From positions 1 through 64,000 of the forward strand of contig JAFQBA010000023.1 in the NCBI GenBank assembly GCA_017416845.1: a stretch of 64,000 nt of DNA, written 5' to 3'. Positions 1 through 64,000 of the stretch are shown here, piece by piece. The position numbers and the translations under genes are program-made. The notes beneath the pieces were generated by a model. It searched no databases. It was not told the origin of the DNA and saw only the letters and a list, made by a program, of their open reading frames with translations. The stretch comes from Clostridia bacterium (GTDB taxonomy: Bacteria > Bacillota > Clostridia > UMGS1810). Each line of letters starts with the position of its first letter. The stretch's first letter is position 1.

Positions 1-116
1 TCAAGCTAAGCTTGACTGATGAGGTGTAGCCGCAAAGCGGCGTTATTTCAGTGTATCTTATTAGCGAGACACCTCATCCACCGCTCACGCGGTCCCCCTT
101 CTCCTCCAAGGAGAAG
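1..116. repeat. Hairpin-rich repeat-like segment
   Basis: Noncoding stretch packed with inverted repeats: a perfect 15-base palindrome at 1-15 (TCAAGCT A AGCTTGA), GATGAGGTG at 18-26 matched by CACCTCATC at 70-78, GCCGC/GCGGC inside that pair, ACCGC/GCGGT just after it, and CTTCTCCT/AGGAGAAG at 98-116. The layout resembles dispersed, structured intergenic repeats of gut Clostridia (recalled, not searched). The one open frame here has no ribosome site and I do not call it a gene. The remaining bases to about 286 show nothing further. Confidence 0.45.
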
Positions 117-286
117 GCTTACGTTCTGGTGTTTGTTATATAGTTGGGGATTTTTTGAATTTATTCGGCATGCCGAGGTCGTCACGCTCTACGATGTTCT
201 TGTGTTAAACAGAGCGATAAACTCAAATTTGTTTGTTATGCAACACTAAATTTTGCAAAATAATTTGTTTTTTGGCAAAATAAACC

Positions 287-315
287 TTGACATTCTGCTA
301 AAAACATATTAAAAT
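287..315 (+). promoter_or_regulatory. Upstream promoter of the SLH gene
   Basis: TTGACA at 287-292, a 17-base spacer and TAAAAT at 310-315. It would give a leader of about 300 nt ahead of the SLH gene. A second promoter lies at 473-501. Confidence 0.5.
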
Positions 316-472
316 ATAGTAGGTTATGGTTAGAATAGGATATTGATGTTTGTAAACGAGTATTATGTGAGCAATTTTCAATCATCAATCCTACGAAAAC
401 TACAGTGTTGTGGCAAAACTGTAACAGAGTTTACTCTAACTTTACATTTTTGTTACAACAACAATTACTGCA

Positions 473-501
473 TTGACTGTAATGTTTTCGAATGTTATAA
501 T
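473..501 (+). promoter_or_regulatory. Proximal promoter of the SLH gene
   Basis: TTGACT at 473-478, a 17-base spacer and TATAAT at 496-501. It is the better placed of two tandem promoters and would give a leader of about 115 nt. Confidence 0.6.
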
Positions 502-545
502 CAGTGCAAGGTTAGAGTTCAATCTGACCGTAGTGTTAAGTTGTA

Positions 546-595
546 TTTGAATGAGATGCGGCTTAATCACGAAAAACCACATCATCTCATTCAAA
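546..595 (+). promoter_or_regulatory. Stable hairpin in the SLH gene leader
   Basis: TTTGAATGAGATG at 546-558 pairs perfectly with CATCTCATTCAAA at 583-595, a 13-bp stem with a 24-nt loop. It ends about 14 nt before the AGGGAGG ribosome site at 608-614. No T-run follows, so it is not a terminator. A 5' leader stem of this kind could protect an abundant surface-protein message; that role is inferred. Confidence 0.55.
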
Positions 596-625
596 AAAAT
601 ATTATTAAGGGAGGATTTGAGAATT

Positions 626-3370
626 ATGAAAAATCTCAAAAAAGTTCTTGCACTCGTTGTTGCATTAACAATGGTGCTCGGTACTGTTGCTTTCGCAGCT
701 TTCACAGACGTTGCTGTTGAAGATGACGAATACACAGCAGTATCCACACTGTCTTCACTTGAAATCCTCAACGGATATGAAGACGGTTCTTTCAAACCCG
801 ATGGTGACATCACAAGAGCAGAATTCTGTGCTGTTGTTTGCCGTGCTTTAGGTTATGAACCTGCTGCAGGTGCTACAATGTTCACAGACGTTCCTGCTGA
901 TCACTGGGCTGCTGGTTACATCAACACATGTGCCGGCGCTAAAATCGTAAACGGTATGGGCGATGGCACATTTGCTCCTAATGCAAATGTAACATACGAA
1001 CAGGCTGTTAAAATGCTTGTTGTAGCTCTCGGTTACGAACCCATGGCTGCTCAGAAGGGTGGCTACCCCACAGGTTACATGGTAGTAGCTAACACCTACG
1101 GCATGACCAAAGGTGTAAGCGTTGCTTCACAGGCAGCTGCTGCTTCCAGAGGCATTGTTGCTCAGCTCACATACAATGCACTCGACATCCCCATGATGGA
1201 TCAGACCGGTTTCGGTACTAACACTGAATTCCAGATTCTTGATGGAACAAACGGTAAAGATTACAAGACTCTCCTTACAGGTCTTGACGTTGCTAAACTC
1301 GAAGGTATCGTAGAAGGTACTCCTATCATTGAATTCGATGGCGAAACATGTGCAGCAGACGAAGTTGTATACTGCATCAAAGAAGCTAACGACAATGAAT
1401 ACTTCGAAGACAAACTTGAAGATGAAGATTGCTACGATGCTACTCTTAAAGTAGCTGAAGGCGTTAATGCTGCTGATTACTTCGGTGTTGCTTCTATCGT
1501 ATACGCTAAAGAAGTTAAGAAAAACACTTATGAAATCATCGCTATTATGCCCGGCGAAGACAGCGAAATCGTAGAACTCGGTCTCGAAGATCTTGATGAA
1601 GAAACAACTGATTCCAAAGTTGAATACTATCCTTCAGCTTCTTCTTCCGACACTGACAGCTACAAGCTCGATGCTGAAGCTAAATTCTACTACAACTATG
1701 CAACTGTTGATTCTTTGACAGAAGTTATCTTCAACGAAGAAGGCGATCTCAGAACAGGTGCTGATGTTGAAATCACACTTATCGAAAACAGCGGTGACAA
1801 CAAATTTGATATCGTTGTTATGAAAGAATATGCATACGATCTCGTTAAAACAGTTGAAGACGACGAATTCGAATCAAACGACGGTGCAACATTCAAATTT
1901 GATTTTGAAGATGAAGATGTAAACATCTCTATCGTTAACAAAGACGGCGAAGAAATCGGTCTCGAAGATTTCGCTGAAAATGATGTAATCGCTTACATCA
2001 CAGATGGTAACACCAAGAACTATGATTGGATCGAAATCATCAACCTCGGACAGAACGCTGTTACAGGTACAATTGATGAAAAAACAACTGATGCTATCTA
2101 TGTAGACGGCACAAAATATGACTATATCGTTGATGGTCTCAAACTTGGTGATGAAGGTACATTCTTCCTCACAAGAACCGGTAAGATCTTCGCTTATGAC
2201 AAAGATGCTTCTGTTGCAGGCAACTATGCTATCATCCTTGACTGTGGTGCAGATGCTACATCTTTCTCCGATGGCTACCAGGTTAAACTTCTTACAAAGA
2301 ACAACGAAATCATCATCTACAACCTCAGAGACAATCTCGTTGAAGATGACGAATTAATCGCTGATCTCGACGCTCTTGCTACAGACGCAGGCGACGATGT
2401 TAAAGCTGATGCTGATGAAAGACTCATCACATTCAAACTTGATTCCAAAAACTACATCAGAGAAATCAACTTCGTTGAAGCTACAGCTATTGCTGATGAT
2501 TCCGAATACGATGCTGATGGTGAATCACTTGGTAACGAAACAGTATCTCTCGACGCTGTTATCTTCAATGTAACACCTTCTTCAATTGATTCCGTATATG
2601 CAGCTGGCGTAAGCTACCTCGTAAACGAAGGCAAATACTCCGGTTATGTTGCATACAACGAAGATGATGAAGCTGATTGCATTATCATTACCGAAGGCGG
2701 AAGCCTCATCGACTATACACAGGATCTCGCTGTTGTAGCTGAAGTTACTACTATCACAATCAATGATGGTGCTGACGACGCTCAGAAGATCAGATACTAT
2801 GTATCCGGTGATGATGAACTCAAAGAAATCATCGTTGTTAAAGATCAGGATGTAACAGCAATGGATAATTCTGATTATGATGATATCGATGTTGGTGATG
2901 TATTCATGTTTGCTGACAATGGCGAAGGCGTTGCTACTGCATTCGAAATCGTTGCAAACCTTGAAAACGACGAATATGTTCTCAACACTGATTTCACAGA
3001 TCTCGTAGAAGATGATGAAAATGCTAACACAAAATTCGTTATCGGTTATATCGAAAACTGGAAGACTGTTAACGCTGGTGTTCAGGCTATCACATCCGAA
3101 GGTAACCTCACAATCAAAGGTTCCACAAACGACTACACTGTAGAAGAAAGAAGCAAGAACACAGTTATCCACGTTGGTGACTGGAGAGAAGGCGACGTTG
3201 ATAAACTTGAAGATGGCGAAGCTAACTACTTCGTTGCAAGAAAAGTTAAGAACAACGTTAACGATATCGTAGTTGTTTCTAACAGAGCAGCTGTTGTTGA
3301 AGACGAACCCGCTGATGATGTTGTAGATTCTGCTGCTGATTCTTCTGCTGATTCTTCTGTAGAAGCATAA
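626..3370 (+). CDS. S-layer homology (SLH) domain surface protein
   Basis: A 914-residue secreted protein, probably an abundant cell-envelope or S-layer-type protein. Residues 1-24 form a classic signal peptide (basic start, hydrophobic core, AFA-A cleavage). SLH modules follow at about residues 26-80 and 85-140 (FTDV, GYEDGSFKP, ITRAEF; then FTDVP, GDGTFAP, VTYEQA), and a third, looser module lies near 145-195. SLH modules usually bind pyruvylated wall polymers. The other roughly 700 residues are very acidic, rich in Asp/Glu/Val/Tyr and without a recognised domain; the tail is Ser/Ala/Asp-rich. I chose ATG 626 over the upstream in-frame ATG at 551 because of the AGGGAGG site and the signal peptide. 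Codon use is strongly biased, as in highly expressed genes. Tandem promoters and a leader hairpin precede it, a strong terminator follows. Confidence 0.9.
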   Translation: MKNLKKVLALVVALTMVLGTVAFAAFTDVAVEDDEYTAVSTLSSLEILNGYEDGSFKPDGDITRAEFCAVVCRALGYEPAAGATMFTDVPADHWAAGYINTCAGAKIVNGMGDGTFAPNANVTYEQAVKMLVVALGYEPMAAQKGGYPTGYMVVANTYGMTKGVSVASQAAAASRGIVAQLTYNALDIPMMDQTGFGTNTEFQILDGTNGKDYKTLLTGLDVAKLEGIVEGTPIIEFDGETCAADEVVYCIKEANDNEYFEDKLEDEDCYDATLKVAEGVNAADYFGVASIVYAKEVKKNTYEIIAIMPGEDSEIVELGLEDLDEETTDSKVEYYPSASSSDTDSYKLDAEAKFYYNYATVDSLTEVIFNEEGDLRTGADVEITLIENSGDNKFDIVVMKEYAYDLVKTVEDDEFESNDGATFKFDFEDEDVNISIVNKDGEEIGLEDFAENDVIAYITDGNTKNYDWIEIINLGQNAVTGTIDEKTTDAIYVDGTKYDYIVDGLKLGDEGTFFLTRTGKIFAYDKDASVAGNYAIILDCGADATSFSDGYQVKLLTKNNEIIIYNLRDNLVEDDELIADLDALATDAGDDVKADADERLITFKLDSKNYIREINFVEATAIADDSEYDADGESLGNETVSLDAVIFNVTPSSIDSVYAAGVSYLVNEGKYSGYVAYNEDDEADCIIITEGGSLIDYTQDLAVVAEVTTITINDGADDAQKIRYYVSGDDELKEIIVVKDQDVTAMDNSDYDDIDVGDVFMFADNGEGVATAFEIVANLENDEYVLNTDFTDLVEDDENANTKFVIGYIENWKTVNAGVQAITSEGNLTIKGSTNDYTVEERSKNTVIHVGDWREGDVDKLEDGEANYFVARKVKNNVNDIVVVSNRAAVVEDEPADDVVDSAADSSADSSVEA

Positions 3371-3410
3371 TTGTTGATTCTTAAGTTCTCAACTTAATTA
3401 ATTTAACAAA

Positions 3411-3447
3411 AAATAACCACGGCATTTGCCGTGGTTATTTTTTTAAA
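3411..3447 (+). terminator. Terminator of the SLH gene
   Basis: Near-perfect hairpin with AAATAACCACGGC and GCCGTGGTTATTT arms around a 4-nt loop, followed by a T-run. It insulates the surface-protein gene from the next operon. Confidence 0.9.
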
Positions 3448-3490
3448 ATTATTAGTAAATAAAAGTATGTGAATCAAAAGGATGATAAAG

Positions 3491-3718
3491 ATGAAACAGG
3501 GAATATATAAACACTATAAGGGCAATTTGTATGAACTCTTATTTATAGCAAAACACTCCGAAACCCTTGAAAAAATGGTTGTTTACAAAGCTCTTTACGG
3601 TGATGGCGATGTATGGGTTCGCCCATATATTATGTGGAATGAAGAAATAAAGGTTAATGGGAAAGCTGTTAAACGATTTGAGTATGTTGGAGAAGTGTTT
3701 GATTCTGATGCTTTGTAA
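3491..3718 (+). CDS. DUF1653 family protein
   Basis: A 75-residue soluble protein that matches the DUF1653 pattern along its whole length: GIYKHYKGNLYELL near the start, then HSETLE, VVYKALYGDGDVWVRP, and FEYVGE at the end. The family is common in bacteria; its function is unknown and it is predicted to be a small beta-rich domain. ATG 3491 fits the AAAAGG site at 3476-3481 better than the ATG at 3482, which overlaps that site. It lies between the SLH terminator and a separate consensus promoter, so it is probably transcribed alone. No membrane segments or signal peptide are seen. Confidence 0.8.
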   Translation: MKQGIYKHYKGNLYELLFIAKHSETLEKMVVYKALYGDGDVWVRPYIMWNEEIKVNGKAVKRFEYVGEVFDSDAL

Positions 3719-3777
3719 TTTGTGAAATGTAATTTTGGGTTAATCATTCAATTATTAAAGCGTTTTGTTTAAAACTA

Positions 3778-3805
3778 TTGACAATATTAAATTTTGGTAT
3801 ATAAT
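3778..3805 (+). promoter_or_regulatory. Promoter of the FTR-thioredoxin pair
   Basis: Perfect TTGACA at 3778-3783 and TATAAT at 3800-3805 with a 16-base spacer, about 28 nt before the ferredoxin-thioredoxin reductase-like gene. Confidence 0.75.
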
Positions 3806-3832
3806 AGAGATATAAAAATTGGAGCTGATACT

Positions 3833-4030
3833 ATGAAAGTTACACTAAATCCCGATAAAGAGGTTGTCAAAGTTGTAAAGGACGGATTAAAAGCAAAAAA
3901 CGGATATTGTCCTTGCAGAATTGAAATTATTGAAGATAATAAATGTATGTGCAAAGAATTCCGAGAGCAGATTGCTGATCCGGATTTTGAAGGATATTGT
4001 CATTGTATGCTTTATTATAAATCAAAATGA
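3833..4030 (+). CDS. Ferredoxin-thioredoxin reductase catalytic-type protein
   Basis: A 65-residue protein with the cysteine signature of the ferredoxin-thioredoxin reductase (FTR) catalytic chain: CPCR at residues 26-29, CMC at 38-40 and CHC at 56-58. In the family these residues hold a [4Fe-4S] cluster next to a redox-active disulfide that reduces thioredoxin. It is shorter than plastid chains (around 110 residues), and no gene for the variable (alpha) subunit lies nearby. ATG 3833 has GGAG at 3821-3824; the upstream in-frame start at 3794 overlaps the promoter and is unlikely. The thioredoxin gene follows after 21 nt, so the two probably form a redox pair fed by ferredoxin. Confidence 0.82.
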   Translation: MKVTLNPDKEVVKVVKDGLKAKNGYCPCRIEIIEDNKCMCKEFREQIADPDFEGYCHCMLYYKSK

Positions 4031-4051
4031 AAATTACAGGAGGAATTTGCT

Positions 4052-4363
4052 ATGGCAGAAATTATAATAACAAAAGATAATTTTGAAGCAGAAGTTTTGA
4101 AATCGGATATACCTGTACTTGTTGATTTCTGGGCACCTTGGTGTGGTCCGTGTAAAATGCTCTCACCTGTTCTTGAAGAATTTGCCGAAGAATATAACGG
4201 GAAAGTTAAAGTTGGTAAGGTTAATGTTGATGAGCAAACAGAACTGGCTGTTAAATATGGCATTATCAGTATTCCTGCTCTTATTGTTTTTGAAAACGGT
4301 GAAAAAACAAATTCTACTGTTGGATATTGCACAAAAGAAGCCCTTGAAGATCTTGTAAAATAA
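4052..4363 (+). CDS. trxA: Thioredoxin
   Basis: A 103-residue canonical thioredoxin: the WCGPC active site lies at residues 30-34, after VDFWAP, and the cis-proline region reads SIPALIVF. Length is normal for the family. It reduces protein disulfides in the cytoplasm. The start has a good AGGAGG site. It is cotranscribed with the FTR-like gene just upstream, which suggests reduction by ferredoxin rather than, or besides, NADPH; no thioredoxin reductase (trxB) gene is in the window. A terminator follows directly. Confidence 0.95.
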   Translation: MAEIIITKDNFEAEVLKSDIPVLVDFWAPWCGPCKMLSPVLEEFAEEYNGKVKVGKVNVDEQTELAVKYGIISIPALIVFENGEKTNSTVGYCTKEALEDLVK

Positions 4364-4371
4364 AGTATAAT

Positions 4372-4409
4372 AAAATCCTCTGTTAAATTATAAAATAACA
4401 GAGGATTTT
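4372..4409. terminator. Bidirectional terminator between trxA and queT
   Basis: Perfect 14-bp stem (AAAATCCTCTGTTA and its complement) with a 10-nt loop. It has A/T runs on both sides, so it can serve the converging trxA (plus) and queT-like (minus) transcripts. Confidence 0.85.
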
Positions 4410-4413
4410 GTAA

Positions 4414-4896
4414 TTATAAATATTTATTTGTTTTAGTGATTATACTGTGAACAAGCAACCCCAAAAACATACATGAAGCAATCTCGCCCAGTCCGACAGT
4501 CAGTGCCATGAACCACCACGCATCATTAAGACCATAAGCGTATTTTAAAACAAACGGAACTATTATTACATTTGAAACAACCGGTGAGAGTGAGGCTAAT
4601 ATTTTGTGCTTTCTCATTAGATAAGTTCCCACAGCTCCGATGAGTGTGGCAATTGAGCCAAAAATAATATCGAGCATTGCACATGCGGTAAGCGTATTAG
4701 AAAGTAAACAACCTACAGTAAGTCCTGCTATCGCCTCGGGAAAGAAACATGGCAAAATTGTCAGTGCTTCTGAAAGTCGAAGTTGTATTACTCCGTTTGC
4801 GAGCCCTGCAGAGTTTGAAATAAATGTCAGTATCACATATAGTGATGCAATCATTGCAGCTCTCACAAGAGTAGCTGTTTTGTTTTTTGTTTTCAT
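4414..4896 (-). CDS. queT: QueT-type transporter (ECF S component)
   Basis: A 160-residue integral membrane protein with about five hydrophobic segments. The pattern AAMIASLYVILT, QLRLSEALTILP and GLTVGCLLSN is typical of QueT, the substrate-binding S component of energy-coupling-factor transporters thought to import a queuosine precursor (preQ1 or preQ0). ATG 4896 is preferred over the upstream in-frame ATG at 4935 because of the AAGGAG site 7 nt before it. The shared ECF module (EcfA/A'/T) is not in the window, as is usual. A structured leader with a possible preQ1-binding fold lies just upstream. Confidence 0.85.
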   Translation of the reverse strand: MKTKNKTATLVRAAMIASLYVILTFISNSAGLANGVIQLRLSEALTILPCFFPEAIAGLTVGCLLSNTLTACAMLDIIFGSIATLIGAVGTYLMRKHKILASLSPVVSNVIIVPFVLKYAYGLNDAWWFMALTVGLGEIASCMFLGLLVHSIITKTNKYL

Positions 4897-4921
4897 ATTA
4901 ATTCTCCTTAGTTTTGATTTA

Positions 4922-4993
4922 GAACATTTTTTCAAAAACTATACTATAGTTTTTGAAGGTACTGTTCAAGTGAGGATGGTTTCGAACTCACTT
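4922..4993 (-). promoter_or_regulatory. Structured queT leader, possible preQ1 riboswitch
   Basis: On the minus strand three pairings can be drawn: AAGTGAG/CTCACTT (4987-4993 with 4968-4974, 12-nt loop), GAACA/TGTTC (4963-4967 with 4922-4926), and between the latter a 13-bp perfect stem whose arms are TTCAAAAACTATA and its complement (4931-4957). The structure ends some 13 nt before the AAGGAG site, so it could mask translation. The loop TTCGAAACCATC vaguely recalls preQ1-III elements, which occur before queT genes; that is from memory. The AT-rich palindrome alone could instead be a protein operator. Confidence 0.35.
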
Positions 4994-5010
4994 TATTTTA
5001 AGTCTGATGA

Positions 5011-5565
5011 TTAATAAAGAAATTTATAAATCTTCATTCTTTTTTTTACGGTTTTAACATATTTTTCTGTTTCTTTATACGGAATTGACGAGAGTATGTA
5101 TCCATCTTTATTTTCTTGTTTTTCCAGCCACTGAGCCACATTTCCTTCACCGGCGTTATATGCGGCGAGAGCTGTTTCAATATTACCGTTGTATTTGTCA
5201 ATCAAATATCGAATATATGAGCACCCAACTCGGATATTCAGTTCGTCTGCGGAACAATCGGTAGAAATATTAAACTGTTTGATGCACCATGATGCGGTTT
5301 CATCTTTGAGTTGCATAAGTCCTTTTGCTCCTTTGTGACTGACAGCATTTTCATCAAATTTACTTTCGGTGCTTATAATACCCATAACAAGATATTTATC
5401 AAGATTATACTCATTGCTGCAAGTTATTATTATGTCTTCGTATTTAAGTGTATATGCCTTTCTCATTATTGGTTTTGCAACAAATAGCAGAGAAATAATA
5501 ACCAATAATACAGCCATAAATATGTACAAAATATTGCTGCGGGATTTATTGTTTTTTTCAATCAT
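5011..5565 (-). CDS. Membrane-anchored lytic transglycosylase (SLT fold)
   Basis: A 184-residue protein with one N-terminal membrane segment (about residues 11-31) and an extracellular soluble lytic transglycosylase domain. Signatures are GIISTESKFD with the likely catalytic Glu67, GAKGLMQL, and AAYNAGEGNV near the C terminus. The family cleaves peptidoglycan glycan strands to 1,6-anhydro products. Its start overlaps the end of coaE by 8 nt, so it is translationally coupled and part of the polA-coaE transcript. In Firmicutes the gene often follows coaE. No LysM or other wall-binding module is present. Confidence 0.9.
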   Translation of the reverse strand: MIEKNNKSRSNILYIFMAVLLVIISLLFVAKPIMRKAYTLKYEDIIITCSNEYNLDKYLVMGIISTESKFDENAVSHKGAKGLMQLKDETASWCIKQFNISTDCSADELNIRVGCSYIRYLIDKYNGNIETALAAYNAGEGNVAQWLEKQENKDGYILSSIPYKETEKYVKTVKKRMKIYKFLY

Positions 5566-6142
5566 TCATAATACTCCTTAAAATGACATCAATCTTGGTT
5601 TTCAGTTCGTCGCTTGTAGAGTTGTTATAAACGCAAAAGTCACTTTGTGAGGTATAAAAATCATCATCGTGCTGGCTTGCGATTCTTGATTTTGCGTAGT
5701 TTTCTGATATGTTGTCTCTTTCTGTGATTCGTCGGATTCGTATTTCTTCGTCTGCAAGAACCGAAATAACATAGTCACATTTATTTTGTAATCCTGCTTC
5801 AAAAAGCAGAGGAGCATCAAGAAGAAGATTTTTCCCTTCGTTATCTTTTAATATTTTCTCAGTTTCAATCAATATATGCTTATGTGTTATTTTTGTTAAT
5901 ATATCAAGTTTTTTATTATCAGTAAATACAATGGAACCAAGAAGTCTTCTGTCAAGTGAGCCATCGGAATTTAATATATTTTTTCCAAAAGTGCTGACAA
6001 TTTCGTTAAGACAGTCACTTCCGGCTGAAGTAACTTCGCGTGATACTTTGTCAAAGTCTATGCATATAAATCCGTATTCTTTAATAATATTTGCGGCTGT
6101 GCTTTTTCCTGTTCCTGAGCCGCCGGTTAAGCCTATAATCAT
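5558..6142 (-). CDS. coaE: Dephospho-CoA kinase
   Basis: A 194-residue P-loop kinase that catalyses the last step of coenzyme A synthesis, ATP-dependent phosphorylation of the 3' hydroxyl of dephospho-CoA. The Walker A motif GGSGTGKS lies at residues 7-14, followed by FDKVSREV and later DAPLLFEAGL, all typical of CoaE. ATG 6142 has AGAGGT upstream; the longer frame starting at 6205 would run into polA and lacks a site. It sits 19 nt downstream of polA and overlaps the lytic transglycosylase gene, the usual Firmicutes order. Confidence 0.95.
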   Translation of the reverse strand: MIIGLTGGSGTGKSTAANIIKEYGFICIDFDKVSREVTSAGSDCLNEIVSTFGKNILNSDGSLDRRLLGSIVFTDNKKLDILTKITHKHILIETEKILKDNEGKNLLLDAPLLFEAGLQNKCDYVISVLADEEIRIRRITERDNISENYAKSRIASQHDDDFYTSQSDFCVYNNSTSDELKTKIDVILRSIMND

Positions 6143-6161
6143 TTTTAAATACCTCTTAATA

Positions 6162-8810
6162 TTAATGAGCATCATACCAGGTATCACCTGTGCCGGTTTC
6201 GGCAAGAAGAGTAGTTTTGAGCTTTGCTGCTTTTGTCATACATTCTTTCAGCAGTGTTGCCACTTCATTTGCTTCTTCTTTTAGTGTTTCTATGATAAGC
6301 TCATCATGAACCTGGAGTATAAGTCGAGATTTTAGGTTTCGCTCTTTCAATTCTCTGTGAACACTTACCATAGCTATTTTAATTATATCCGCTGCCGTTC
6401 CCTGAATAGGAGTGTTCATGGCAACTCTTTCGCCAAAAGATCTGGTCATAAAGTTTGATGATGAAATTTCAGGGATATATCTTCTTCTTCCAAACATGGT
6501 AGAAACATATCCGTTATCTTTTGCATTTTGAACTGTTGCGTCGAGATATTTTTTTACATTTGCATATTTTTCAAAATAATTTTCAATATATGCTTTGGCT
6601 TCTTTAACGCTTATATGCAGATCCTGAGAAAGAGAATAATCTCCCATTCCGTATACAATGCCAAAATTCACAGCCTTTGCTCTTGAACGAAGCAGGGGAG
6701 TAACGTCATCTTTTTCAACACCAAATACTCTTGATGCGGTTGATGCATGTATATCCTCGCCGTTTGTAAATGCCTCTATCATGTTTACATCGTCTGCCAT
6801 GTGTGCAAGTATTCGAAGCTCAATCTGGGAATAATCGGCATCTGTGAGAATGTAATCGCTGTTTTCGGGTACAAACATTTTTCGTATCTCTCTGCCTTCT
6901 TCTCTTCGCATGGGAATGTTTTGCAGGTTAGGTTCTGTAGAGCTTATTCTTCCTGTTGCTGTTACTGTTTGATTAAAGCTCGAATGTATTCTTCCCGTAT
7001 GGGGATTTATTACTGCAAGCAGTCCGTCGCCATAGGTGGATTTAAGCTTGGCGGCACTTCTGTATTCGAGAATTTTTTCAATAATGGGATGACTTGAGCG
7101 TAGCTTTTCAAGCACGGCTGCATCTGTGGAATAGCCGGTTTTTGTTTTTTTGATTATTTTAAGTTCAAGCTTTTCAAAAAGTATAATCCCAAGCTGTTTT
7201 GTGGAGTTAATATTAAATTCTTCTCCGGCAAGAGAATATATTTCTTTTTCGAGTACAGATATTTTTTCGGAAAGTGATTCGGTAAACTGCATAAGGCTAT
7301 CTTTGTTTACCTTAAATCCGCTTATTTCCATGTCTGCAAGCACACGAACAAGAGGAAGCTCGATGTCATAAAGAAGATGGTCCTGTTCGCATTCCTTAAT
7401 TTGCTCCTCTTCATATTCCTTCAACTTTTCTATTGCACAAAGCTCTGATGACACATATGAAATCAAATCTTTTTCATCAATTGTAAATATATCTTTTTTA
7501 TCTTTCCCCGAGCCAAACACTTCTTTTTCTGAAAGAAGCGGTGCAGAAATCAAATCGATGGCAATGCTTGCAATATCATATGTCGATTTTGACGGATTCA
7601 GCACATATGCTGCGATACCTATATCATAATATGAACTGTCAAATAATATGTCATACCTGTCAAGAACAAGCATAGTTTGTTTTATGTCTCCGGAAACCTT
7701 TAGCAGATTCTTGTCCTCAAAAACATTTTTAAGTATATTTGCAATATCGTACGGTGTGTTTGAATTGTCTGCGCGCATGAAATATATCTTATTTCCGCTT
7801 TTAAATGAAAAAGCGTCTATATCGTGGGATGCATACAACCGATATATGAGAACATCTTTAACCTCATCTATCAGTTTTTTCATAACTTCTTTATCTGATA
7901 TAATTTCAAAATCGGTATTATTTGTGATGCTTTCAGAGTCTCCTGCTGAGAGTTCCTTAAGAAACGCATTAAATTCAAGATTTATAAACAGCTCTGTGAG
8001 CTTAGGGATATTATAGGCTTTTCTTTCGTAATCGGAAATAGATGTATCAAGCTCAACATATCTGTCAATAGTACAAAGCTGTTTGCTGAGAAGTGCCATG
8101 TCCTTGCCGTCTTCAAGTTTCTTTCGAGCGGCAGGCTTAACAATGGCATCATTCAGATTTTCATATAAATTTTCAATTGATTTGAACTTTTGAATATATC
8201 CGAATGCGGTTTTTTCACCAATCCCTTTAACACCGGGAACGTTATCGGATGTATCTCCCATAAGCCCCTTTACATCTACAAATTCGGTTGGAGTAACTCC
8301 ATATTCTTCAAAAACTGCATTTGCATCATATGCGGTTGTTGTGGTTTGTCCCATGCGTGTTATGGTGAGCAAAATATCAGTATTATCTGAAGCAAGCTGC
8401 AAGTCGTCACGGTCACCGGTGAGAATGTGGCATTTTATTCCTTCTTCATCACACATTCTGCTCACGGTTCCTATGATATCGTCTGCCTCAAAGCCTTCTT
8501 TTTCAAGGATAGCTATATTCATGGCTTTGAGAACTTCTTTCATTACGGGCATCTGAACTTTGAGTTCATCAGGCATGCCCTTTCTTTGCGCCTTGTATTC
8601 TTTGAAAATATTGTGTCTGAAGGTGGGAGCTTTAAGGTCAAATGCAACACACATATAATCGGGATTTAAGTCTTCAATGTGTTTAAACATAATTTTCAGA
8701 AAACCGTATATTGCATTGGTAAACAGACCGTGTTTGTTTGTAAGCAGTCTTATACCGTAAAATGCTCTGTTTATTATACTGTTTCCGTCTATAATCAGTA
8801 AGTTTTTCAT
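6162..8810 (-). CDS. polA: DNA polymerase I
   Basis: An 882-residue protein of normal family A length. The N-terminal 5'-nuclease domain (about 1-300) starts with LLIIDGNSIINRAFYG and contains FEADDIIGT and GDTSDNVPG. The central 3'-5' exonuclease-like domain (about 310-490) lacks the expected DxE metal-binding motif, so proofreading is probably lost, as in many Gram-positives. The polymerase domain has DADYSQIELRILAH, the RAKAVNFGIVYG helix and QVHDELIIE. It fills Okazaki and repair gaps. ATG 8810 has an AAAGGA site; the 16 residues of the longer frame are unlikely. An extended -10 promoter lies upstream, and coaE and the transglycosylase follow. Confidence 0.96.
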   Translation of the reverse strand: MKNLLIIDGNSIINRAFYGIRLLTNKHGLFTNAIYGFLKIMFKHIEDLNPDYMCVAFDLKAPTFRHNIFKEYKAQRKGMPDELKVQMPVMKEVLKAMNIAILEKEGFEADDIIGTVSRMCDEEGIKCHILTGDRDDLQLASDNTDILLTITRMGQTTTTAYDANAVFEEYGVTPTEFVDVKGLMGDTSDNVPGVKGIGEKTAFGYIQKFKSIENLYENLNDAIVKPAARKKLEDGKDMALLSKQLCTIDRYVELDTSISDYERKAYNIPKLTELFINLEFNAFLKELSAGDSESITNNTDFEIISDKEVMKKLIDEVKDVLIYRLYASHDIDAFSFKSGNKIYFMRADNSNTPYDIANILKNVFEDKNLLKVSGDIKQTMLVLDRYDILFDSSYYDIGIAAYVLNPSKSTYDIASIAIDLISAPLLSEKEVFGSGKDKKDIFTIDEKDLISYVSSELCAIEKLKEYEEEQIKECEQDHLLYDIELPLVRVLADMEISGFKVNKDSLMQFTESLSEKISVLEKEIYSLAGEEFNINSTKQLGIILFEKLELKIIKKTKTGYSTDAAVLEKLRSSHPIIEKILEYRSAAKLKSTYGDGLLAVINPHTGRIHSSFNQTVTATGRISSTEPNLQNIPMRREEGREIRKMFVPENSDYILTDADYSQIELRILAHMADDVNMIEAFTNGEDIHASTASRVFGVEKDDVTPLLRSRAKAVNFGIVYGMGDYSLSQDLHISVKEAKAYIENYFEKYANVKKYLDATVQNAKDNGYVSTMFGRRRYIPEISSSNFMTRSFGERVAMNTPIQGTAADIIKIAMVSVHRELKERNLKSRLILQVHDELIIETLKEEANEVATLLKECMTKAAKLKTTLLAETGTGDTWYDAH

Positions 8811-8866
8811 ATTAACCGCATCCTTTGTCCGGATATAATGTGAATGTAAAAAATACATACTTTAAT

Positions 8867-8875
8867 ATTATAACA
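8867..8875 (-). promoter_or_regulatory. Extended -10 promoter of polA
   Basis: On the minus strand TGTTATAAT (TG-n-TATAAT) lies about 57 nt before the polA start. No convincing -35 box is seen, as is usual for extended -10 promoters. Confidence 0.4.
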
Positions 8876-8892
8876 CAAAAATCTGAATAATG

Positions 8893-10383
8893 CTACTGTT
8901 TTAGAGGATAAATTTTATTGATTTCTTCGCATATTTTTGTAAATGGTTCAACGCAGCTCGCTGTACCGCTTTTGCCATTTTCGCTAAATACTGCCATTGC
9001 ATATTTGGGGGCTGAGTATGGAAAAAACCCGCAAAACCATCCGTGAACTGCATATTCTCCGGAGGGGGTTTCCCATCCTGTTTCGGCGGAGCCTGTCTTC
9101 CCGGCTATTTCTGCTTCTGACATGCAAGCCTGTCTGGCGGTACCTGAGAGTACACATTCTCTCATCATTTTTCTCACAGCCTCAGCAGTCTGCTCAGATA
9201 CAACCCGGAATTTCATTTTGGCACTTTGGGGAATTGTCAGTGATATACTTTGCCTTATACCGTTGTTGGCTATTGTTGCTGCCATAATTGCAGCTTGAAG
9301 AGGTGTTATCAATATGTCTCCCTGACCAATGCTCATGTTTAAAATGTCCGATTCGCTGTATTCATCTTTTTTCATTATATTTCCTGATGCTTCTTCATTG
9401 TTAAAATTCAAATGAGTTTTTCCAAATCCGAATTTTTTTGCCATGTTGCAAAGCGCCTCTCCTCCAACTTTAAGCCCTGCATCATAAAAGGTGCAGTTAC
9501 ACGAATTTGCAAATCCTTCACTAAAAAGCTGGTAGCCATGACCGTCTTTTTTATGACAATTAAAAACATGAGAAGACGGAAGTCTTTTGTCATATGTTCC
9601 TGTACAATAATAATAGCTGTTCGTATCTTTAAAATCTTTTTCAAGAAGACTGCAAGCAGTAATTATTTTAAATACGCTTCCTGCATTATATTCGCAGATT
9701 GCTCTGTTAAGCAAGGGAGCATCTTCGGAAATCATTGCTTCTGATATGTCTGAGCTGTCAAAATCAGGACGACTTACCATGGCAATAACCTCAAATGTGT
9801 TTATGTCAATAATTACGGTTGCTCCTTTTGGAATATATTCATCCATTACAGTTTCGGCTATTCTTTGTATATGATAATCAATTGTGAGTTTAATACCGTC
9901 CTGTGATGGATTTATATTGTCTGTAGTTATGTCCGTGTTGTCAAGAGGGTTGCCTCCGGCATCTGATTCATAAAATATACTGAGAGTCTTATCGGTTTTC
10001 AGAATATTATCAAGCTTTTTTTCAACTCCTGAAAGACCGCTTCCGTCGGTGGCATTATAGCCAAGCAAATGACTTGCCGGTGAAGATTTTGAATATCTTG
10101 AAAACATAGGGAATATCTTTGAATCGCTAATGTATTTTTCAGATATTTTTCCTTTGGGAGTAAGGTTCAAAACTGATATTTTGCGGCTTGTGAGCGGTAT
10201 CATATTTCTGTCGAATATCTCTTTTCTCACCGAAGAAAAGACTACACTTGCTGAGGATTGTTGTTTTATTATACTTCGGCTTTGGCTACAATCTGATATG
10301 CCAATGTACAGTATTCTGATGCTGAGAACAATCAGAATAAATACAGTGCAAACGAATAAAGGAAGAATTCTCAATTTTTTCAT
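8893..10383 (-). CDS. Penicillin-binding protein, class B-type transpeptidase
   Basis: A 496-residue protein with one N-terminal membrane anchor (about residues 8-28), a reduced dimerisation region and a C-terminal transpeptidase domain. The penicillin-binding triad is complete: SVFK at about 236-239, SCN at 294-296 and KTG at 429-431. It should cross-link peptidoglycan outside the membrane. It is shorter than typical PBP2 or FtsI (around 600-700 residues) and has no PASTA repeats; the layout resembles the compact PbpA/SpoVD-like proteins of Clostridia. ATG 10383 is chosen over GTG 10392 because the AAAGG site abuts the GTG. It lies upstream of polA on the same strand. Confidence 0.88.
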   Translation of the reverse strand: MKKLRILPLFVCTVFILIVLSIRILYIGISDCSQSRSIIKQQSSASVVFSSVRKEIFDRNMIPLTSRKISVLNLTPKGKISEKYISDSKIFPMFSRYSKSSPASHLLGYNATDGSGLSGVEKKLDNILKTDKTLSIFYESDAGGNPLDNTDITTDNINPSQDGIKLTIDYHIQRIAETVMDEYIPKGATVIIDINTFEVIAMVSRPDFDSSDISEAMISEDAPLLNRAICEYNAGSVFKIITACSLLEKDFKDTNSYYYCTGTYDKRLPSSHVFNCHKKDGHGYQLFSEGFANSCNCTFYDAGLKVGGEALCNMAKKFGFGKTHLNFNNEEASGNIMKKDEYSESDILNMSIGQGDILITPLQAAIMAATIANNGIRQSISLTIPQSAKMKFRVVSEQTAEAVRKMMRECVLSGTARQACMSEAEIAGKTGSAETGWETPSGEYAVHGWFCGFFPYSAPKYAMAVFSENGKSGTASCVEPFTKICEEINKIYPLKQ

Positions 10384-10439
10384 ATTATTCACCCTTTAAT
10401 AAAATCCCCTATAATGGTTTTATTATTTATAAATTACTA

Positions 10440-10468
10440 TTGATTATTTTTTCTTTTGGGTGTACAAT
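10440..10468 (+). promoter_or_regulatory. Promoter of the small lipoprotein gene
   Basis: TTGATT at 10440-10445, a 17-base spacer and TACAAT at 10463-10468, 35 nt before the gene and divergent from the penicillin-binding protein gene. Confidence 0.55.
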
Positions 10469-10502
10469 GATTATATAAACAAAAGAAAGAAGGAAAAATA
10501 AA

Positions 10503-10961
10503 ATGAAATCTTTAAAGAGAATTATCAGTATTTTAGCCGCTATAAGCATAGTTGTCACATTTGTGGCGTGTTCTAAAGATTCGGCTGAAAAGAAGGCAAA
10601 ATCAGACTCTTCAAGCTCGTCAGATAAGCCTGCAAAGGAAAATACAAGCGGTAAAACGAATAATCCCGGCTCCGCTATACCGGTAGCTCCCGGGGCTAAT
10701 CCTTCTCAGGACGGTTCTGCTGACGCCGGAACTTCGACGGGGGGTAAGTATTCCGGTGTAGAGACATATATCAATGATAACGGTAACACTGCAGCCAAAA
10801 CGGAAGCAGGTGTTGAGGTGGAACTTACAACTGAAAATTTTAATGCTCTTATGAATGAATATATGACAATTCAAGGTTCCGGTTCAGAAAGAGAAAAAGA
10901 GCTTCTTGATCAGCTTCAGATATTTTTTGACAATATGGCTGCTCCGGAAAGTGCTGAGTAA
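10503..10961 (+). CDS. Small putative lipoprotein, function unknown
   Basis: A 152-residue secreted protein. Residues 1-22 form a lipoprotein signal with a lipobox-like FVAC around Cys23, so it should be lipidated and held on the outer face of the membrane. A linker rich in Ser, Lys, Asp and Asn (about 24-95) follows, then a short acidic helical region ending in a likely amphipathic helix. I recognise no domain. The gene has its own promoter, an AAGAAAGGA ribosome site and its own terminator, so it is monocistronic. Its place divergent from the transpeptidase gene hints at an envelope role but does not prove it. Confidence 0.75.
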   Translation: MKSLKRIISILAAISIVVTFVACSKDSAEKKAKSDSSSSSDKPAKENTSGKTNNPGSAIPVAPGANPSQDGSADAGTSTGGKYSGVETYINDNGNTAAKTEAGVEVELTTENFNALMNEYMTIQGSGSEREKELLDQLQIFFDNMAAPESAE

Positions 10962-10981
10962 AAAATTAATTATATTAAGAA

Positions 10982-11018
10982 AAAAAGCAGAAACGATTTA
11001 AATTCGTTTCTGCTTTTT
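10982..11018. terminator. Bidirectional terminator
   Basis: GCAGAAACGA and TCGTTTCTGC arms with a 7-nt loop, an A-run before and a T-run after. It separates the lipoprotein gene (plus) from the converging RpiB-like gene (minus). Confidence 0.88.
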
Positions 11019-11043
11019 ACATGTAGTGAAACTAAGGTTTAAA

Positions 11044-11682
11044 TTAGCCGACAATTGATTTTACACATTCTGCAATTGCATCATCCTGGCAGTTTGCAAA
11101 GAAAAGCGCTTTAAATTTTTCACCGCCGAGAGCACCTTTAACAAGATCCTGATCGAGGTTCTTGAGAATGTAGATAAGGTCATTGTGAGTAACCTTTTTA
11201 ACTTCATTAAGGATTTTTGCGTTTCTCTGTTCGGGAACAGCTCTTTCTTTGGGATAACCACCGCCCCATTCTTCGACAAAGAGTTTTTCAAATACATAAC
11301 CGAGGTTAAGCTCTGCACCCCAACCCCAACCTTTTGCAAAGGGCATTGCAATACAGTTGCCGTTGTTAACCTGTGTAAACTGATATGCATCAGTAGGATC
11401 TACAACATGTCCGCAAAGAACACCGGGGAATGAGTTACATGCAAGCATTGCACCCTCGCCTGTGCCACAACCGGTAATAACCAGATCGCATGCCTTTGAA
11501 TTGAGAAGAACAGCTGCAAGAATACCAATCTGAACATATGTAAGCTGAGCTTCATCTTCTGCTGAATACATACCGTAGTTGTATACTTCGTGACCGAGAG
11601 GTTCAACTACCTTTTTGAGTGTATCAACGATGATACCGTTTTTAGCCGCCTGGCTGTTTTCATTGATTAAAGCAATTTTCAT
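11044..11682 (-). CDS. RpiB/LacA/LacB family sugar-phosphate isomerase
   Basis: A 212-residue protein of the RpiB/LacAB family, which interconverts aldose and ketose phosphates. It has the family start (KIALINENS), a HEVYNYG segment, and the active-site type motif TGCGTGEG with its cysteine. It is longer than standard RpiB (about 145-150 residues) by some 60 C-terminal residues, a variant seen in Clostridia whose sugar substrate is not established. ATG 11682 has a GAGGT site 8 nt upstream. It lies downstream of the Sfp-type gene on the same strand with an 81-nt gap. The substrate cannot be read from context. Confidence 0.82.
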   Translation of the reverse strand: MKIALINENSQAAKNGIIVDTLKKVVEPLGHEVYNYGMYSAEDEAQLTYVQIGILAAVLLNSKACDLVITGCGTGEGAMLACNSFPGVLCGHVVDPTDAYQFTQVNNGNCIAMPFAKGWGWGAELNLGYVFEKLFVEEWGGGYPKERAVPEQRNAKILNEVKKVTHNDLIYILKNLDQDLVKGALGGEKFKALFFANCQDDAIAECVKSIVG

Positions 11683-11763
11683 TATGTTTACCTCATTTCT
11701 GATTATAATCAAATATATTATACTACATTTGTTTTAAAAGTTCAACTGCTTTTCTTATTAATT

Positions 11764-12429
11764 TTAAAAATTAATAAGCTGATGGATTAGATTTATTCGT
11801 TCAGGCACGGTTTCTTTGGGTAAATTATATCCGCATACAGAAATCTTGTAAGAGGGAAGATCAAATTCAAGAAAATTCAATCCGTGTACATCGTTTAGAA
11901 GATGGGGCTCTTGATTGAGAATCAGGGTTGAATCAGGAAACCCTGATATTCCCTTGCCGGTAAATTTTACATAGCTTTCCTTAAGAGTCCATATTCTGAA
12001 AAATTCGTTTCTCTGCTCTTCAGGTGTGCTTTTTGAAAAAATATGGTCATATTCAGTCTTATTAAAATATCTTTTGGCAAGTCGTGGATTGAATTCGGTT
12101 ATTTCTTCAATATCTGCACCCACATCAGAATCTGATATTGCACAAACGGCAAAAGTTCCCGAGTGGGAGAGACTGAAGTGAATATCTGAATTTTTTATGT
12201 AGGGTTTTCCGTTTGGATGTTTGTCAAATATGAGGGAGTCAATATCTGCCCCAAGACTTTTTAATCCTCCACAAAGAGTAATCCATGCTCCCACAGACAA
12301 ATTTCCTGCATTGCGTTTTTTTAACGATACAGCTTTTTTTCGACGGTGTGGGGGAAGACGTTTCATTGCCGCTTCGAGCAATGTGTCATTATTAAATACT
12401 GATGTATCTGAATATAATAGCTTTAGCAT
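11764..12429 (-). CDS. 4'-phosphopantetheinyl transferase (Sfp superfamily)
   Basis: A 221-residue Sfp-type enzyme that moves the phosphopantetheine arm of CoA onto a serine of carrier proteins. The family motifs are clear: HFSLSHSG, VGADIEE with the metal-binding Asp/Glu, and WTLKESYVKFTGKG. Length matches Sfp (about 225) rather than AcpS (about 120). No polyketide or non-ribosomal peptide synthetase gene is in the window, so its carrier protein is unknown; it may serve a distant cluster or the fatty-acid carrier. It begins beside the large noncoding region at 12430-13085. Confidence 0.9.
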   Translation of the reverse strand: MLKLLYSDTSVFNNDTLLEAAMKRLPPHRRKKAVSLKKRNAGNLSVGAWITLCGGLKSLGADIDSLIFDKHPNGKPYIKNSDIHFSLSHSGTFAVCAISDSDVGADIEEITEFNPRLAKRYFNKTEYDHIFSKSTPEEQRNEFFRIWTLKESYVKFTGKGISGFPDSTLILNQEPHLLNDVHGLNFLEFDLPSYKISVCGYNLPKETVPERINLIHQLINF

Positions 12430-12626
12430 TAATTATTTCACCACCTGATTGAAGTATTGACATTTAAATTCTTATAAGGTTGAGGCTAAGAATATAGTAA
12501 TTAAAATTATCGATAAGTGTATTTTTATTTTATCACAGAAGGTATATTCTTTTCAATATCTATTTGGCAAAAAAGAACAAAAATTGTATTATTTTTTGAC
12601 TAAAATAACATATTAAGAGTATTTGA

Positions 12627-12697
12627 ATATCCACATATCCACAAGGTTTTCCACATTGGGATTTCGCTAAAACAGGGGATTTGCCGAGTTTTCCACA
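12627..12697 (+). other. Cluster of four DnaA-box-like sites
   Basis: Four 9-mers one mismatch from TTATCCACA lie in the same orientation: ATATCCACA at 12627-12635, ATATCCACA at 12635-12643, TTTTCCACA at 12647-12655 and TTTTCCACA at 12689-12697. They sit in a 650-bp AT-rich noncoding region. DnaA binding is inferred; no dnaA, dnaN or other origin-linked gene is nearby, so an origin is not claimed. The rest of 12430-12626 is AT-rich with no recognisable feature. Confidence 0.4.
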
Positions 12698-12808
12698 CTT
12701 GTTTTTTGGAAAATTCGGTCGAAAAATATGTCTCCTGTTTTTGTGTTTTTTCCGTTCATTTTATCTTTATTAAACTAAAAAACTACAAAAATTTTTTTAT
12801 GAATTTTA

Positions 12809-12936
12809 ATGCATTGCAAAATCAGCAAAACATCTGGAAACGTTGCGGCACAAGGCGTACGCTGTTTTGAATAAAAATGTCAAAAGATGCATAAAACTGA
12901 CAAAAGCCAGTGACTGTGCCGTTTTGAGCAATGCAT
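12809..12936. repeat. Nested inverted repeat in the ctsR upstream region
   Basis: ATGCATTGC at 12809-12817 pairs with GCAATGCAT at 12928-12936. CGGCACA at 12846-12852 pairs with TGTGCCG at 12915-12921, and CAAAAC near 12825 can alternatively pair with GTTTTG at 12921-12926. The 128-base unit ends 31 bases before the ctsR promoter. It may be a structured RNA, a repeat element or a protein-binding region; I cannot tell which. Confidence 0.4.
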
Positions 12937-12967
12937 GAAATTATTTTTGAAAATTTTAAAAAAAGAC

Positions 12968-12996
12968 TTGACAAAATAGAGTTTTAGTTGTATAAT
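12968..12996 (+). promoter_or_regulatory. Promoter of the ctsR-mcsA-mcsB-clpC operon
   Basis: Perfect TTGACA at 12968-12973 and TATAAT at 12991-12996 with a 17-base spacer. A CtsR operator overlaps the expected start of transcription. Confidence 0.9.
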
Positions 12997-13006
12997 GCCA
13001 TTGAAA

Positions 13007-13023
13007 GGTCAAAGAAAGTCAAA
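13007..13023 (+). promoter_or_regulatory. CtsR operator
   Basis: GGTCAAA GAA AGTCAAA matches the tandem heptamer consensus for CtsR (A/GGTCAAA, NAN, A/GGTCAAA). It lies just downstream of the -10 box, so CtsR should block transcription of its own operon until heat or protein stress inactivates it. Confidence 0.93.
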
Positions 13024-13085
13024 GTCTAAAATTATGAAATGTCTATATAATGTTGAAAATTCATACAGAAAGGACTGATGTAACC

Positions 13086-13535
13086 ATGAAAATGAGCGAT
13101 ACAATTGAAAATTTTATCCGCGAGCTTTTTGAGGATGAAAACAGTATTGAGCTTAAAAGGAATGAACTTGCAGGATATTTTAACTGTGTTCCAAGTCAGA
13201 TTAATTATGTCATCCAAACACGTTTTACTACCGAAAGGGGATATATTGTTGAAAGCAGACGTGGCGGTGGAGGTCACATAAAAATTACCAGAGTGTCCAT
13301 GACACGCAATGACGGTATACGTCATGTTTTGGCAAACATCGGTGATTCTCTTGACGTTCTCACTGCGGAAGCGCTTATAAACACTTTGTATATGAATGAA
13401 TCACTTGGTAAAGAGCAGGCTAAGCTCATTTTGGCAGCATGCTCCAATAATGCGCTTTCTCCGGTGTCGGATGGAGTTTTAAAAAACAGAATAAGAGCAA
13501 GTATATTTAAAAATTTATTGTTAATGTTTATATAA
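13086..13535 (+). CDS. ctsR: Heat-shock repressor CtsR
   Basis: A 149-residue class III heat-shock repressor. The N-terminal winged helix-turn-helix has the family pattern (IENFIRELFE, CVPSQINYVIQTRF) and the glycine-rich RGGGGHIKI wing that acts as the heat sensor in CtsR. The C-terminal part is the dimerisation region targeted by McsB and ClpCP in Bacillus. ATG 13086 is favoured by the AAAGGA site; the frame from 13050 would start inside the leader. The operator directly upstream indicates autoregulation, and the mcsA gene follows after 14 nt. Confidence 0.95.
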   Translation: MKMSDTIENFIRELFEDENSIELKRNELAGYFNCVPSQINYVIQTRFTTERGYIVESRRGGGGHIKITRVSMTRNDGIRHVLANIGDSLDVLTAEALINTLYMNESLGKEQAKLILAACSNNALSPVSDGVLKNRIRASIFKNLLLMFI

Positions 13536-13549
13536 GGAGGTCGATTTAT

Positions 13550-14053
13550 ATGTTATGTTCAAATTGCGGCAATAAAAATGCCAGCTTTCATTACAAATCT
13601 GTTAGTAACGGCAAATATACCGAACTTCATCTTTGCAGAGAATGTGCATCGAAGCTTGGGTATATAAAAGATAATGACAATATTTTTAACCTTACAAGTG
13701 TGTTCGGAGATTTTCTCTCAGTTCCAAAATCTGCTCCTGCTCAGGTTGCCAAATGTCCAAATTGTGCAACTGATTTTGATACCGTAAGACGAACGGGCTT
13801 TCTCGGGTGTGATAAATGTTATGAGGCGTTTGCTCCCGTCGTTGAGGCTATGTTGTCAAAAATTCAGCCCGGAACGGTGCATAAGGGTAAGCTCAGCGGA
13901 ACAGACGGCAAAAAAATTGAAAGAGATAATACACTTAAAAATCTTAAAGAAGATTTAAAACGTGCTGTTATTGAAGAAAAATATGAAGAGGCGGCAATCC
14001 TCAGAGATAAAATTAAAGAATTTGAAGCAAAGGAGGATGAAAAAAATGGCTAA
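13550..14053 (+). CDS. mcsA: McsA, activator of the arginine kinase McsB
   Basis: A 167-residue protein with paired CxxC zinc-binding motifs (CSNC, CREC, CPNC, CDKC) in the first 100 residues and a C-terminal UVR motif (about 133-162, KRAVIEEKYEEAAILRDKI). In Bacillus McsA binds McsB and stimulates its arginine kinase activity, marking proteins for ClpCP. The gene has a strong AGGAGG site and overlaps the start of mcsB by 8 nt, which supports translational coupling and a fixed ratio of the two partners. Confidence 0.93.
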   Translation: MLCSNCGNKNASFHYKSVSNGKYTELHLCRECASKLGYIKDNDNIFNLTSVFGDFLSVPKSAPAQVAKCPNCATDFDTVRRTGFLGCDKCYEAFAPVVEAMLSKIQPGTVHKGKLSGTDGKKIERDNTLKNLKEDLKRAVIEEKYEEAAILRDKIKEFEAKEDEKNG

Positions 14054-15062
14054 ATGGTATATTGATGACGGTTCGCAAAGTGATGTTGTTCTCAGCACAC
14101 GCATACGTCTTGCACGAAATCTCAAGGGGTTTCCGTTTCCCAACAAAATGAATGCAGATGATGCAAAACGTGTTATAGATACGGTTGAGGCGGCTCTGGA
14201 AGAAATGAACTATACCTTTACAAAGATTGATCTTCCTGCCATGACAGAAGAACAGCGACGCAAACTTGTTGAAGAAAGATATATCAGTCCTGCTTTCGCA
14301 TCCTCTAAACTCCCATGTGCCGCTTACATCAGCGAAGATGAAAATGTCAGTATTATGGTAAATGAAGAGGACCACATCCGCATTCAATGTATTTATGCGG
14401 GATTTGAAGATAAAAAAGCATATGATCTTATAGAAAAAGTGGATGGTTATCTTGCAGAAAGACTGGATTATGCAGTACATGAAAAATACGGATATCTTAC
14501 ATCATGTCTTACCAATGTCGGTACGGGAATGAGGCTTTCTTATATGGTGCGTCTTCCTGCAATTGCCATGAGCGGTGCATCGGAGAGTGTGTTTGCGACA
14601 ATCGGCAAGCTTGGTGTTACTGTAAGGGGTATGTATGGAGAGGGGAGCAAATCGACAGGTCATATTTTCCAGCTTTCCAATCAGACCACCCTGGGAAGAA
14701 GAGAGAGTGAAATCGTTTCTGAACTTGGTGAGATTATTAATAATGTGATTTCCAAGGAACGAGAGCTCAGGGAAGCTCTTTTTGAAAAGAACGGTACGGC
14801 TCTTGAAGACAGAATAATGCGCTCATGGGCAATATTGTCCAATGCACGGATTTTACAAAGTCAGGAAATGATTCAAAGAATTTCTGATGTAAGCCTCGGT
14901 ATTAGTCTCGGTATTATTAAAAATATCGATTCGAAGGACATAAACGCCATAATGATAACGGCTTCACCTGCTCACATAATCGCAAATTATGAAACAAATG
15001 AGGCTGTGGAAAGAGATGTTATCAGAGCGAGAATTGTAAGAGAAGCATTTCAAAGGAGGTAA
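14046..15062 (+). CDS. mcsB: Protein-arginine kinase McsB
   Basis: A 338-residue kinase related to phosphagen kinases. It has the start pattern VVLSTRIRLARNLKGFPFP, the loop NEEDHIRIQ and GSKSTGHIFQLSNQTTLG near residues 200-220. McsB phosphorylates arginines on CtsR and on misfolded proteins so that ClpC can capture them. ATG 14046 is set by an AGGAGG site inside the end of mcsA; the 28 extra residues of the longer frame are part of the mcsA coding region. clpC follows after 5 nt. Confidence 0.95.
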   Translation: MAKWYIDDGSQSDVVLSTRIRLARNLKGFPFPNKMNADDAKRVIDTVEAALEEMNYTFTKIDLPAMTEEQRRKLVEERYISPAFASSKLPCAAYISEDENVSIMVNEEDHIRIQCIYAGFEDKKAYDLIEKVDGYLAERLDYAVHEKYGYLTSCLTNVGTGMRLSYMVRLPAIAMSGASESVFATIGKLGVTVRGMYGEGSKSTGHIFQLSNQTTLGRRESEIVSELGEIINNVISKERELREALFEKNGTALEDRIMRSWAILSNARILQSQEMIQRISDVSLGISLGIIKNIDSKDINAIMITASPAHIIANYETNEAVERDVIRARIVREAFQRR

Positions 15063-15067
15063 TATAA

Positions 15068-17512
15068 ATGGAATCAAGATTTACCGATAAATCCCGTTCA
15101 GCTCTTCGCTTTGCTCATGAAATTGCCGGAGAAACAGGCAGCAATTTTGTGGGAAGTGAACATATTATCGCGGGTATACTCAGAGAAGGTAGCTCAACGG
15201 CAGCCAAAGTCATGGAAGAAATGGGAATAAAATGTGATGAATTTATAACGAGAATTATTGCTCAGGATAATAAGTCATCAAATATGCCAGTACTCGGAAC
15301 AGCTCTTCCTATTACTCCAAGGTGTAAAACGGTTCTTGAAATGAGCTTTAATGAAGCAAAAAAAACCGGTTCGTTACTTATTGCTCCCGAACATATCATA
15401 TTGGCTATTCTTCGTGAGGGACACAGTGTTGGTGTTAAAATTCTTGCAAGCTTTGAAATAGACCCCAACGAATTGGCAAGTCGAATGTTTGAAGGAATAG
15501 AAATTTCACACCCTTCAGGCGGAAACGAAAAAAATTCATCGGATTCCGGGATTAATAACAATCTGTCGCAGTTTGGTACCGATCTTACTCAAATGGCTAA
15601 GGAAAGCAAATTTGATCCCATTGTCGGAAGAGACAAAGAAATAGAGCGAGTTATACAGATTCTTTCCAGACGTACCAAGAATAATCCATGTTTAATCGGA
15701 GAACCCGGTGTCGGAAAAACAGCTGTAGCGGAAGGGCTAGCTCAGAAAATTGCATCGGGAGAAATTCCTGAAATATTAAAGAACAAGAAAATATTTTCTC
15801 TTGATCTTTCTTCAATGATAGCCGGTACAAAATATCGCGGTGAGTTTGAGGAACGTATAAAGAAAGCTCTCGATGAGGTAAAAAAAGACAGCGGAATAAT
15901 TCTTTTCATAGATGAAGTTCACACCCTTATAGGTGCCGGCGCTGCTGAGGGAGCAATGGATGCGGCAAATATTCTTAAGCCTCTTCTTGCAAGGGGAGAA
16001 CTCCAGCTCATCGGTGCTACAACTCTTGATGAGTATAGAAAAAATATTGAAAAGGATGCGGCACTGGAGCGTCGTTTTCAGCCTGTTACGGTAGGTGAGC
16101 CGACTGTTGATGAAACCATAGAAATATTAAAGGGCATTCGTGAAAAGTATGAAAGCCACCACAAGGTTACGATTCTTGATGAAGCCATTGAAAGCGCTGC
16201 AAAGTTATCTGCAAGATATATAACAGACAGATTCCTTCCGGATAAGGCAATCGATCTCATTGATGAGGCATCTTCCAAAATTCGTCTGAAAGCTTTTACT
16301 GCTCCCCCTGAAATCAAGAATATTGAAGAGGCTCTCAAAGATGCTTCGGCAAAAAAACGTGAAGCTATTGAAGCTCAGAATTTTGAAACAGCTGCAACAT
16401 TGCGCGATGAGGAAGAAAAACTAAGACATGAGCTTGAGGAGAAAAAGAAAGAGTGGGAAAAGAACAATTCCAAGGAAGAGTTGTGTGTAACTGAGGATGA
16501 TATTTGTGATATTATTTCCGACTGGACATCGATTCCCGTAAAAAAACTTGCTCTTGAAGAACAAGAAAGACTGAAAAATATGGAATCGATACTCCACAAA
16601 CGCGTTATTGGTCAGGACGAGGCTGTAGTTGCAGTATCTAAAGCAATACGCCGCGGCAGAGTCGGACTTAAGGATCCAAAACGACCAACCGGATCATTTA
16701 TCTTCCTCGGGCCTACAGGTGTTGGTAAAACAGAGCTTTGCAAAGCTTTGGCAGAGTCTATTTTCGGCGATGAAAATGCTATTATACGTATAGATATGAG
16801 TGAGTATATGGATAAGCATAATGTGTCACGTCTGGTTGGCTCACCTCCCGGGTTTGTAGGATATGAAGAAGGTGGACAGCTTACCGAAAAAGTAAGAAGA
16901 AAACCATATTCTGTTGTACTTTTTGATGAAATAGAAAAGGCACATCCCGATGTTTTCAATATTCTACTGCAAATACTTGATGACGGAGTTCTTACCGATT
17001 CCCAGGGCAGAAAGATTGATTTTAAAAATACCGTTGTTATAATGACATCAAATATTGGTGCACGACTTATTACCGAAAAAGCGAAAAACTCACTTGGATT
17101 TGGGACATCATCAGAAAGCGCTGACAGTGATTACGAGTCAATCAGACAAAAAGTCCTTGGCGAACTCAAAAATATATTCAGACCTGAGCTGTTGAATCGA
17201 ATAGATGAAACAATAGTATTTCATAAGCTTACTAAAGAAGATATCAAACAGATTACTGTTATTATGACTGAAGGTCTGAAAAAAAGAATGGAAGCTCTTG
17301 GATATACGCTTACCCTAACCGACAAAGCCATAGAGCATCTTTCAGAAGCCGGATTTGACGAGGTTTATGGTGCAAGACCTCTCAGAAGGGCAATTCAGTC
17401 ACAGGTTGAGGATGCTCTTGCCGATGAAATTCTTACCGGAAGATTTGCGCCCGGAGCAAAGATAACCGTAGATTGTATAGACGGAAAACTCAGCTTTGAT
17501 GGTCAACAATAG
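15068..17512 (+). CDS. clpC: ATP-dependent unfoldase ClpC
   Basis: An 814-residue AAA+ unfoldase that feeds substrates to ClpP. The N domain (1-140) carries two Clp repeats. The first AAA module has GEPGVGKT and [18 protein letters not shown] domain lies around 420-470. The second module has GPTGVGKTE and ends with the arginine-finger region. An ClpP-binding loop like LGFG is seen near residue 676. Length and order are normal for ClpC. It is the last gene of the CtsR-controlled operon, coupled by a 5-nt gap to mcsB. No clpP gene is in the window. Confidence 0.96.
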
Positions 17513-17580
17513 TGATGGTTTTAAAATATAAAATCTGTCATTTGAGTTGTCTTGCTCTCTGACATTTAGTTCACATTAAT

Positions 17581-17617
17581 AAAACGGCTATGCTCATATG
17601 GGCATAGCCGTTTTTTT
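17581..17617. terminator. Bidirectional terminator between clpC and the capsid cassette
   Basis: AAAACGGCTATGC and GCATAGCCGTTTT arms flank a 7-nt loop, with a T-run on the plus side and TTTTATT on the minus side. It ends the heat-shock operon and, from the other strand, the capsid-like cassette. Confidence 0.88.
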
Positions 17618-17662
17618 ACAGAAAACAACAATTATTTAATCGGATAAAAACGTATCTTTATA

Positions 17663-17935
17663 TCAGTTTAACTCGGGAGCATCAGCATTTTTTGCAAGCA
17701 TGGATGCATGCTCTGCAGCGAAGCTGTCCTGAGCCTGGCTGTTTTTAAGTGCTATAGCATATTTTCTGGGGATTTCCACTTCTTTGCCTCTTGGGACAAT
17801 CATTCCCACGCCGTTTACTGCTACAAAGACATCGTCTCTGTATTTATCATTGTCTTTAAAAAGTCTTACGGATACAAGCTCATTATAATAAGCTTTATCT
17901 TTTTTTGCGATTGATTTGTTAGCTTTTTCTGCCAT
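17663..17935 (-). CDS. Small capsid-associated protein, function unknown
   Basis: A 90-residue protein with a lysine-rich start, a beta-rich middle (VSVRLFKDNDKYRDDVFVAVNG) and the pattern VPRGKEVEIPRKYAIALKNS. Proteins with this pattern are, from memory, found directly after N4-gp56-type capsid genes in prophages; the exact role (head decoration or completion) is unknown to me. It has a GAGGT ribosome site and follows the capsid gene by 25 nt. It is the third and last gene of the cassette; a bidirectional terminator lies downstream. Confidence 0.65.
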   Translation of the reverse strand: MAEKANKSIAKKDKAYYNELVSVRLFKDNDKYRDDVFVAVNGVGMIVPRGKEVEIPRKYAIALKNSQAQDSFAAEHASMLAKNADAPELN

Positions 17936-17960
17936 GTTAATACCTCTTTTCTATTTAATA

Positions 17961-18929
17961 TCAGTTTGATCCGCTTTCAAAGCTCGATGCACTTTCAATT
18001 CTTACCATGTAGTTTTCCACCAGTCTCTCCGCTGTTTTTGTTCCCTTCCAGCCGGCAGTAGCTCTCTGGTTGAGAGGATCTGAAGTTCCGCCTGAACCGA
18101 GCTGTTTTACGATATGTGTAAGACCTCCGCCTGCAAGCTCTGTCACGCCGTAAGCGTTTGCACCGAGAACGATAGTGGAATACACGTCTCTTGCATCGGC
18201 ACCTTCAGCTCCAAAGATTTTGGCTTCGGTGCTTTCTACAAAGCGTACACCGCCAAGCTTCCCGATTTCACCTTCGAAAATTTCGGAAGCTGAGCTGTAT
18301 TTATGCACATCAATCCACTCTTCATCACGCATGAGATCATATGCAACGTCGGGGTGGATGATTGCAACATAGCTTCCGTTAATTTTGGGTGCGTTCTGAG
18401 TTTTCAAGAATCTTGCAGCCTTAAATATGTCATCAACGGTAAGCTTGCAGCTTGCATCAAGATCTTCTCTTGCTTCCTTTCCGCCTGAATACATTACGCT
18501 TGTACCACCATTCAAAACTTCTCTGGTTATGGTATCAAGTGTAGAACCTGCTTGAGCGCCGAGAAGCTTTGTGGTTTCAACAAGAGTGTTGTCAATAGCT
18601 GTAAGCATGAGCATATCGGATATAGTTACATAATAACCATACTGCTCAACAGTTGCATCAACCCTTGTAACAGAAAGTGAGCCGCCGTCAGGAGTTATAC
18701 CTTCACTGAGTGGCTCAGTAGCCTTAGAGAATGGCATAAATTTTCTGAACTGAATGGTTTTGCCGCCGTTTTTGGGTATGGGATGTTTCTGACCAAACTG
18801 GTCATGTACAAGATTGGGTTTTGCATTGTCAATGAGATAGTCGCTGTAATAGGTTCTCATTTCCGCAGAAAGTCCGGCATCTGCGGTAGTATTGGGGTTA
18901 GCATCAAATAAGGTTAAATCTAATTTCAT
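17961..18929 (-). CDS. Major capsid protein, N4-gp56 family
   Basis: A 322-residue protein of the N4-gp56 type, an HK97-fold phage major capsid family. Diagnostic stretches are the N-terminal TYYSDYLIDNAKPNLVHDQF, GGKTIQFRKF, QYGYYVTISD and TREVLNGGTSVMY. The C-terminal half has the KINGSYVAIIHPD region, though here it reads APKINGSY. ATG 18929 suits the AAAGGATG site; the ATG at 18938 overlaps it. The gene sits between a scaffold-like gene and a small protein gene, but no portal, terminase, head protease or tail gene is in the flanks. By eye its base composition is somewhat more GC-rich than clpC. It could be a prophage remnant or a domesticated shell. Confidence 0.85.
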   Translation of the reverse strand: MKLDLTLFDANPNTTADAGLSAEMRTYYSDYLIDNAKPNLVHDQFGQKHPIPKNGGKTIQFRKFMPFSKATEPLSEGITPDGGSLSVTRVDATVEQYGYYVTISDMLMLTAIDNTLVETTKLLGAQAGSTLDTITREVLNGGTSVMYSGGKEAREDLDASCKLTVDDIFKAARFLKTQNAPKINGSYVAIIHPDVAYDLMRDEEWIDVHKYSSASEIFEGEIGKLGGVRFVESTEAKIFGAEGADARDVYSTIVLGANAYGVTELAGGGLTHIVKQLGSGGTSDPLNQRATAGWKGTKTAERLVENYMVRIESASSFESGSN

Positions 18930-18948
18930 TTTTTCCATCCTTTCTTAT

Positions 18949-19515
18949 TTAAAATGTTATTGTTTCTCCTCTTGCAACACGGGTTGCGATTTCAGCTCTT
19001 TGAGCGGGGGTGAGCTTTGAAACATCTGTTTTAAAAAGCGCTGTGCTTTTTCCTGACATTCCGTTTTCCAACGGACGTTTTCCGCGGGCTTTGATTGCTT
19101 CAGCAGTTTTTAGCTTGGCATCAGAAACAGCTTTTTCTATAAGGCTTTTGACAATTTCGTCATGATGCATAGCCAGATATGCACTTTTGAGATCTGCGCC
19201 ACCGCGAAGAAGATTTAAAAATGCAGGGTTTTCCGCTTCTGCTTCAAGATTGAAATCAGGATAGTTTTCTTTGAGAAATTCTCCGTCTTTTATCCATGAG
19301 CGTACTGTTTGCTCCATAAGATAGTCATTTTTCTTTTCCGCAAGAGCTTCTTTTATAGCTTTGTTTTCAGCTTCAAGTTCTTCAATGCGTATGCGGAGAG
19401 CATCTGTATCGCTTTCAATGTCTGACTCTTCAGATGGGTGATGCTCAGGAGTTGTCAGAGAGCTAATATCCTTTTCCGTATCTTCGTTTTTAATGATGTT
19501 TCTTTTTAACTTCAT
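18949..19515 (-). CDS. Phage capsid scaffold-like protein
   Basis: A 188-residue, highly charged protein. Residues about 40-65 form a coiled coil (RIRIEELEAENKAIKEALAE). The C-terminal end (KLTPAQRAEIATRVARGE) matches the tail of scaffold proteins encoded before N4-gp56 capsids, as does RPLENGMSG before it. Scaffolds guide capsid assembly through their C-terminal helix and then leave. The gene has an AAAGGATG site and is the first of the cassette, 19 nt before the capsid gene. The N-terminal 40 residues are Ser/Glu/Asp-rich and probably disordered. No protease domain is seen. Confidence 0.7.
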   Translation of the reverse strand: MKLKRNIIKNEDTEKDISSLTTPEHHPSEESDIESDTDALRIRIEELEAENKAIKEALAEKKNDYLMEQTVRSWIKDGEFLKENYPDFNLEAEAENPAFLNLLRGGADLKSAYLAMHHDEIVKSLIEKAVSDAKLKTAEAIKARGKRPLENGMSGKSTALFKTDVSKLTPAQRAEIATRVARGETITF

Positions 19516-19672
19516 TTTTTCATCCTTTCTTTTGCTTGTGCAAAAATATATTTATATGTCGGTCTTTCCCGGCTGCCGGCAAATTCACAAATAAAGGTAT
19601 TTATTACCTGTGACATTGTGTGTTTTTTGTGATTGCAAGAGTATTATATCGCATAACAAGAATTATTTCTCA

Positions 19673-19702
19673 ATTATAATCAAAAAAATGAAAGTGGCTC
19701 AA
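19673..19702 (-). promoter_or_regulatory. Candidate promoter of the capsid cassette
   Basis: On the minus strand TTGAGC (19697-19702), an 18-base spacer and TATAAT (19673-19678), about 160 nt before the scaffold gene. A second TATAAT lies at 19643-19648 with TTGAGA 19 bases upstream. Between them and the gene are small hairpins (AGGTA/TACCT near 19600, TTTGC/GCAAA near 19540). Confidence 0.4.
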
Positions 19703-19789
19703 AAGCTTGCGGCACAATGGGATTAACGGCATCGTCGGTAAAAAATGGCGTTATACATACTTTTTTTGAGGAAAATATGTCAAATATTG

Positions 19790-19818
19790 TTGACATATTT
19801 TCGATTTTTGTGTATAAT
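19790..19818 (+). promoter_or_regulatory. Promoter of the DUF4234 gene
   Basis: Perfect TTGACA at 19790-19795 and TATAAT at 19813-19818, 17-base spacer, divergent from the capsid cassette. Confidence 0.85.
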
Positions 19819-19874
19819 AGTGAAAAATAAACATAGGATTCTATGTTTAAAGTTTTAAGGAAAGGATGATTGGA

Positions 19875-20216
19875 ATGATTCAGAGAAGAGAGATTGCAAC
19901 AGCAGTTATTTTGTCAATCGTAACCTGTGGTATCTACGGAATTTATTGGATGATTAAGATTAATGATGAAGTAAATTATCTCGTAGGTGATGTTCAGGCT
20001 CCCAGTGGTGGCATGGTATTCCTTCTTAGCATTGTAACATGCGGAATTTACAGCTTTATCTGGGCATATAAGATGGGCGAAAAACTCGACTACATCTACA
20101 CCCAAAAGGGTTGGCCTCCTCAGTCAAGAGGCGTAATTTATCTTGTTCTCAGTCTTTTCGGACTTGGTATCGTATCCTATGCACTTATGCAGGATGCACT
20201 CAATAAGTCCCTCTAA
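19875..20216 (+). CDS. DUF4234 family membrane protein
   Basis: A 113-residue membrane protein with three hydrophobic segments. It carries the doubled family pattern SIVTCGIYGIYWMIK and SIVTCGIYSFIWAYK. The function of DUF4234 proteins is unknown. ATG 19875 is preferred because the AAAGGA site at 19861-19866 runs into the earlier ATG at 19866. A consensus promoter precedes it, and another small membrane protein gene follows after 11 nt, so the two are probably cotranscribed. Confidence 0.85.
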   Translation: MIQRREIATAVILSIVTCGIYGIYWMIKINDEVNYLVGDVQAPSGGMVFLLSIVTCGIYSFIWAYKMGEKLDYIYTQKGWPPQSRGVIYLVLSLFGLGIVSYALMQDALNKSL

Positions 20217-20227
20217 TACATAATGAT

Positions 20228-20599
20228 ATGGAGACAAGGCTTTTTTCGCAATTGCGAAAATTGGCTGTCCTGCTTTTGGCAGGAATAGCATATTATATTT
20301 TTGTAATGGTTACCGGTATCAGATTCCCGTGTTTTTTCAAGGAAATCAGCGGGTACGATTGTCCCGGATGCGGAATAACACGTATGCTTATTGCAATAAC
20401 CAAATTTGACTTCAAGGCGGCATTCGGTTATAATCCAGTGCTGTTTGTAACTCTTCCGATTATGCTGATAATATATCTTATTCATCAGATAAGATATATC
20501 CGTACGGGGGAGAGACAGTTGTCATTGCTCATGAAAATTGCAATGATTGTCGAGATTGTTATACTGATTGCTTTTGGTATATTACGGAATATAATATAG
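20228..20599 (+). CDS. DUF2752 family membrane protein
   Basis: A 123-residue protein with about three membrane segments and the family signature CPGCGITR (about residues 44-51). DUF2752 proteins are widespread in bacteria and of unknown function. No good ribosome site precedes ATG 20228, so translation may be coupled to the DUF4234 gene 11 nt upstream. The pair is closed by a terminator and makes a small two-gene membrane-protein operon, a combination often seen in Clostridia (recalled). Confidence 0.85.
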   Translation: METRLFSQLRKLAVLLLAGIAYYIFVMVTGIRFPCFFKEISGYDCPGCGITRMLIAITKFDFKAAFGYNPVLFVTLPIMLIIYLIHQIRYIRTGERQLSLLMKIAMIVEIVILIAFGILRNII

Positions 20600-20615
20600 A
20601 ATTAAATTATTGATT

Positions 20616-20646
20616 AAACCGCACCTGTTTCAGGTGCGGTTTTTTC
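20616..20646 (+). terminator. Terminator of the DUF4234-DUF2752 operon
   Basis: AACCGCACCTG and CAGGTGCGGTT arms with a 3-nt loop and a following T-run. Confidence 0.9.
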
Positions 20647-20657
20647 TGTCTAAAACC

Positions 20658-20686
20658 TTGACTTTTACATATATTTTTTGTATAAT
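20658..20686 (+). promoter_or_regulatory. Promoter of hisS-aspS
   Basis: TTGACT at 20658-20663, a 17-base spacer and TATAAT at 20681-20686. The leader to hisS is only about 60 nt, so no T-box control is present. Confidence 0.7.
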
Positions 20687-20754
20687 ATAATATGTATTTT
20701 TATGTATACTGGTATATAATATTTATTTTTCTATAGAAAGAGGAAGTGACACAC

Positions 20755-22020
20755 ATGCTTACCAAAGCACCTAAAGGTACAATGGACATAAAATCGTCTG
20801 ATTCGTACAAATGGCAATATATTGAAGAAGAAATCAGAAAAATATGCAAGCAGTTTGGGGTTAAAGAAGTCAGAACTCCTGTTTTTGAACACACTGAGCT
20901 GTTTCAGCGCGGAGTGGGAGATACCACCGATGTTGTTGAAAAGGAAATGTACACCTTCAACGATAAAGGTGACAGAAGCATCACCCTTCGCCCGGAAGGA
21001 ACTGCCGGAGCTGTTCGAAGCTTCATTGAACATGGTCTCTTCAATGATCCTCAGCCTACAAAGCTTTTCTATCTCATAAGTTGCTATCGTTATGAAAAAC
21101 CTCAGGCAGGCAGATACAGAGAATTTCACCAGTTCGGTGTGGAATATTTCGGAACACAATCCCCTGCCACTGATGCGGAAATGATTTCCCTTCCATGGAC
21201 ATTATATAAAAGACTGGGACTCAAAAATCTCACTCTTAACCTTAACAGTATAGGTTGTCCCAAATGCAGAAAAGAATATAACGAAAAGCTCAAGGATTAT
21301 TTGAAACCCCACTATGACGAGCTTTGCGAAACATGCAAAAACCGTTATGACAGAAACCCCATGAGAATTCTTGACTGTAAGTCAACAATCTGCAAAAATA
21401 TTGTAAAAAATGCACCGCTTCTCATTGACTGTATTTGCGATGAATGCCGAGATCATTTTGAAAATCTAAAAAAATATCTTACTGCAATGGATATTCCTTT
21501 TGAAATTGATCCGCTTATCGTTCGCGGGCTCGACTACTACACCAAAACCGTGTTTGAAATTACAGCCAAAAACGAAAATTCCAACGGCACAATCTGCGGC
21601 GGCGGTCGCTATGATGGTCTTGTGGAAGAACTTGGCGGCGGATATGTTCCTGCTTCAGGCTTTGCTCTCGGAATGGAAAGACTTCTCCTTACTATGGAAG
21701 AACAGGGTATTGAAATTCCTGATGATAATAAACTTGAAATTTATGTGGGTCACATTGGTGATGAGAACTCATTCTTTGCCCAAAAGCTTGTTATGGAGCT
21801 TCGTGAGCTGGGAATTTCGGCAGATCGTGACCACCTTGGCAGAAGCGTTAAGGCTCAAATGAAATATGCCAACAAGCTTGGAGTGAAATATACCATGATT
21901 CTCGGTGATGACGAAATTTCCGAAAAAAAAGCAAGACTAAAAAATATGGATGAGGGCACAGAAACCGAAATTGTGCTTTCAGCTGATGAAATAGCAAAAC
22001 ACATAACACAAAATGCATAA
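20755..22020 (+). CDS. hisS: Histidyl-tRNA synthetase
   Basis: A 421-residue class II synthetase that charges tRNA-His. Class II motifs are visible: RTPVFEHTELF (motif 1), YRYEKPQAGRYREFHQFGVE (motif 2) and GFALGMERLL (motif 3), plus the histidine-specific GLDYYTKTVFE. The C-terminal anticodon-binding domain covers about 325-420. ATG 20755 is chosen because the AGAGGA site abuts the alternative GTG at 20746. aspS follows after 20 nt, the usual Firmicutes hisS-aspS order. Confidence 0.97.
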   Translation: MLTKAPKGTMDIKSSDSYKWQYIEEEIRKICKQFGVKEVRTPVFEHTELFQRGVGDTTDVVEKEMYTFNDKGDRSITLRPEGTAGAVRSFIEHGLFNDPQPTKLFYLISCYRYEKPQAGRYREFHQFGVEYFGTQSPATDAEMISLPWTLYKRLGLKNLTLNLNSIGCPKCRKEYNEKLKDYLKPHYDELCETCKNRYDRNPMRILDCKSTICKNIVKNAPLLIDCICDECRDHFENLKKYLTAMDIPFEIDPLIVRGLDYYTKTVFEITAKNENSNGTICGGGRYDGLVEELGGGYVPASGFALGMERLLLTMEEQGIEIPDDNKLEIYVGHIGDENSFFAQKLVMELRELGISADRDHLGRSVKAQMKYANKLGVKYTMILGDDEISEKKARLKNMDEGTETEIVLSADEIAKHITQNA

Positions 22021-22040
22021 ACCAAACGGAGGACATAAAA

Positions 22041-23831
22041 ATGGAATTTGAAAAATTAAACGGACTTAAACGCACCCACAAATGTGGTGAACTCACAAAG
22101 GAAGACATTGGCAAAGAAGTTGTTGTCATGGGATTTACCGATTCGGTAAGAAACCTTGGCGGTCTTAACTTCATAAATGTTCGTGATATTTCCGGCGTTA
22201 TTCAGACAGTTTTTTCAACCGACGATGCCGAAATGTATGAAAAAGCGGCAAAGGTAAGAGGTGAATATGTTCTTGCAGTTGTCGGTACAGTTGGTGCAAG
22301 AGGCGAAGCTGCTATCAATCCCAACATGAAAACCGGTGAAATAGAAATTGTTGCAAAAGAGCTTCGCATTCTCTCGGCGGCTAAAACCCCCCCGTTCTAT
22401 ATTGTTGAAAACTCTGACGTTAAAGAGGAACTTCGTCTTCAGTACCGTTATCTTGACCTTCGCCGTCCTGATATGCAAAGAAGAATGCTTCTCAGAAGCA
22501 AGGTTGCAAAAATCGTGAGAGACTATTATGAAGAAAACGGTTTTCTCGAAATCGAAACTCCCATTCTTGTAAAAAGCACTCCCGAAGGCGCCCGTGACTA
22601 TCTTGTGCCAAGCCGTGTGAGAAACGGATGCTTCTATGCACTTCCTCAGTCACCTCAACAGTATAAACAGCTTCTCATGCTTTCCGGCATGGACAGATAT
22701 TTCCAGATTGCAAAGTGTTTTCGTGACGAGGATCTCCGTGCTGACCGTCAGCCTGAATTCACTCAGATTGACCTTGAAATGTCCTTTGTTGAAGAAGACG
22801 ATGTTATGACAGTTAACGAAGGTCTCTTAAAGAGAGTTTTCAAGGAGATTAAAGGTATCGATATCGAAACTCCTTTCCTTCGCATGCCCTATCAGGAAGC
22901 AATGGACCGCTTTGGTTCCGATAAGCCCGACACACGTTTTGGTCTTGAAATTACCGACATTTCAAAGGTTGTTGAAGGCTGTGGCTTCGGTGTGTTCACC
23001 GGTGCTCTCGAAAACGGAGGCAGTGTAAGAGCAATCAATGCCAAAGGTCTCGGTGATCAGATTTCACGTAAAAACATCGATGCCCTCGGTGAGTTTGTTA
23101 AAACCTACAAGGCGAAAGGTCTTGCATGGATAAAGGTTAATCCCGATGGTGTTCAGTCACCAATTGCAAAATTCTTTGAAGAAGATCAGTTAAATGCAAT
23201 CCTTGAAGCTACCGATGCACAGGAAAATGACGTTATCTTCATTGTTGCCGACAAAAACAGCGTTGTTTATGCTTCCCTCGGTGCACTTCGTCTGGAAATT
23301 GCAAAAAGATATGACCTTATCGACAAATCAAAATATAACTTCCTTTGGGTTACCGACTTCCCCCTTCTCGAGTATGATGAAGAAGAAAATCGCTATGTTG
23401 CAATGCACCATCCATTCACAGCTCCCAAGGATGAAGACCTCGCTCTTCTTGACACCAATCCGGGCAAGGTGAGAGCAAAGGCTTATGACATCATCTTAAA
23501 CGGTGTTGAACTTGGCGGCGGAAGTATGAGAATCTATAACTCTGATCTTCAACAGAAAATGTTTGAGGTTATCGGTCTTCCTGCTGAAGAAATCGAAGCA
23601 AGATTTGGCTTCCTCATTGATGCATTCAAATATGGTGCTCCCCCTCATGGCGGTATGGCATATGGCTTCGACAGAATGCTTATGCTTCTTGACGGATGTG
23701 AGTCTATCCGTGACGTTATTGCATTCCCCAAGGTTCAGAATGCTTCTGAGCTTATGACGAATGCACCCGATGTTGTTGATGCAAAACAGCTTGAAGAGCT
23801 TGGCATCGCAATTGTTAAAACTGAGGAATAA
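22041..23831 (+). CDS. aspS: Aspartyl-tRNA synthetase, bacterial type
   Basis: A 596-residue class II synthetase of full bacterial length. It has an N-terminal OB-fold anticodon domain (about 1-105), the catalytic core with FRDEDLRADRQPEFTQID and GGMAYGFDRML, and the bacteria-specific GAD insertion domain (about 285-420). It charges tRNA-Asp; whether it also mischarges tRNA-Asn depends on gatCAB and asnS, which are not in the window. The AACGGAGG site and short gap couple it to hisS. An ABC transporter set begins 25 nt downstream, so read-through is possible. Confidence 0.97.
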   Translation: MEFEKLNGLKRTHKCGELTKEDIGKEVVVMGFTDSVRNLGGLNFINVRDISGVIQTVFSTDDAEMYEKAAKVRGEYVLAVVGTVGARGEAAINPNMKTGEIEIVAKELRILSAAKTPPFYIVENSDVKEELRLQYRYLDLRRPDMQRRMLLRSKVAKIVRDYYEENGFLEIETPILVKSTPEGARDYLVPSRVRNGCFYALPQSPQQYKQLLMLSGMDRYFQIAKCFRDEDLRADRQPEFTQIDLEMSFVEEDDVMTVNEGLLKRVFKEIKGIDIETPFLRMPYQEAMDRFGSDKPDTRFGLEITDISKVVEGCGFGVFTGALENGGSVRAINAKGLGDQISRKNIDALGEFVKTYKAKGLAWIKVNPDGVQSPIAKFFEEDQLNAILEATDAQENDVIFIVADKNSVVYASLGALRLEIAKRYDLIDKSKYNFLWVTDFPLLEYDEEENRYVAMHHPFTAPKDEDLALLDTNPGKVRAKAYDIILNGVELGGGSMRIYNSDLQQKMFEVIGLPAEEIEARFGFLIDAFKYGAPPHGGMAYGFDRMLMLLDGCESIRDVIAFPKVQNASELMTNAPDVVDAKQLEELGIAIVKTEE

Positions 23832-23856
23832 TTCTCTTTGAGAGGAAAATCGGAAA

Positions 23857-24798
23857 ATGATAAAAGTAAAAAATCTTACTAAAAAATATGGTTCAAAAAC
23901 AGTCCTGAATGATGTAAGTTTTACCATAAATCAAGGTGAAATTCTTGGTTTTCTTGGCCCGAACGGAGCAGGAAAAAGTACAACCATGAACATTATGACA
24001 GGGTACATCGCCGCCACATCGGGTTCTGTTGAAATTGACGGAATTGATATTATGGATGATGCCAAAGCCTATAAAAAGAAAATTGGTTATCTGCCAGAGA
24101 TTCCGCCGCTTTACAATGATATGACAGTAGCAGAATATATGGAGTTTGTGTGCGGCATAAAATACGCTGATACATCTTGCATTGACAAAATTTTGGAAGA
24201 AGTCCGCATAACAGATGTAAAGGACAGACTAATAAAAAATCTTTCAAAAGGTTATCGTCAGAGAGTTGGAATAGCTCAGGCTCTCGTTGGAGATCCTGAT
24301 CTCCTTATTCTTGATGAGCCAACTGTAGGTCTTGATCCTATGCAGATTATAGACATACGGAATGTAATCTCTGAACTTGGAAAAAAGAAGACTCTTTTCA
24401 TAAGTTCACATATTCTTTCTGAAATAAGTCAGGTTTGCGACAGGGTTATAATCATAAACAAGGGTAAGCTTGTTGCCGAAGACACTCCGAAAAACCTTGC
24501 CACGCTTGTTTCCGGCAAAAATAAGTATTCGGTTTGTATTGAGGGCGGCAAGGAAAAAATCGAAAAGCTTCTTTCAAGTATTCAGGGGATTGAACGTTTT
24601 GAAGAAAAAGCATCCTCTGAAGCGGGTTCGTGTGAATACATTATTTATGCTAAAAACGGTGTGGATATAAGAAAATCTTTGTTTAAGGCAGTAGCTGTTA
24701 ATGATGATATGGCTATTCTGATGTTTAAAACATTTGATGTTACACTGGAAGACATATTCATTTCACTCACAGAGGAAAAAGGGGGAGAGAAAGAATGA
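23857..24798 (+). CDS. ABC transporter ATPase, GldA-like
   Basis: A 313-residue ABC ATPase with Walker A GPNGAGKS (about 37-44), signature LSKGYRQR, and Walker B LLILDEPTVGLD followed by a SSHILSE switch histidine. The C-terminal 80 residues are an extra domain seen in exporter ATPases of the Gld/ABC-2 type. It powers the permease encoded next, which overlaps it by 4 nt. The four-gene set (ATPase, permease, GldG-like, DUF4340) resembles the Bacteroidetes gliding ABC set but occurs widely in non-gliding Clostridia; the substrate is unknown. Confidence 0.9.
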   Translation: MIKVKNLTKKYGSKTVLNDVSFTINQGEILGFLGPNGAGKSTTMNIMTGYIAATSGSVEIDGIDIMDDAKAYKKKIGYLPEIPPLYNDMTVAEYMEFVCGIKYADTSCIDKILEEVRITDVKDRLIKNLSKGYRQRVGIAQALVGDPDLLILDEPTVGLDPMQIIDIRNVISELGKKKTLFISSHILSEISQVCDRVIIINKGKLVAEDTPKNLATLVSGKNKYSVCIEGGKEKIEKLLSSIQGIERFEEKASSEAGSCEYIIYAKNGVDIRKSLFKAVAVNDDMAILMFKTFDVTLEDIFISLTEEKGGEKE

Positions 24799-25499
24799 AC
24801 GCAATAATCAAGAAAGAACTGCGCGTATACTTCAACACTCCCATTGCATGGGTATTCATTGCAGTGCTTATGTGTGTGAGCGGATTGTTTTTTACTATGT
24901 TCAATCTTTTTATCGGGAATTCATCGGTACGTGTTATTTTTGGAGTGCTTCCATTTGTTTTTGTCATAATGATTCCGCTTCTTACAATGCGACTTTTTGC
25001 TGAAGAGAGAAGTCTCAAAACCGATCAGCTTCTTCTTACGGCACCTATAAATGTTTCGGCAATTGTTTGGGGGAAGTTTGTTGCTGCTGTTGTGGTTTTT
25101 GGTATTGCAGTTGTTCTTATGATGATATACCCCATAATTCTGAGTTTTTATTCGGAGGTAGCATGGGGATCTGTTATGACCAATAATATTGGATTTTTCC
25201 TTTTGGGAGCTGCTCTGATTTCTATTGGTATATTTATATCTTCTCTTACAGAAAATCAGTTTACTGCCGGTATAATTACTATAGCTGTATTGCTTGTTAT
25301 GTTTCTTTTGTCAGGCATAAGTGTATCTAGCGGGTATGAAAGTATTGACAAGGTAATGTCTTATATAGGTATACTAAAAGCGTTTGACCGCTTTTATATA
25401 GGAATAATCAATCTTGTTGATGTTTTATATTATTTGAGTATAACATTGATATTTGTATTGCTCACAGTATTCAGAATAGAGCGTCGCAGAGTAAAATAG
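24795..25499 (+). CDS. ABC-2 type permease, GldF-like
   Basis: A 234-residue integral membrane protein with six hydrophobic segments, typical of the ABC-2 permease family. The start (NAIIKKELRVYFNTPIAW) and the EERSLKTDQLLLTAP loop match GldF-like permeases. It overlaps the ATPase gene by 4 nt, which indicates coupled translation and a joint complex. It ends 12 nt before the GldG-like gene. The transported substrate cannot be read from the sequence. Confidence 0.9.
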   Translation: MNAIIKKELRVYFNTPIAWVFIAVLMCVSGLFFTMFNLFIGNSSVRVIFGVLPFVFVIMIPLLTMRLFAEERSLKTDQLLLTAPINVSAIVWGKFVAAVVVFGIAVVLMMIYPIILSFYSEVAWGSVMTNNIGFFLLGAALISIGIFISSLTENQFTAGIITIAVLLVMFLLSGISVSSGYESIDKVMSYIGILKAFDRFYIGIINLVDVLYYLSITLIFVLLTVFRIERRRVK

Positions 25500-25511
25500 G
25501 AGGTATTTGCC

Positions 25512-26906
25512 ATGAATAAGAAGAAGAAATATGCATATGCGGCAATGACCTCTGCAAGCCTTGCTATTGCAGTTATCATTGTTATAAATATTATTGTTGT
25601 GGCTCTTTCTGATAAGGTCAATCTAAACATTGATATGACGAAGGGCGGAATTTTGGATTTTGACAAACAAACCATTGATATAGTGAACAATCTTGATATG
25701 GATGTTAATATAATATCTCTTATCCCTGAATCGAACGAGACTGATGAGTTTAAGCAGATAGATGAAATATTGAACAAGTATAATACCATGTCCGATCACA
25801 TAACCTATACAAGGGTTGATACAAAAAAGAATCCGGTATATCTTGCTAACTATTCATATGAGGGAACAGTTTTAAATCAGACCAAATATCCGAATTATCA
25901 TATTATATTTGAAACCGAGCGTGCGGCAGAGGTTGTTGATGTGAATTCAGTTGTCCCAATAGATGAAGAAGAACGTATACTCAAGGAACTAAAGGCTGAA
26001 CAGTATTTCACATCAGCTATTCTGAAAGTAACCAAAGGCAGTGACATAAATGTTTATTTGAGTAGCGGTCATGGCGAAATGTACAGTGCTGAAGATATGA
26101 AGCAGTTTGTGCCGGGCTCGGGATACAATTTTAAAGACTTGTCACTTGGTACTCAGGATATTCCAGATGATGCCGATATGATTGTGATTGTATCTCCCAA
26201 AAATGATTATTCAATAAGTGAAATTGACAAAATGGCGTATTTTTTGGATATGGGCGGAGATATTCAGGTAATGGTAGACTACAATACTCCTGAACTCAAT
26301 AACCTGTTTACACTTCTGGGAGAATGGGGTATAAGTGTTGAATCCGGCTTGGTATGTGATGACAATTCAAATCATTTTACTGAGTCGAGAACGGCTCTTT
26401 TACCGGTCATCCATCAAAATGACGTAACCGAAAATCTTATGATTTCCGGTATGAACATTATGTTCCCATCTTCAAGACCGGTTAGAGCCGAAAATAAAAA
26501 CGATATCGTGGCATATACTATTGCATCCACATCGGAAGATGGATATATAAAACCCGATGTCACCTCAATTCATCAAGATGTATTTGAACCCGGTGATGTG
26601 AGAAGAACAAGCGATGTTGCAGTTTTATCCGCCAGATATAATTATTCAAATGATACCAGCACAAGAGTTTTTGTTTCGGGTACAAGTGGATTTGTTGTGG
26701 CGAATCAAAAATTTTACAGTGAGCTCGTTACGTATATGACTGACAAATCAAACACGGTATTTATACAGTCAAAGGACATTGAGCAGTCAAAAGTATTGAT
26801 AAGCCAGAGTACAATTTATCTTTATGCATTTGTTGTTATTGCACTTATACCAATAATTATAATTGTTGCCGGATTTATCATTTGGGTAAAAAGGAGACAT
26901 TTATAA
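25512..26906 (+). CDS. GldG-like ABC auxiliary protein
   Basis: A 464-residue protein with membrane segments at both ends (about 12-32 and 435-458) and a large extracytoplasmic region. Features of the GldG/ABC-auxiliary family are VNLNIDMTKGGILDFDKQT near the start, YLSSGHGEM at about 175 and MADMIVIVSPKNDYS-type strands. The family accompanies GldF permeases; its role is unknown. The gene overlaps the next one by a single base (TAATG). Confidence 0.87.
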   Translation: MNKKKKYAYAAMTSASLAIAVIIVINIIVVALSDKVNLNIDMTKGGILDFDKQTIDIVNNLDMDVNIISLIPESNETDEFKQIDEILNKYNTMSDHITYTRVDTKKNPVYLANYSYEGTVLNQTKYPNYHIIFETERAAEVVDVNSVVPIDEEERILKELKAEQYFTSAILKVTKGSDINVYLSSGHGEMYSAEDMKQFVPGSGYNFKDLSLGTQDIPDDADMIVIVSPKNDYSISEIDKMAYFLDMGGDIQVMVDYNTPELNNLFTLLGEWGISVESGLVCDDNSNHFTESRTALLPVIHQNDVTENLMISGMNIMFPSSRPVRAENKNDIVAYTIASTSEDGYIKPDVTSIHQDVFEPGDVRRTSDVAVLSARYNYSNDTSTRVFVSGTSGFVVANQKFYSELVTYMTDKSNTVFIQSKDIEQSKVLISQSTIYLYAFVVIALIPIIIIVAGFIIWVKRRHL

Positions 26907-28336
26907 TGGGAAGAGGTGTATTAAAAAACAAGAAAATTATTATGCTTGCCTCGGTTCTTGTTGCATTAATTGCAGTTTATTTTATCGTTGAATATGTTAT
27001 TCCGGATAATAGCAACAACAGCTCTCATAATACAAGCAATGCTTCATCAGACTCTCAGCTCTCTGATGAAATAGCGGAGGAACCCATAGGAGTTATGGCT
27101 TTGTATGAAACAGATGCTGAGTTTGCTTCAAGCGGTCGGAGTCACCACGATACAATAACATCTGTAACTATAAAAAACGACGATACTGTTATTTCTTTTG
27201 TTAAGTCAAATAATCTCTGGAAAAGCGGAGAAAACGAAAACGTATCCGTCAGCGATTCGGAGATTAAAAGATTAACGGTGAACTTATGTTCTCTAACATA
27301 TGTTGATGTAATAGACGCAGAATCGGTGAATTATGAGGATTGCGGTATTGACTCAGAGAGCAGTTACGTATCTTTTGACAATGAATACGGAATAAATGTT
27401 GTGTATACTCTCGGATATTCAATACCGGAAACAGATATGTACTATCTCAAAACAAGTTTTTCTGATGATGTATATATGGTTAAGGCAAGGGATGTCAATA
27501 ATATCTTTAAGTCAGGCGAAGATTACAGGTCTGATAAGCTGCATAGAGTAGATTTCGATAATATAACAAAAATTTATCTGAAAAACAGTAAAACAGAATT
27601 CTTGCTTGAAAAGGGCCGGGCAGATATAAATAACGGCATATACTATGAATGGAGGATGACTTCTCCTTATGTTATTTTAGCCAATGATGAAAATGTAAAG
27701 ACACTGCTGATATCACCTGGTGCATCTTTGGAAGCACAGGACTATGCAAGTGATGCAGGTGACTTTGCAAATTATGGTTTGGATGGCAGGGAAAATATGA
27801 TTGTATACGAGGATGTCAATGGAAAAGGTCAGACAGTATACTTTAGTGAACTTATAAATAACAGTTACTACATTTCTATTGATGACAATCCGAATATATA
27901 TAAAATTTCGAGAGATCATATCTCTTTTGCGGATATTTCGATTATTGATATTGCTGACCGTGCGATATATAAAACAAACCGAAAAGCAATATCGAAGGTT
28001 GTATTTGCCGGTGGGGAATACGATTACGAAATTGTATTCAATAACGATAATACCATGAAAATCAATTCAGTAACTGTTACAGATGAAAATGATACAAGCG
28101 ATATTTTCAGGAAGATCTGTGATATGCTTAATGCGGATGATATGAAGAATACAGTTGACGGTGAAAAACTGTTTGAAATTGTGTTTTATAAAACGGATAA
28201 CACCAGAGTTGTTCTGGAGTTTTATCCTGACGGTGAACGTTATTTTACGGTATGTAAAAACGGAACACCGATGTATTATATAATGAAGAGCAAAATAGAT
28301 AAGCTTACGCAATACTTTGATTCATACATTAAATAA
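26906..28336 (+). CDS. DUF4340 domain protein
   Basis: A 476-residue protein with one N-terminal membrane anchor and an outside-facing beta-rich region that matches DUF4340 in layout (repeated strands such as SVTIKNDDTVISFVKSNNLWK and VDFDNITKIYLKNSKTEF). DUF4340 proteins are regularly encoded last in Gld-like ABC sets; the function is unknown. ATG 26906 with an AAGGAG site is used in place of the longer frame, whose extra 8 residues lie in the previous gene. A terminator follows. Confidence 0.85.
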   Translation: MGRGVLKNKKIIMLASVLVALIAVYFIVEYVIPDNSNNSSHNTSNASSDSQLSDEIAEEPIGVMALYETDAEFASSGRSHHDTITSVTIKNDDTVISFVKSNNLWKSGENENVSVSDSEIKRLTVNLCSLTYVDVIDAESVNYEDCGIDSESSYVSFDNEYGINVVYTLGYSIPETDMYYLKTSFSDDVYMVKARDVNNIFKSGEDYRSDKLHRVDFDNITKIYLKNSKTEFLLEKGRADINNGIYYEWRMTSPYVILANDENVKTLLISPGASLEAQDYASDAGDFANYGLDGRENMIVYEDVNGKGQTVYFSELINNSYYISIDDNPNIYKISRDHISFADISIIDIADRAIYKTNRKAISKVVFAGGEYDYEIVFNNDNTMKINSVTVTDENDTSDIFRKICDMLNADDMKNTVDGEKLFEIVFYKTDNTRVVLEFYPDGERYFTVCKNGTPMYYIMKSKIDKLTQYFDSYIK

Positions 28337-28341
28337 TAAAT

Positions 28342-28370
28342 AAAAGAACCGGTTCAAGACCGGTTCTTTT
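28342..28370. terminator. Bidirectional terminator after the ABC set
   Basis: AAAAGAACCGGT and ACCGGTTCTTTT arms with a 5-nt loop. It separates the ABC operon from the converging YihY gene. Confidence 0.9.
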
Positions 28371-28400
28371 ATTTATTTAGTGTTGATTTTATACAAAAAG

Positions 28401-29285
28401 TCAGTTTTCTGAAATGGTTTCTTTAATATCAGGTTTGTTGGAAGTTGCATCCGGATTTTCTTTTTTTCTCTGAATGTGAAGATATATCATAGCATTAATT
28501 TTTGCTCCGATCAAAATTACAATACCGGTTATATATATCCACATTACCATACACGCAAAGCCTGCCAGCGACCCGTATATGATTTCATATTGCGGAAAGT
28601 TGTTAACATACAAAGCGAAAAGCATTGAAGTAATATACCATCCGATGGTTGTGAATAAAGCCCCTGGCATTACCTGCCATAATTTGAGCTTTACGGTTGG
28701 AAGAGCTTTGAATAATGCTGAAATCACAAAAGCTATAAATATTAGGATAATTATGTGTCGAGATGTATTCCATAAAGGTAACAGCTTTGAAAGTGAAGGC
28801 ATTGCAAAAAGACGATCCGAAATAACACCTCCGAAAATTATAAGCGCAAAACTTGCTATTATTGATAAAAATATAAAGAATGCAAATATAACAGCCAGTC
28901 CGTTTGATTTAAAAAAGCCGCGTTCGTTTTTGAGCTTATAAAACCTGTTCAGACCTTTTTCTGCCGATAAAACAAACCCCGACATGGTAAACAAGGAAAA
29001 TGCTCCTGTCATTATTATAACCGCATTGCTTCTTGTACGGCTTACAAGCATCTTTATAAGTAGCTTTGACACTTTATCCGGCAAAACACTTATAGCGTCA
29101 AGCATTGCATCGGTATAGTTCTGACTGATTGAAGAAGCAATGGTGAAAACAAAAATAATCATCGGAAGGAAGGTAGACAGCAGGTAGAAACTCATTTCTG
29201 CCGAAAGACCTAAAAAATCACCCTCAAAAAATTCGTTCCAAAGAGTTTTGATTTTTTTACCGATGCCAGAAAAATTATGTGCCAT
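28401..29285 (-). CDS. YihY/BrkB family membrane protein
   Basis: A 294-residue membrane protein with six predicted spans. The family marks are the LSAEMSFYLLSTFLPMIIF start and the late GSLAGFACMVMWIYITG. Members were once annotated as ribonuclease BN; that label is wrong and the true function is not known. The hydrophilic C-terminal tail is short. It is a single gene on the minus strand between two operons, divergent from rho. The 240-base region to rho is AT-rich with several TATAAT-like strings but no clear operator. Confidence 0.88.
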   Translation of the reverse strand: MAHNFSGIGKKIKTLWNEFFEGDFLGLSAEMSFYLLSTFLPMIIFVFTIASSISQNYTDAMLDAISVLPDKVSKLLIKMLVSRTRSNAVIIMTGAFSLFTMSGFVLSAEKGLNRFYKLKNERGFFKSNGLAVIFAFFIFLSIIASFALIIFGGVISDRLFAMPSLSKLLPLWNTSRHIIILIFIAFVISALFKALPTVKLKLWQVMPGALFTTIGWYITSMLFALYVNNFPQYEIIYGSLAGFACMVMWIYITGIVILIGAKINAMIYLHIQRKKENPDATSNKPDIKETISEN

Positions 29286-29528
29286 CGTAAATATTCCTTT
29301 CAGTATTTATATTATAATTATAACGTATTTTTATGAAAAAAGCTATATATAATCTGTTGTTAAAATTAAATAAAAATATACTTGTATATATGTGCAAATC
29401 GCATATACATTTGTTTTTTCAAATATGATATAATATAATGAATAATGGTATAATCACGTATATATAATAATTGTTTTTAAATCTTTTATTTTTCTAACTA
29501 TTTTTTTGTCTTGAAGGGAAGATCTTTT

Positions 29529-30950
29529 ATGAATCAGGTTGATATGTCATACGAAAAACTTTCTGAAAGTAATCTTAAAGAGCTCAGAGAACTTGCGCGA
29601 AGTATAGGTATAAAATCTACCACAAAGTATAATAAAGACAAGCTTGTAAAATTGATATGCGAGCATGCTCATAACCGTGATGACAGTATGGACGTTGAAC
29701 GGTGTAATATAGACAAAGATGAATCTTGTGATGATGCTGAAAAGGTATCAGTACATATTGATGCTGATTCTGATAATCAATCAGATGGTACAACACCTGC
29801 TTCAAACTTAAATCCTACAGGCGAAGCCGGAGGGATTTTGGAGGTACTTGCAGACGGGTATGGCTTTTTGCGTGGAGATAATTATCTTACAACGCCGGAC
29901 GACGTATATGTTTCGCCTATTCAGATAAGAAGATTCAATTTGAAAACAGGAGACTATCTTCACGGAGTAACAAGAAAAGGAAACGAAAATGATAGGTTTG
30001 ATGCATTGATATATGTAAAAACCGTTAATGGAGATACGGTTGATAAATCAATAAGGAGAAAATCCTTTGAACTTCTTACCCCTGTATATCCGGATGAGAG
30101 ACTGCGTCTTGAAAGAGAAGGTGGGGATTACGCTGTCAGACTTATAGATCTTTTGGCTCCCATAGGGAAAGGACAACGAGGTCTTATTGTTGCTCCCCCA
30201 AAGGCGGGAAAAACAACCTTGCTCAAGAGTATTGCCAACAGTATCAGTGCTAACAATCCCGAGGTTAACCTCATTGTACTTCTTATAGATGAGCGTCCCG
30301 AGGAAGTTACCGATATGAAACGTTCCATAAACGGAGAGGTTATTTATTCTACATTTGATGAGCTTCCCGATCATCACATAAAGGTTGCTGAGATGGTTTT
30401 GGAGCGTGCTCAGCGTCTTGTGGAGCATGGTAAGGATGTAGTTATTCTGCTTGACAGTATTACACGTCTTGCGAGAGCATATAATTTAACCATTCCGTCA
30501 ACAGGAAAGATTTTATCGGGAGGTATTGACCCCGGAGCACTTCATAAACCAAAAAAATTCTTTGGTGCGGCAAGAAATATTGAGAACGGTGGCAGTCTGA
30601 CCATACTTGCAACAGCTCTCATAGAAACAGGCAGCCGTATGGATGATTTTATATTTGAAGAATTTAAGGGTACAGGTAATATGGAAGTGCATCTTGACCG
30701 AAAACTTTCGGAAAGACGCATATTTCCTGCAATTGATATATATAAATCCGGCACCAGAAAGGATGAACTTATTCTTGATGTCCGAGAAAGAGATGCGGCA
30801 TGGAATATTCGTCGATCACTTGGTTCAAGTCAGGGGGCGGATGCTGTGGAGAGTATAATTACAAATATTATCCGCACTGAAAATAATGAGGAATTTATAT
30901 CCAGAATGAAGGTTAAAAAATTAGATAAAAGTAATCAGAAAAAGCAGTAA
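29529..30950 (+). CDS. rho: Transcription termination factor Rho
   Basis: A 473-residue hexameric RNA helicase that ends transcription. It has an N-terminal SAP-like helical part, an acidic insert of about 50 residues rich in Asp (about 50-95), the RNA-binding cold-shock-type domain with [14 protein letters not shown], Walker [20 protein letters not shown], the Q/R loops, and [21 protein letters not shown] 29529 with an AAGGGAAGA site is preferred over TTG 29511. ftsK follows after 28 nt. Confidence 0.96.
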
Positions 30951-30978
30951 TTTTTACTTTAAGGAAAGGTAAAAGAAC

Positions 30979-33357
30979 ATGGCAATGTCAAAAAAAACAA
31001 CGAATAAATCCGAAAAAAAACAGGATAGAAAACCAAGAAAAAGCAGTGATTCAAAAATGAATAACGGGAAAAGGTTTGAGATCTTTGCAATCTGCGCCAT
31101 TGCCTTAAGTATATACCTTATAATATGCGTATATTCCAGCGGTGGTGGTTTGATAGGCGATGCTATATCGGCATTTGTTTTGGGTATTATGGGAACAAGT
31201 GCTTATATCCTGCCATTTGTTACTATGGCACTTCTCATTCTTTCGTTGAAAACCAAGGATAAACAAAGCAATACCAAACGCTATGTTATGTCATACATGG
31301 CTCTCATAAATCTTTCTGCAATATTTCAACTTGTGTTTCATAGAGAGTTGACTGCGGCTGAGAGCTATATGGCAGGAGCCAATGGCGACATATGCGGTGG
31401 ATTTATAGGTGCACTTATCGTAAAGGTAATTAATATTTTCGGGCTTGCGGGCTCGTATATCATCTTGTTCAGTGCTTTCATTATTCTGATGATTCTGTTA
31501 TTTGACTTTTCAATAGTAAAACTGTTTACATCTGTGCGTTCATATATCATTGAAATAAGGGAAGAACATGACGAAGTCAGTGATTCCGGTAAGCGTGCGG
31601 GTGATTTTAAAGACAAATCAGAAATGAAGTCTCGTCAGGTAGTGGTAGATCCGGAATTGGAAATGGCTGCATTTTCCGATCGCGAAATAATTTTCAATAT
31701 TCCTGAGGATGATGAAGCTACGGCAGATATTTCCGATGAGTTTCATGATCCGGAAATAAAACTTTACGATGATATTACTTCAGGTAGTGAACACGAAGAA
31801 CCGTCTGAGGAGGAAAAAGCAGCAAGAAAGCTTTCGGATGACGAAAAAGAAAACATTGATCGCGAAATAAAAGAAGAGATTGAAGACGCCGAGAATACTA
31901 AAGATATTATTGAATATAATTATCCACCCATTGACCTTCTTGCAAAACCGCAGATACCAATAACCGGTGGAAATGTTCAGGATGAACTTCGAAATAATGC
32001 CCGTCAGCTCATCGAAACACTTCACAGCTTCAAGGTTGATGCGAGCGTTGTTGAAATCAGTCAGGGACCAACAATCACACGTTATGAAATTGAACCCGCC
32101 GAAGGGGTGAGAGTAAGTCAGATAACCGGTCTTTCCAAGGATATCGGTCTAAAATTCAGAGCAGACAAGGGTGTCATGGTAGCCCCTGTTCCCGGTAAAT
32201 CCACAATAGGCATTGAGATTGAAAATAAGAATCCGAGTACTGTTACTCTTCGTGAAGTTATTGAATCTGAAGAATTTAAAAACCATAAATCCAAGCTTGC
32301 GGTGGCACTGGGTAAAGATGTAAGCGGCAAACCTATTATCATGGATATTGCCAAAATGCCCCACCTTCTCATAGCCGGTGCAACCGGTGCAGGTAAATCG
32401 GTTTGCATAAACACCCTCATAATAAGCCTGCTCTACAAGGCAGATCCCAATGAGGTGAAGCTTGTTATGATTGACCCAAAACAGGTTGAACTTGGTGTCT
32501 ACAACGGTATTCCCCATCTTCTTATTCCTGTTGTAAAAGATGCAAAAAAAGCGACCGGTGCTCTTTCGTGGGCAGTTCAGGAAATGACCGAGCGTTACAG
32601 CATTTTCGAGCGTAACAATGTCCGTAACATAAAAGGCTATAATGAGCTTATGGAGAAAAACGGCACTCCTGAAAATAAAATGGCTTCAATTGTCATTATT
32701 ATCGATGAGTTTGCCGACCTTATGATGGTTGCTCCTGCAGACGTCGAAAACTATGTGTGCCGTATAGCACAGCTTGCCCGTGCGGCAGGTATGCACCTTG
32801 TTATTGCAACCCAGCGTCCTGTTGTAAAATTTATCACAGGTAACATCAAAGCCAATGTACCGAGCCGAATTTCATTCATGGTTGCATCGGTTCGTGACTC
32901 TCAGACAATTCTCGATATCGGTGGTGCCGAAAAACTCATCGGTAAGGGTGATATGCTCTATATGCCCGTTGGTGAAACATCACCGTCACGAATGCAGTGT
33001 GCTTTTGTTTCCGATGATGATGTTAAATCGGTTGTGGAATATGTTACAAAGGGCGTTGAAGCGGTTTACGATCCCAATGTAATAGAACAGATTGAAAAAG
33101 ACGAAGGCGAGTATGAACCTGACGGCGCAGATCCCGGTGATGCGGATGAACTTTTGCCCGATGCCATTGACATGGCAATCACCAGCGGTCAGATTTCGAC
33201 CTCACTTTTGCAAAGACGTTTCCGAATAGGCTACAACCGTGCAGGAAGCATAATCGATCAGATGGAAGCAAGGGGAATAATCAGCGGACTCGACGGCAAC
33301 AAACCCCGTCAGGTGCTTATTACAAGAGAACAGTATAACGAAATGCTTATGAAATAA
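30979..33357 (+). CDS. ftsK: DNA translocase FtsK/SpoIIIE
   Basis: A 792-residue DNA pump. It has a basic start, four to five membrane spans (about 30-195), an acidic linker (about 205-320), and the RecA-type motor with GATGAGKS, VKLVMIDPKQVELG and ATQRPVVKFITG. The C-terminal gamma winged-helix domain (about 725-790, AIDMAITSGQISTSLLQRRF) reads KOPS/SRS-type DNA sequences. It moves chromosomes across closing septa, in division or sporulation. It lies between rho and a YgiQ-like gene, transcribed in the same direction. Confidence 0.95.
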   Translation: MAMSKKTTNKSEKKQDRKPRKSSDSKMNNGKRFEIFAICAIALSIYLIICVYSSGGGLIGDAISAFVLGIMGTSAYILPFVTMALLILSLKTKDKQSNTKRYVMSYMALINLSAIFQLVFHRELTAAESYMAGANGDICGGFIGALIVKVINIFGLAGSYIILFSAFIILMILLFDFSIVKLFTSVRSYIIEIREEHDEVSDSGKRAGDFKDKSEMKSRQVVVDPELEMAAFSDREIIFNIPEDDEATADISDEFHDPEIKLYDDITSGSEHEEPSEEEKAARKLSDDEKENIDREIKEEIEDAENTKDIIEYNYPPIDLLAKPQIPITGGNVQDELRNNARQLIETLHSFKVDASVVEISQGPTITRYEIEPAEGVRVSQITGLSKDIGLKFRADKGVMVAPVPGKSTIGIEIENKNPSTVTLREVIESEEFKNHKSKLAVALGKDVSGKPIIMDIAKMPHLLIAGATGAGKSVCINTLIISLLYKADPNEVKLVMIDPKQVELGVYNGIPHLLIPVVKDAKKATGALSWAVQEMTERYSIFERNNVRNIKGYNELMEKNGTPENKMASIVIIIDEFADLMMVAPADVENYVCRIAQLARAAGMHLVIATQRPVVKFITGNIKANVPSRISFMVASVRDSQTILDIGGAEKLIGKGDMLYMPVGETSPSRMQCAFVSDDDVKSVVEYVTKGVEAVYDPNVIEQIEKDEGEYEPDGADPGDADELLPDAIDMAITSGQISTSLLQRRFRIGYNRAGSIIDQMEARGIISGLDGNKPRQVLITREQYNEMLMK

Positions 33358-33385
33358 TAAGTTTAATTAAAAGGCAGGTGATTCC

Positions 33386-35341
33386 ATGGCAGACAATCGT
33401 TTTTTACCCATATCAAAAGCCGATATGGACGAAAGAGGCATAGAAGAACTTGATTTCATATATATTTGCGGTGATGCCTACGTGGATCATCCCTCCTTTG
33501 GTCATGCCATAATATGCCGTGTTCTTGAAAGCCAAGGCTACTCGGTTGGCATAATACCCCAACCCGACTGGAAATCCACCGACGACATTTCGAGACTTGG
33601 CAAACCTCGTCTGGCGTTCCTTGTTTCGGCAGGAAACATCGATTCCATGGTCAATCACTACACCGTTAACAAAAAACGTCGCAGTGAGGATATGTATTCC
33701 CCCGGCGGCAAAAGCGGAATGCGACCCGATCGTGCAACAATTGTGTATTGCAATCTCATAAGACAAGCTTTTCCCGGAAGTCAGATAATAATCGGCGGCA
33801 TTGAGGCGAGCCTTCGCCGTTTTGCTCACTATGACTATTGGGATAACAAGGTGCGACGTTCAATTCTTTTTGATTCAAAGGCAGACTGCCTTTCCTACGG
33901 TATGGGTGAAAAAACCATGACCGAGCTTGCAAAAGCTCTCGATTCGGGTATTCCCGCATCAGACACCGACATAGACGGCTGTTGCTACATTCGAAAAGAT
34001 ACAGACTTTCTTGGCGAATTTGAAGAAATTCCATCTTTCGAAGAAGTTTCGCAGGATAACAAAAAATATGCCCTTGCCACAAAAATTCAATATGACAATC
34101 AAGACAGTGTGAGTGCCAAAACCCTTGTTCAAAAACATGGTGACCGCTATCTTGTTGTTAATCCGCCAATGGCACCTCTCAATGAAAAAGAGCTTGATGA
34201 GGTCTATGAACTTGACTACACTTTCGACTTTCATCCCATCTACAAGCCCTTCGGCGGTGTTCCGGCAATAAATGAAGTTAAGTTCTCCATAACTCACAAC
34301 CGCGGTTGCTTTGGTGAGTGCAATTTCTGTGCTCTCACTTTTCATCAGGGACGCAGTGTCCGTTCACGAAGTGTGAACTCGGTTGTGAAAGAAGCAAAAC
34401 GAATGACCGAACTTCCTGATTTCAAAGGCTACATTCACGATATTGGTGGTCCGACGGCAAACTTTTCGACGCCGTCATGCCAAAAACAGCTTTCAAAAGG
34501 CACTTGCGTTTCAAGAAAATGTCTCTATCCCAATGTATGCAAAAACATGGAGGTCAGCCACGAAAAATATCTTAAAATGCTTCGTTCGGTTCGAGGACTT
34601 CCCAAAGTGAAAAAGGTTTTTATCCGCTCGGGAATTCGCTATGATTATCTTCTTGCCGACAAAAGCAATGCATTTTTAAAAGAGCTTTGTGCTCACCATG
34701 TCAGCGGTCAGCTCCGTGTTGCTCCCGAACACATCAGTGATAATGTGCTAAAGCTCATGGGCAAACCCTCAAGCTCGGTTTATGACCGTTTCACCGAAAA
34801 ATTTTACAACGAAAGCAAACGCATGGGTAAGGAACAATATGCAGTGCCCTATCTCATGAGCAGTCATCCGGGAAGCACCCTTGAAGATGCTCTTTCCCTT
34901 GCTCTCTACACCAAAAAGCATCGTATAAATCCTCAGCAGGTTCAGGATTTTTATCCCACACCATTCACGGTTTCAACCTGCATGTATTATACGGGCATAA
35001 ATCCCCTGGATATGAAAAAGGTATATGTGCCAAAGGGTGAAGAAAAGCTCATGCAAAGAGCGCTTCTTCAATATAATGACCCTGCAAATCACGCTCTTGT
35101 GATAAAAGCCCTCAAAAAGCTTGGCAGAGAAGACCTCATAGGCTTTGACAGCGACTGTCTTGTAAGACCGAGACTTTTGAAAAACGAAAAAAATGTAATC
35201 ACAAAATCCAATATAAAACAATCTAACCAAAGAAAGGATAATAAAAATGAGTTATCAGATTTTAGACGGAAAAAAAGTGTCACAAAAGGTAAAAGACAAC
35301 CTGAAGGTAAAAGTGGTAGAACTAAAGGCAAAAGGCATTAA
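33386..35341 (+). CDS. YgiQ family radical SAM protein
   Basis: A 651-residue radical SAM enzyme with an N-terminal B12-binding-like region ([20 protein letters not shown]), the iron-sulfur motif CFGECNFC (about residues 309-316), and further cysteines near 360-385. The reaction of YgiQ proteins is not established. The Lys/Arg-rich tail of about 31 residues is read in another frame from the first 95 nt of folD. That makes this one of the longest same-strand overlaps in the window. The start has an AGGTGA site 5 nt upstream. Confidence 0.88.
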
Positions 35342-36101
35342 TCCCGGACTTGCCGTGGTTATAGTGGGTGATGACCCTGCTTCAAGAGTGTATGTTAACA
35401 ACAAGAAAAAGGCTTGTGAATATTGCGGAATCCTTTCCGAAGAATATGCACTTCCGGGTGAAACCACCGAAGCAGAGCTTCTTGCACTTGTTGAAGAACT
35501 CAATGCCAAAGAAACAATCCATGGCATTCTTGTTCAGCTTCCTCTTCCGAAACACATTAACGAAGAAACAATCATCAATGCCATCCGTCCCGAAAAGGAT
35601 GTTGATGCATTCCATCCCACCAATGTGGGCAAAATCATGATTGGCAACTTCGATTTTCTTCCCTGCACACCTGCAGGCGTTATGGAACTTCTTGATGAAG
35701 CAAACATCGACCTTTGCGGAAAACACTGTGTTGTAATCGGCAGAAGCAACATCGTGGGCAAACCCCAGGCTATGCTTCTCCTCCACAAAAACGCAACAGT
35801 TACCATTTGTCACTCAAAAACCAAAAATCTTAAAGAGGTTGCCCGCACAGCCGACATTCTTGTTGTTGCAGTGGGCAGAGCCAAAATGGTTGACGAAGAA
35901 TATATCAAAGACGGCGCAGTTGTAATCGACGTTGGCATGGACAGAGATGAAAACGGCAAGCTTTGCGGTGATGTTGATTTTGATTCTGCCTGCAAAAAAG
36001 CTTCCTACATTACTCCCGTTCCCGGCGGTGTTGGTCCCATGACCATTGCAACTCTCATGAAAAATGCAGTAACCGCCGCAATTCGTCAGAGTGAAAAATA
36101 A
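35247..36101 (+). CDS. folD: Methylenetetrahydrofolate dehydrogenase/cyclohydrolase FolD
   Basis: A 284-residue bifunctional enzyme that interconverts methylene-, methenyl- and formyl-tetrahydrofolate using NADP. Family motifs are [19 protein letters not shown] with the catalytic lysine, [18 protein letters not shown], and the NADP-site [11 protein letters not shown]. It ends with [11 protein letters not shown] 35247 has an AAGAAAGGA site and lies inside the 3' end of the ygiQ-like gene. The metallo-hydrolase gene overlaps its stop by one base. Length is normal. Confidence 0.96.
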
Positions 36102-36775
36102 TGAAGATAAATTATATTCATCACAGCGGATTTTTAATTGAAACATCCTCTGCATGCTATGTTTTTGACTATTTCAAGGGCAAACTTCCGCCCTTTGACA
36201 CTTCAAAGCCCGTGACAGTGTTTTCAAGCCACGGCCACAATGACCACTATAACCCTGAAATTTTTACGCTTCTCAGGGAAGCCGGAGCAAAAAACATCTG
36301 TGCCTGCCTTTCAAAGGACATTGACCCCAAACGCTTTCCGTCAGAGGTAACTGTCACAAAAATATACGGTGACAAAGAATATGTTCTCCCCGGTGGGGAA
36401 AAACTTGTTACGTTTTTTTCGACGGACGTTGGTGTTGCTTTTTATCTTGAAACAGCCGAAGGAAACATTTTTCACGCAGGTGACCTCAATGACTGGCGCT
36501 GGGAAGGTGAGGAGGAAAGCTCTAACCGTCAGATGGTTGGAAGCTATCGCCATGAAATTGATAAGCTGAAAGCTTATCACATTGACCACGCCTTTGTTCC
36601 CCTTGATCCGCGTCAGGAAAAATACACCGGTGAAGGACTTTTGTATTTTCTTCAGACCATTGATGCAGATAATGTATATCCCATGCACTGGTGGGGCAGA
36701 AGCCGTGTTATAGACGAATTTATTAACAAACATCCGCAATATGCAGATGTAGTCAAACACACAGAGAAGGTTTGA
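36101..36775 (+). CDS. MBL-fold metallo-hydrolase
   Basis: A 224-residue metallo-beta-lactamase-fold protein. It has the metal motif SHGHNDHY (HxHxDH), FHAGDLNDW at about 126-134 and a terminal YPMHWWGRS histidine. The type is the UlaG-like/YtkL-like branch of small hydrolases; the substrate is unknown. It shares a base with the folD stop and precedes the phosphatase-like gene by 2 nt, so the four genes folD to VOC form one operon of loosely related metabolic enzymes. Confidence 0.87.
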   Translation: MKINYIHHSGFLIETSSACYVFDYFKGKLPPFDTSKPVTVFSSHGHNDHYNPEIFTLLREAGAKNICACLSKDIDPKRFPSEVTVTKIYGDKEYVLPGGEKLVTFFSTDVGVAFYLETAEGNIFHAGDLNDWRWEGEEESSNRQMVGSYRHEIDKLKAYHIDHAFVPLDPRQEKYTGEGLLYFLQTIDADNVYPMHWWGRSRVIDEFINKHPQYADVVKHTEKV

Positions 36776-36777
36776 AA

Positions 36778-37797
36778 ATGGCTCAAAAAACACAACGAAA
36801 TCACATGTTCCCGGAAAACGGATATGTTTTCGACACTCACACCCCTTTGCAAAACGAATTTATACAAAGAGTTGAAACGGACGGAATTGATTCTGCCGTA
36901 AAATGGCTTAAATCCGTTAAAAATTCCGAACTTTCCCATCCCCAAACCCTTGTTTTTCATTGGGACGGCAAAACAGGAGACGAGCTTGAATTATCAAAGA
37001 ATGAAGATTTTTCGGATTCGCTCAAATACAAATGTGATGACTGCGAGTGTGAAATCGGCAATTTTGAAATAGGAACAAAATATTTTTGGCGAATAAATGG
37101 GGGAGAGGTCGGATGTTTTTTCACAGCCGACAACCGTTTTCGCTTCATAAAAATTGACGGTGTGTTAAATGTCAGAGACATAGGCGGAATAAACATAAAG
37201 CAGGGCATGGTCTACCGCGGAAGCGATATGGACCTATGCTATCATATCACCGATGAAGGCAAAAGAGTTTTCTGCCATGAGCTTGGTATAAAAACCGAAA
37301 TCGAACTTCGCCATGATGTCGATGGCACAAGACCTTCCGCTGCAGGAGATGAGGTCAAACTCAAACATCTTCCCTACAAGGCATATGAAACCGTGTTCGA
37401 AAAAGAATGGTTAAAACCGCTTTGTGACATAATGGAATTTTTGTCCGACGAATCAAATTATCCGGTATACATCCACTGTCTTGGCGGTGCCGACCGTACA
37501 GGTATGATAGCCATTTTTCTTCGCTCTCTTTGCGGTGAAACTGATGAAGACATTCATCTTGATTATGAACTCACAAGCCTTTCAACCTATGCCTACGGTC
37601 TGGCAGAGGGTGCCGCCGCAGACGGATTCAGAAGACGTGATTCGGTGTACTATGATGACGAATTCATCAAAGTGATCCAAGCCTATGCTCCCGAAAAAAC
37701 ACTTTCTGTACAAATAAGGGCATTTCTCAAAGAGGCAGGAGTAACCGATGAATGCATGAACAAAATTGTGTCAATATTGAAAAAAGAAAGGAATTAA
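36778..37797 (+). CDS. Tyrosine-protein phosphatase-like protein
   Basis: A 339-residue protein with the Cys-x5-Arg phosphatase loop HCLGGADRTG (around residue 235), so the active cysteine is present. An early beta-sandwich-like region (about 40-115) precedes NVRDIGGIN, a hallmark of the bacterial DSP/PTP family that includes lipid and protein phosphatases. Substrate unknown. ATG 36778 follows a GAGAAGG site; the TTG 36772 start overlaps it. It lies 2 nt after the metallo-hydrolase gene. Confidence 0.87.
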   Translation: MAQKTQRNHMFPENGYVFDTHTPLQNEFIQRVETDGIDSAVKWLKSVKNSELSHPQTLVFHWDGKTGDELELSKNEDFSDSLKYKCDDCECEIGNFEIGTKYFWRINGGEVGCFFTADNRFRFIKIDGVLNVRDIGGINIKQGMVYRGSDMDLCYHITDEGKRVFCHELGIKTEIELRHDVDGTRPSAAGDEVKLKHLPYKAYETVFEKEWLKPLCDIMEFLSDESNYPVYIHCLGGADRTGMIAIFLRSLCGETDEDIHLDYELTSLSTYAYGLAEGAAADGFRRRDSVYYDDEFIKVIQAYAPEKTLSVQIRAFLKEAGVTDECMNKIVSILKKERN

Positions 37798-37801
37798 AAT
37801 C

Positions 37802-38164
37802 ATGAAATTTAAAATGGTTCACGAAAATTATAATGTAAGCGACCTTCAGGCATCGCTCGATTTTTATGAAAAGGCTCTTGGTCTCACAGAGGTTCGTCGC
37901 AAAGAAAAAGAAAGTTTTACAATTGTATACATTGCCAACAAAGAATCGGACTTTGAACTTGAACTCACATGGCTTAAAGGTCACCCCCAAAAATACGACC
38001 TTGGTGAGTGTGAATTTCATCTTGCATTCAGAACCGATGACTATGAAGCCGCCCACAAGCTCCATGAGGAAATGGGTTGCATTTGCTATGAAAATCCCGA
38101 TATGGGAATCTATTTCATCCAGGATCCCGACGGCTATTGGCTTGAGGTTGTTCCAACAAGATAA
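37802..38164 (+). CDS. VOC family (glyoxalase I-like) protein
   Basis: A 120-residue protein of the vicinal oxygen chelate fold, close to lactoylglutathione lyase. Candidate metal ligands are His7 (MVHENYNV), a Glu in FELELTW, a His in ECEFHLAF and the Glu in YWLEVVP. The DPDGYWLEV ending is typical. It may detoxify methylglyoxal, but the thiol cofactor is uncertain in this lineage. It is the last gene of the ftsK-to-VOC run, 4 nt after the phosphatase gene. The 110 bases to the tRNA promoter show nothing notable. Confidence 0.88.
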   Translation: MKFKMVHENYNVSDLQASLDFYEKALGLTEVRRKEKESFTIVYIANKESDFELELTWLKGHPQKYDLGECEFHLAFRTDDYEAAHKLHEEMGCICYENPDMGIYFIQDPDGYWLEVVPTR

Positions 38165-38275
38165 TTACTATTGAGCTGTTTTGTTGAAAATCACTTAATA
38201 AAACAGCCTTTTTTGAGTCAAAAATGGGCGAAAGATATATTTTCAAAAAAAACTAAAAATTTTTCGAAAAAAGTG

Positions 38276-38304
38276 TTGACAAACCGGAGTGAATGTGTTA
38301 ATAT
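38276..38304 (+). promoter_or_regulatory. Promoter of the tRNA cluster
   Basis: TTGACA at 38276-38281, a 17-base spacer and TAATAT at 38299-38304, followed by a GC-rich stretch (discriminator-like, typical of stable RNA promoters) before tRNA-Val. Confidence 0.75.
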
Positions 38305-38322
38305 ATACAAGTCGCCCGGCAC

Positions 38323-38395
38323 GGGAGCTTAGCTCAGCTGGGAGAGCATCTGCCTTACAAGCAGAGGGTCACAGGTTCGAGCCCTGTAGCTCCCA
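38323..38395 (+). tRNA. tRNA-Val (anticodon TAC)
   Basis: Complete 73-nt cloverleaf with acceptor GGGAGCT/AGCTCCC, D arm, anticodon stem TCTGC/GCAGA around loop CTTACAA, and T arm with GGTTCGAGCC. The anticodon TAC reads GUA and other valine codons. CCA is not encoded. Confidence 0.97.
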
Positions 38396-38413
38396 TTTTA
38401 AAATTTAATATTC

Positions 38414-38486
38414 GCTGGTGTAGCTCAATTGGCAGAGCAGCTGATTTGTAATCAGCAGGTTGCGGGTTCAAGTCCCATCACCAGCT
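38414..38486 (+). tRNA. tRNA-Thr (anticodon TGT)
   Basis: Complete 73-nt cloverleaf with acceptor GCTGGTG/CACCAGC, anticodon stem GCTGA/TCAGC around loop TTTGTAA, and T arm GGTTCAAGTCC. The anticodon TGT reads ACA and other threonine codons. CCA is not encoded. Confidence 0.97.
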
Positions 38487-38489
38487 TAT

Positions 38490-38574
38490 GGGGAGGTTCC
38501 CGAGTGGCCAAAGGGGACAGACTGTAAATCTGCTGCATCTTGCTTCGGTGGTTCGAATCCGCCCCTCCCCACCA
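38490..38574 (+). tRNA. tRNA-Tyr (anticodon GTA)
   Basis: An 85-nt cloverleaf with acceptor GGGGAGG/CCTCCCC, anticodon loop CTGTAAA, a long variable arm as in class II tRNAs and T arm GGTTCGAATCC. CCA is encoded at 38572-38574, unlike in its two neighbours. Confidence 0.97.
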
Positions 38575-38577
38575 AAG

Positions 38578-38616
38578 AAGAACCGTAATTTTGATACAAA
38601 GTTACGGTTCTTTTTC
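38578..38616. terminator. Terminator of the tRNA cluster
   Basis: AAGAACCGTAA and TTACGGTTCTT arms with a 13-nt loop and a T-run on the plus side. It abuts the stop codon of the converging fic gene and may serve both strands. Confidence 0.85.
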
Positions 38617-39662
38617 TATGTGTTTCTTGTGTAAAATGTTTTCTTGCCTTGACCATGTCTTTCGATAAAACCTTCTTCAACAAGTGTTTTGAGGGAATTG
38701 ACGATGGAGGTTTTTTTGACCGAAGGAACAAGCTCCTCGATGTCACTCTTTGTGAACTTGCCGATTTTGGATTGGATAGCCTTACGCACAAGCTCAACAG
38801 CCGGGAGCTTTTCATCGAAAATATCTACACGTTCTTCAAACTCACGATAAGCTGAAAGGATGATTCCAAGAATGTATTTGATAAAATCACCGGGGTCATT
38901 CTTTTCTTCGTGCCAACCATAACCTGAACGCTCAAGAACATCATAATATTTTTGCTTGGTTCGTTCGATTTTACTTTCAATACTGATGTATTTTCCTACC
39001 ACATAACCACAGCGGTAGAGAAGCAAAGTTGTCAGAAGTCTTGACATTCTGCCGTTGCCGTCATTGAAGGGATGAATACACAAAAAGTCGTTAATGAAAA
39101 TCGGAATCAGCACCAACGGGTCAATGACACATCCATCAATTGCCCGGTTGAAGCTCTCGCAGATTGCATCAATGGCGTCGGGAGTTTCATAAGGCTCAAG
39201 TGGCATAAACCGAACAAACTGCGTTCCGTCGGGGCGTGTTTCGGCAACAAAGTTTTGTGTTGTTTTAAATCTGCCACCGATGGATTTATCGGAATACTGA
39301 TATAGGTCACGATGTAATTGCAAAATATATGATGATTGCAAAGGAATATATTCATAGCTTTCGTGAATCGTATTCAGCACATCATGGTAACCCATGATTT
39401 CTTCCTCATCACGGTTGCGTGGAGTGGTTTTGTCATCACAAAGCTGCTTGATTCTTGTGCTTGTGGTTACAATGCCTTCGATTTTGTTGGATGCTTCGGT
39501 GCTTTGCACCTTTGCGATTTCAACCAATCGGTCAAGCACTGCAGGCTTTTGCCTTAAAAACAATTCCTGACGTCCTTTGTATTCATGTATCTGTGCAACG
39601 AGTCCCAGAATTTCACTATCCCAGGAGATATTTCGTAAATTATCGTAGTTAAAGGCTCTCAT
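38616..39662 (-). CDS. Fic family protein, class II (self-inhibited)
   Basis: A 348-residue Fic protein. The catalytic motif HPFNDGNGR lies at residues 197-205, so AMP or another nucleotide monophosphate transfer is likely. The N-terminal inhibitory motif (S/T)xxxE(G/N) is SNKIEG at 58-63, with Glu62 expected to block ATP placement; this makes it a class II Fic. The C-terminal 70 residues look like a winged helix (KFTKSDIEELVPSVKKTSIVNSL). Such proteins are usually autonomous and have no separate antitoxin. An array of GGTCGAATAT sites lies just upstream, which suggests that the winged helix binds it and regulates its own gene. The target of modification is unknown. Confidence 0.92.
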   Translation of the reverse strand: MRAFNYDNLRNISWDSEILGLVAQIHEYKGRQELFLRQKPAVLDRLVEIAKVQSTEASNKIEGIVTTSTRIKQLCDDKTTPRNRDEEEIMGYHDVLNTIHESYEYIPLQSSYILQLHRDLYQYSDKSIGGRFKTTQNFVAETRPDGTQFVRFMPLEPYETPDAIDAICESFNRAIDGCVIDPLVLIPIFINDFLCIHPFNDGNGRMSRLLTTLLLYRCGYVVGKYISIESKIERTKQKYYDVLERSGYGWHEEKNDPGDFIKYILGIILSAYREFEERVDIFDEKLPAVELVRKAIQSKIGKFTKSDIEELVPSVKKTSIVNSLKTLVEEGFIERHGQGKKTFYTRNT

Positions 39663-39705
39663 TCAATCAACCACCTTTCTTTGCGACCAATTATATCACA
39701 AATTT

Positions 39706-39768
39706 GGTCGAATATCAATGCGTTTGGACGAATATTCGACCAATAATGTTTAAATAATGGTCGAATAT
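39706..39768. promoter_or_regulatory. Operator array upstream of fic
   Basis: Three exact copies of GGTCGAATAT: 39706-39715 (plus), 39732-39741 (minus) and 39759-39768 (plus), with palindromic core CGAATATTCG at 39729-39738 and a degenerate half-site GCGACCAA near 39684. The array starts about 40 bases from the fic start and probably binds a dimeric regulator, perhaps Fic itself. The next 210 bases (to 39979) hold no feature I can support. Confidence 0.65.
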
Positions 39769-39979
39769 AAACTTTGTTGGTTGAAAGTTTAATTTATTAT
39801 ATGCGAAAAATAGAAGTATTATTTTGGAGAAAGAGGTTATGTCTACAAAATAGAACAAACCAAAATGTAGTTGATTTTTATGAAAATGTAGACAATGGTT
39901 TCAGAAAAATACAACTTTATGAAATTACTAATTTCGAAGAAAAGTTTATATGCAAATGGGAGAAAAAGGCTCAAATGAA

Positions 39980-40008
39980 TTGTTTTCTACACTCAAATGT
40001 GGTATAAT
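39980..40008 (+). promoter_or_regulatory. Promoter of candidate small RNA
   Basis: TTGTTT at 39980-39985, a 17-base spacer and TATAAT at 40003-40008. Transcription would begin near 40015, just before a run of hairpins. Confidence 0.5.
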
Positions 40009-40014
40009 TGACAC

Positions 40015-40126
40015 ATACAGAATTTTATTTTATAAAATTCTTAAGAGCTAATGCTCTTTTGTGCTCTTTCGAGCACTGTGTCAATTGACGGCGTCGCAAA
40101 AATGCCCTTGCAAGCAAGCATTTTTA
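40015..40126 (+). ncRNA. Candidate small RNA with four hairpins
   Basis: Four hairpins follow one another closely: AGAATTTTA/TAAAATTCT at 40021-40043, AAGAGC/GCTCTT at 40045-40060, GTGCTC/GAGCAC at 40063-40078 and AAAAATGC/GCATTTTT at 40098-40125, the last with a T-run end and an inner CTTGCAAG. There is no reading frame. A promoter ends 7 bases upstream of the expected start. It could be a free-standing RNA of about 110 nt or a leader of the reductase gene at 40198. It matches no RNA family I recognise. Confidence 0.4.
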
Positions 40127-40197
40127 CTCCTGGTAGAATTATATCTTGCATTTAATTGGTACACTTATTCTATAATTATTGTATTGGAGGGATGATG

Positions 40198-40926
40198 GTG
40201 AACCGACCACATATAGTTTGTCATATGGTTATGTCTATCGATGGCAAGGTTACAGGAGATTTTTTATATCGTCCTGAATGCGAAAAAGCCACGGATATAT
40301 ACTATGAAATAAATAGAAATTACAAAGCCGAAGGATTCATTTGCGGAAGGGTTACTATGGAAGGAAGCTTTACAAATGGCTGGTATCCCGACCTTTCACA
40401 ATACGAACCTGTAAAGCATGATATGGATTTAAAGATGGATTTCATTTTAGATGCTGAATATATGTCCGGCTTTTATGCTGTTGCTTTCGACCCAAAGGGA
40501 AAGCTCGGATGGAAAAGCAATAAAATTGTGGACGAAGACCCCGGCTATGGGGATGCACAAATAATTGAGGTTTTGACCGAGCAGGTTGACCCTCGGTATT
40601 TGGGTTATCTTGAATCAATGGAAATACCATATATCTTCGCCGGAGAATCCGAAATAGATGTTGAGTTGGCATTGTTCAAACTTAAAAATATCATAGGAAT
40701 TAACAATCTTCTGCTTGAAGGCGGAAGCATTGTTAACGGATATTTTGAAAGAGCAGATATGATTGACGAGTTAAGCCTTGTTGTTGCTCCTATGATTGCC
40801 GGTACGGAAAGTAAGCCACTGTTTATAAACAGCAAAATATCAGATTATACGCTGAATGAAATTAAGCAATATGAAAATAACGTTGTTTGGATGAATTATA
40901 AAAGATTGGAGAAGAATCATGATTAA
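40198..40926 (+). CDS. RibD C-terminal/dihydrofolate reductase-like protein
   Basis: A 242-residue protein of the RibD C-terminal domain family, which has the dihydrofolate-reductase fold and binds NADPH. It has HMVMSIDGKVTG at the start, FICGRVTMEG and LLEGGSIVNGYF. Without the deaminase half, it is one of many stand-alone reductases whose substrate (pterin, flavin precursor or another carbonyl) is unknown. I place the start at GTG 40198, 7 nt after GGAGG (40186-40190); the ATG codons at 40192 and 40195 are too close to that site. It overlaps the next gene by 8 nt. Confidence 0.84.
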   Translation: MNRPHIVCHMVMSIDGKVTGDFLYRPECEKATDIYYEINRNYKAEGFICGRVTMEGSFTNGWYPDLSQYEPVKHDMDLKMDFILDAEYMSGFYAVAFDPKGKLGWKSNKIVDEDPGYGDAQIIEVLTEQVDPRYLGYLESMEIPYIFAGESEIDVELALFKLKNIIGINNLLLEGGSIVNGYFERADMIDELSLVVAPMIAGTESKPLFINSKISDYTLNEIKQYENNVVWMNYKRLEKNHD

Positions 40927-41269
40927 ATTTATTTGTTACCCGAAGTGTACAACTTGTCAGAAGGCATTGAGGTGGCTTGATGACAACAAAATTGAATATG
41001 AACTTCGTGACATAAAGGAAAGCAATCCGACTTTGGAGGAGCTTTCTGCTTGGTATAAAATGAGTGGATTGCCGCTGAAGAAGTTCTTCAACACTTCCGG
41101 ACTTTTGTACAAGTCAATGGAGCTGAAAGACAAGCTTCCTGCAATGTCCGAGGAGGAACAGTTGAAACTTCTTGCAACAGACGGAATGCTTGTAAAGCGA
41201 CCGCTTGTAATCGGAGAAGGATTTGTTTTAGTTGGATTCAAAGAAAGCGAATGGAGTGAAAAATTATGA
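40919..41269 (+). CDS. ArsC/Spx-family thioredoxin-fold protein
   Basis: A 116-residue protein of the ArsC/Spx/YffB family. The CxxC pair CTTC lies at residues 10-13 (after CYPK), then NKIEYELRDIKE and VKRPLVIGEGFVLVGF, the conserved arginine loop. Family members are arsenate reductases or the Spx/MgsR transcription regulators; sequence alone does not separate these. It overlaps the upstream reductase gene by 8 nt and the flavin reductase gene by 4 nt, so the three are coupled and may act on redox stress. Confidence 0.87.
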   Translation: MIKFICYPKCTTCQKALRWLDDNKIEYELRDIKESNPTLEELSAWYKMSGLPLKKFFNTSGLLYKSMELKDKLPAMSEEEQLKLLATDGMLVKRPLVIGEGFVLVGFKESEWSEKL

Positions 41270-41826
41270 GAAAAAATTATGGAGCGAAAGCAATGTTATA
41301 TCCGATGCCTGTTTTAATAATAGGCTCTTATGATGAGAACGGAACACCAGATGCAATGAATGCTGCTTGGGGTGGAATAAGCGAAGAAACTCAAATCTCA
41401 ATTTGCGTAAGTGAAGACCACAAGACAACAAAGAACATACTGGCTCGTGGGGCATTCACAGTAAGTGTTGCCGATGCAGAAAATGTTGTTGCTTGTGACT
41501 ACGTTGGTATTGTTTCCGGCAACAAAGAACCGGATAAAATTAAAAAGACCGGGTGGACAGTTCTTAAAAGTGAGTTTGTAGATGCACCGCTGTTTGAAGA
41601 ACTTCCTATGGCTTTGGAATGCAAACTGATAAGCTATGATGAAGAAAGCTGCAGACTTGTTGGTGAAATCGTAAATGTCTGTGCTGACGAAAGAATCTTA
41701 AATGCAGAAGGAAAAATTGACCTTGAAAAATTTAGTCCGATTACCTATGACCCTGTGCATCACACATATCGCAAACTCGGAGAAGTAGTCGGTCAGGCAT
41801 TCAGTGATGGACTGAAATTAAAGTGA
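41266..41826 (+). CDS. Flavin reductase-like FMN-binding protein
   Basis: A 186-residue protein of the flavin reductase-like domain family (split beta-barrel, FMN). Typical stretches are PMPVLIIGSYDENGTPDAMNAAWGG and ILARGAFTVSVADAENV, then SPITYDPVHHTYRKLGEVVG. These proteins reduce flavins or act as flavoprotein oxidoreductases; the electron donor is unknown here. It overlaps the ArsC/Spx-like gene by 4 nt and ends the three-gene operon before a terminator. Confidence 0.88.
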   Translation: MRKNYGAKAMLYPMPVLIIGSYDENGTPDAMNAAWGGISEETQISICVSEDHKTTKNILARGAFTVSVADAENVVACDYVGIVSGNKEPDKIKKTGWTVLKSEFVDAPLFEELPMALECKLISYDEESCRLVGEIVNVCADERILNAEGKIDLEKFSPITYDPVHHTYRKLGEVVGQAFSDGLKLK

Positions 41827-41906
41827 TTTTTTCCTGTGAATAGTGTATACAAAATGCACCCTCTGAAATTTTAGAATTAATTGTATTATAAGTTATTTGC
41901 TTCGCC

Positions 41907-41946
41907 AAAAAATAACGACTATTCAGATGAATGGTCGTTATTTTTT
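41907..41946 (+). terminator. Terminator of the reductase operon
   Basis: Long hairpin with AAAAAATAACGAC and GTCGTTATTTTTT arms extended by ATTC/GAAT pairs, ending in a T-run. Confidence 0.85.
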
Positions 41947-41947
41947 G

Positions 41948-42041
41948 TTTGTGTCCCGAGAGAAACAACATCATTACGATCGTAGCAAGTGCCTCATTTG
42001 ACCGCTTGCGGTCAACATCATATATTTTAATCGGACACAAA
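41948..42041. repeat. Structured intergenic element
   Basis: A 9-bp outer stem, TTTGTGTCC at 41948-41956 with GGACACAAA at 42033-42041, encloses the palindrome ACGATCGT (about 41976-41983) and the perfect hairpin TTGACCGC TT GCGGTCAA at 41998-42015. The CCTCAT...ACCGC...GCGGT order recalls the repeat at 70-92. Smaller hairpins follow at 42070 (TATTGCTTAGCAATA). No reading frame is seen; together these fill the gap to the XRE gene. Confidence 0.4.
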
Positions 42042-42188
42042 ATGAAGCTACTCCTTTGTCGTAAATGGTGTATTGCTTAGCAATAACGATGTTGCACTGC
42101 ATGAGCAATAGCAAAATAAGGGATGGCTTAACAATCCATTGACAGCTATCGGTGATTGCTATAGAATGTTAAATGGAGGTGAACCGAT

Positions 42189-43214
42189 ATGACTGATAAA
42201 AAAACATTCGGTTCGTTCATAAAAATGAAACGAATCGAGAAAAATTATTCACAAAAAGACTTGGCGAGAATGCTGTTTATTACCGAAGGAGCGGTGAGCA
42301 AATGGGAGAGAGGTGTGTCATATCCAGACATAACTTTAATTTGCGATATATGCCGTGTTCTTGAAATAAGTGAACATGAATTGATTACTGGCTCAACTGA
42401 CATGGATGAACGAAAGCTTAAGTATGAAGCCCGGAAATTCCGTGTGATTCGCGGCACTTGGTTTTGGATTCCGACAATATCGTATATAGTTGCACTCTTA
42501 ACTTGTTTTATTTGCAATCTTGCCCTAAACCATACTTTATCCTGGTTTTTTGTTGTGTTAAGTGCATTGCTTTGTGCCTACTCCTTTATTCCAACATTTA
42601 CATACTTTTTTAAATTGAGAAAACTGCTGGTTTTTACAGTTACAAGTTTTTCTTCAATTTGCTTACTTTTGTACGCCTGTGCGGCATACACGAACACTTT
42701 GTTTTGGGTTCCAACAGCATGCATCGCAACTTTAATGGGATACACCTTGTTGTTTCTTCCTATGCTGTTATCTGAAACAAGAATTAAAATTTTCAGAGTT
42801 GTAATCTCATTTGTGCTGACATTCTTTCTCGCAATTTTACTGCTGCAAAGTATACATGTATGGCAACAATTTATGCTCATGCCTGCAATAAAGATGACCT
42901 GCTATGGATTTATTCCAGTTATACTTTGTAGTGTTATATGTATGTTTCGTTTTGATTCGTTTATCAAGGCAGGCATATGCACATTACTTGGCACTGTGGC
43001 ATATTATTTCACCGGGCATATAGTGAATTATTTATTTAGCTTAACAGAAAATCATTATAAAATTGATTTTTATAACTGGGAGCAGTATACAAGTGGCAAT
43101 GTTCTCTTTATCATTTTATTGTTGTTTTTGCTTGTGAGCGTTGTATTTATCGGTATTGGTATTTATAGATTTTATAAAAACCGGGCAGTACCTTCAGTCG
43201 ATTCGCGAGCATAG
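42189..43214 (+). CDS. XRE-type regulator fused to a membrane domain
   Basis: A 341-residue protein with an N-terminal XRE helix-turn-helix (about 8-62, with QKDLARMLFITEGAVSKWERG) and a C-terminal region with about eight membrane spans (about 90-330). It would be a membrane-tethered DNA-binding protein, possibly sensing an envelope or ligand signal; this build is common in Firmicutes but poorly studied. GGAGG precedes the ATG. It is transcribed towards the alanine symporter-like gene, whose promoter carries a large inverted repeat, so that promoter is a reasonable target (inference). Confidence 0.86.
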   Translation: MTDKKTFGSFIKMKRIEKNYSQKDLARMLFITEGAVSKWERGVSYPDITLICDICRVLEISEHELITGSTDMDERKLKYEARKFRVIRGTWFWIPTISYIVALLTCFICNLALNHTLSWFFVVLSALLCAYSFIPTFTYFFKLRKLLVFTVTSFSSICLLLYACAAYTNTLFWVPTACIATLMGYTLLFLPMLLSETRIKIFRVVISFVLTFFLAILLLQSIHVWQQFMLMPAIKMTCYGFIPVILCSVICMFRFDSFIKAGICTLLGTVAYYFTGHIVNYLFSLTENHYKIDFYNWEQYTSGNVLFIILLLFLLVSVVFIGIGIYRFYKNRAVPSVDSRA

Positions 43215-43351
43215 TTTCGTTAACGTTACATTTTGAGAACGGAATTAAGCGTAATTTTCTATACGGCAAAAAAAGAATTGTTAAATTCTCATGAAAAGTT
43301 GTAATCCAACACCAAATGTTTTATCCGATAACAACCGGGAAATGTATTTTT

Positions 43352-43406
43352 ATAAAGCATTTTGTGAATATGTCAGGTTGACATTTGTGACAAAATGCTT
43401 TATTAT
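43352..43406 (+). promoter_or_regulatory. Promoter of the symporter gene within nested palindromes
   Basis: TTGACA at 43378-43383, a 17-base spacer and TATTAT at 43401-43406. ATAAAGCATTTTGT at 43352-43365 and ACAAAATGCTTTAT at 43390-43403 form a perfect 14-bp inverted repeat around the -35 box and reach the -10 box. The -35 box is itself part of TGTCA GGT TGACA at 43371-43383. A repressor or activator site is very likely. Confidence 0.65.
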
Positions 43407-43438
43407 ATAATACGGATTATAACTACAGGAGGTTTTTT

Positions 43439-44842
43439 ATGGAAAAAATAGTCGGTATTATAAATGATGCACTTTATGGATATATCCTCATAATTCTGCT
43501 TGTTGCCGGCGGATTATACTTCACAATTCGTTCTAATTTTGTTCAGTTCAGAATGTTCAAAGAGCAGTTAAAGGTTCTTGGTGAAAAGCCAAAGGATAAA
43601 AACGGTGTTTCATCTTTCCAAGCGCTCATGGTTTCCACTGCATCGAGGGTTGGAACCGGAAACATTGTAGGTGTTGCATCTGCTATATGTCTCGGAGGTT
43701 TCGGCTCGGTTTTCTGGATGTGGGTCATTGCCATAATCGGCTGTGCATCGGCTTTTTTCGAAAGCACCCTTGCCCAAATTTTCAAAAAGAGAACAAATTA
43801 TGGCTGTCTTGGCGGTCCTGCATATTACATTGAATCTGCAATAGGAAGCCGCAAACTTGCAGTTGTATTTTCGATTTTTCTCATCATAACCTACGGAGTA
43901 GGTTTTAATATGCTTGCATCCTACAACTTGCAGTCAACCTTTTCCGGCTATTCCTTTTACATTGAAAATGCCAAAATAGTCCCCTGGATAATCGGCGCAG
44001 TTGTTGCAGCTCTTGTGTGTCTTTGCCTTTTCGGAGGCGGGAAGCGAATCATAAAGGTGACAGAACTTCTTGTGCCTGTTATGGGTGTGGCATATGTTCT
44101 TGTGGCACTTATTGTTGTTGGAATGAATATAACTGCGCTTCCTGGTGTGTTTAAGCGTATTTTTTCAGAAGCTTTTGATATTAAGGCTATTTTTGGCGGG
44201 TTTACAGGTTCGTGCATTATGTTTGGCATAAAAAGAGGCCTATTCAGCAACGAAGCAGGCGTTGGCTCTGCGCCAAATGCTTCGGCTTCGGCTGATGTGA
44301 GTCATCCGGTTAAACAGGGGCTTGTTCAGATGTTTTCGGTGTTCATCGACACCATAATCATTTGTTCTGCAACGGCTTTCCTTTGTATGTGTTCCGGTGT
44401 TGAACCTACAAAGGCACTGGAGGGTGCTCCCTATGTTCAGGCTTCAATTAAGAACGTTCTCGGCGATTTCGGCCCCATATTTATCACTATTGCAATGTCG
44501 CTTTTTGCATTTACCACACTTATTGGTAATCTGTTTTATGTTGATAAGGGCATCAACCACATCATCGGTCACACACCCGGAAAAGCTACTAAAATTACTA
44601 CAAACATAATTGCTTCAATGCTCATTTTCTTTGGTGCGGTTTTAAGTGCCGATCTTTTGTGGAATATTGCTGACATAACCATGGGTGCAATGACACTTAT
44701 CAACATGCCGGTTGTTATTATTCTCGGTAAATATGTTATGGCAGCTCTCAGTGACTATTCAAAACAGAAAAGACAGGGACGTAATCCTGCGTTTAAGGCA
44801 CGGGACATTGGCATAGAAAATAAAGTTGACTACTGGAAATAA
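43439..44842 (+). CDS. Alanine/glycine:cation symporter (AGCS family)
   Basis: A 467-residue transporter with about ten to eleven membrane spans. The family signature is visible in FQALMVSTASRVGTGNIVGV, GGPAYYIE and KRGLFSNEAGVGSAPNASA. It should import alanine or glycine with sodium ions. The AGGAGG site is strong. The promoter region carries large inverted repeats. A second sodium-coupled amino-acid transporter follows after 70 nt with its own ribosome site, which hints at an amino-acid-using fermenter. Confidence 0.92.
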   Translation: MEKIVGIINDALYGYILIILLVAGGLYFTIRSNFVQFRMFKEQLKVLGEKPKDKNGVSSFQALMVSTASRVGTGNIVGVASAICLGGFGSVFWMWVIAIIGCASAFFESTLAQIFKKRTNYGCLGGPAYYIESAIGSRKLAVVFSIFLIITYGVGFNMLASYNLQSTFSGYSFYIENAKIVPWIIGAVVAALVCLCLFGGGKRIIKVTELLVPVMGVAYVLVALIVVGMNITALPGVFKRIFSEAFDIKAIFGGFTGSCIMFGIKRGLFSNEAGVGSAPNASASADVSHPVKQGLVQMFSVFIDTIIICSATAFLCMCSGVEPTKALEGAPYVQASIKNVLGDFGPIFITIAMSLFAFTTLIGNLFYVDKGINHIIGHTPGKATKITTNIIASMLIFFGAVLSADLLWNIADITMGAMTLINMPVVIILGKYVMAALSDYSKQKRQGRNPAFKARDIGIENKVDYWK

Positions 44843-44912
44843 TAAATAACGGTTGCTTTTTTTGCAAAATGTGAGATAATATAATAATACATTTTTACGG
44901 AGGACACAGATT

Positions 44913-46307
44913 ATGGAAAAAAGAAGCAGTTTTTCAGGAAAACTCGGATTCATAATGGCAGCTGCCGGATCTGCAGTTGGTCTCGGAAATATTTGGAGAT
45001 TTCCCTATCTCGCCGCACAGTACGGTGGTGGAATTTTCCTTTTGGTGTACATTGTTTTGGCAGTTACTTTTGGTTTTGCACTCATGACAGCCGAAATTGC
45101 CATCGGCAGAAAAACCGGACTCAGTGCGGTGGAAGCATACGGCAAGCTTCATAAAAAGTGGAAGTTTCTTGGTTATCTTGCCGCCATTGTTCCCATCATC
45201 ATTTTGCCGTATTATTCGGTAATCGGCGGCTGGGTTGCAAAATATATGTGGGCATTCCTGTCCGGTGATGCGGCAGATACAGCAGGAAATATTGTGACAT
45301 CGGCAGGAGCAGAGGTTTCGTATTTTGAAAGCTTCATTGCAGGAGTTGGTGAACCAATCGGATGGTTTGCTCTTTTCCTTGGTTTTACTGCAGTTGTAGT
45401 GCTTTTTGGTGTTGAAAAAGGCATTGAAAAGGTTAGTAAAATAATGATGCCTGTGCTGGTTGTACTCTCTATTATCATTGCAGGTTATGCTCTTTGCATG
45501 GATGGCGCAATGAAAGGTCTCAAATATTATGTTGTTCCCAATTTCAGTGATTTTTCTGTTAAAACGGTGCTTGCCGCCATGGGGCAGCTTTTCTATTCCA
45601 TGTCACTTGCCATGGGAATCATGATTACGTACGGTTCATACATGAAAAAGAAGGACAGCATCGAATCATCTGTTCGCCACATTGAGATTTTTGACACAGG
45701 CATTGCTTTTCTTGCCGGTCTCATGATTATTCCTGCCATATTTGCGGTTGGTGATCCCGAAACTCAGCTTACAAAAGGTCCCGGACTCATGTTCATTGTG
45801 CTTCCAAAGGTTTTTGAGGCTATGCCCGCAGGTGAGATTGTTGGTGCTGCATTTTTCATTATGGTGCTTTTTGCCGCACTCACATCATCAATATCGCTCA
45901 TGGAAACCATCGTTTCCGTGTTTATGGACAAGTTCAAAATGGGCAGAAAAACAGCATGCGCTGTTGTTATAGGCATATGTATTTTGCTTGGGCTGCCGTC
46001 TTCACTCGGAAACGGTCCCTTGGCATCGGTAAAAATAATGGGACTTGCATTCCTTGATTTCTTTGACTTCATCAGTAACAGCGTTCTCATGCCGATAGTT
46101 GCGCTTTTCACTTGCATCTTTGTCGGTTATGTCATTAAACCAAAAACAGTTATAGATGAGGTTGAATCAAATAATTATAAGTTTAAATCAAGAGGGCTTT
46201 TTACAATTGTAATAAAATATTTTGCACCAATCTGTATTATACTCATTCTGGTAACTTCAATTGTGGACATAATCTATAAATTAACTACCGGTATATCGTG
46301 GTTATAA
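44913..46307 (+). CDS. Sodium-dependent transporter (NSS/LeuT family)
   Basis: A 464-residue transporter of the neurotransmitter:sodium symporter family. The first span holds the hallmark AAAGSAVGLGNIWRFPYL, which contains the unwound substrate and sodium site; KGLKYYVVPNFSDFS and LGQLFYSMSLAMGIMITYGSY-type segments follow, the latter read here as AMGQLFYSMSL. Eleven to twelve spans are expected. The substrate is probably an amino acid such as tyrosine or tryptophan, but the residues seen do not decide it. It sits 70 nt after the alanine-type symporter; a terminator follows. Confidence 0.93.
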   Translation: MEKRSSFSGKLGFIMAAAGSAVGLGNIWRFPYLAAQYGGGIFLLVYIVLAVTFGFALMTAEIAIGRKTGLSAVEAYGKLHKKWKFLGYLAAIVPIIILPYYSVIGGWVAKYMWAFLSGDAADTAGNIVTSAGAEVSYFESFIAGVGEPIGWFALFLGFTAVVVLFGVEKGIEKVSKIMMPVLVVLSIIIAGYALCMDGAMKGLKYYVVPNFSDFSVKTVLAAMGQLFYSMSLAMGIMITYGSYMKKKDSIESSVRHIEIFDTGIAFLAGLMIIPAIFAVGDPETQLTKGPGLMFIVLPKVFEAMPAGEIVGAAFFIMVLFAALTSSISLMETIVSVFMDKFKMGRKTACAVVIGICILLGLPSSLGNGPLASVKIMGLAFLDFFDFISNSVLMPIVALFTCIFVGYVIKPKTVIDEVESNNYKFKSRGLFTIVIKYFAPICIILILVTSIVDIIYKLTTGISWL

Positions 46308-46316
46308 GATTAAACG

Positions 46317-46361
46317 AAAGGGATGTAAGAAAATTCGCATGAGTTTTCTTACATCCCTTTT
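46317..46361. terminator. Bidirectional terminator between NSS gene and mtaB
   Basis: AAAGGGATGTAAGAAAA and TTTTCTTACATCCCTTT arms (17 bp) with an 11-nt loop and flanking A/T runs, lying between two converging genes. Confidence 0.9.
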
Positions 46362-46362
46362 A

Positions 46363-47676
46363 TTATTTATACTCTGACACCAAATTCGCTTCAACAGCTT
46401 TTGAATCATATTTTTTTAAGATAACCGGCAAAGTCTTATGGCAAATGTTGGTTTCGCTTTTGACTTTCACTTTAATGTAGTTGGTCATGTGACCTTCATA
46501 CATTCCGTCACCACATTTCTGTTCAAACAAAACATCGTATTTTTTGCCTAAAAAACTATTAATATACTCTTTGTGAAGCTCGTTTGCCACTGCAATGAGC
46601 TCTTTTGCTCTTGCTTCTCTTTCTTTTTTCTCAATCTGATTATCCATGTCTGCCGCTTTTGTTCCGCTTCGCGGTGAAAAAGGAAAAACATGAACCTCGC
46701 TGAACGCAATTTCTTTCACAAAATCAAGAGTTGTTTCAAAGTCTTCTCTTGTTTCTCCGGGGAATCCGGTTATAATGTCGGTTGTAATTGCAGGGTTATC
46801 AAAAGCATCTCGAAGTCTTTTCACCGCCATGCGATATTCATCGGTTGTGTATTTTCGGTTCATTGCCCTCAGGGTTTTGTCGCATCCACTTTGGAGTGAA
46901 ATGTGAAAATGATCGCAAACCTTTGGATTTTTGCTGATTTCTTTCACAAAATCCTCTGTGAGGACTCTGGGTTCAACAGAGCCAAGGCGCACTCTTTCAA
47001 TGCCCTCTGTTTCCGACACGGTGTTTATGGCATCGATGAGTGAAAGGGACGGCAAATCTCTGCCGTATGAGCCGATGTGAATTCCGGTGAGCACAATTTC
47101 GGTATATCCGTTTTTGCTGAGGGTGAGAGCTTCTTTTTTAATGCTTTCCAAAGGTCTTGAACGCACCGGTCCCCTCGCATAGGGGATGATGCAATAGGAA
47201 CAAAACTCTGTGCATCCTTCTTCAATTTTAACAAAAGCACGGGTTTTGTCTTCATATGATGTTATCCAAAGCTCTTCATATTGCCGTTCTTTCATAATGT
47301 CCTCAACATACGATTGCGTTTTGTTGTCCGTTTTGCATAGGTGATTTTCGACCAGCTCCACAATGCGGTGCCTGTCTTTGGTGCCGAGAACAATGTCAAC
47401 ACCTTCGGTTTTGCTCACCTTTTCGGGTGCAATCTGACTGTAGCATCCCACAACAGCAATAAGAGCGTCGGGGTTTTTCTGATGTGCACGGTTAATCATC
47501 TGGCGGGATTTTCGCTCGCCGGTTCCTGTTACCATACATGTGTTAATAACATATATATCACATTTTTCGCCAAAGTCCGAAATTTCGTAGCCTGCATCTT
47601 TGAAAAGAGTTATCATGGCTTCGGTTTCATATTGATTGACCTTGCATCCGAGTGTGCAGAAGGATACTGTTTTCAT
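46363..47676 (-). CDS. mtaB: tRNA t6A37 methylthiotransferase MtaB
   Basis: A 437-residue radical SAM enzyme that turns t6A37 of tRNAs reading ANN codons into ms2t6A. The N-terminal MTTase domain has TLGCKVNQYE and VINTCMVT with their cluster cysteines; the radical SAM core has CTEFCSYC at about 151-158; a TRAM domain ends the protein (about 375-435). The CKVNQYE form separates MtaB from MiaB and RimO. The start has an AGGAG site. The gene stands alone on the minus strand. Confidence 0.93.
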   Translation of the reverse strand: MKTVSFCTLGCKVNQYETEAMITLFKDAGYEISDFGEKCDIYVINTCMVTGTGERKSRQMINRAHQKNPDALIAVVGCYSQIAPEKVSKTEGVDIVLGTKDRHRIVELVENHLCKTDNKTQSYVEDIMKERQYEELWITSYEDKTRAFVKIEEGCTEFCSYCIIPYARGPVRSRPLESIKKEALTLSKNGYTEIVLTGIHIGSYGRDLPSLSLIDAINTVSETEGIERVRLGSVEPRVLTEDFVKEISKNPKVCDHFHISLQSGCDKTLRAMNRKYTTDEYRMAVKRLRDAFDNPAITTDIITGFPGETREDFETTLDFVKEIAFSEVHVFPFSPRSGTKAADMDNQIEKKEREARAKELIAVANELHKEYINSFLGKKYDVLFEQKCGDGMYEGHMTNYIKVKVKSETNICHKTLPVILKKYDSKAVEANLVSEYK

Positions 47677-47759
47677 ATGTAAATCTCCTTGAATTATTTG
47701 AGTGTTTCAAATCATATTATACACTATTTACAAATATTTTCAAGTCTTTTTGAATTGGC

Positions 47760-47788
47760 TTGACATTAACCGAGATTAGTTGTATTAT
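47760..47788 (+). promoter_or_regulatory. Promoter of the HPr-like gene
   Basis: TTGACA at 47760-47765, a 17-base spacer and TATTAT at 47783-47788, with an AGGAGG site before the gene. Confidence 0.65.
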
Positions 47789-47841
47789 ATTAATATGATA
47801 TTGACATTAAGATATCAGTTAAAGATCAGGAGGTAAAAATC

Positions 47842-48069
47842 ATGAAAACTTTTGAAGTAAAAATCAACTCCATTGGTGATGTTAAAAACTTTGTAAACAT
47901 TGTGGGAAAATATGACTTTGATATCGATTTGATTTCTGACAGATATGTTGTAGATGCCAAATCAATCATGGGTATTTTCAGTCTTGATCTTACAAAACCC
48001 ATCAAGGTTGAAGTTCACACAGATGATGCAACTGCAATTGAAGCAGAATTGGCTCCGTACATGGCATAA
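47842..48069 (+). CDS. HPr-like protein lacking the phospho-histidine
   Basis: A 75-residue protein with the HPr fold. The region that holds the phosphorylated His15 in HPr reads NSIGDVKNFVN and has no histidine, so it cannot relay phosphate in the PTS. The second conserved site, AKSIMGIFSL, keeps the regulatory serine (Ser41 here, Ser46 in HPr). This matches the Crh logic, where HPr kinase phosphorylates a His-less HPr to control carbon catabolism. It has its own promoter and terminator. Homologues of this kind are common in Clostridia, and their role is not settled. Confidence 0.85.
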   Translation: MKTFEVKINSIGDVKNFVNIVGKYDFDIDLISDRYVVDAKSIMGIFSLDLTKPIKVEVHTDDATAIEAELAPYMA

Positions 48070-48077
48070 TCTCAAGG

Positions 48078-48104
48078 AAACGCAGCTTTTATGCTGCGTT
48101 TTTT
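48078..48104 (+). terminator. Terminator of the HPr-like gene
   Basis: AAACGCAGC and GCTGCGTTT arms with a 6-nt loop and a T-run. Confidence 0.88.
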
Positions 48105-48135
48105 AGTATTTTGTCAGGCATGGAGAGTGATACTT

Positions 48136-48681
48136 TTGGAATATAAATATAAACCCGACGATTACGAAGCAAAGCTCGTTTTAATCTATAGCCTCAGCAA
48201 TCTCAAAAAAAATCCTTCATATGCAATTCTTAGTCAGGTTGTGTCATCGGGAGTGGATATCCAATATTTTGAGATGCAGGAGTATCTTCATGCTCTCATA
48301 GACATGAAAAGCGTTGAAGAAATTCAGGAAGGTGACGAATTTGTTTATTCCCTCACACCTCTTGGCGAGGAATCCTGCGAGTTTTTTTCAAATCGCATTC
48401 CTGCAAGTGTGCGAGAAAAAATTGAAAATGCCGCTGCTTCTGTCAATAATGACCGCACCGATCAAAACAGGGTGTATGCAGATTACATTCCCATAAACGA
48501 GAATGAATACAAAATAGAATGCGGAATCATGGAAAACAATTTAAAACTTCTGGATTTTGAAATGTATGCCGGTTCAAAAGAAAAGGCAAAGAAAATGTGT
48601 GCCTGCTTCAAAGAGCATACCGATGAGTTTTATGTGCACGTGATAAAGTTTTTTGATGACAATTCAAATAAAGATGAATAA
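48136..48681 (+). CDS. DUF4364 family protein
   Basis: A 181-residue protein of the DUF4364 family. The N-terminal 75 residues look like a winged helix (AKLVLIYSLSNLKKNPSYAILSQVV, then a wing with FVYSLTPLGEE), so DNA binding is likely; the C-terminal part is mixed alpha/beta. The start is uncertain: TTG 48136 lies 10 nt after GGAG (48122-48125), whereas GTG 48127 is too close to it and the ATG at 48091 lies in the preceding terminator. The operon context gives no target. Confidence 0.78.
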   Translation: MEYKYKPDDYEAKLVLIYSLSNLKKNPSYAILSQVVSSGVDIQYFEMQEYLHALIDMKSVEEIQEGDEFVYSLTPLGEESCEFFSNRIPASVREKIENAAASVNNDRTDQNRVYADYIPINENEYKIECGIMENNLKLLDFEMYAGSKEKAKKMCACFKEHTDEFYVHVIKFFDDNSNKDE

Positions 48682-48789
48682 TAAACAGTCCGGGCAGTTT
48701 GTGCTTGGGCTGTTTTCACTGATTTTTAAACATTGCATGAAATGTTGATATAAAGCTATTAATTAATAACGTAAAACGGAGAGGTTATA

Positions 48790-49680
48790 ATGGAAAAATT
48801 ACTCAGAAATCTCGGTTATTATGACGGAACCTACGATCTCATAGAAAACATGACTGTTCCCATGACCGACAGAGTGTGCTGGTTTGGCGATGGCGTATAT
48901 GAGGCAACAGCAACCCGAAACGGAGTTATCTATTGTCTTGACGATCACATCAATCGTTTTTATAATTCTGCATCAATGATAGGAATTGAAATCCCTTACA
49001 CTAAAGATGAACTTAAAGCTTTGCTTTCGGAGCTTGTTTTGAAGGTTGACACAAGCGATACCAACGGAGAGACCTTTCTTTACTGGCAGATCACACGTGG
49101 GGCAAACATTCCTCGCAACCACATTTTCCCAAAAAATACAAAAGCAAAACTTTGGGTAACAGTTACTCCCCGAAAGCTTGCCGAGGTTGGCAGAAAGGCA
49201 AAACTCATTACTCATGAGGACATCCGCTATTTCATGTGCAACATAAAAACTCTTTGTTTGCTTCCGAGTGTTCTTGCGTCAGAAGCTGCTGAAAGGGCAG
49301 GGGCAGACGAATGTATAATGTACCGTAGTGAAGCCAACGGCATTTTCAAAAGAGTTACCGAAGGATCTCATACCAATGTTCATTGCATAAAAGACGGTAA
49401 GCTCTACACGGCACCTCTCGATAATCTTATTTTGCCGGGCATTGCAAGAAAGAATCTTATCAAAGCCTGCAATGAACTTGGAATTGATGTTGTTGAAAAG
49501 CCTTATAGTCTCGATTTTCTTTTGAGTGCCGATGAAATCATGCTTTCCTCAAGTTCGAATTTCTGCATTGTTGCATCACACATCGATAATGCTCCGGTTG
49601 GCGGCAAGGCCCCCGAACTCATACAAAAGCTCAACAATTATCTTTCAGCGGATTATCTTGAAGCCACAAAAACAAATTAA
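48790..49680 (+). CDS. dat: D-amino-acid aminotransferase
   Basis: A 296-residue class IV (fold IV) PLP enzyme. The catalytic lysine is Lys153 in CNIKTL, and Glu191 in VTEGSHTN should hold the PLP ring nitrogen. The layout fits D-alanine aminotransferase rather than branched-chain aminotransferase, which is longer. It interconverts D-alanine and D-glutamate with their oxoacids, supplying peptidoglycan building blocks. The start has an ACGGAGAGG site. It stands alone, with the T-box region 110 bases downstream. Confidence 0.87.
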   Translation: MEKLLRNLGYYDGTYDLIENMTVPMTDRVCWFGDGVYEATATRNGVIYCLDDHINRFYNSASMIGIEIPYTKDELKALLSELVLKVDTSDTNGETFLYWQITRGANIPRNHIFPKNTKAKLWVTVTPRKLAEVGRKAKLITHEDIRYFMCNIKTLCLLPSVLASEAAERAGADECIMYRSEANGIFKRVTEGSHTNVHCIKDGKLYTAPLDNLILPGIARKNLIKACNELGIDVVEKPYSLDFLLSADEIMLSSSSNFCIVASHIDNAPVGGKAPELIQKLNNYLSADYLEATKTN

Positions 49681-49741
49681 TTTTGTTTGGGATACATTAT
49701 CCATATCTTCATCAACGTAGAATAAAGTACAGAAAAAACTA

Positions 49742-49770
49742 TTGACAAATCGACAAAATAGTAATATAAT
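49742..49770 (+). promoter_or_regulatory. Promoter of the T-box leader
   Basis: Perfect TTGACA at 49742-49747 and TATAAT at 49765-49770 with a 17-base spacer. Confidence 0.85.
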
Positions 49771-49794
49771 AATCTTAATTTAATATTTGTTAAA

Positions 49795-50055
49795 CCGTTG
49801 AGGCAGAAAAAAGGCAAGCCAAGGCTTTTAAGAGCGAGTGGATTACGGTGTGAGTTCCACAAAAGCACCTTGCGTAATATGGACTGCTAAGGGCTGTGTT
49901 AAATGCACAGACGTGAGACCGGCGTCAGAGGTCGGGAGTATGTTTGTACTTCGCTAAGGGCACAGGTTAAGCTGTGAATCAAGGTGGCACCGCGGATATT
50001 TGTTTATGTTCGTCCTTGACAGAATATTTTTGTGTTTCTGTCAGGGGCGTTTTTG
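49795..50055 (+). promoter_or_regulatory. T-box leader, probably tryptophan-specific
   Basis: The T-box core AAGGTGGCACCGCGG is at 49981-49995. A terminator stem (CGTCCTTGACAGAA with TTCTGTCAGGGGCG, 50011-50050) and a T-run follow, so uncharged tRNA should permit read-through by antitermination. Basal Stem I pairing is GGCAG 49802-49806 with CTGCT 49884-49888. TGG at 49880-49882, followed by A just above that stem, is the likely specifier codon, which fits the trpB gene downstream. The specifier call is by eye. Confidence 0.85.
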
Positions 50056-50205
50056 TTTTTCAATCCCTTTGGCAGCAGCTTGAGGAGGTTTTCTTTATGT
50101 ATATTCTTGCAAAGCGATGGCGCAGATTAAACCTGATATAAATATTAATATGTTTTTTAATATTCAAACCAATAAAATCGAAAATAAAAACGGAGGAATT
50201 TTACC

Positions 50206-51426
50206 ATGAAATATAATGATGTTGAATTTAACACCTACTTTAAAAACTATCCCGACGAAAAAGGCTTTTTCGGAAAATACGGCGGCTCCTACATTTCACC
50301 CGAACTGCAAAAAGCTGTGAACGAAATATCCGAAGCATATCAGACCATTTGTAAATCAAGAAAATTCATAAACGAGCTTCGCAGAATCCGCAAGGAATTT
50401 CAGGGCAGACCCACACCGATTTCTCATCTTGAAAGACTTTCCGACAAAATCGGCACAGGGGTTCAGCTCTATGCAAAGCGTGAGGACCTTAACCATTCCG
50501 GTGCTCACAAGCTCAATCACTGCATGGGTGAGGTTCTTCTTGCAAAATATATGGGCAAGAAAAAGGTCATTGCTGAAACAGGAGCGGGTCAGCACGGTGT
50601 TGCTCTTGCCACAGCTGCGGCATATTTCGGTCTTGAATGCGACATATACATGGGCTCTGTAGATATTAAAAAACAAGCTCCAAACGTTGCAAGAATGAAA
50701 ATCCTCGGCGCAAGAGTTGTTGAAGTTACAGAAGGTCTTCAGACTCTTAAGGAAGCTGTTGATGCGGCATTTGATGCATACTGCAAAGAATATAAGGATG
50801 CCATCTACTGCATTGGTTCTGTTTTGGGCCCCCATCCTTTCCCAATGATGGTGAGAGATTTCCAAAGCGTTGTGGGCATTGAGGCAAGAGAACAGTTTGT
50901 TGAAATGACCGGAGAGCTTCCCGATGCCATTGTTGCCTGCGTTGGAGGCGGTTCAAACGCCATGGGACTTTTTGCGGGATTTTTGAATGACCCTGTTGAT
51001 ATATACGGTGTAGAACCCCTGGGCAGAGGAACTGCACTCGGCGATCATGCCGCAAGCCTTGCCTACGGAACAGAGGGCATTATGCACGGCTTTAACAGCA
51101 TCATGCTCAAAGACGAAAACGGTGACCCTGCACCGGTATATTCCGTTGCAAGCGGTCTTGATTATCCTTCAAGCGGACCCGAGCACGCATTCTTGCATGA
51201 CATCGGAAGGGTAAAATATGACGTGGTTAATGACGAAGAAACCATCGATGCATTCTTTGAGCTTTCACGCATGGAAGGCATTATTCCCGCCATTGAAAGC
51301 TCCCACGCTGTTGCCTATGGCATGAAGCTTGCAAAAACCATGGGCAAAGGCTCTGTCCTCATCAACATCTCGGGCAGAGGCGACAAGGATATGGATTATA
51401 TCATCGAGAATTACGGAATCAGATAA
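50206..51426 (+). CDS. trpB: Tryptophan synthase beta chain, stand-alone
   Basis: A 406-residue PLP enzyme that joins indole and serine. Lys102 (GAHKLN) forms the PLP Schiff base, Glu124 (AETGAGQHG) is the acid/base, and [10 protein letters not shown] binds the phosphate. The sequence departs from textbook TrpB1 near the active site ([14 protein letters not shown]). No trpA or other trp gene is near it, so it probably uses free indole (salvage) or partners a distant trpA. A T-box with a likely UGG specifier controls it, so scarcity of charged tRNA-Trp should raise expression. AACGGAGG precedes the start. Confidence 0.9.
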
Positions 51427-51576
51427 TAAAACACTTTAATTATCTGAAACTATGCTATAATAATCAAAAATAAATATTAAACGAAAACGACACATGTTGT
51501 ACATTTTGTGCGTAAATCTGATTACGGTACAAAGTTTGTGGGCATGTGTTTTTTTGTGCCAAAAAGGAGGTCTACT

Positions 51577-51714
51577 ATGCCGAGAAATCAATTTCAAAGG
51601 ATGGTTTTTGCATTTATCACTGTTGTGATAACCGTTCATGCTTATGTGTTTTACAGTCTCTATGTTATTCATGGACCTATGCTTTTTTTCGTATATATTT
51701 TAAAATCTCCATAA
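51577..51714 (+). pseudogene. Truncated DUF2798-type protein
   Basis: An intact ribosome site (AAAAAGGAGG) and start lead into MPRNQFQRMVFAFITVVITV, which is the usual N terminus of DUF2798 membrane proteins. After about 33 residues the similarity stops and the frame ends at 45 residues, whereas the family has about 150 or more. I read this as a 3'-truncated remnant. DUF2798 proteins have no known function. A short peptide may still be made. The assignment rests on remembered family patterns. Confidence 0.55.
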
Positions 51715-51796
51715 AACATTTATATCAGTTGTCCAATCTTCAGACCATCTTTATATCCGCAGTAGTACAATATTAAAAAAATCCCGGAGGCAAACA

Positions 51797-51937
51797 ATGT
51801 TAACTCTTGACAAAATATTTTGGGCTTGCGTTGTGCTTAAAGATATTGTACGAAGCACATCGATTGTAAGCCCATCGGGCATAAGCGATAATTGTGAACT
51901 GTATCGTTTCTGTCACTTGACTTTTTTGTTACAATAA
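51797..51937 (+). pseudogene. Truncated threonine ammonia-lyase-like gene head
   Basis: An intact CGGAGG site precedes MLTLDKIFWACVVLKDIVRS and then SPSGISDNCELY. This resembles the first 36 residues of IlvA/TdcB-type threonine ammonia-lyases, which would continue into the PLP-binding lysine motif. Instead the frame diverges and ends at 46 codons, so no active enzyme is possible. It follows the DUF2798 remnant by 82 bases, so this gap holds two gene heads without bodies. The assignment is from memory of the family. Confidence 0.45.
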
Positions 51938-51948
51938 AAAGTCAAGTG
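51914..51948. promoter_or_regulatory. 13-bp inverted repeat before the SLH gene
   Basis: CACTTGACTTTTT at 51914-51926 pairs perfectly with AAAAAGTCAAGTG at 51936-51948 around a 9-nt loop. TGT before and TGACA just after it add further symmetry. It abuts the -35 box of the next promoter, so it may be an operator; it could also act as a terminator for the remnant upstream. Confidence 0.5.
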
Positions 51949-51977
51949 TTGACAGTTTCATATTCATATAATATCAT
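51949..51977 (+). promoter_or_regulatory. Promoter of the second SLH protein gene
   Basis: TTGACA at 51949-51954, a 17-base spacer and TATCAT at 51972-51977, about 34 nt before the gene and adjoining the inverted repeat at 51914-51948. Confidence 0.5.
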
Positions 51978-52010
51978 TGAATTATACATGAGAAAATGGA
52001 GGGATTTAGT

Positions 52011-54752
52011 ATGAAAAAATTGTTAAGCATTTTTTTGATTGTAATGATTTTTACAAATGTACCTCTGTTTAAACCGCAAACTCAAATTGCGTATGCCAAC
52101 GAACCTGAGGCAGACATTATTGAGTTTGTTCTTGGTAAGGATTGTTTGAACATTCTTCCCCAAAATCACAATAAGTCAACGCTTTCACGTGGGGAAATGG
52201 TGGATATTTTAATCAGGTTCACAAATGTTTCAGACGATTACAAAGCCGCACTTATGAACGACGTGACCGATGTAGAGTTGTATGGTGATGTGTTTGAATA
52301 TGCTGATTATCACGTCGATCCTCAAAAAGAAGAACTTGTTCGCAGACTAAAAGTTTTGGGAATTTTGCCGGGAGGATTTTTGCTTTATCCTGACAAGCTA
52401 TGTACACGTGAAGAAGCTTTTCGAATGATTATTTCGGTTTGGGACAGAACACGTAAGGCATACTTATATGGTGGGTATTTTGATTATGCAGAGTTTCGAA
52501 GAGTTTATGACGGTGATTTCACTCCAACGGAGATGAATATCTATGATGATGTAAAAGAGCTTTTATTTTATTCTTTGTTCCCTGCATTTGTTGTGGAAGA
52601 TGATTCAAAAAGTGAAGGCATTATTCATGGACAGGAGCATTATAAAGCTATGTCGGACAGTTTGTATCTGCTCCACGATTATTACTATAAAATCGGTTTG
52701 CCTTCAAAGGTGAAGGATGGCGTGGAAATTGATGGCAATACATATTACGGTAAAGCAGATATTGATTATAACGAAAAAGTTTTGTGTTTATACAAAATAG
52801 AAAATGACAAAAAAACAATGCGCTATTGCATTAATATTCCTGAGTCTATCTATAACAGGATTGTTGAAATCAATTCTGTTTATAACCTGCCATCGACAAC
52901 CGAAACAACTGTTGATATTTTGTCTGAGCCGGTGGATATAGAATTGTTTAAGAGTGCTATGAAGCCACATGACAAAGCTGCTTATCTTGAGAAAAAGGGC
53001 ATAAGCCTATGGCAGGATAACGAAGGAAAGACCATAACAAGGGCACAGGTAGTGAAAACAGCATTCAAGCTTACTGATAACGATTTCATTAATTATCCTG
53101 TGTATCCGGGTACTCTTCCTCTTGTGGATGTTTCGCCTGATTATTTGTATTATAATTTTATCTCTGCTTCATACAATGCAGGCTTTGTATGTGGTGACGG
53201 CAATGGCTATTTTTATCCCGAGAGAGCCTGCACCTGGGGAGAGGCTTTGAAGATTTTGTGTATGACAACCGGATTTGGTGATGATGCAAATAGTCTTGCA
53301 GCGAAAAATTCTGAGAGTGCGTTCCCTAAGTACTATGGTGAGGTTTTAAATGAATATGGATTTAACCGGTTTGATATTTCCTATGATGAAACAGAAATCA
53401 AAGATTTATTTACAGAGCTTGTGTGGGATTTTATGTGTCTTGAAATTGACACGCGGATGGAGCGTAGTTTGTATAACGGACCATATAAAAAGATTTACAG
53501 CGACTATCAGAATGGAAGATTTGGTGGCGAATTATACTGTCTTGCAAGTGAGATTTGGGGAAACTATGGTAGTGAAATATGCATATTCAAAAAGGATGGA
53601 GTTGCCAAAGCTGTGTATTTGGGTAATGACGGACGCTACCGTGAACATCCGATAAGTGATGAAGATTACAATGGGTTTGTCAAATTTTTGAAAGATAATG
53701 CAGCCGATGAGCTTCCCGATTGGGACACTTATAAAGTGCTTGACGGAATAAATTACAGATATTTTCATTTTTCTGATGAAGGTAAAAAGACGTTTTATAT
53801 TAATAATCCCGGTGTAGTTGAAGGAGTGGACGACAGCCTTTACCGTGAGATTGTTGCAGGGTTTGAAAAATTCATTCAGACTGATGATTTTGAAGTTAAA
53901 TACGAAAATGAAAACGTCAACATTCTTATTGCCGGCGAAAACCATAGTGTTCAATCTGTTTGGAAAGATGGAGACGATTTCAGGGTTTTGTTATATGACA
54001 GTGAAAATTCTTCAAAATTTAAGGCTGTTTATAATTGGTTCACTTTCAAGGATGGGATAGTAGGGGAACGGGTTTCCAAACCCGATATCTTTGCATTTGC
54101 ACCCGGTGATCCTTTTGAAAGCGACATCCGTTTCAACAACCCGGCAAATACCCAATGGCAAAATTATTTTGTTCGTGTATTTGACCATAAGCTACACCTT
54201 ACAACAAAAGACGGAGAAATTGTTAAAACTCTTATAAGCGGTTCATACGATTCTCCTGTTGTGGTTCCCGGAACAGATTATGTTGTGTGTGAAAAGGCAA
54301 TAAATGGGTGGGCGAAGCCAAGAAGTGCAGTGAAAATTAACCTTGCAACCTCTGAAGAAACATTTCTTAATCTCCCGCAGTGTTCCTCAATAGAACCTTT
54401 AACCGTTTTAAACGGGAAAGTTTTAATCCATGCAACAGATAATGAATTGAAGTATTGTTTGTATGATGTCGAAACCGATACATACGAAGCCGTATCGGGG
54501 GATTTTGGCTGTCTCTCAAGGCCTTTCATTGAAAACCGTTATCTGCAGCAATGTTCCGAAAATAAATACTATGCACTTTCAAATCAGCATATCGTGGGAA
54601 TATTCGATTCGGAGAATTATACCTTTGAACCTATTTTTGAATCTCCGGTTCTCATTTATAATAACGATCATTTTTGGATTGATGAGAATGAGCAGAAAAT
54701 ATATATAGCTTCCGGCAGTGATCTGGTGTCGTTTTCCGTTGAAATTCCTTAA
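52011..54752 (+). CDS. Secreted SLH-like protein with propeller-like C terminus
   Basis: A 913-residue secreted protein. A signal peptide covers about residues 1-30 (cleavage near AYA-NE). SLH-like modules lie at about 55-155 (LSRGEMVDILIRF, then YPDKLCTREEAFRMII) and 330-420 (TITRAQVVKTAF, then GDGNGYFYPERACTWGEALKIL). The C-terminal third (about 690-913) has repeated strand patterns (YDSPVVVPGTDYVVCEKAING, NHDHFWIDENEQKIYIAS-type, read here with YNNDHFWID) that suggest a beta-propeller like the DUF5050 group. ATG 52011 follows TGGAGGG. It is probably held on the cell wall; ligand unknown. Confidence 0.8.
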   Translation: MKKLLSIFLIVMIFTNVPLFKPQTQIAYANEPEADIIEFVLGKDCLNILPQNHNKSTLSRGEMVDILIRFTNVSDDYKAALMNDVTDVELYGDVFEYADYHVDPQKEELVRRLKVLGILPGGFLLYPDKLCTREEAFRMIISVWDRTRKAYLYGGYFDYAEFRRVYDGDFTPTEMNIYDDVKELLFYSLFPAFVVEDDSKSEGIIHGQEHYKAMSDSLYLLHDYYYKIGLPSKVKDGVEIDGNTYYGKADIDYNEKVLCLYKIENDKKTMRYCINIPESIYNRIVEINSVYNLPSTTETTVDILSEPVDIELFKSAMKPHDKAAYLEKKGISLWQDNEGKTITRAQVVKTAFKLTDNDFINYPVYPGTLPLVDVSPDYLYYNFISASYNAGFVCGDGNGYFYPERACTWGEALKILCMTTGFGDDANSLAAKNSESAFPKYYGEVLNEYGFNRFDISYDETEIKDLFTELVWDFMCLEIDTRMERSLYNGPYKKIYSDYQNGRFGGELYCLASEIWGNYGSEICIFKKDGVAKAVYLGNDGRYREHPISDEDYNGFVKFLKDNAADELPDWDTYKVLDGINYRYFHFSDEGKKTFYINNPGVVEGVDDSLYREIVAGFEKFIQTDDFEVKYENENVNILIAGENHSVQSVWKDGDDFRVLLYDSENSSKFKAVYNWFTFKDGIVGERVSKPDIFAFAPGDPFESDIRFNNPANTQWQNYFVRVFDHKLHLTTKDGEIVKTLISGSYDSPVVVPGTDYVVCEKAINGWAKPRSAVKINLATSEETFLNLPQCSSIEPLTVLNGKVLIHATDNELKYCLYDVETDTYEAVSGDFGCLSRPFIENRYLQQCSENKYYALSNQHIVGIFDSENYTFEPIFESPVLIYNNDHFWIDENEQKIYIASGSDLVSFSVEIP

Positions 54753-54778
54753 GCATTTTAAATTGCATGAAAAATCTT

Positions 54779-55618
54779 TTATTTGTCATGTTCGATAAAG
54801 TTTTCTTGTTTTTGCACACTTGCAGGATTTTTGCTGAACATTTTTTTGTATTGCTTATAAAAACCCGAATAGTCATTAAAACCGCATTCAATGGCAACCT
54901 GAGTAGGTTTTTCGCCCTTCGAAAGCTTCTCTGCTGCAAGAATAAGTCTTTTTGACAGTATGAAATTATATACGGATGTGTTCATTTCAGCTTTGAAGGT
55001 GCTTGTAAGGCACGAATAAGATACATTATGAAGCTTTGCAAGTTCTGCAACGGAAATCGGTTCGTTGAGATGATTTTTTATGTATTCAACTGTTTTTTCT
55101 ACAAGGGGATTTATAAGCTGAATTCCTTTTGTTTTCTTTTGGTTACTCTTGTCAAAATTAACGAAAATTTGTGCGATAATTGCTTTGGCGAGAGTCTCTC
55201 TTTCAACATCGGAGAAGTTTGAATCATAGAGCTTTTGAAGCTGCATATAGAGGTTTGTCAACTCATCGCTTTGGTAAAGTGCAAATTCGCTTGCTTTGAG
55301 TTTAACCAGATCATCAAATCCGGTAAATGAAAAAAAGGCAATAATAAGTCTTTTATAAAGCTCATTTTCTTCGTTTATGACAAGCTTGTGATAGGTGTTT
55401 GGAGGAAGAACGATAGCTGTGTTGGGTTGCAATTTGTGTTGCCCGAATTCTGTTATGAGTTCTGCTTCTCCGGAAATGAAGAAAATGATTTCGTAATTAT
55501 TGTGAATTTCATCACCTTTCACATTGGGATTTGCCCCGTTGGCATAGAGACAGTGAATGTTGTGGTGTTCAGGATGATAATTATTTATAAGTATTTGTCT
55601 TGAAAATTTTTCTGCCAT
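54779..55618 (-). CDS. AraC family transcriptional regulator
   Basis: A 279-residue regulator with an N-terminal cupin-like sensor region (about 1-150, with NYEIIFFISGEAEL and VLPPNTYHKL) and a C-terminal pair of helix-turn-helix motifs (about 180-275, ISVAELAKLHNVSYSCLTSTF and PTQVAIECGFNDYSGFYKQYK). Such proteins usually answer to sugars or other small molecules. ATG 55618 has an AGAGGTGG site; the longer frame is unlikely. It is divergent from an esterase gene across a 180-bp region that includes TATAAT-like strings, so that gene is a likely target. Confidence 0.9.
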   Translation of the reverse strand: MAEKFSRQILINNYHPEHHNIHCLYANGANPNVKGDEIHNNYEIIFFISGEAELITEFGQHKLQPNTAIVLPPNTYHKLVINEENELYKRLIIAFFSFTGFDDLVKLKASEFALYQSDELTNLYMQLQKLYDSNFSDVERETLAKAIIAQIFVNFDKSNQKKTKGIQLINPLVEKTVEYIKNHLNEPISVAELAKLHNVSYSCLTSTFKAEMNTSVYNFILSKRLILAAEKLSKGEKPTQVAIECGFNDYSGFYKQYKKMFSKNPASVQKQENFIEHDK

Positions 55619-55798
55619 TTTACCACCTCTTTTTTTGAGAATATCACACATTTGTCGGATTGTCAATGTATTATTAAAAAAAGATGTATATATTGATTAT
55701 TTAAAAGCGAGGTGTGGAGGAGTTCAATTTGATATTGAATTATCGTGGTATATGGTGTATAATTTGCTTATTATATTAAATAAGAGGAGAAAGCTTAA

Positions 55799-56443
55799 AT
55801 GTTTAAAAAAGAAACGTTCACCAAATATGATTATACATTGAACTATGCAGTAGATTATCCTAATAACTTTTCAAAGGCTGAAAAATATCCTGTTATTTTC
55901 TACTTTCACGGAATGGGTCAGGTGCCGGGGAACGTGGATATGGTAATTGACTCTTGTCCCATCAGGCGTGAGAACATGAGAGACGACATGCCATTTATAA
56001 TTGTAGCTCCAAGCTGCGGTAATGATTACACATGGTTTGAAAACTTCAATTATGTTATTGATTTTATGAAGGATATCATAGCAAGGGAATATGTCGACGA
56101 AGATAGAATATACCTCACAGGCATAAGTATGGGTGCCTACACTGCCTGGACAATGGCTTTTGTTCATCCAAAGCTTTTTGCAGCCGCAATAATGTGCTGT
56201 GGCGGAGGGCTCTATGCCGGGGTGCGTGACCGCATCAAGTTCCCGGTGCGTGCCGTTCACGGAACCCATGACACAACAGTTCTTTTCCGTGAGAGCGAGA
56301 TGATGGTTGACCGTGTTAATCGTGGAGGGGGAAATGCGGTGCTCATTCCCATGGAAGGATATGACCACGATGTGTGGACAGATTATTTTTCAAATTACGA
56401 ACCCTATGAGTGGTTTTTGCAGCATAAAAGTGGAAATGTATGA
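55799..56443 (+). CDS. Alpha/beta hydrolase, esterase-like
   Basis: A 214-residue cytoplasmic alpha/beta hydrolase. The likely triad is Ser110 (GISMG), Asp158 (GTHD) and His190 (GYDHD); FHGMG at 36-40 would supply the oxyanion hole. It resembles the esterase/PHB-depolymerase-like group acting on acyl esters of sugars or plant polymers. There is no signal peptide, so imported oligomers are the likely substrate. It lies divergent from the AraC regulator, which probably controls it. A GAGGAG-type site precedes the ATG. Confidence 0.87.
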   Translation: MFKKETFTKYDYTLNYAVDYPNNFSKAEKYPVIFYFHGMGQVPGNVDMVIDSCPIRRENMRDDMPFIIVAPSCGNDYTWFENFNYVIDFMKDIIAREYVDEDRIYLTGISMGAYTAWTMAFVHPKLFAAAIMCCGGGLYAGVRDRIKFPVRAVHGTHDTTVLFRESEMMVDRVNRGGGNAVLIPMEGYDHDVWTDYFSNYEPYEWFLQHKSGNV

Positions 56444-56593
56444 TTCATTGTATATTATGTACAGTTTTTTCGGAAAAAATTGTGCAATGGTATAGAGAAT
56501 TTATGAATAATAAAAAATTTGGAATTTTTTGCAACTTTTTATTTCTTTCAAGAGTATTACTCATAGAAATACAGAAAAGGATGGTAAAAAAAC

Positions 56594-58165
56594 ATGAAAA
56601 AATTATTGGCACTTATTATGGCGCTCGCCATGACAGGCTCAGTTGCAGCCTTCGCACAGGATAATTCTGCATCTGAAGAAGAAATTATGCTCATAAGCGA
56701 GGAAGCAACCGAAGCAATTCCTGAAAATAGAATTGTTGAAGGAACTGTAACTGCAGTATCCGAAGACCAGATTGAAACAGAAGACCTCATTTTTAACATT
56801 GGTGAAAACACGCTTGTTGCAGACGTAAATCTTGTTCCCACCGAAGTTAAGGTTGGCGATGCTATCTATGTTGTGGCAAGCACAATCGAAACTCTCAGCA
56901 TTCCTGCACAAACTCCTGCTTACTATGTTATAGTAAAGGAAAGTCCGGAAGCTCAAGCGCCCATCTTCATGGCAGTTGATGAAGTGAAAAACGGTTTCAT
57001 CTACAGCAGTGATGGTTCATATGAAGTTTCTTATGAAGAAGCTCAGGTTGAAATGTACAGAACCAAAAACATTGTTAAGGCAGAAGAACTTACAAAAGGC
57101 TCTGAAATCTTTGTATATTCAGACATAATGACAATGAGCATTCCGGCTCTTGTTAATCCCGAAAAAATTGTAATTATGTCAATTGCTCAGACACAAGAAA
57201 CTGAAGAAGCTGAAGAAGCCTCCGATGTTACAGTTGAAGAAAATCTTTCTGATAAAAGAATTGTCGAAGGAACAGTAAAATCTGTTTCCGATGAACAGAT
57301 TGAGCTCGACGACCTTGTTCTCAATCTTGGTGAAAATACTCTTGTAGCAGATACAACTCTTGTTCCAACCGAAGTTAAAACAGGCGACTTTGTCACAGCG
57401 GTTGTAAGCACAGCTGCAACATTCAGTATTCCCGCTCAGTCTTCAGCCTACTATGTAATCGTAAGAGAAAATGCAGAAACTATAGCTCCTATCTTTATGA
57501 CGGTTGATGAAGTTAAAGACGGCTACATCTACAGTGCTGACGGTACATACAAAGTTTCTTATGAAGAAGCTCAGGTTGAAATGTACAGAACCAAAAACAT
57601 TGTTAAAGCTGAAGAACTAACAAAAGGCTCTGAAATCTTTGTATATTCAGACATAATGACAATGAGCATTCCCGCTCTTGTTAATCCCGAAAAGATAGTG
57701 ATTATGTCAATTGCACAGGAAGAAGAAATTTCAAAAGCACTCGCGTTAAACGACCTTGGAATTCTTCTCGGAACAGACAAAGGTCTTGAACTTGAAAGAG
57801 ATGTAACAAGAGCTGAAGCTGTTGCCCTCATTCAGAGAACTACAGCGGCAGATAAAATGGTTTACAAATCAAGCTTTGACGATGTAGCCGATAGCCACTG
57901 GGCATACAACTACATCAGCTGGGCAACAGAAAAAGGCATCGTTCAGGGTGTTGGTGACAACAAATTTGAACCCGACAGAACAGTGACAGCAAAAGAACTT
58001 GCAATGATGTTACTTAATGCACAGGGCATAGAAGCAGAATTTGAAGATGCATTTGAAAAAGCAACCGAAGAAGGTTATGTAACTGCAGAAGATGAAATCA
58101 GCGAAGATGATACTCTCACAAGAGATGCAGTTGCCAAAATGATTTATAATTATCTTAACAGATAA
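56594..58165 (+). CDS. SLH protein with two internal repeats
   Basis: A 523-residue secreted protein. A signal peptide covers residues 1-21 (VAAFA-QD). Two 154-residue repeats follow, with a period of exactly 176 residues; both contain a fully identical 50-residue stretch that includes VEMYRTKNIVKAEELTKGSE. The C-terminal 145 residues carry SLH modules (FDDVADSHWAYNYISWATEKG and GDNKFEPDRTVTAKELAM), so the protein should bind the wall by its end, unlike the first SLH protein, which has SLH modules at the start. The start has an AAAAGGA site. A terminator-like hairpin follows. Confidence 0.88.
   Translation: MKKLLALIMALAMTGSVAAFAQDNSASEEEIMLISEEATEAIPENRIVEGTVTAVSEDQIETEDLIFNIGENTLVADVNLVPTEVKVGDAIYVVASTIETLSIPAQTPAYYVIVKESPEAQAPIFMAVDEVKNGFIYSSDGSYEVSYEEAQVEMYRTKNIVKAEELTKGSEIFVYSDIMTMSIPALVNPEKIVIMSIAQTQETEEAEEASDVTVEENLSDKRIVEGTVKSVSDEQIELDDLVLNLGENTLVADTTLVPTEVKTGDFVTAVVSTAATFSIPAQSSAYYVIVRENAETIAPIFMTVDEVKDGYIYSADGTYKVSYEEAQVEMYRTKNIVKAEELTKGSEIFVYSDIMTMSIPALVNPEKIVIMSIAQEEEISKALALNDLGILLGTDKGLELERDVTRAEAVALIQRTTAADKMVYKSSFDDVADSHWAYNYISWATEKGIVQGVGDNKFEPDRTVTAKELAMMLLNAQGIEAEFEDAFEKATEEGYVTAEDEISEDDTLTRDAVAKMIYNYLNR
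56729..57718 (+). repeat. Direct duplication within the SLH gene
   Basis: Unit 1 is 56729-57190 and unit 2 is 57257-57718, exactly 528 bases apart. The last 55 codons of each are identical in protein and nearly so in DNA, while the first halves have diverged, which suggests recent recombination or gene conversion in the 3' half. Confidence 0.85.
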
Positions 58166-58194
58166 TTTTACAAATTTGCAAATAAAGAACAGCG

Positions 58195-58242
58195 GCAAAG
58201 CCATTGCAATGCGGATGATACTACGCTTGCAATGGCTTTTGC
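58195..58242 (+). terminator. Terminator-like hairpin after the SLH gene
   Basis: CAAAGCCATTGCAA and TTGCAATGGCTTTTG arms (about 14 bp), with further GCG/CGC pairing inside the 18-nt loop. The T-run is short, so strength is uncertain. Confidence 0.7.
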
Positions 58243-58273
58243 TTGTAAATGTTAAATAATTGTAAAAAAGCCA

Positions 58274-58303
58274 TTGACAAATTGTGCTATGTTAGGCTAT
58301 AAT
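58274..58303 (+). promoter_or_regulatory. Promoter of yebC-murA-yycJ
   Basis: Perfect TTGACA at 58274-58279 and TATAAT at 58298-58303 with an 18-base spacer. Confidence 0.75.
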
Positions 58304-58354
58304 ATACTGTATGACTTTATGAGATAAAATAGTTTATACGGAGGTTAAAGAATT

Positions 58355-59086
58355 ATGTCCGGTCATTCCAAATGGAACAATATTAAACATAAAAAAGAAA
58401 AATCAGATGCTCAAAAAGCTAAAATTTTCACCAAAATGGGAAGAGAAATAGCTGTTGCAGCAAAGTCGGGCGGTCCCGATCCCGAAGTTAACGGAAGACT
58501 TAAAGATGCAATTGCCAAGGCTCGCTCTTTCAACATGCCCAATGATAACATTGCCCGTGTTATCAAAAAAGCCGCAGGCGAGCAGAACATGGATAACTAC
58601 GAAGATATCAATTATGAAGGCTACGGTCCAAGCGGTGTTGCAGTTATTGTTGAAACACTTACCGATAACCGTAACAGAACAGCCGGAGATCTTCGTCACT
58701 ATTTCGACAAATTTGGCGGAAATCTTGGTACAAATGGTTCTGTGTCGTGGATGTTCGACCAGAAAGGTATTATTATAATTAACAAATCCGACGATATTGA
58801 TGAGGACGAGCTCACCATGGATGCTCTCGATGCAGGTGCAGACGATTTTGCAGCAGAAGATGAGTTTTATGAAATCTCTACTGCTCCCGATGATTTTCGT
58901 GCAGTAAGAGATGCTCTTGAGCAAAAAGGTTATACTTTTGCTCAAGCAGAACTTGAAATGATTCCTCAAAACACAATTCAGCTTACTGATGAGCATGACA
59001 TACTGATGATGGAAAAACTCATCGAACACCTTGAAGACAACGACGACGTTCAGAATATCTATCACAACTGGGAAGAAGCAGAATAA
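58355..59086 (+). CDS. yebC: YebC/PmpR family protein
   Basis: A 243-residue protein of the YebC/TACO1 family, almost unmistakable from its start [22 protein letters not shown] and [15 protein letters not shown]. Family members have been described as DNA-binding regulators and more recently as translation factors that ease ribosome stalling at proline runs. The length is normal. A consensus promoter precedes it, and murA follows after 31 nt in the same direction. No neighbouring gene explains its role here. Confidence 0.95.
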
Positions 59087-59117
59087 TTGACAAAAATACA
59101 AATCAGGAGGATTTGAC

Positions 59118-60374
59118 GTGGATAAAATCCTTATAAATGGCGGAAAACCGCTTTGCGGTGAAGTTCATATCAGTGGTGCAAAAAATGCTGCTGTTGCAAT
59201 AATCCCTGCGGCACTTCTGGTAAAGGGGAAATGTGTTATCGAAAACATTCCCGATATCAGTGATGTTGACAGTATACTCAGTATGATAGAATCTCTCGGT
59301 GCTGAGGTTTCAAAGCCTGATTGCAACACGGTTATCATAAATTCCGAAAACCTTACAAGTTATACAGCAAATCCCGAATTAGCTGCAAAAATGAGAGCTT
59401 CTTATTATCTTATGGGAGCACTTATAGGTCGTTTTGGAAAGGCTCAGGTTCCCCCTCCGGGAGGATGCAATTTCGGTACAAGACCAATAGACCAGCATCT
59501 CAAAAGCTTTGAGTGCCTTGGTTGTAAGGTGACTCTTGACGAAACATTTGTTAATATTGATGCAGATGAACTGGGCGGAGGCAATGTTTATTTTGATGTG
59601 GTAAGCGTTGGCGCAACAATCAATGCAATTCTTGCCGCGGTACTTGCTCCCGGGAAAACAGTTTTGGAGAACTGTGCCAAAGAACCCCATGTTGTTGATC
59701 TTGCAAACTTTCTTAATTCTATGGGAGCAAGCGTTCGTGGTGCAGGTACCGATGTTATCAAAATTATGGGAGTTGAGTCCTTAACAGGTGGTACATACTC
59801 CATAATTCCTGACCAGATTGAAGCCGGTACATATATGGCGGCTGCTATTGCAACCAGGGGAAATGTTCTCATTAAAAATGTTATTCCCAAGCATCTTGAA
59901 GCTATCACGGCAAAATTTGAAGAAATGGGAGTTACTATTGAAGAATATGACGAAGAAGTCCGGGTAATAGCTGACAAGCCTTTGAAAAGCATAAGAGTAA
60001 AAACAATGCCTTATCCCGGCTTCCCGACAGATCTTCAGCCTCCTATGGTAGTGCTACTTGCAACAATTCCCGGCACGAGTACAGTTAATGAGGGTGTGTG
60101 GGAATCAAGATTTCAATATGTAAGCGAACTTGAAAAGATGGGCTTCAAAATCAGTGTCAGAGGTACGGTTGCAACAATAGAAGGAGGAGCTCCGCTCAGC
60201 GCGGCAAAAGTTTGTGCAACGGATTTGCGTGCCGGAGCGAGCATGATTATTGCCGCACTTGCATGTGAAGGTACATCAGAAATTTCACAGCTTCGTCATA
60301 TTGACAGAGGTTATGAACACATTGTGGACAAACTATTGGCTCTCGGAGCGGATATTAAAAGAATAAATGACTAA
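59118..60374 (+). CDS. murA: UDP-GlcNAc 1-carboxyvinyltransferase MurA
   Basis: A 418-residue enzyme that makes the first committed step in peptidoglycan synthesis, transfer of enolpyruvate from PEP to UDP-GlcNAc. It starts with ILINGGKPLCGEVHISGAKNAA (Lys of the active site) and has PPPGGCNFGTRPIDQHLKSF, in which the cysteine is the target of fosfomycin in sensitive enzymes. The cysteine is present here. A GTG at 59118 with AGGAGG at 59105-59110 is the start. It overlaps the hydrolase gene by 8 nt. A second murA may exist elsewhere, as in many Firmicutes. Confidence 0.95.
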   Translation: MDKILINGGKPLCGEVHISGAKNAAVAIIPAALLVKGKCVIENIPDISDVDSILSMIESLGAEVSKPDCNTVIINSENLTSYTANPELAAKMRASYYLMGALIGRFGKAQVPPPGGCNFGTRPIDQHLKSFECLGCKVTLDETFVNIDADELGGGNVYFDVVSVGATINAILAAVLAPGKTVLENCAKEPHVVDLANFLNSMGASVRGAGTDVIKIMGVESLTGGTYSIIPDQIEAGTYMAAAIATRGNVLIKNVIPKHLEAITAKFEEMGVTIEEYDEEVRVIADKPLKSIRVKTMPYPGFPTDLQPPMVVLLATIPGTSTVNEGVWESRFQYVSELEKMGFKISVRGTVATIEGGAPLSAAKVCATDLRAGASMIIAALACEGTSEISQLRHIDRGYEHIVDKLLALGADIKRIND

Positions 60375-61149
60375 GTTTTTAACATTATACAGTTCAAGCT
60401 CCGGCAATTGTACGCTTTTGTCAGATGGTGACACCAACATTCTTGTAGATGTAGGTGTAAGCTGTGCAAAAATATGTTCAGCTTTAAAAGAGGCGGGAGT
60501 TGAGCCTGGTGAAATCGATGGGATACTTGTTACCCATGAGCATTCCGATCATATTGGCGGTATAAGAGTGTTTTCGCAAAAATACAATACAAAAGTGTAT
60601 GCTACTGCGAAAACAATGGCACACGTTTTGAAAGTTGCTCCAAACCTGCCAAACGGAAACGCCTGCATTATAACACCATCAAAGGCTTTTTCTATACGTT
60701 CAATGAACATAAAAGCATTTATGACACCACATGATTCGGCAGAATCAGTGGGTTACATCATTGAGTGTGAGGGGAAAAAGTATGGTATAGCAACAGACAC
60801 CGGTAAAATCACCCAGGCAATGCTTTCAAATCTTGCCGGATGCGAAGCCGTGCTGATTGAATCAAATCATGATGAAGAAATGCTGAAAAACGGACCATAT
60901 CCTTACATGCTTAAAAAGAGAATTCTTTCTGATTTTGGTCATCTTTCAAATGCAAAATGTGCATGGCTTGCAACGCAACTGGCTATCTGGGGCACAAAAC
61001 GCATTGCATTGGGGCATTTGAGTGAACACAACAACACCGAGGATAAAGCATATAAGGCAACCTGTGAAATGCTTCAGTCCAACAATTTTAAAGTTGGAAT
61101 CGATGTAATTCTTAAGGTTTGCAAAAAAAGTGAAGTTTGTAATATATAA
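60367..61149 (+). CDS. YycJ/WalJ-type MBL-fold hydrolase
   Basis: A 260-residue metallo-beta-lactamase-fold protein with LYSSSSGNCTLL near the start, the metal motif THEHSDH at about 57-63, a FGHLSNAKC segment and GHLSEHNN. These match the YycJ (WalJ) family, putative DNA-processing or envelope-linked nuclease-like hydrolases often encoded near walRK; walRK is not in the window. It overlaps murA by 8 nt, so the two are coupled in translation. A terminator follows. Confidence 0.88.
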   Translation: MTKFLTLYSSSSGNCTLLSDGDTNILVDVGVSCAKICSALKEAGVEPGEIDGILVTHEHSDHIGGIRVFSQKYNTKVYATAKTMAHVLKVAPNLPNGNACIITPSKAFSIRSMNIKAFMTPHDSAESVGYIIECEGKKYGIATDTGKITQAMLSNLAGCEAVLIESNHDEEMLKNGPYPYMLKKRILSDFGHLSNAKCAWLATQLAIWGTKRIALGHLSEHNNTEDKAYKATCEMLQSNNFKVGIDVILKVCKKSEVCNI

Positions 61150-61158
61150 TAAACAATT

Positions 61159-61201
61159 CTAACCGACTGTAAAAATGATTTTGCAGTCGGTAGTTTTTTT
61201 G
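61159..61201 (+). terminator. Terminator after the YycJ-like gene
   Basis: ACCGACTGTAAAA and TTTTGCAGTCGGT arms with a 4-nt loop (one mismatch pair) and a long T-run. Confidence 0.88.
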
Positions 61202-61259
61202 TAAAAAGTTTCTGTTAGAGGGCTTGTTTCAAAAAAGTTTGTTAAATATTAATTTATTG

Positions 61260-61286
61260 TTGACATATCGGAAATTTTGTTATAAA
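61260..61286 (+). promoter_or_regulatory. Candidate promoter of rny
   Basis: TTGACA at 61260-61265, a 15-base spacer and TATAAA at 61281-61286. The short spacer lowers confidence. The leader of about 120 nt before rny holds a small GCATTGCATC-type hairpin near 61360. Confidence 0.4.
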
Positions 61287-61407
61287 ATATATATGTATGT
61301 ATTCAAAATTTGATATAAAGCGGAGTATATGTTCCTCTTATATCATTTCTCTTCGGTGCATTGCATCGCGAACGTTGAAAATTTAATAAAGAAAGGAGTT
61401 GATAAAG

Positions 61408-62949
61408 ATGGGTATAATAATTTCAATTGCATCTGCAGTCGTTGCTCTTGTTCTTGGGTTCTTCGTAGGAACCGTATACAGAAAAAAGATTGCAGAAGCT
61501 GAAATAGGCGGAGCTGAAGAAAAAGCAAAGTCAATTATAGACGAAGCAAAAAAGACCGCTGAAACCAAAAAGAAAGAAGCTCTGCTCGAAGCAAAGGACG
61601 AAATCCATAAGAGCAGAAATGAATTAGAGAAAGAACTCAAAGAAAGACGTGCTGAAATAAACCGTCAGGAAAGACGTATTCAGCAAAAAGAAGAAGCGCT
61701 TGACAAAAAGTCAGAAGCTCTCGAAAAGAAGGACGAAACGCTTGCTAAAAAGATTAAGGAAGCTGAAGCCCTTAAAGAAGAAACAGCCAAAGTCAAAAGT
61801 GCACAGCTTGAGATTTTAGAGCGTATCTCAGGACTTTCCGTAGAAGAAGCCAAGTCATATTTGCTGAAGAATGTTGAAGCAGAAATCAGACATGAAACAG
61901 CAATGATGATTAAAGATATTGAAGCTCAGGCAAAAGATGAAGCTGATAAGAAAGCTAAAAATATTATCAGTGCAGCCATTCAGAAATGTGCTGCAGACCA
62001 TGTGGCAGAAACAACTGTTTCGGTTGTTGCATTGCCAAATGATGAAATGAAGGGACGAATTATCGGTAGAGAGGGAAGAAACATCAGAACCCTCGAAACA
62101 TTAACCGGTATAGATTTGATTATCGACGATACTCCCGAAGCTGTTGTATTGTCGGGATTTGATCCGATTAAGAGAGAAATTGCAAGAATGTCTCTCGAAA
62201 AACTTATTGTTGACGGACGTATACATCCGGCACGTATTGAAGAAACTGTTGAAAAATCCAAAAAAGAAATCGAAGCCATCATCAAACAGGAGGGCGAACA
62301 AGCCACCTTTGAAACGGGGGTACATGGTTTGCATCCTGAACTTATCAAATTGCTTGGAAGGATGCGCTACAGAACCAGCTACGGTCAGAATGTTCTTAAA
62401 CATTCAACGGAGGTTGCTCATCTTGCCGGCATCATGGCGGCAGAACTCGGCGCAGATATCAAGGTTGCAAAAAGGGCAGGTCTTCTTCATGACATCGGTA
62501 AATCCGTTGACCACGAAATTGAAGGTTCCCATGTTGATATCGGTATTGATCTTGCAAAGAAATACCATGAATCAAATGATGTTATTCATGCAATTGCAGC
62601 TCACCACGGTGATGTGGAGGCTCAAACTGTAATTGCCTGCATAGTACAGGCTTGTGATGCAATCAGTGCAGCAAGACCCGGTGCAAGAAGAGAAAATCTG
62701 GAAACATACATAAAACGACTTGAGAAGCTTGAAGAAATTGCAAATTCCTTCAGCGGAGTTGAAAAATCTTATGCAATTCAGGCTGGACGCGAAATCAGAA
62801 TTATGGTTAAGCCCGAGGATGTTAAAGATGAAGATACAATCCTTATTGCCCGTGACATTGTAAAGAAAATTGAAAACGAGCTTGAATATCCCGGTCAGAT
62901 TAAGGTCAATGTAATCAGGGAGACTCGCTCAGTTGATTATGCGAAATAA
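61408..62949 (+). CDS. rny: Ribonuclease Y
   Basis: A 513-residue membrane-bound endoribonuclease that starts mRNA decay in Firmicutes. One N-terminal span (about 1-22) is followed by a long, charged coiled coil (about 30-190), a KH RNA-binding domain ([15 protein letters not shown] near 215-229) and an HD domain with [10 protein letters not shown] and AAHHGD, the metal-binding catalytic site. ATG 61408 follows AAAGGAG; TTG 61399 is too near that site. ymdB comes next, the standard rny-ymdB order, where YmdB is a known RNase Y partner. Confidence 0.96.
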
Positions 62950-63006
62950 TACATGGATGCCGTTTGTGCTTAACATGTAACCATATATTAAAATATATGA
63001 TGATTT

Positions 63007-63032
63007 GAGCGGACCTTCGGGTCCGCTCTTTA
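63007..63032 (+). terminator. UUCG-capped terminator between rny and ymdB
   Basis: Perfect 9-bp stem GAGCGGACC/GGTCCGCTC capped by a TTCG tetraloop, with a short T-run. Partial read-through into ymdB is likely since the genes belong together. Confidence 0.85.
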
Positions 63033-63067
63033 ACTGTGAAGAAAAAGTGCAAGAGGAGGAAATGTTT

Positions 63068-63841
63068 GTGAGATTGCTTGCTGTTGGTGATGTTTTTGGC
63101 GAATGCGGTGTTGAGTTTGTATCAATGGCTTTAAGGGGAATCCGAGAAGATGAAAACATTGATTTTTGTATAGCAAATGCTGAAAATACATCCGGAACGG
63201 GGATTACTCTCAGTGACTATGACAAACTTTATGATGCCGGTGTTGATGCCTTTACGCTTGGTAATCACACATTTGGCAAAAAAGACGTTTTTCGGCTATT
63301 TGAAAGAGAAACAAACATTGTCCGCCCGGCAAACTATCCGGATGGAACTCCCGGATGTGGGTCGGCGGTGTTGAAATGTGGAGACAAGAAAATTGGTATA
63401 CTCAATATTATGGGAAGGATTGACATTGCGGTTTCTCTGGATTGTCCGTTCAGAGCTGCCGACCGTGAACTGAAAAATCTTAAAGACCGGTGTGATTTTG
63501 TTGTTGTAGATTTTCACGCCGAAGCAACCAGTGAGAAAAAAGCCATGATGTATTATCTTGACTCGCGTGTGTCGGTGCTTTTCGGTACACACACTCATGT
63601 GCAGACTGCGGATGAAATCGTAACCAAAAACGGAATGGGTTATATTACTGATCTTGGTATGACCGGGGCAGAGGATTCGATATTAGGAGTAAAAAAAGAA
63701 ATTATCATGAGACGATTTATAAATGCTCTTCCGCAAAAATTTGAATATGCATATGGCAGAGCGGCACTTTGCGGTGCGGTATTTGAAATTGATGATACAA
63801 CAAACAAGTGTATATCTGTTAAAAGAATTTGTGTAAGATAG
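63068..63841 (+). CDS. ymdB: YmdB family metallophosphoesterase
   Basis: A 257-residue calcineurin-like phosphoesterase of the TIGR00282/YmdB family, a 2',3'-cyclic nucleotide phosphodiesterase known to affect biofilm and motility in Bacillus. It starts LLAVGDVFGECG and has NAENTSG, LGNHTFGKK, FHAEATSEKK and GTHTHVQTAD, which supply metal ligands. I place the start at GTG 63068, 9 nt after the AGAGGAGG site (63051-63058); ATG 63062 is only 3 nt from it. It follows rny, the usual order. Confidence 0.92.
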   Translation: MRLLAVGDVFGECGVEFVSMALRGIREDENIDFCIANAENTSGTGITLSDYDKLYDAGVDAFTLGNHTFGKKDVFRLFERETNIVRPANYPDGTPGCGSAVLKCGDKKIGILNIMGRIDIAVSLDCPFRAADRELKNLKDRCDFVVVDFHAEATSEKKAMMYYLDSRVSVLFGTHTHVQTADEIVTKNGMGYITDLGMTGAEDSILGVKKEIIMRRFINALPQKFEYAYGRAALCGAVFEIDDTTNKCISVKRICVR

Positions 63842-63930
63842 CCTTAACAGCCGCATTTTGTACCGGGCATTATAAGACTAAGGTTGACGGAATATGCATG
63901 TATGAAATAAAAATCAAGGAGCTGATGTGA

Positions 63931-64000
63931 TTGAAAAGGTTTTTTTGGACGATAGCTTTATTGGCGGTATTTTTGTCGGTTTTGACATCATGTACAGATT
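63931..64000 (+). CDS. Putative lipoprotein, cut by the window end
   Basis: The first 23 codons read as a lipoprotein signal: basic start KRFFW, hydrophobic core and lipobox LTSC at about residues 17-20, then TD. The start would be TTG 63931, 9 nt after AAGGAG (63916-63921). The gene continues past the window, so neither function nor length can be judged. The unusual start codon lowers confidence. Confidence 0.55.
   Translation, partial: MKRFFWTIALLAVFLSVLTSCTD

Follow-up and report, generated by a model that had tools for sequence, protein, structure and literature searches.

The three-gene capsid cassette in the 64-kb window (the whole stretch of DNA analysed, 64,000 nucleotides) is likely the head locus of a gene transfer agent (GTA) whose genes are scattered over the genome and inherited vertically; the agent would descend from a domesticated Clostridia podovirus with a capsid of the N4-gp56 group. 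A sequence-only reading of this DNA had described an orphan cassette and had named a dispersed gene-transfer system among its options. The orphan description fails, because matching terminase and portal operons are present in single copies in the same genome; the gene-transfer option is favoured, since these genes are found genus-wide, are congruent with the host and share a promoter module. The evidence is stronger for domestication of a nearly complete set of phage particle genes than for the transfer function itself.

The putative agent would comprise at least three loci. The first, in the window, encodes the scaffold, the capsid and a small head protein. The second (G000:C131) would contribute TerS and TerL together with a prophage-type S24 repressor and a divergent zinc-finger gene. 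The third (G000:C5, beside ligA) would supply the portal, a Prp-type protease, tail-fibre-like proteins, a holin, an endolysin, a connector and an internal virion protein.

Few lineages are known to have GTAs, and the report of one of podovirus type, FpGTA of Faecalibacterium, dates from as recently as January 2026 (Borodovich et al. 2026; PMC12946183). If our interpretation is true, a separate GTA domestication took place in other gut Clostridia, with genes so dispersed that prophage finders likely miss such elements. The shared promoter would then make it simple to find all genes of the set in a genome, and would give a handle on the joint switching of dispersed particle genes. VLP data point to GTA-like packaging in several Clostridia for which the genes were not identified (PMC12946183), and elements of this kind may be its genetic basis.

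The capsid cassette in the window

The window carries three minus-strand genes as first read, with exact coordinates and family matches far above chance. The terminator, the upstream promoter and the host flanks proposed in the sequence-only reading are also recovered, the latter being clpC on one side and DUF4234/DUF2752 genes with hisS-aspS on the other. The features are as follows.

15068 to 17512, plus strand: clpC, host flank, one anchor of the conserved insertion site
17581 to 17617, no strand: hairpin and T-run (terminator, from sequence) between the converging clpC and cassette ends
17663 to 17935, minus strand: small conserved head-associated protein gene, 90 aa (phrog_15239, E=8e-21)
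17961 to 18938, minus strand: N4-gp56 family major capsid protein gene, 325 aa (TIGR04387, E=1e-93; phrog_1357, E=4e-96)
18949 to 19515, minus strand: head scaffold protein gene, 188 aa (phrog_13908, E=7e-36)
19634 to 19717, minus strand: promoter module upstream of the scaffold (profile R1, 32.2 bits, E=2.6e-7 genome-wide)
20752 to 23831, plus strand: hisS-aspS, host flank, the other anchor of the conserved site

The scaffold gene is homologous and first in the cassette across all relatives, and the window protein is shortened at its N-terminus compared with them (268-304 aa). The gene for the 90-aa protein always follows the capsid gene directly, in phages as in relatives. Because AGAAAGG abuts the first ATG, translation of the capsid probably begins at the second ATG (18929), with the 325-aa reading-frame call beginning upstream. 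The GC content and ribosome sites of the cassette are similar to those of the surrounding host genes.

Reading the open reading frames of the 64-kb window by eye revealed no gene for a portal, terminase, tail protein or integrase. A phage HMM set matched only the three cassette genes plus one S24 profile, the latter in an unrelated HTH membrane protein (42189-43214); the earlier impression that the window holds no other phage gene is thereby confirmed. Elsewhere in the window, a tRNA-Val-Thr-Tyr cluster (38323-38574) is followed on the opposite strand by what reads as a Fic-family-like gene (38616-39662).

Terminase and portal loci in the same genome

The window genome (G000, 3.3 Mb) was searched with terminase and portal queries taken from a relative (G046, L041). 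It contains a single TerL gene (C131:12268-13605) and a single portal gene (C5:39910-41442), and its particle genes are dispersed over contigs C3 (capsid cassette), C131 (TerL) and C5 (portal). The genomes are draft MAGs, 71-91% complete, in which further loci or a helper phage supplying parts may be missed. The TerL gene is accompanied by a TerS-like gene and an S24 repressor gene (PF00717, 2e-22), while the portal heads an operon of about 9 kb with the following genes.

Portal, first gene (phrog_156, 2e-80)
Prp-type protease (PF04327, 3e-12)
Two long proteins (the G001 ortholog of the first one matches tail-fibre families)
Holin-like protein
Endolysin (phrog_7698, 6e-53)
118-aa protein (phrog_12105)
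Internal virion protein (phrog_511, 1e-24)
327-aa protein

Beyond the portal, protease and endolysin, these roles are tentative. The operon adjoins ligA, a TPR protein and a WG-repeat protein, and the same neighbours are present in G004 and G001. In compact phage-like contigs of other Clostridia, the gene order is TerS-TerL-portal-protease-scaffold-capsid-small, with the connector, internal virion and 327-aa families downstream. No integrase was seen near the three structural loci among the annotated open reading frames and flanks, nor were replication genes of an active prophage among the annotated open reading frames.

Distribution, inheritance and selection

The capsid is encoded in all five other genomes of the genus (85-93% identity) and in two further genera, represented by G007 and G012 (about 77% identity). 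The portal carriers are the same set, and the portal is missing in seven sibling genomes from the family. The insertion site is also kept: hisS-aspS adjoins the cassette in G002, G003 and G004, and clpC adjoins its small-protein end in G003 (L038). The S24 and ligA-TPR-WG neighbourhoods are likewise conserved sites.

In the TerL tree, the carriers form one clade (100/100) with the branching (((((G000,G004),G002),G001),G005),G007),G012. The host AspRS tree unites the same genera (86/84), and the taxa that both trees contain branch identically. Trees of the capsid (99/98) and the portal (97/99), which are encoded at different loci, recover the same carrier clade and leave some nodes unresolved. 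Judged by these trees, the element has most likely passed vertically from a common ancestor into three genera of uncultured gut Clostridia.

The dN/dS ratios, which are approximate because dS is near saturation in many pairs, are 0.05-0.09 for the capsid, 0.04-0.09 for TerL and 0.07-0.10 for the portal, compared with 0.03-0.09 for hisS and 0.03-0.06 for aspS. Against the closest species, the values are 0.05, 0.04 and 0.07, respectively, and 0.03 for both hisS and aspS. Evolution is faster in the scaffold (0.16-0.25), TerS, internal virion protein and endolysin than in the capsid, TerL and portal, and the particle genes are intact in eight species. These ratios indicate that the capsid, TerL and portal are under purifying selection similar to that on housekeeping genes, and for the capsid they bear out the selection that had been proposed for the cassette.

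Terminase small subunit and control region

Phage-type TerS proteins start with a helix-turn-helix (HTH), as seen from the matches to PF05225 (HTH_psq) in G009 (1e-6) and L155 (6e-7); TerS of G007 gives a weak HTH trace (0.002). No HTH profile match was obtained for TerS of the five genus members examined (5/5), of G012 or of the FpGTA candidate described below, and the TerS of FpGTA is also without an obvious DNA-binding domain according to its authors (PMC12946183). By these profile matches, TerS of the window lineage has lost the DNA-binding HTH of its phage relatives, so that packaging would be expected at random host sites and not at a pac site.

A domesticated particle could also serve killing or other signalling, in a PBSX-like or tailocin-like manner, and perhaps package DNA without delivering it. 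All genomic signs of domestication would look alike in that case, and the authors of FpGTA call delivery by FpGTA itself unproven (PMC12946183). However, the terminase and portal are strongly constrained and are kept with the scaffold and capsid, which argues for DNA packaging and against a tail-only weapon, and a TerS that has lost its HTH is consistent with non-specific packaging. We therefore consider such a particle unlikely, and a gene transfer agent remains our preferred interpretation.

At the terminase locus, the S24 gene is divergent from the small zinc-finger gene, and similar small proteins are encoded beside the terminase of compact phages. The operators TGTTGACAAAGACACA and TGTCGATAACGAAACA of the S24 control region are conserved with 0-1 mismatch in the four genomes inspected, and in the sequence they frame the TTGACA/TATTAT promoter of the zinc-finger gene. 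In its layout, this resembles an immunity region retained from the ancestral prophage. As a regulon-wide site, the operators were rejected: two are present in the S24 control region of each of the four genomes and none at the other loci, and a link from S24 to those loci would be a guess. The motif CACACAATGCC occurs upstream of S24 and in the G004 scaffold leader (L068:11992, L070:7777, L073:8067, L031:11165), and shorter versions of it are found in other scaffold leaders.

Arrangements in other genomes

The loci are arranged differently among the carriers. In G005, TerS-TerL and the capsid cassette are lined up with a lipoprotein gene between them; in G007 and G012, the cassette comes first and is followed by TerS-TerL. 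The portal is at a separate place in all of these, mid-contig in G007 and G012. In G001, TerL and the portal are 44 kb apart on one contig, with the capsid on another. The mid-contig pieces in G007 and G012 and the 44-kb gap in G001 show that assembly breaks do not account for the dispersal, which by comparison of these gene orders occurred stepwise.

The sequence-only reading had held that portal, terminase or tail genes next to the cassette in related genomes would make it a decaying prophage piece. TerL is indeed adjacent to the capsid in G005, G007 and G012, but decay is not seen, as the genes are intact and the portal lies at another locus. That the pieces belong to an old, rearranged and decaying prophage and were kept by chance would agree with their podovirus origin, with the genus-dependent arrangement and with the loss of one RepA_N copy in G000, where the promoter alone remains. 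Nevertheless, intact genes in eight species with housekeeping-like dN/dS, congruence with the host tree, the conserved shared promoter module and presence throughout the genus make this account very improbable.

Similar layouts were observed outside the carrier clade. In genomes of other families (G019, L045 and L081; G031, L044 and L080; G043, L042, L082 and L083), the terminase, portal and capsid are non-adjacent or on different contigs. Another clade (L105 and L115 of Ca. Heritagella, L113 of Ca. Gallacutalibacter, and L109) has the order scaffold-capsid-small-C118-IVP-E327, with the terminase and portal absent within the fetched flanks; it is possibly a further dispersed element. The capsid cassettes of L093 (Massiliimalia timonensis), L101 and L137 have no adjoining terminase or portal in about 10 kb of flank. 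The capsids of L039:9495-10781 (G012), L041, L042, L044 and L045 contain an extra domain of some 70-100 aa, inserted after about position 242, which is absent from the window protein.

Predicted capsid structure

An AlphaFold (AF2) model of the window capsid built from a 70-sequence alignment reached a pLDDT of 77, whereas a 12-sequence alignment gave only 50. Its best PDB matches are the podophage capsids of Pan3, DEV and N4 (E about 1e-16), and encapsulin shells rank far lower (rank 38, E=1.7e-11). The model supports an HK97-type fold.

The fold, the isolation of the cassette within the window and the presence of encapsulins among the structure matches are what an encapsulin-like protein nanocompartment from a phage capsid would show, as the earlier reading had entertained; yet the portal, terminase, protease, holin, endolysin and virion genes are co-inherited under the shared promoter module with packaging and lysis genes under selection, the scaffold is kept, the nearest structures are N4-type podophage capsids and the operon has no cargo-like gene, leaving this option scarcely tenable.

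A promoter module shared with RepA_N genes

The three loci of the proposed transfer agent have a common upstream layout, consisting of a GC-rich hairpin (in most copies), TTTCGTTTTTTTG, about 35 nt, and TATAAT. The window copy contains a terminator-like hairpin remnant, TTTCATTTTTTTG, about 35 nt, and TATAAT, and the scaffold and portal loci of G007 have near-identical module sequences (TCGTAGGCGAAAAGTG.CACCCAAAAAGGATA.AAT). An RNA-structure reading of the module was rejected: RNAalifold gave no consensus pairs and Rfam no family at the module. It is therefore regarded here as a sequence module, most copies of which include a terminator-like hairpin.

Profile R1 covers 105 positions and was trained on ten sites, all from species other than G000. 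Applied to the whole of G000 (3.3 Mb), it found seven sites at 25.8-34.8 bits (E at most 3e-5), the next-best match scoring 17.2 bits (E=0.012). In eight family members that are without the portal or, in G009, have an unrelated prophage-like version, the best match scored 22.3 bits. Three of the seven sites are those of the scaffold (window), TerS and portal loci; these are orthologous to G004 training sites, so that part of the R1 signal is shared ancestry, and the out-of-sample sites are the RepA_N sites and the G003 portal site only.

Two further sites in G000 (C13 and C76) precede intact RepA_N + DUF6017 genes (PF06970, 2e-20 and 2e-24), whose RepA_N proteins also match phrog_7882 (DnaD-like helicase loader). 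At the site on C5 the gene is gone, and the sequence is nearly identical to the G004 RepA_N promoter. In G004 and G003, R1 matches outside the training set lie directly before RepA_N genes, and in G003 also before the portal position. By sequence, the module is common to the structural loci and the RepA_N genes, which would thus be co-expressed.

The remaining site (C80) precedes a surface-protein gene with SLH and heparinase-like domains. This gene (L288:1358-4477) and its counterpart on G004:C81 encode a 1039-aa SLH / heparinase-like / F5-8C surface protein, with the same module in front. Module matches also lie beside ctsR at G004:C72:10020-10124 (L318) and, more weakly, on G005:C168, with no clear downstream gene.

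A satellite or helper element giving capsids to another mobile element, also among the options of the sequence-only reading, is scarcely probable either: capsid genes can be borrowed by satellites, and RepA_N-type initiators, common on plasmids and ICEs, carry the same module, but integrase or mobile-element genes were not seen at the annotated flanks, and the full packaging and lysis set is host-inherited; a helper role is not needed.

A broader reading is that N4-gp56 podoviruses were domesticated into GTAs in Clostridia more than once, and that here the phage genome was fragmented into a host regulon, in which a dedicated terminator-insulated promoter unites the separately placed structural pieces and also drives RepA_N/DnaD-type initiators, as possible GTA activators or as a replication-packaging link. 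We offer it tentatively and hold it to be doubtful as a whole. If it is true, such a control principle is undescribed for any GTA in the literature searched, where no GTA paper mentioning RepA_N was found.

Proposed mode of action

For the dispersed gene transfer agent, the likely trigger would be relief of S24 repression, probably by SOS cleavage, by analogy with the S24 family. The shared module at each locus and before the RepA_N/DnaD-like genes would turn the pieces on together. The scaffold would assemble small heads on the portal and TerL would pack DNA, presumably starting from random host sites since TerS is without its HTH. Finally, the holin and endolysin may lyse the producer, and the short-tailed particles may carry DNA to kin.

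Comparison with known systems

FpGTA consists of two operons, and its particles have been demonstrated, with heads of about 40 nm that hold 8.4-8.9 kb of even host DNA; an integrase or replication module is not reported (PMC12946183). As the FpGTA I candidate, we took a ten-ORF operon of homologous genes between Faecalibacterium host genes (L167, about 10 kb), identified by gene content and size and not by the accessions of that paper. An F. prausnitzii locus (L161) was rejected for this role, as its HTH-bearing TerS and 1645-aa ejection protein mark a prophage. The N4-gp56 capsid gene is found in 30 of 31 Faecalibacterium genomes.

FpGTA and the window element have homologous TerS, TerL, portal, scaffold, N4-gp56 capsid, small protein, connector, IVP and E327. 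Both are of podovirus type, with TerS lacking the HTH and structural genes at more than one chromosomal place. However, FpGTA I is one compact operon, whereas the window element occupies at least three loci and has the shared promoter module, the S24/zinc-finger control region and the RepA_N-type genes. FpGTA branches with a Faecalibacterium prophage in the TerL phylogeny, and a topology that unites FpGTA and the window element in a single clade is rejected by the AU test (p=1.75e-12). The two are therefore separate domestications with shared ancestry at the phage level.

The phage ancestor of RcGTA was siphovirus-like and, as far as known, is unrelated to the N4-gp56 podovirus group; its hosts and control proteins are also different. 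RcGTA (Rhodogtaviriformidae, Alphaproteobacteria) is likewise vertical, multi-locus, caudoviricete-derived and co-diversified with its hosts (PMC9662315). GTAs are defined by caudoviricete-derived structural proteins that are endogenized, often at multiple loci, and vertically inherited with host co-diversification; further, their genome is not fully packageable, mostly random host DNA is encapsidated, and the DNA is delivered to cells (PMC9662315). The window element shows the first three of these features, those accessible to sequence analysis: its capsid, portal, TerL and scaffold, as well as its endolysin and internal virion protein, have matches in phage families, the three separated structural loci lie in host context, and vertical inheritance is indicated by the common TerL and AspRS branching, the clade recovered with capsid, TerL and portal, and the dN/dS ratios. 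The dispersal would preclude co-packaging of all loci unless they happen to be close.

Encapsulins have an HK97-type fold shell like the window capsid, but packaging and lysis genes are retained in the window lineage, where the portal, terminase, holin and endolysin are co-inherited and the operon has no cargo gene. Among the annotated open reading frames near the three loci, there is no contiguous genome with integrase and replication genes as in an active prophage. The capsid gene is common to the window element and the N4-gp56 podoviruses of Clostridia and Bacillus, with 40% capsid identity to Bacillus phage Page. Gut viral and prophage contigs are contiguous, with the order TerS-TerL-portal-protease-scaffold-MCP-small, whereas the window element is dispersed, and several phage-type TerS examined keep the HTH that the window lineage is without. 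Capsid identity to viral contigs is at most 71% over the full length, compared with 85-93% inside the host genus. A 4.8-kb 'viral' contig (L241, IMGVR_UViG_3300032167_007297) groups with the G012 capsid inside the host-inherited clade, and is probably a fragment of such a host-inherited element classed as a virus.
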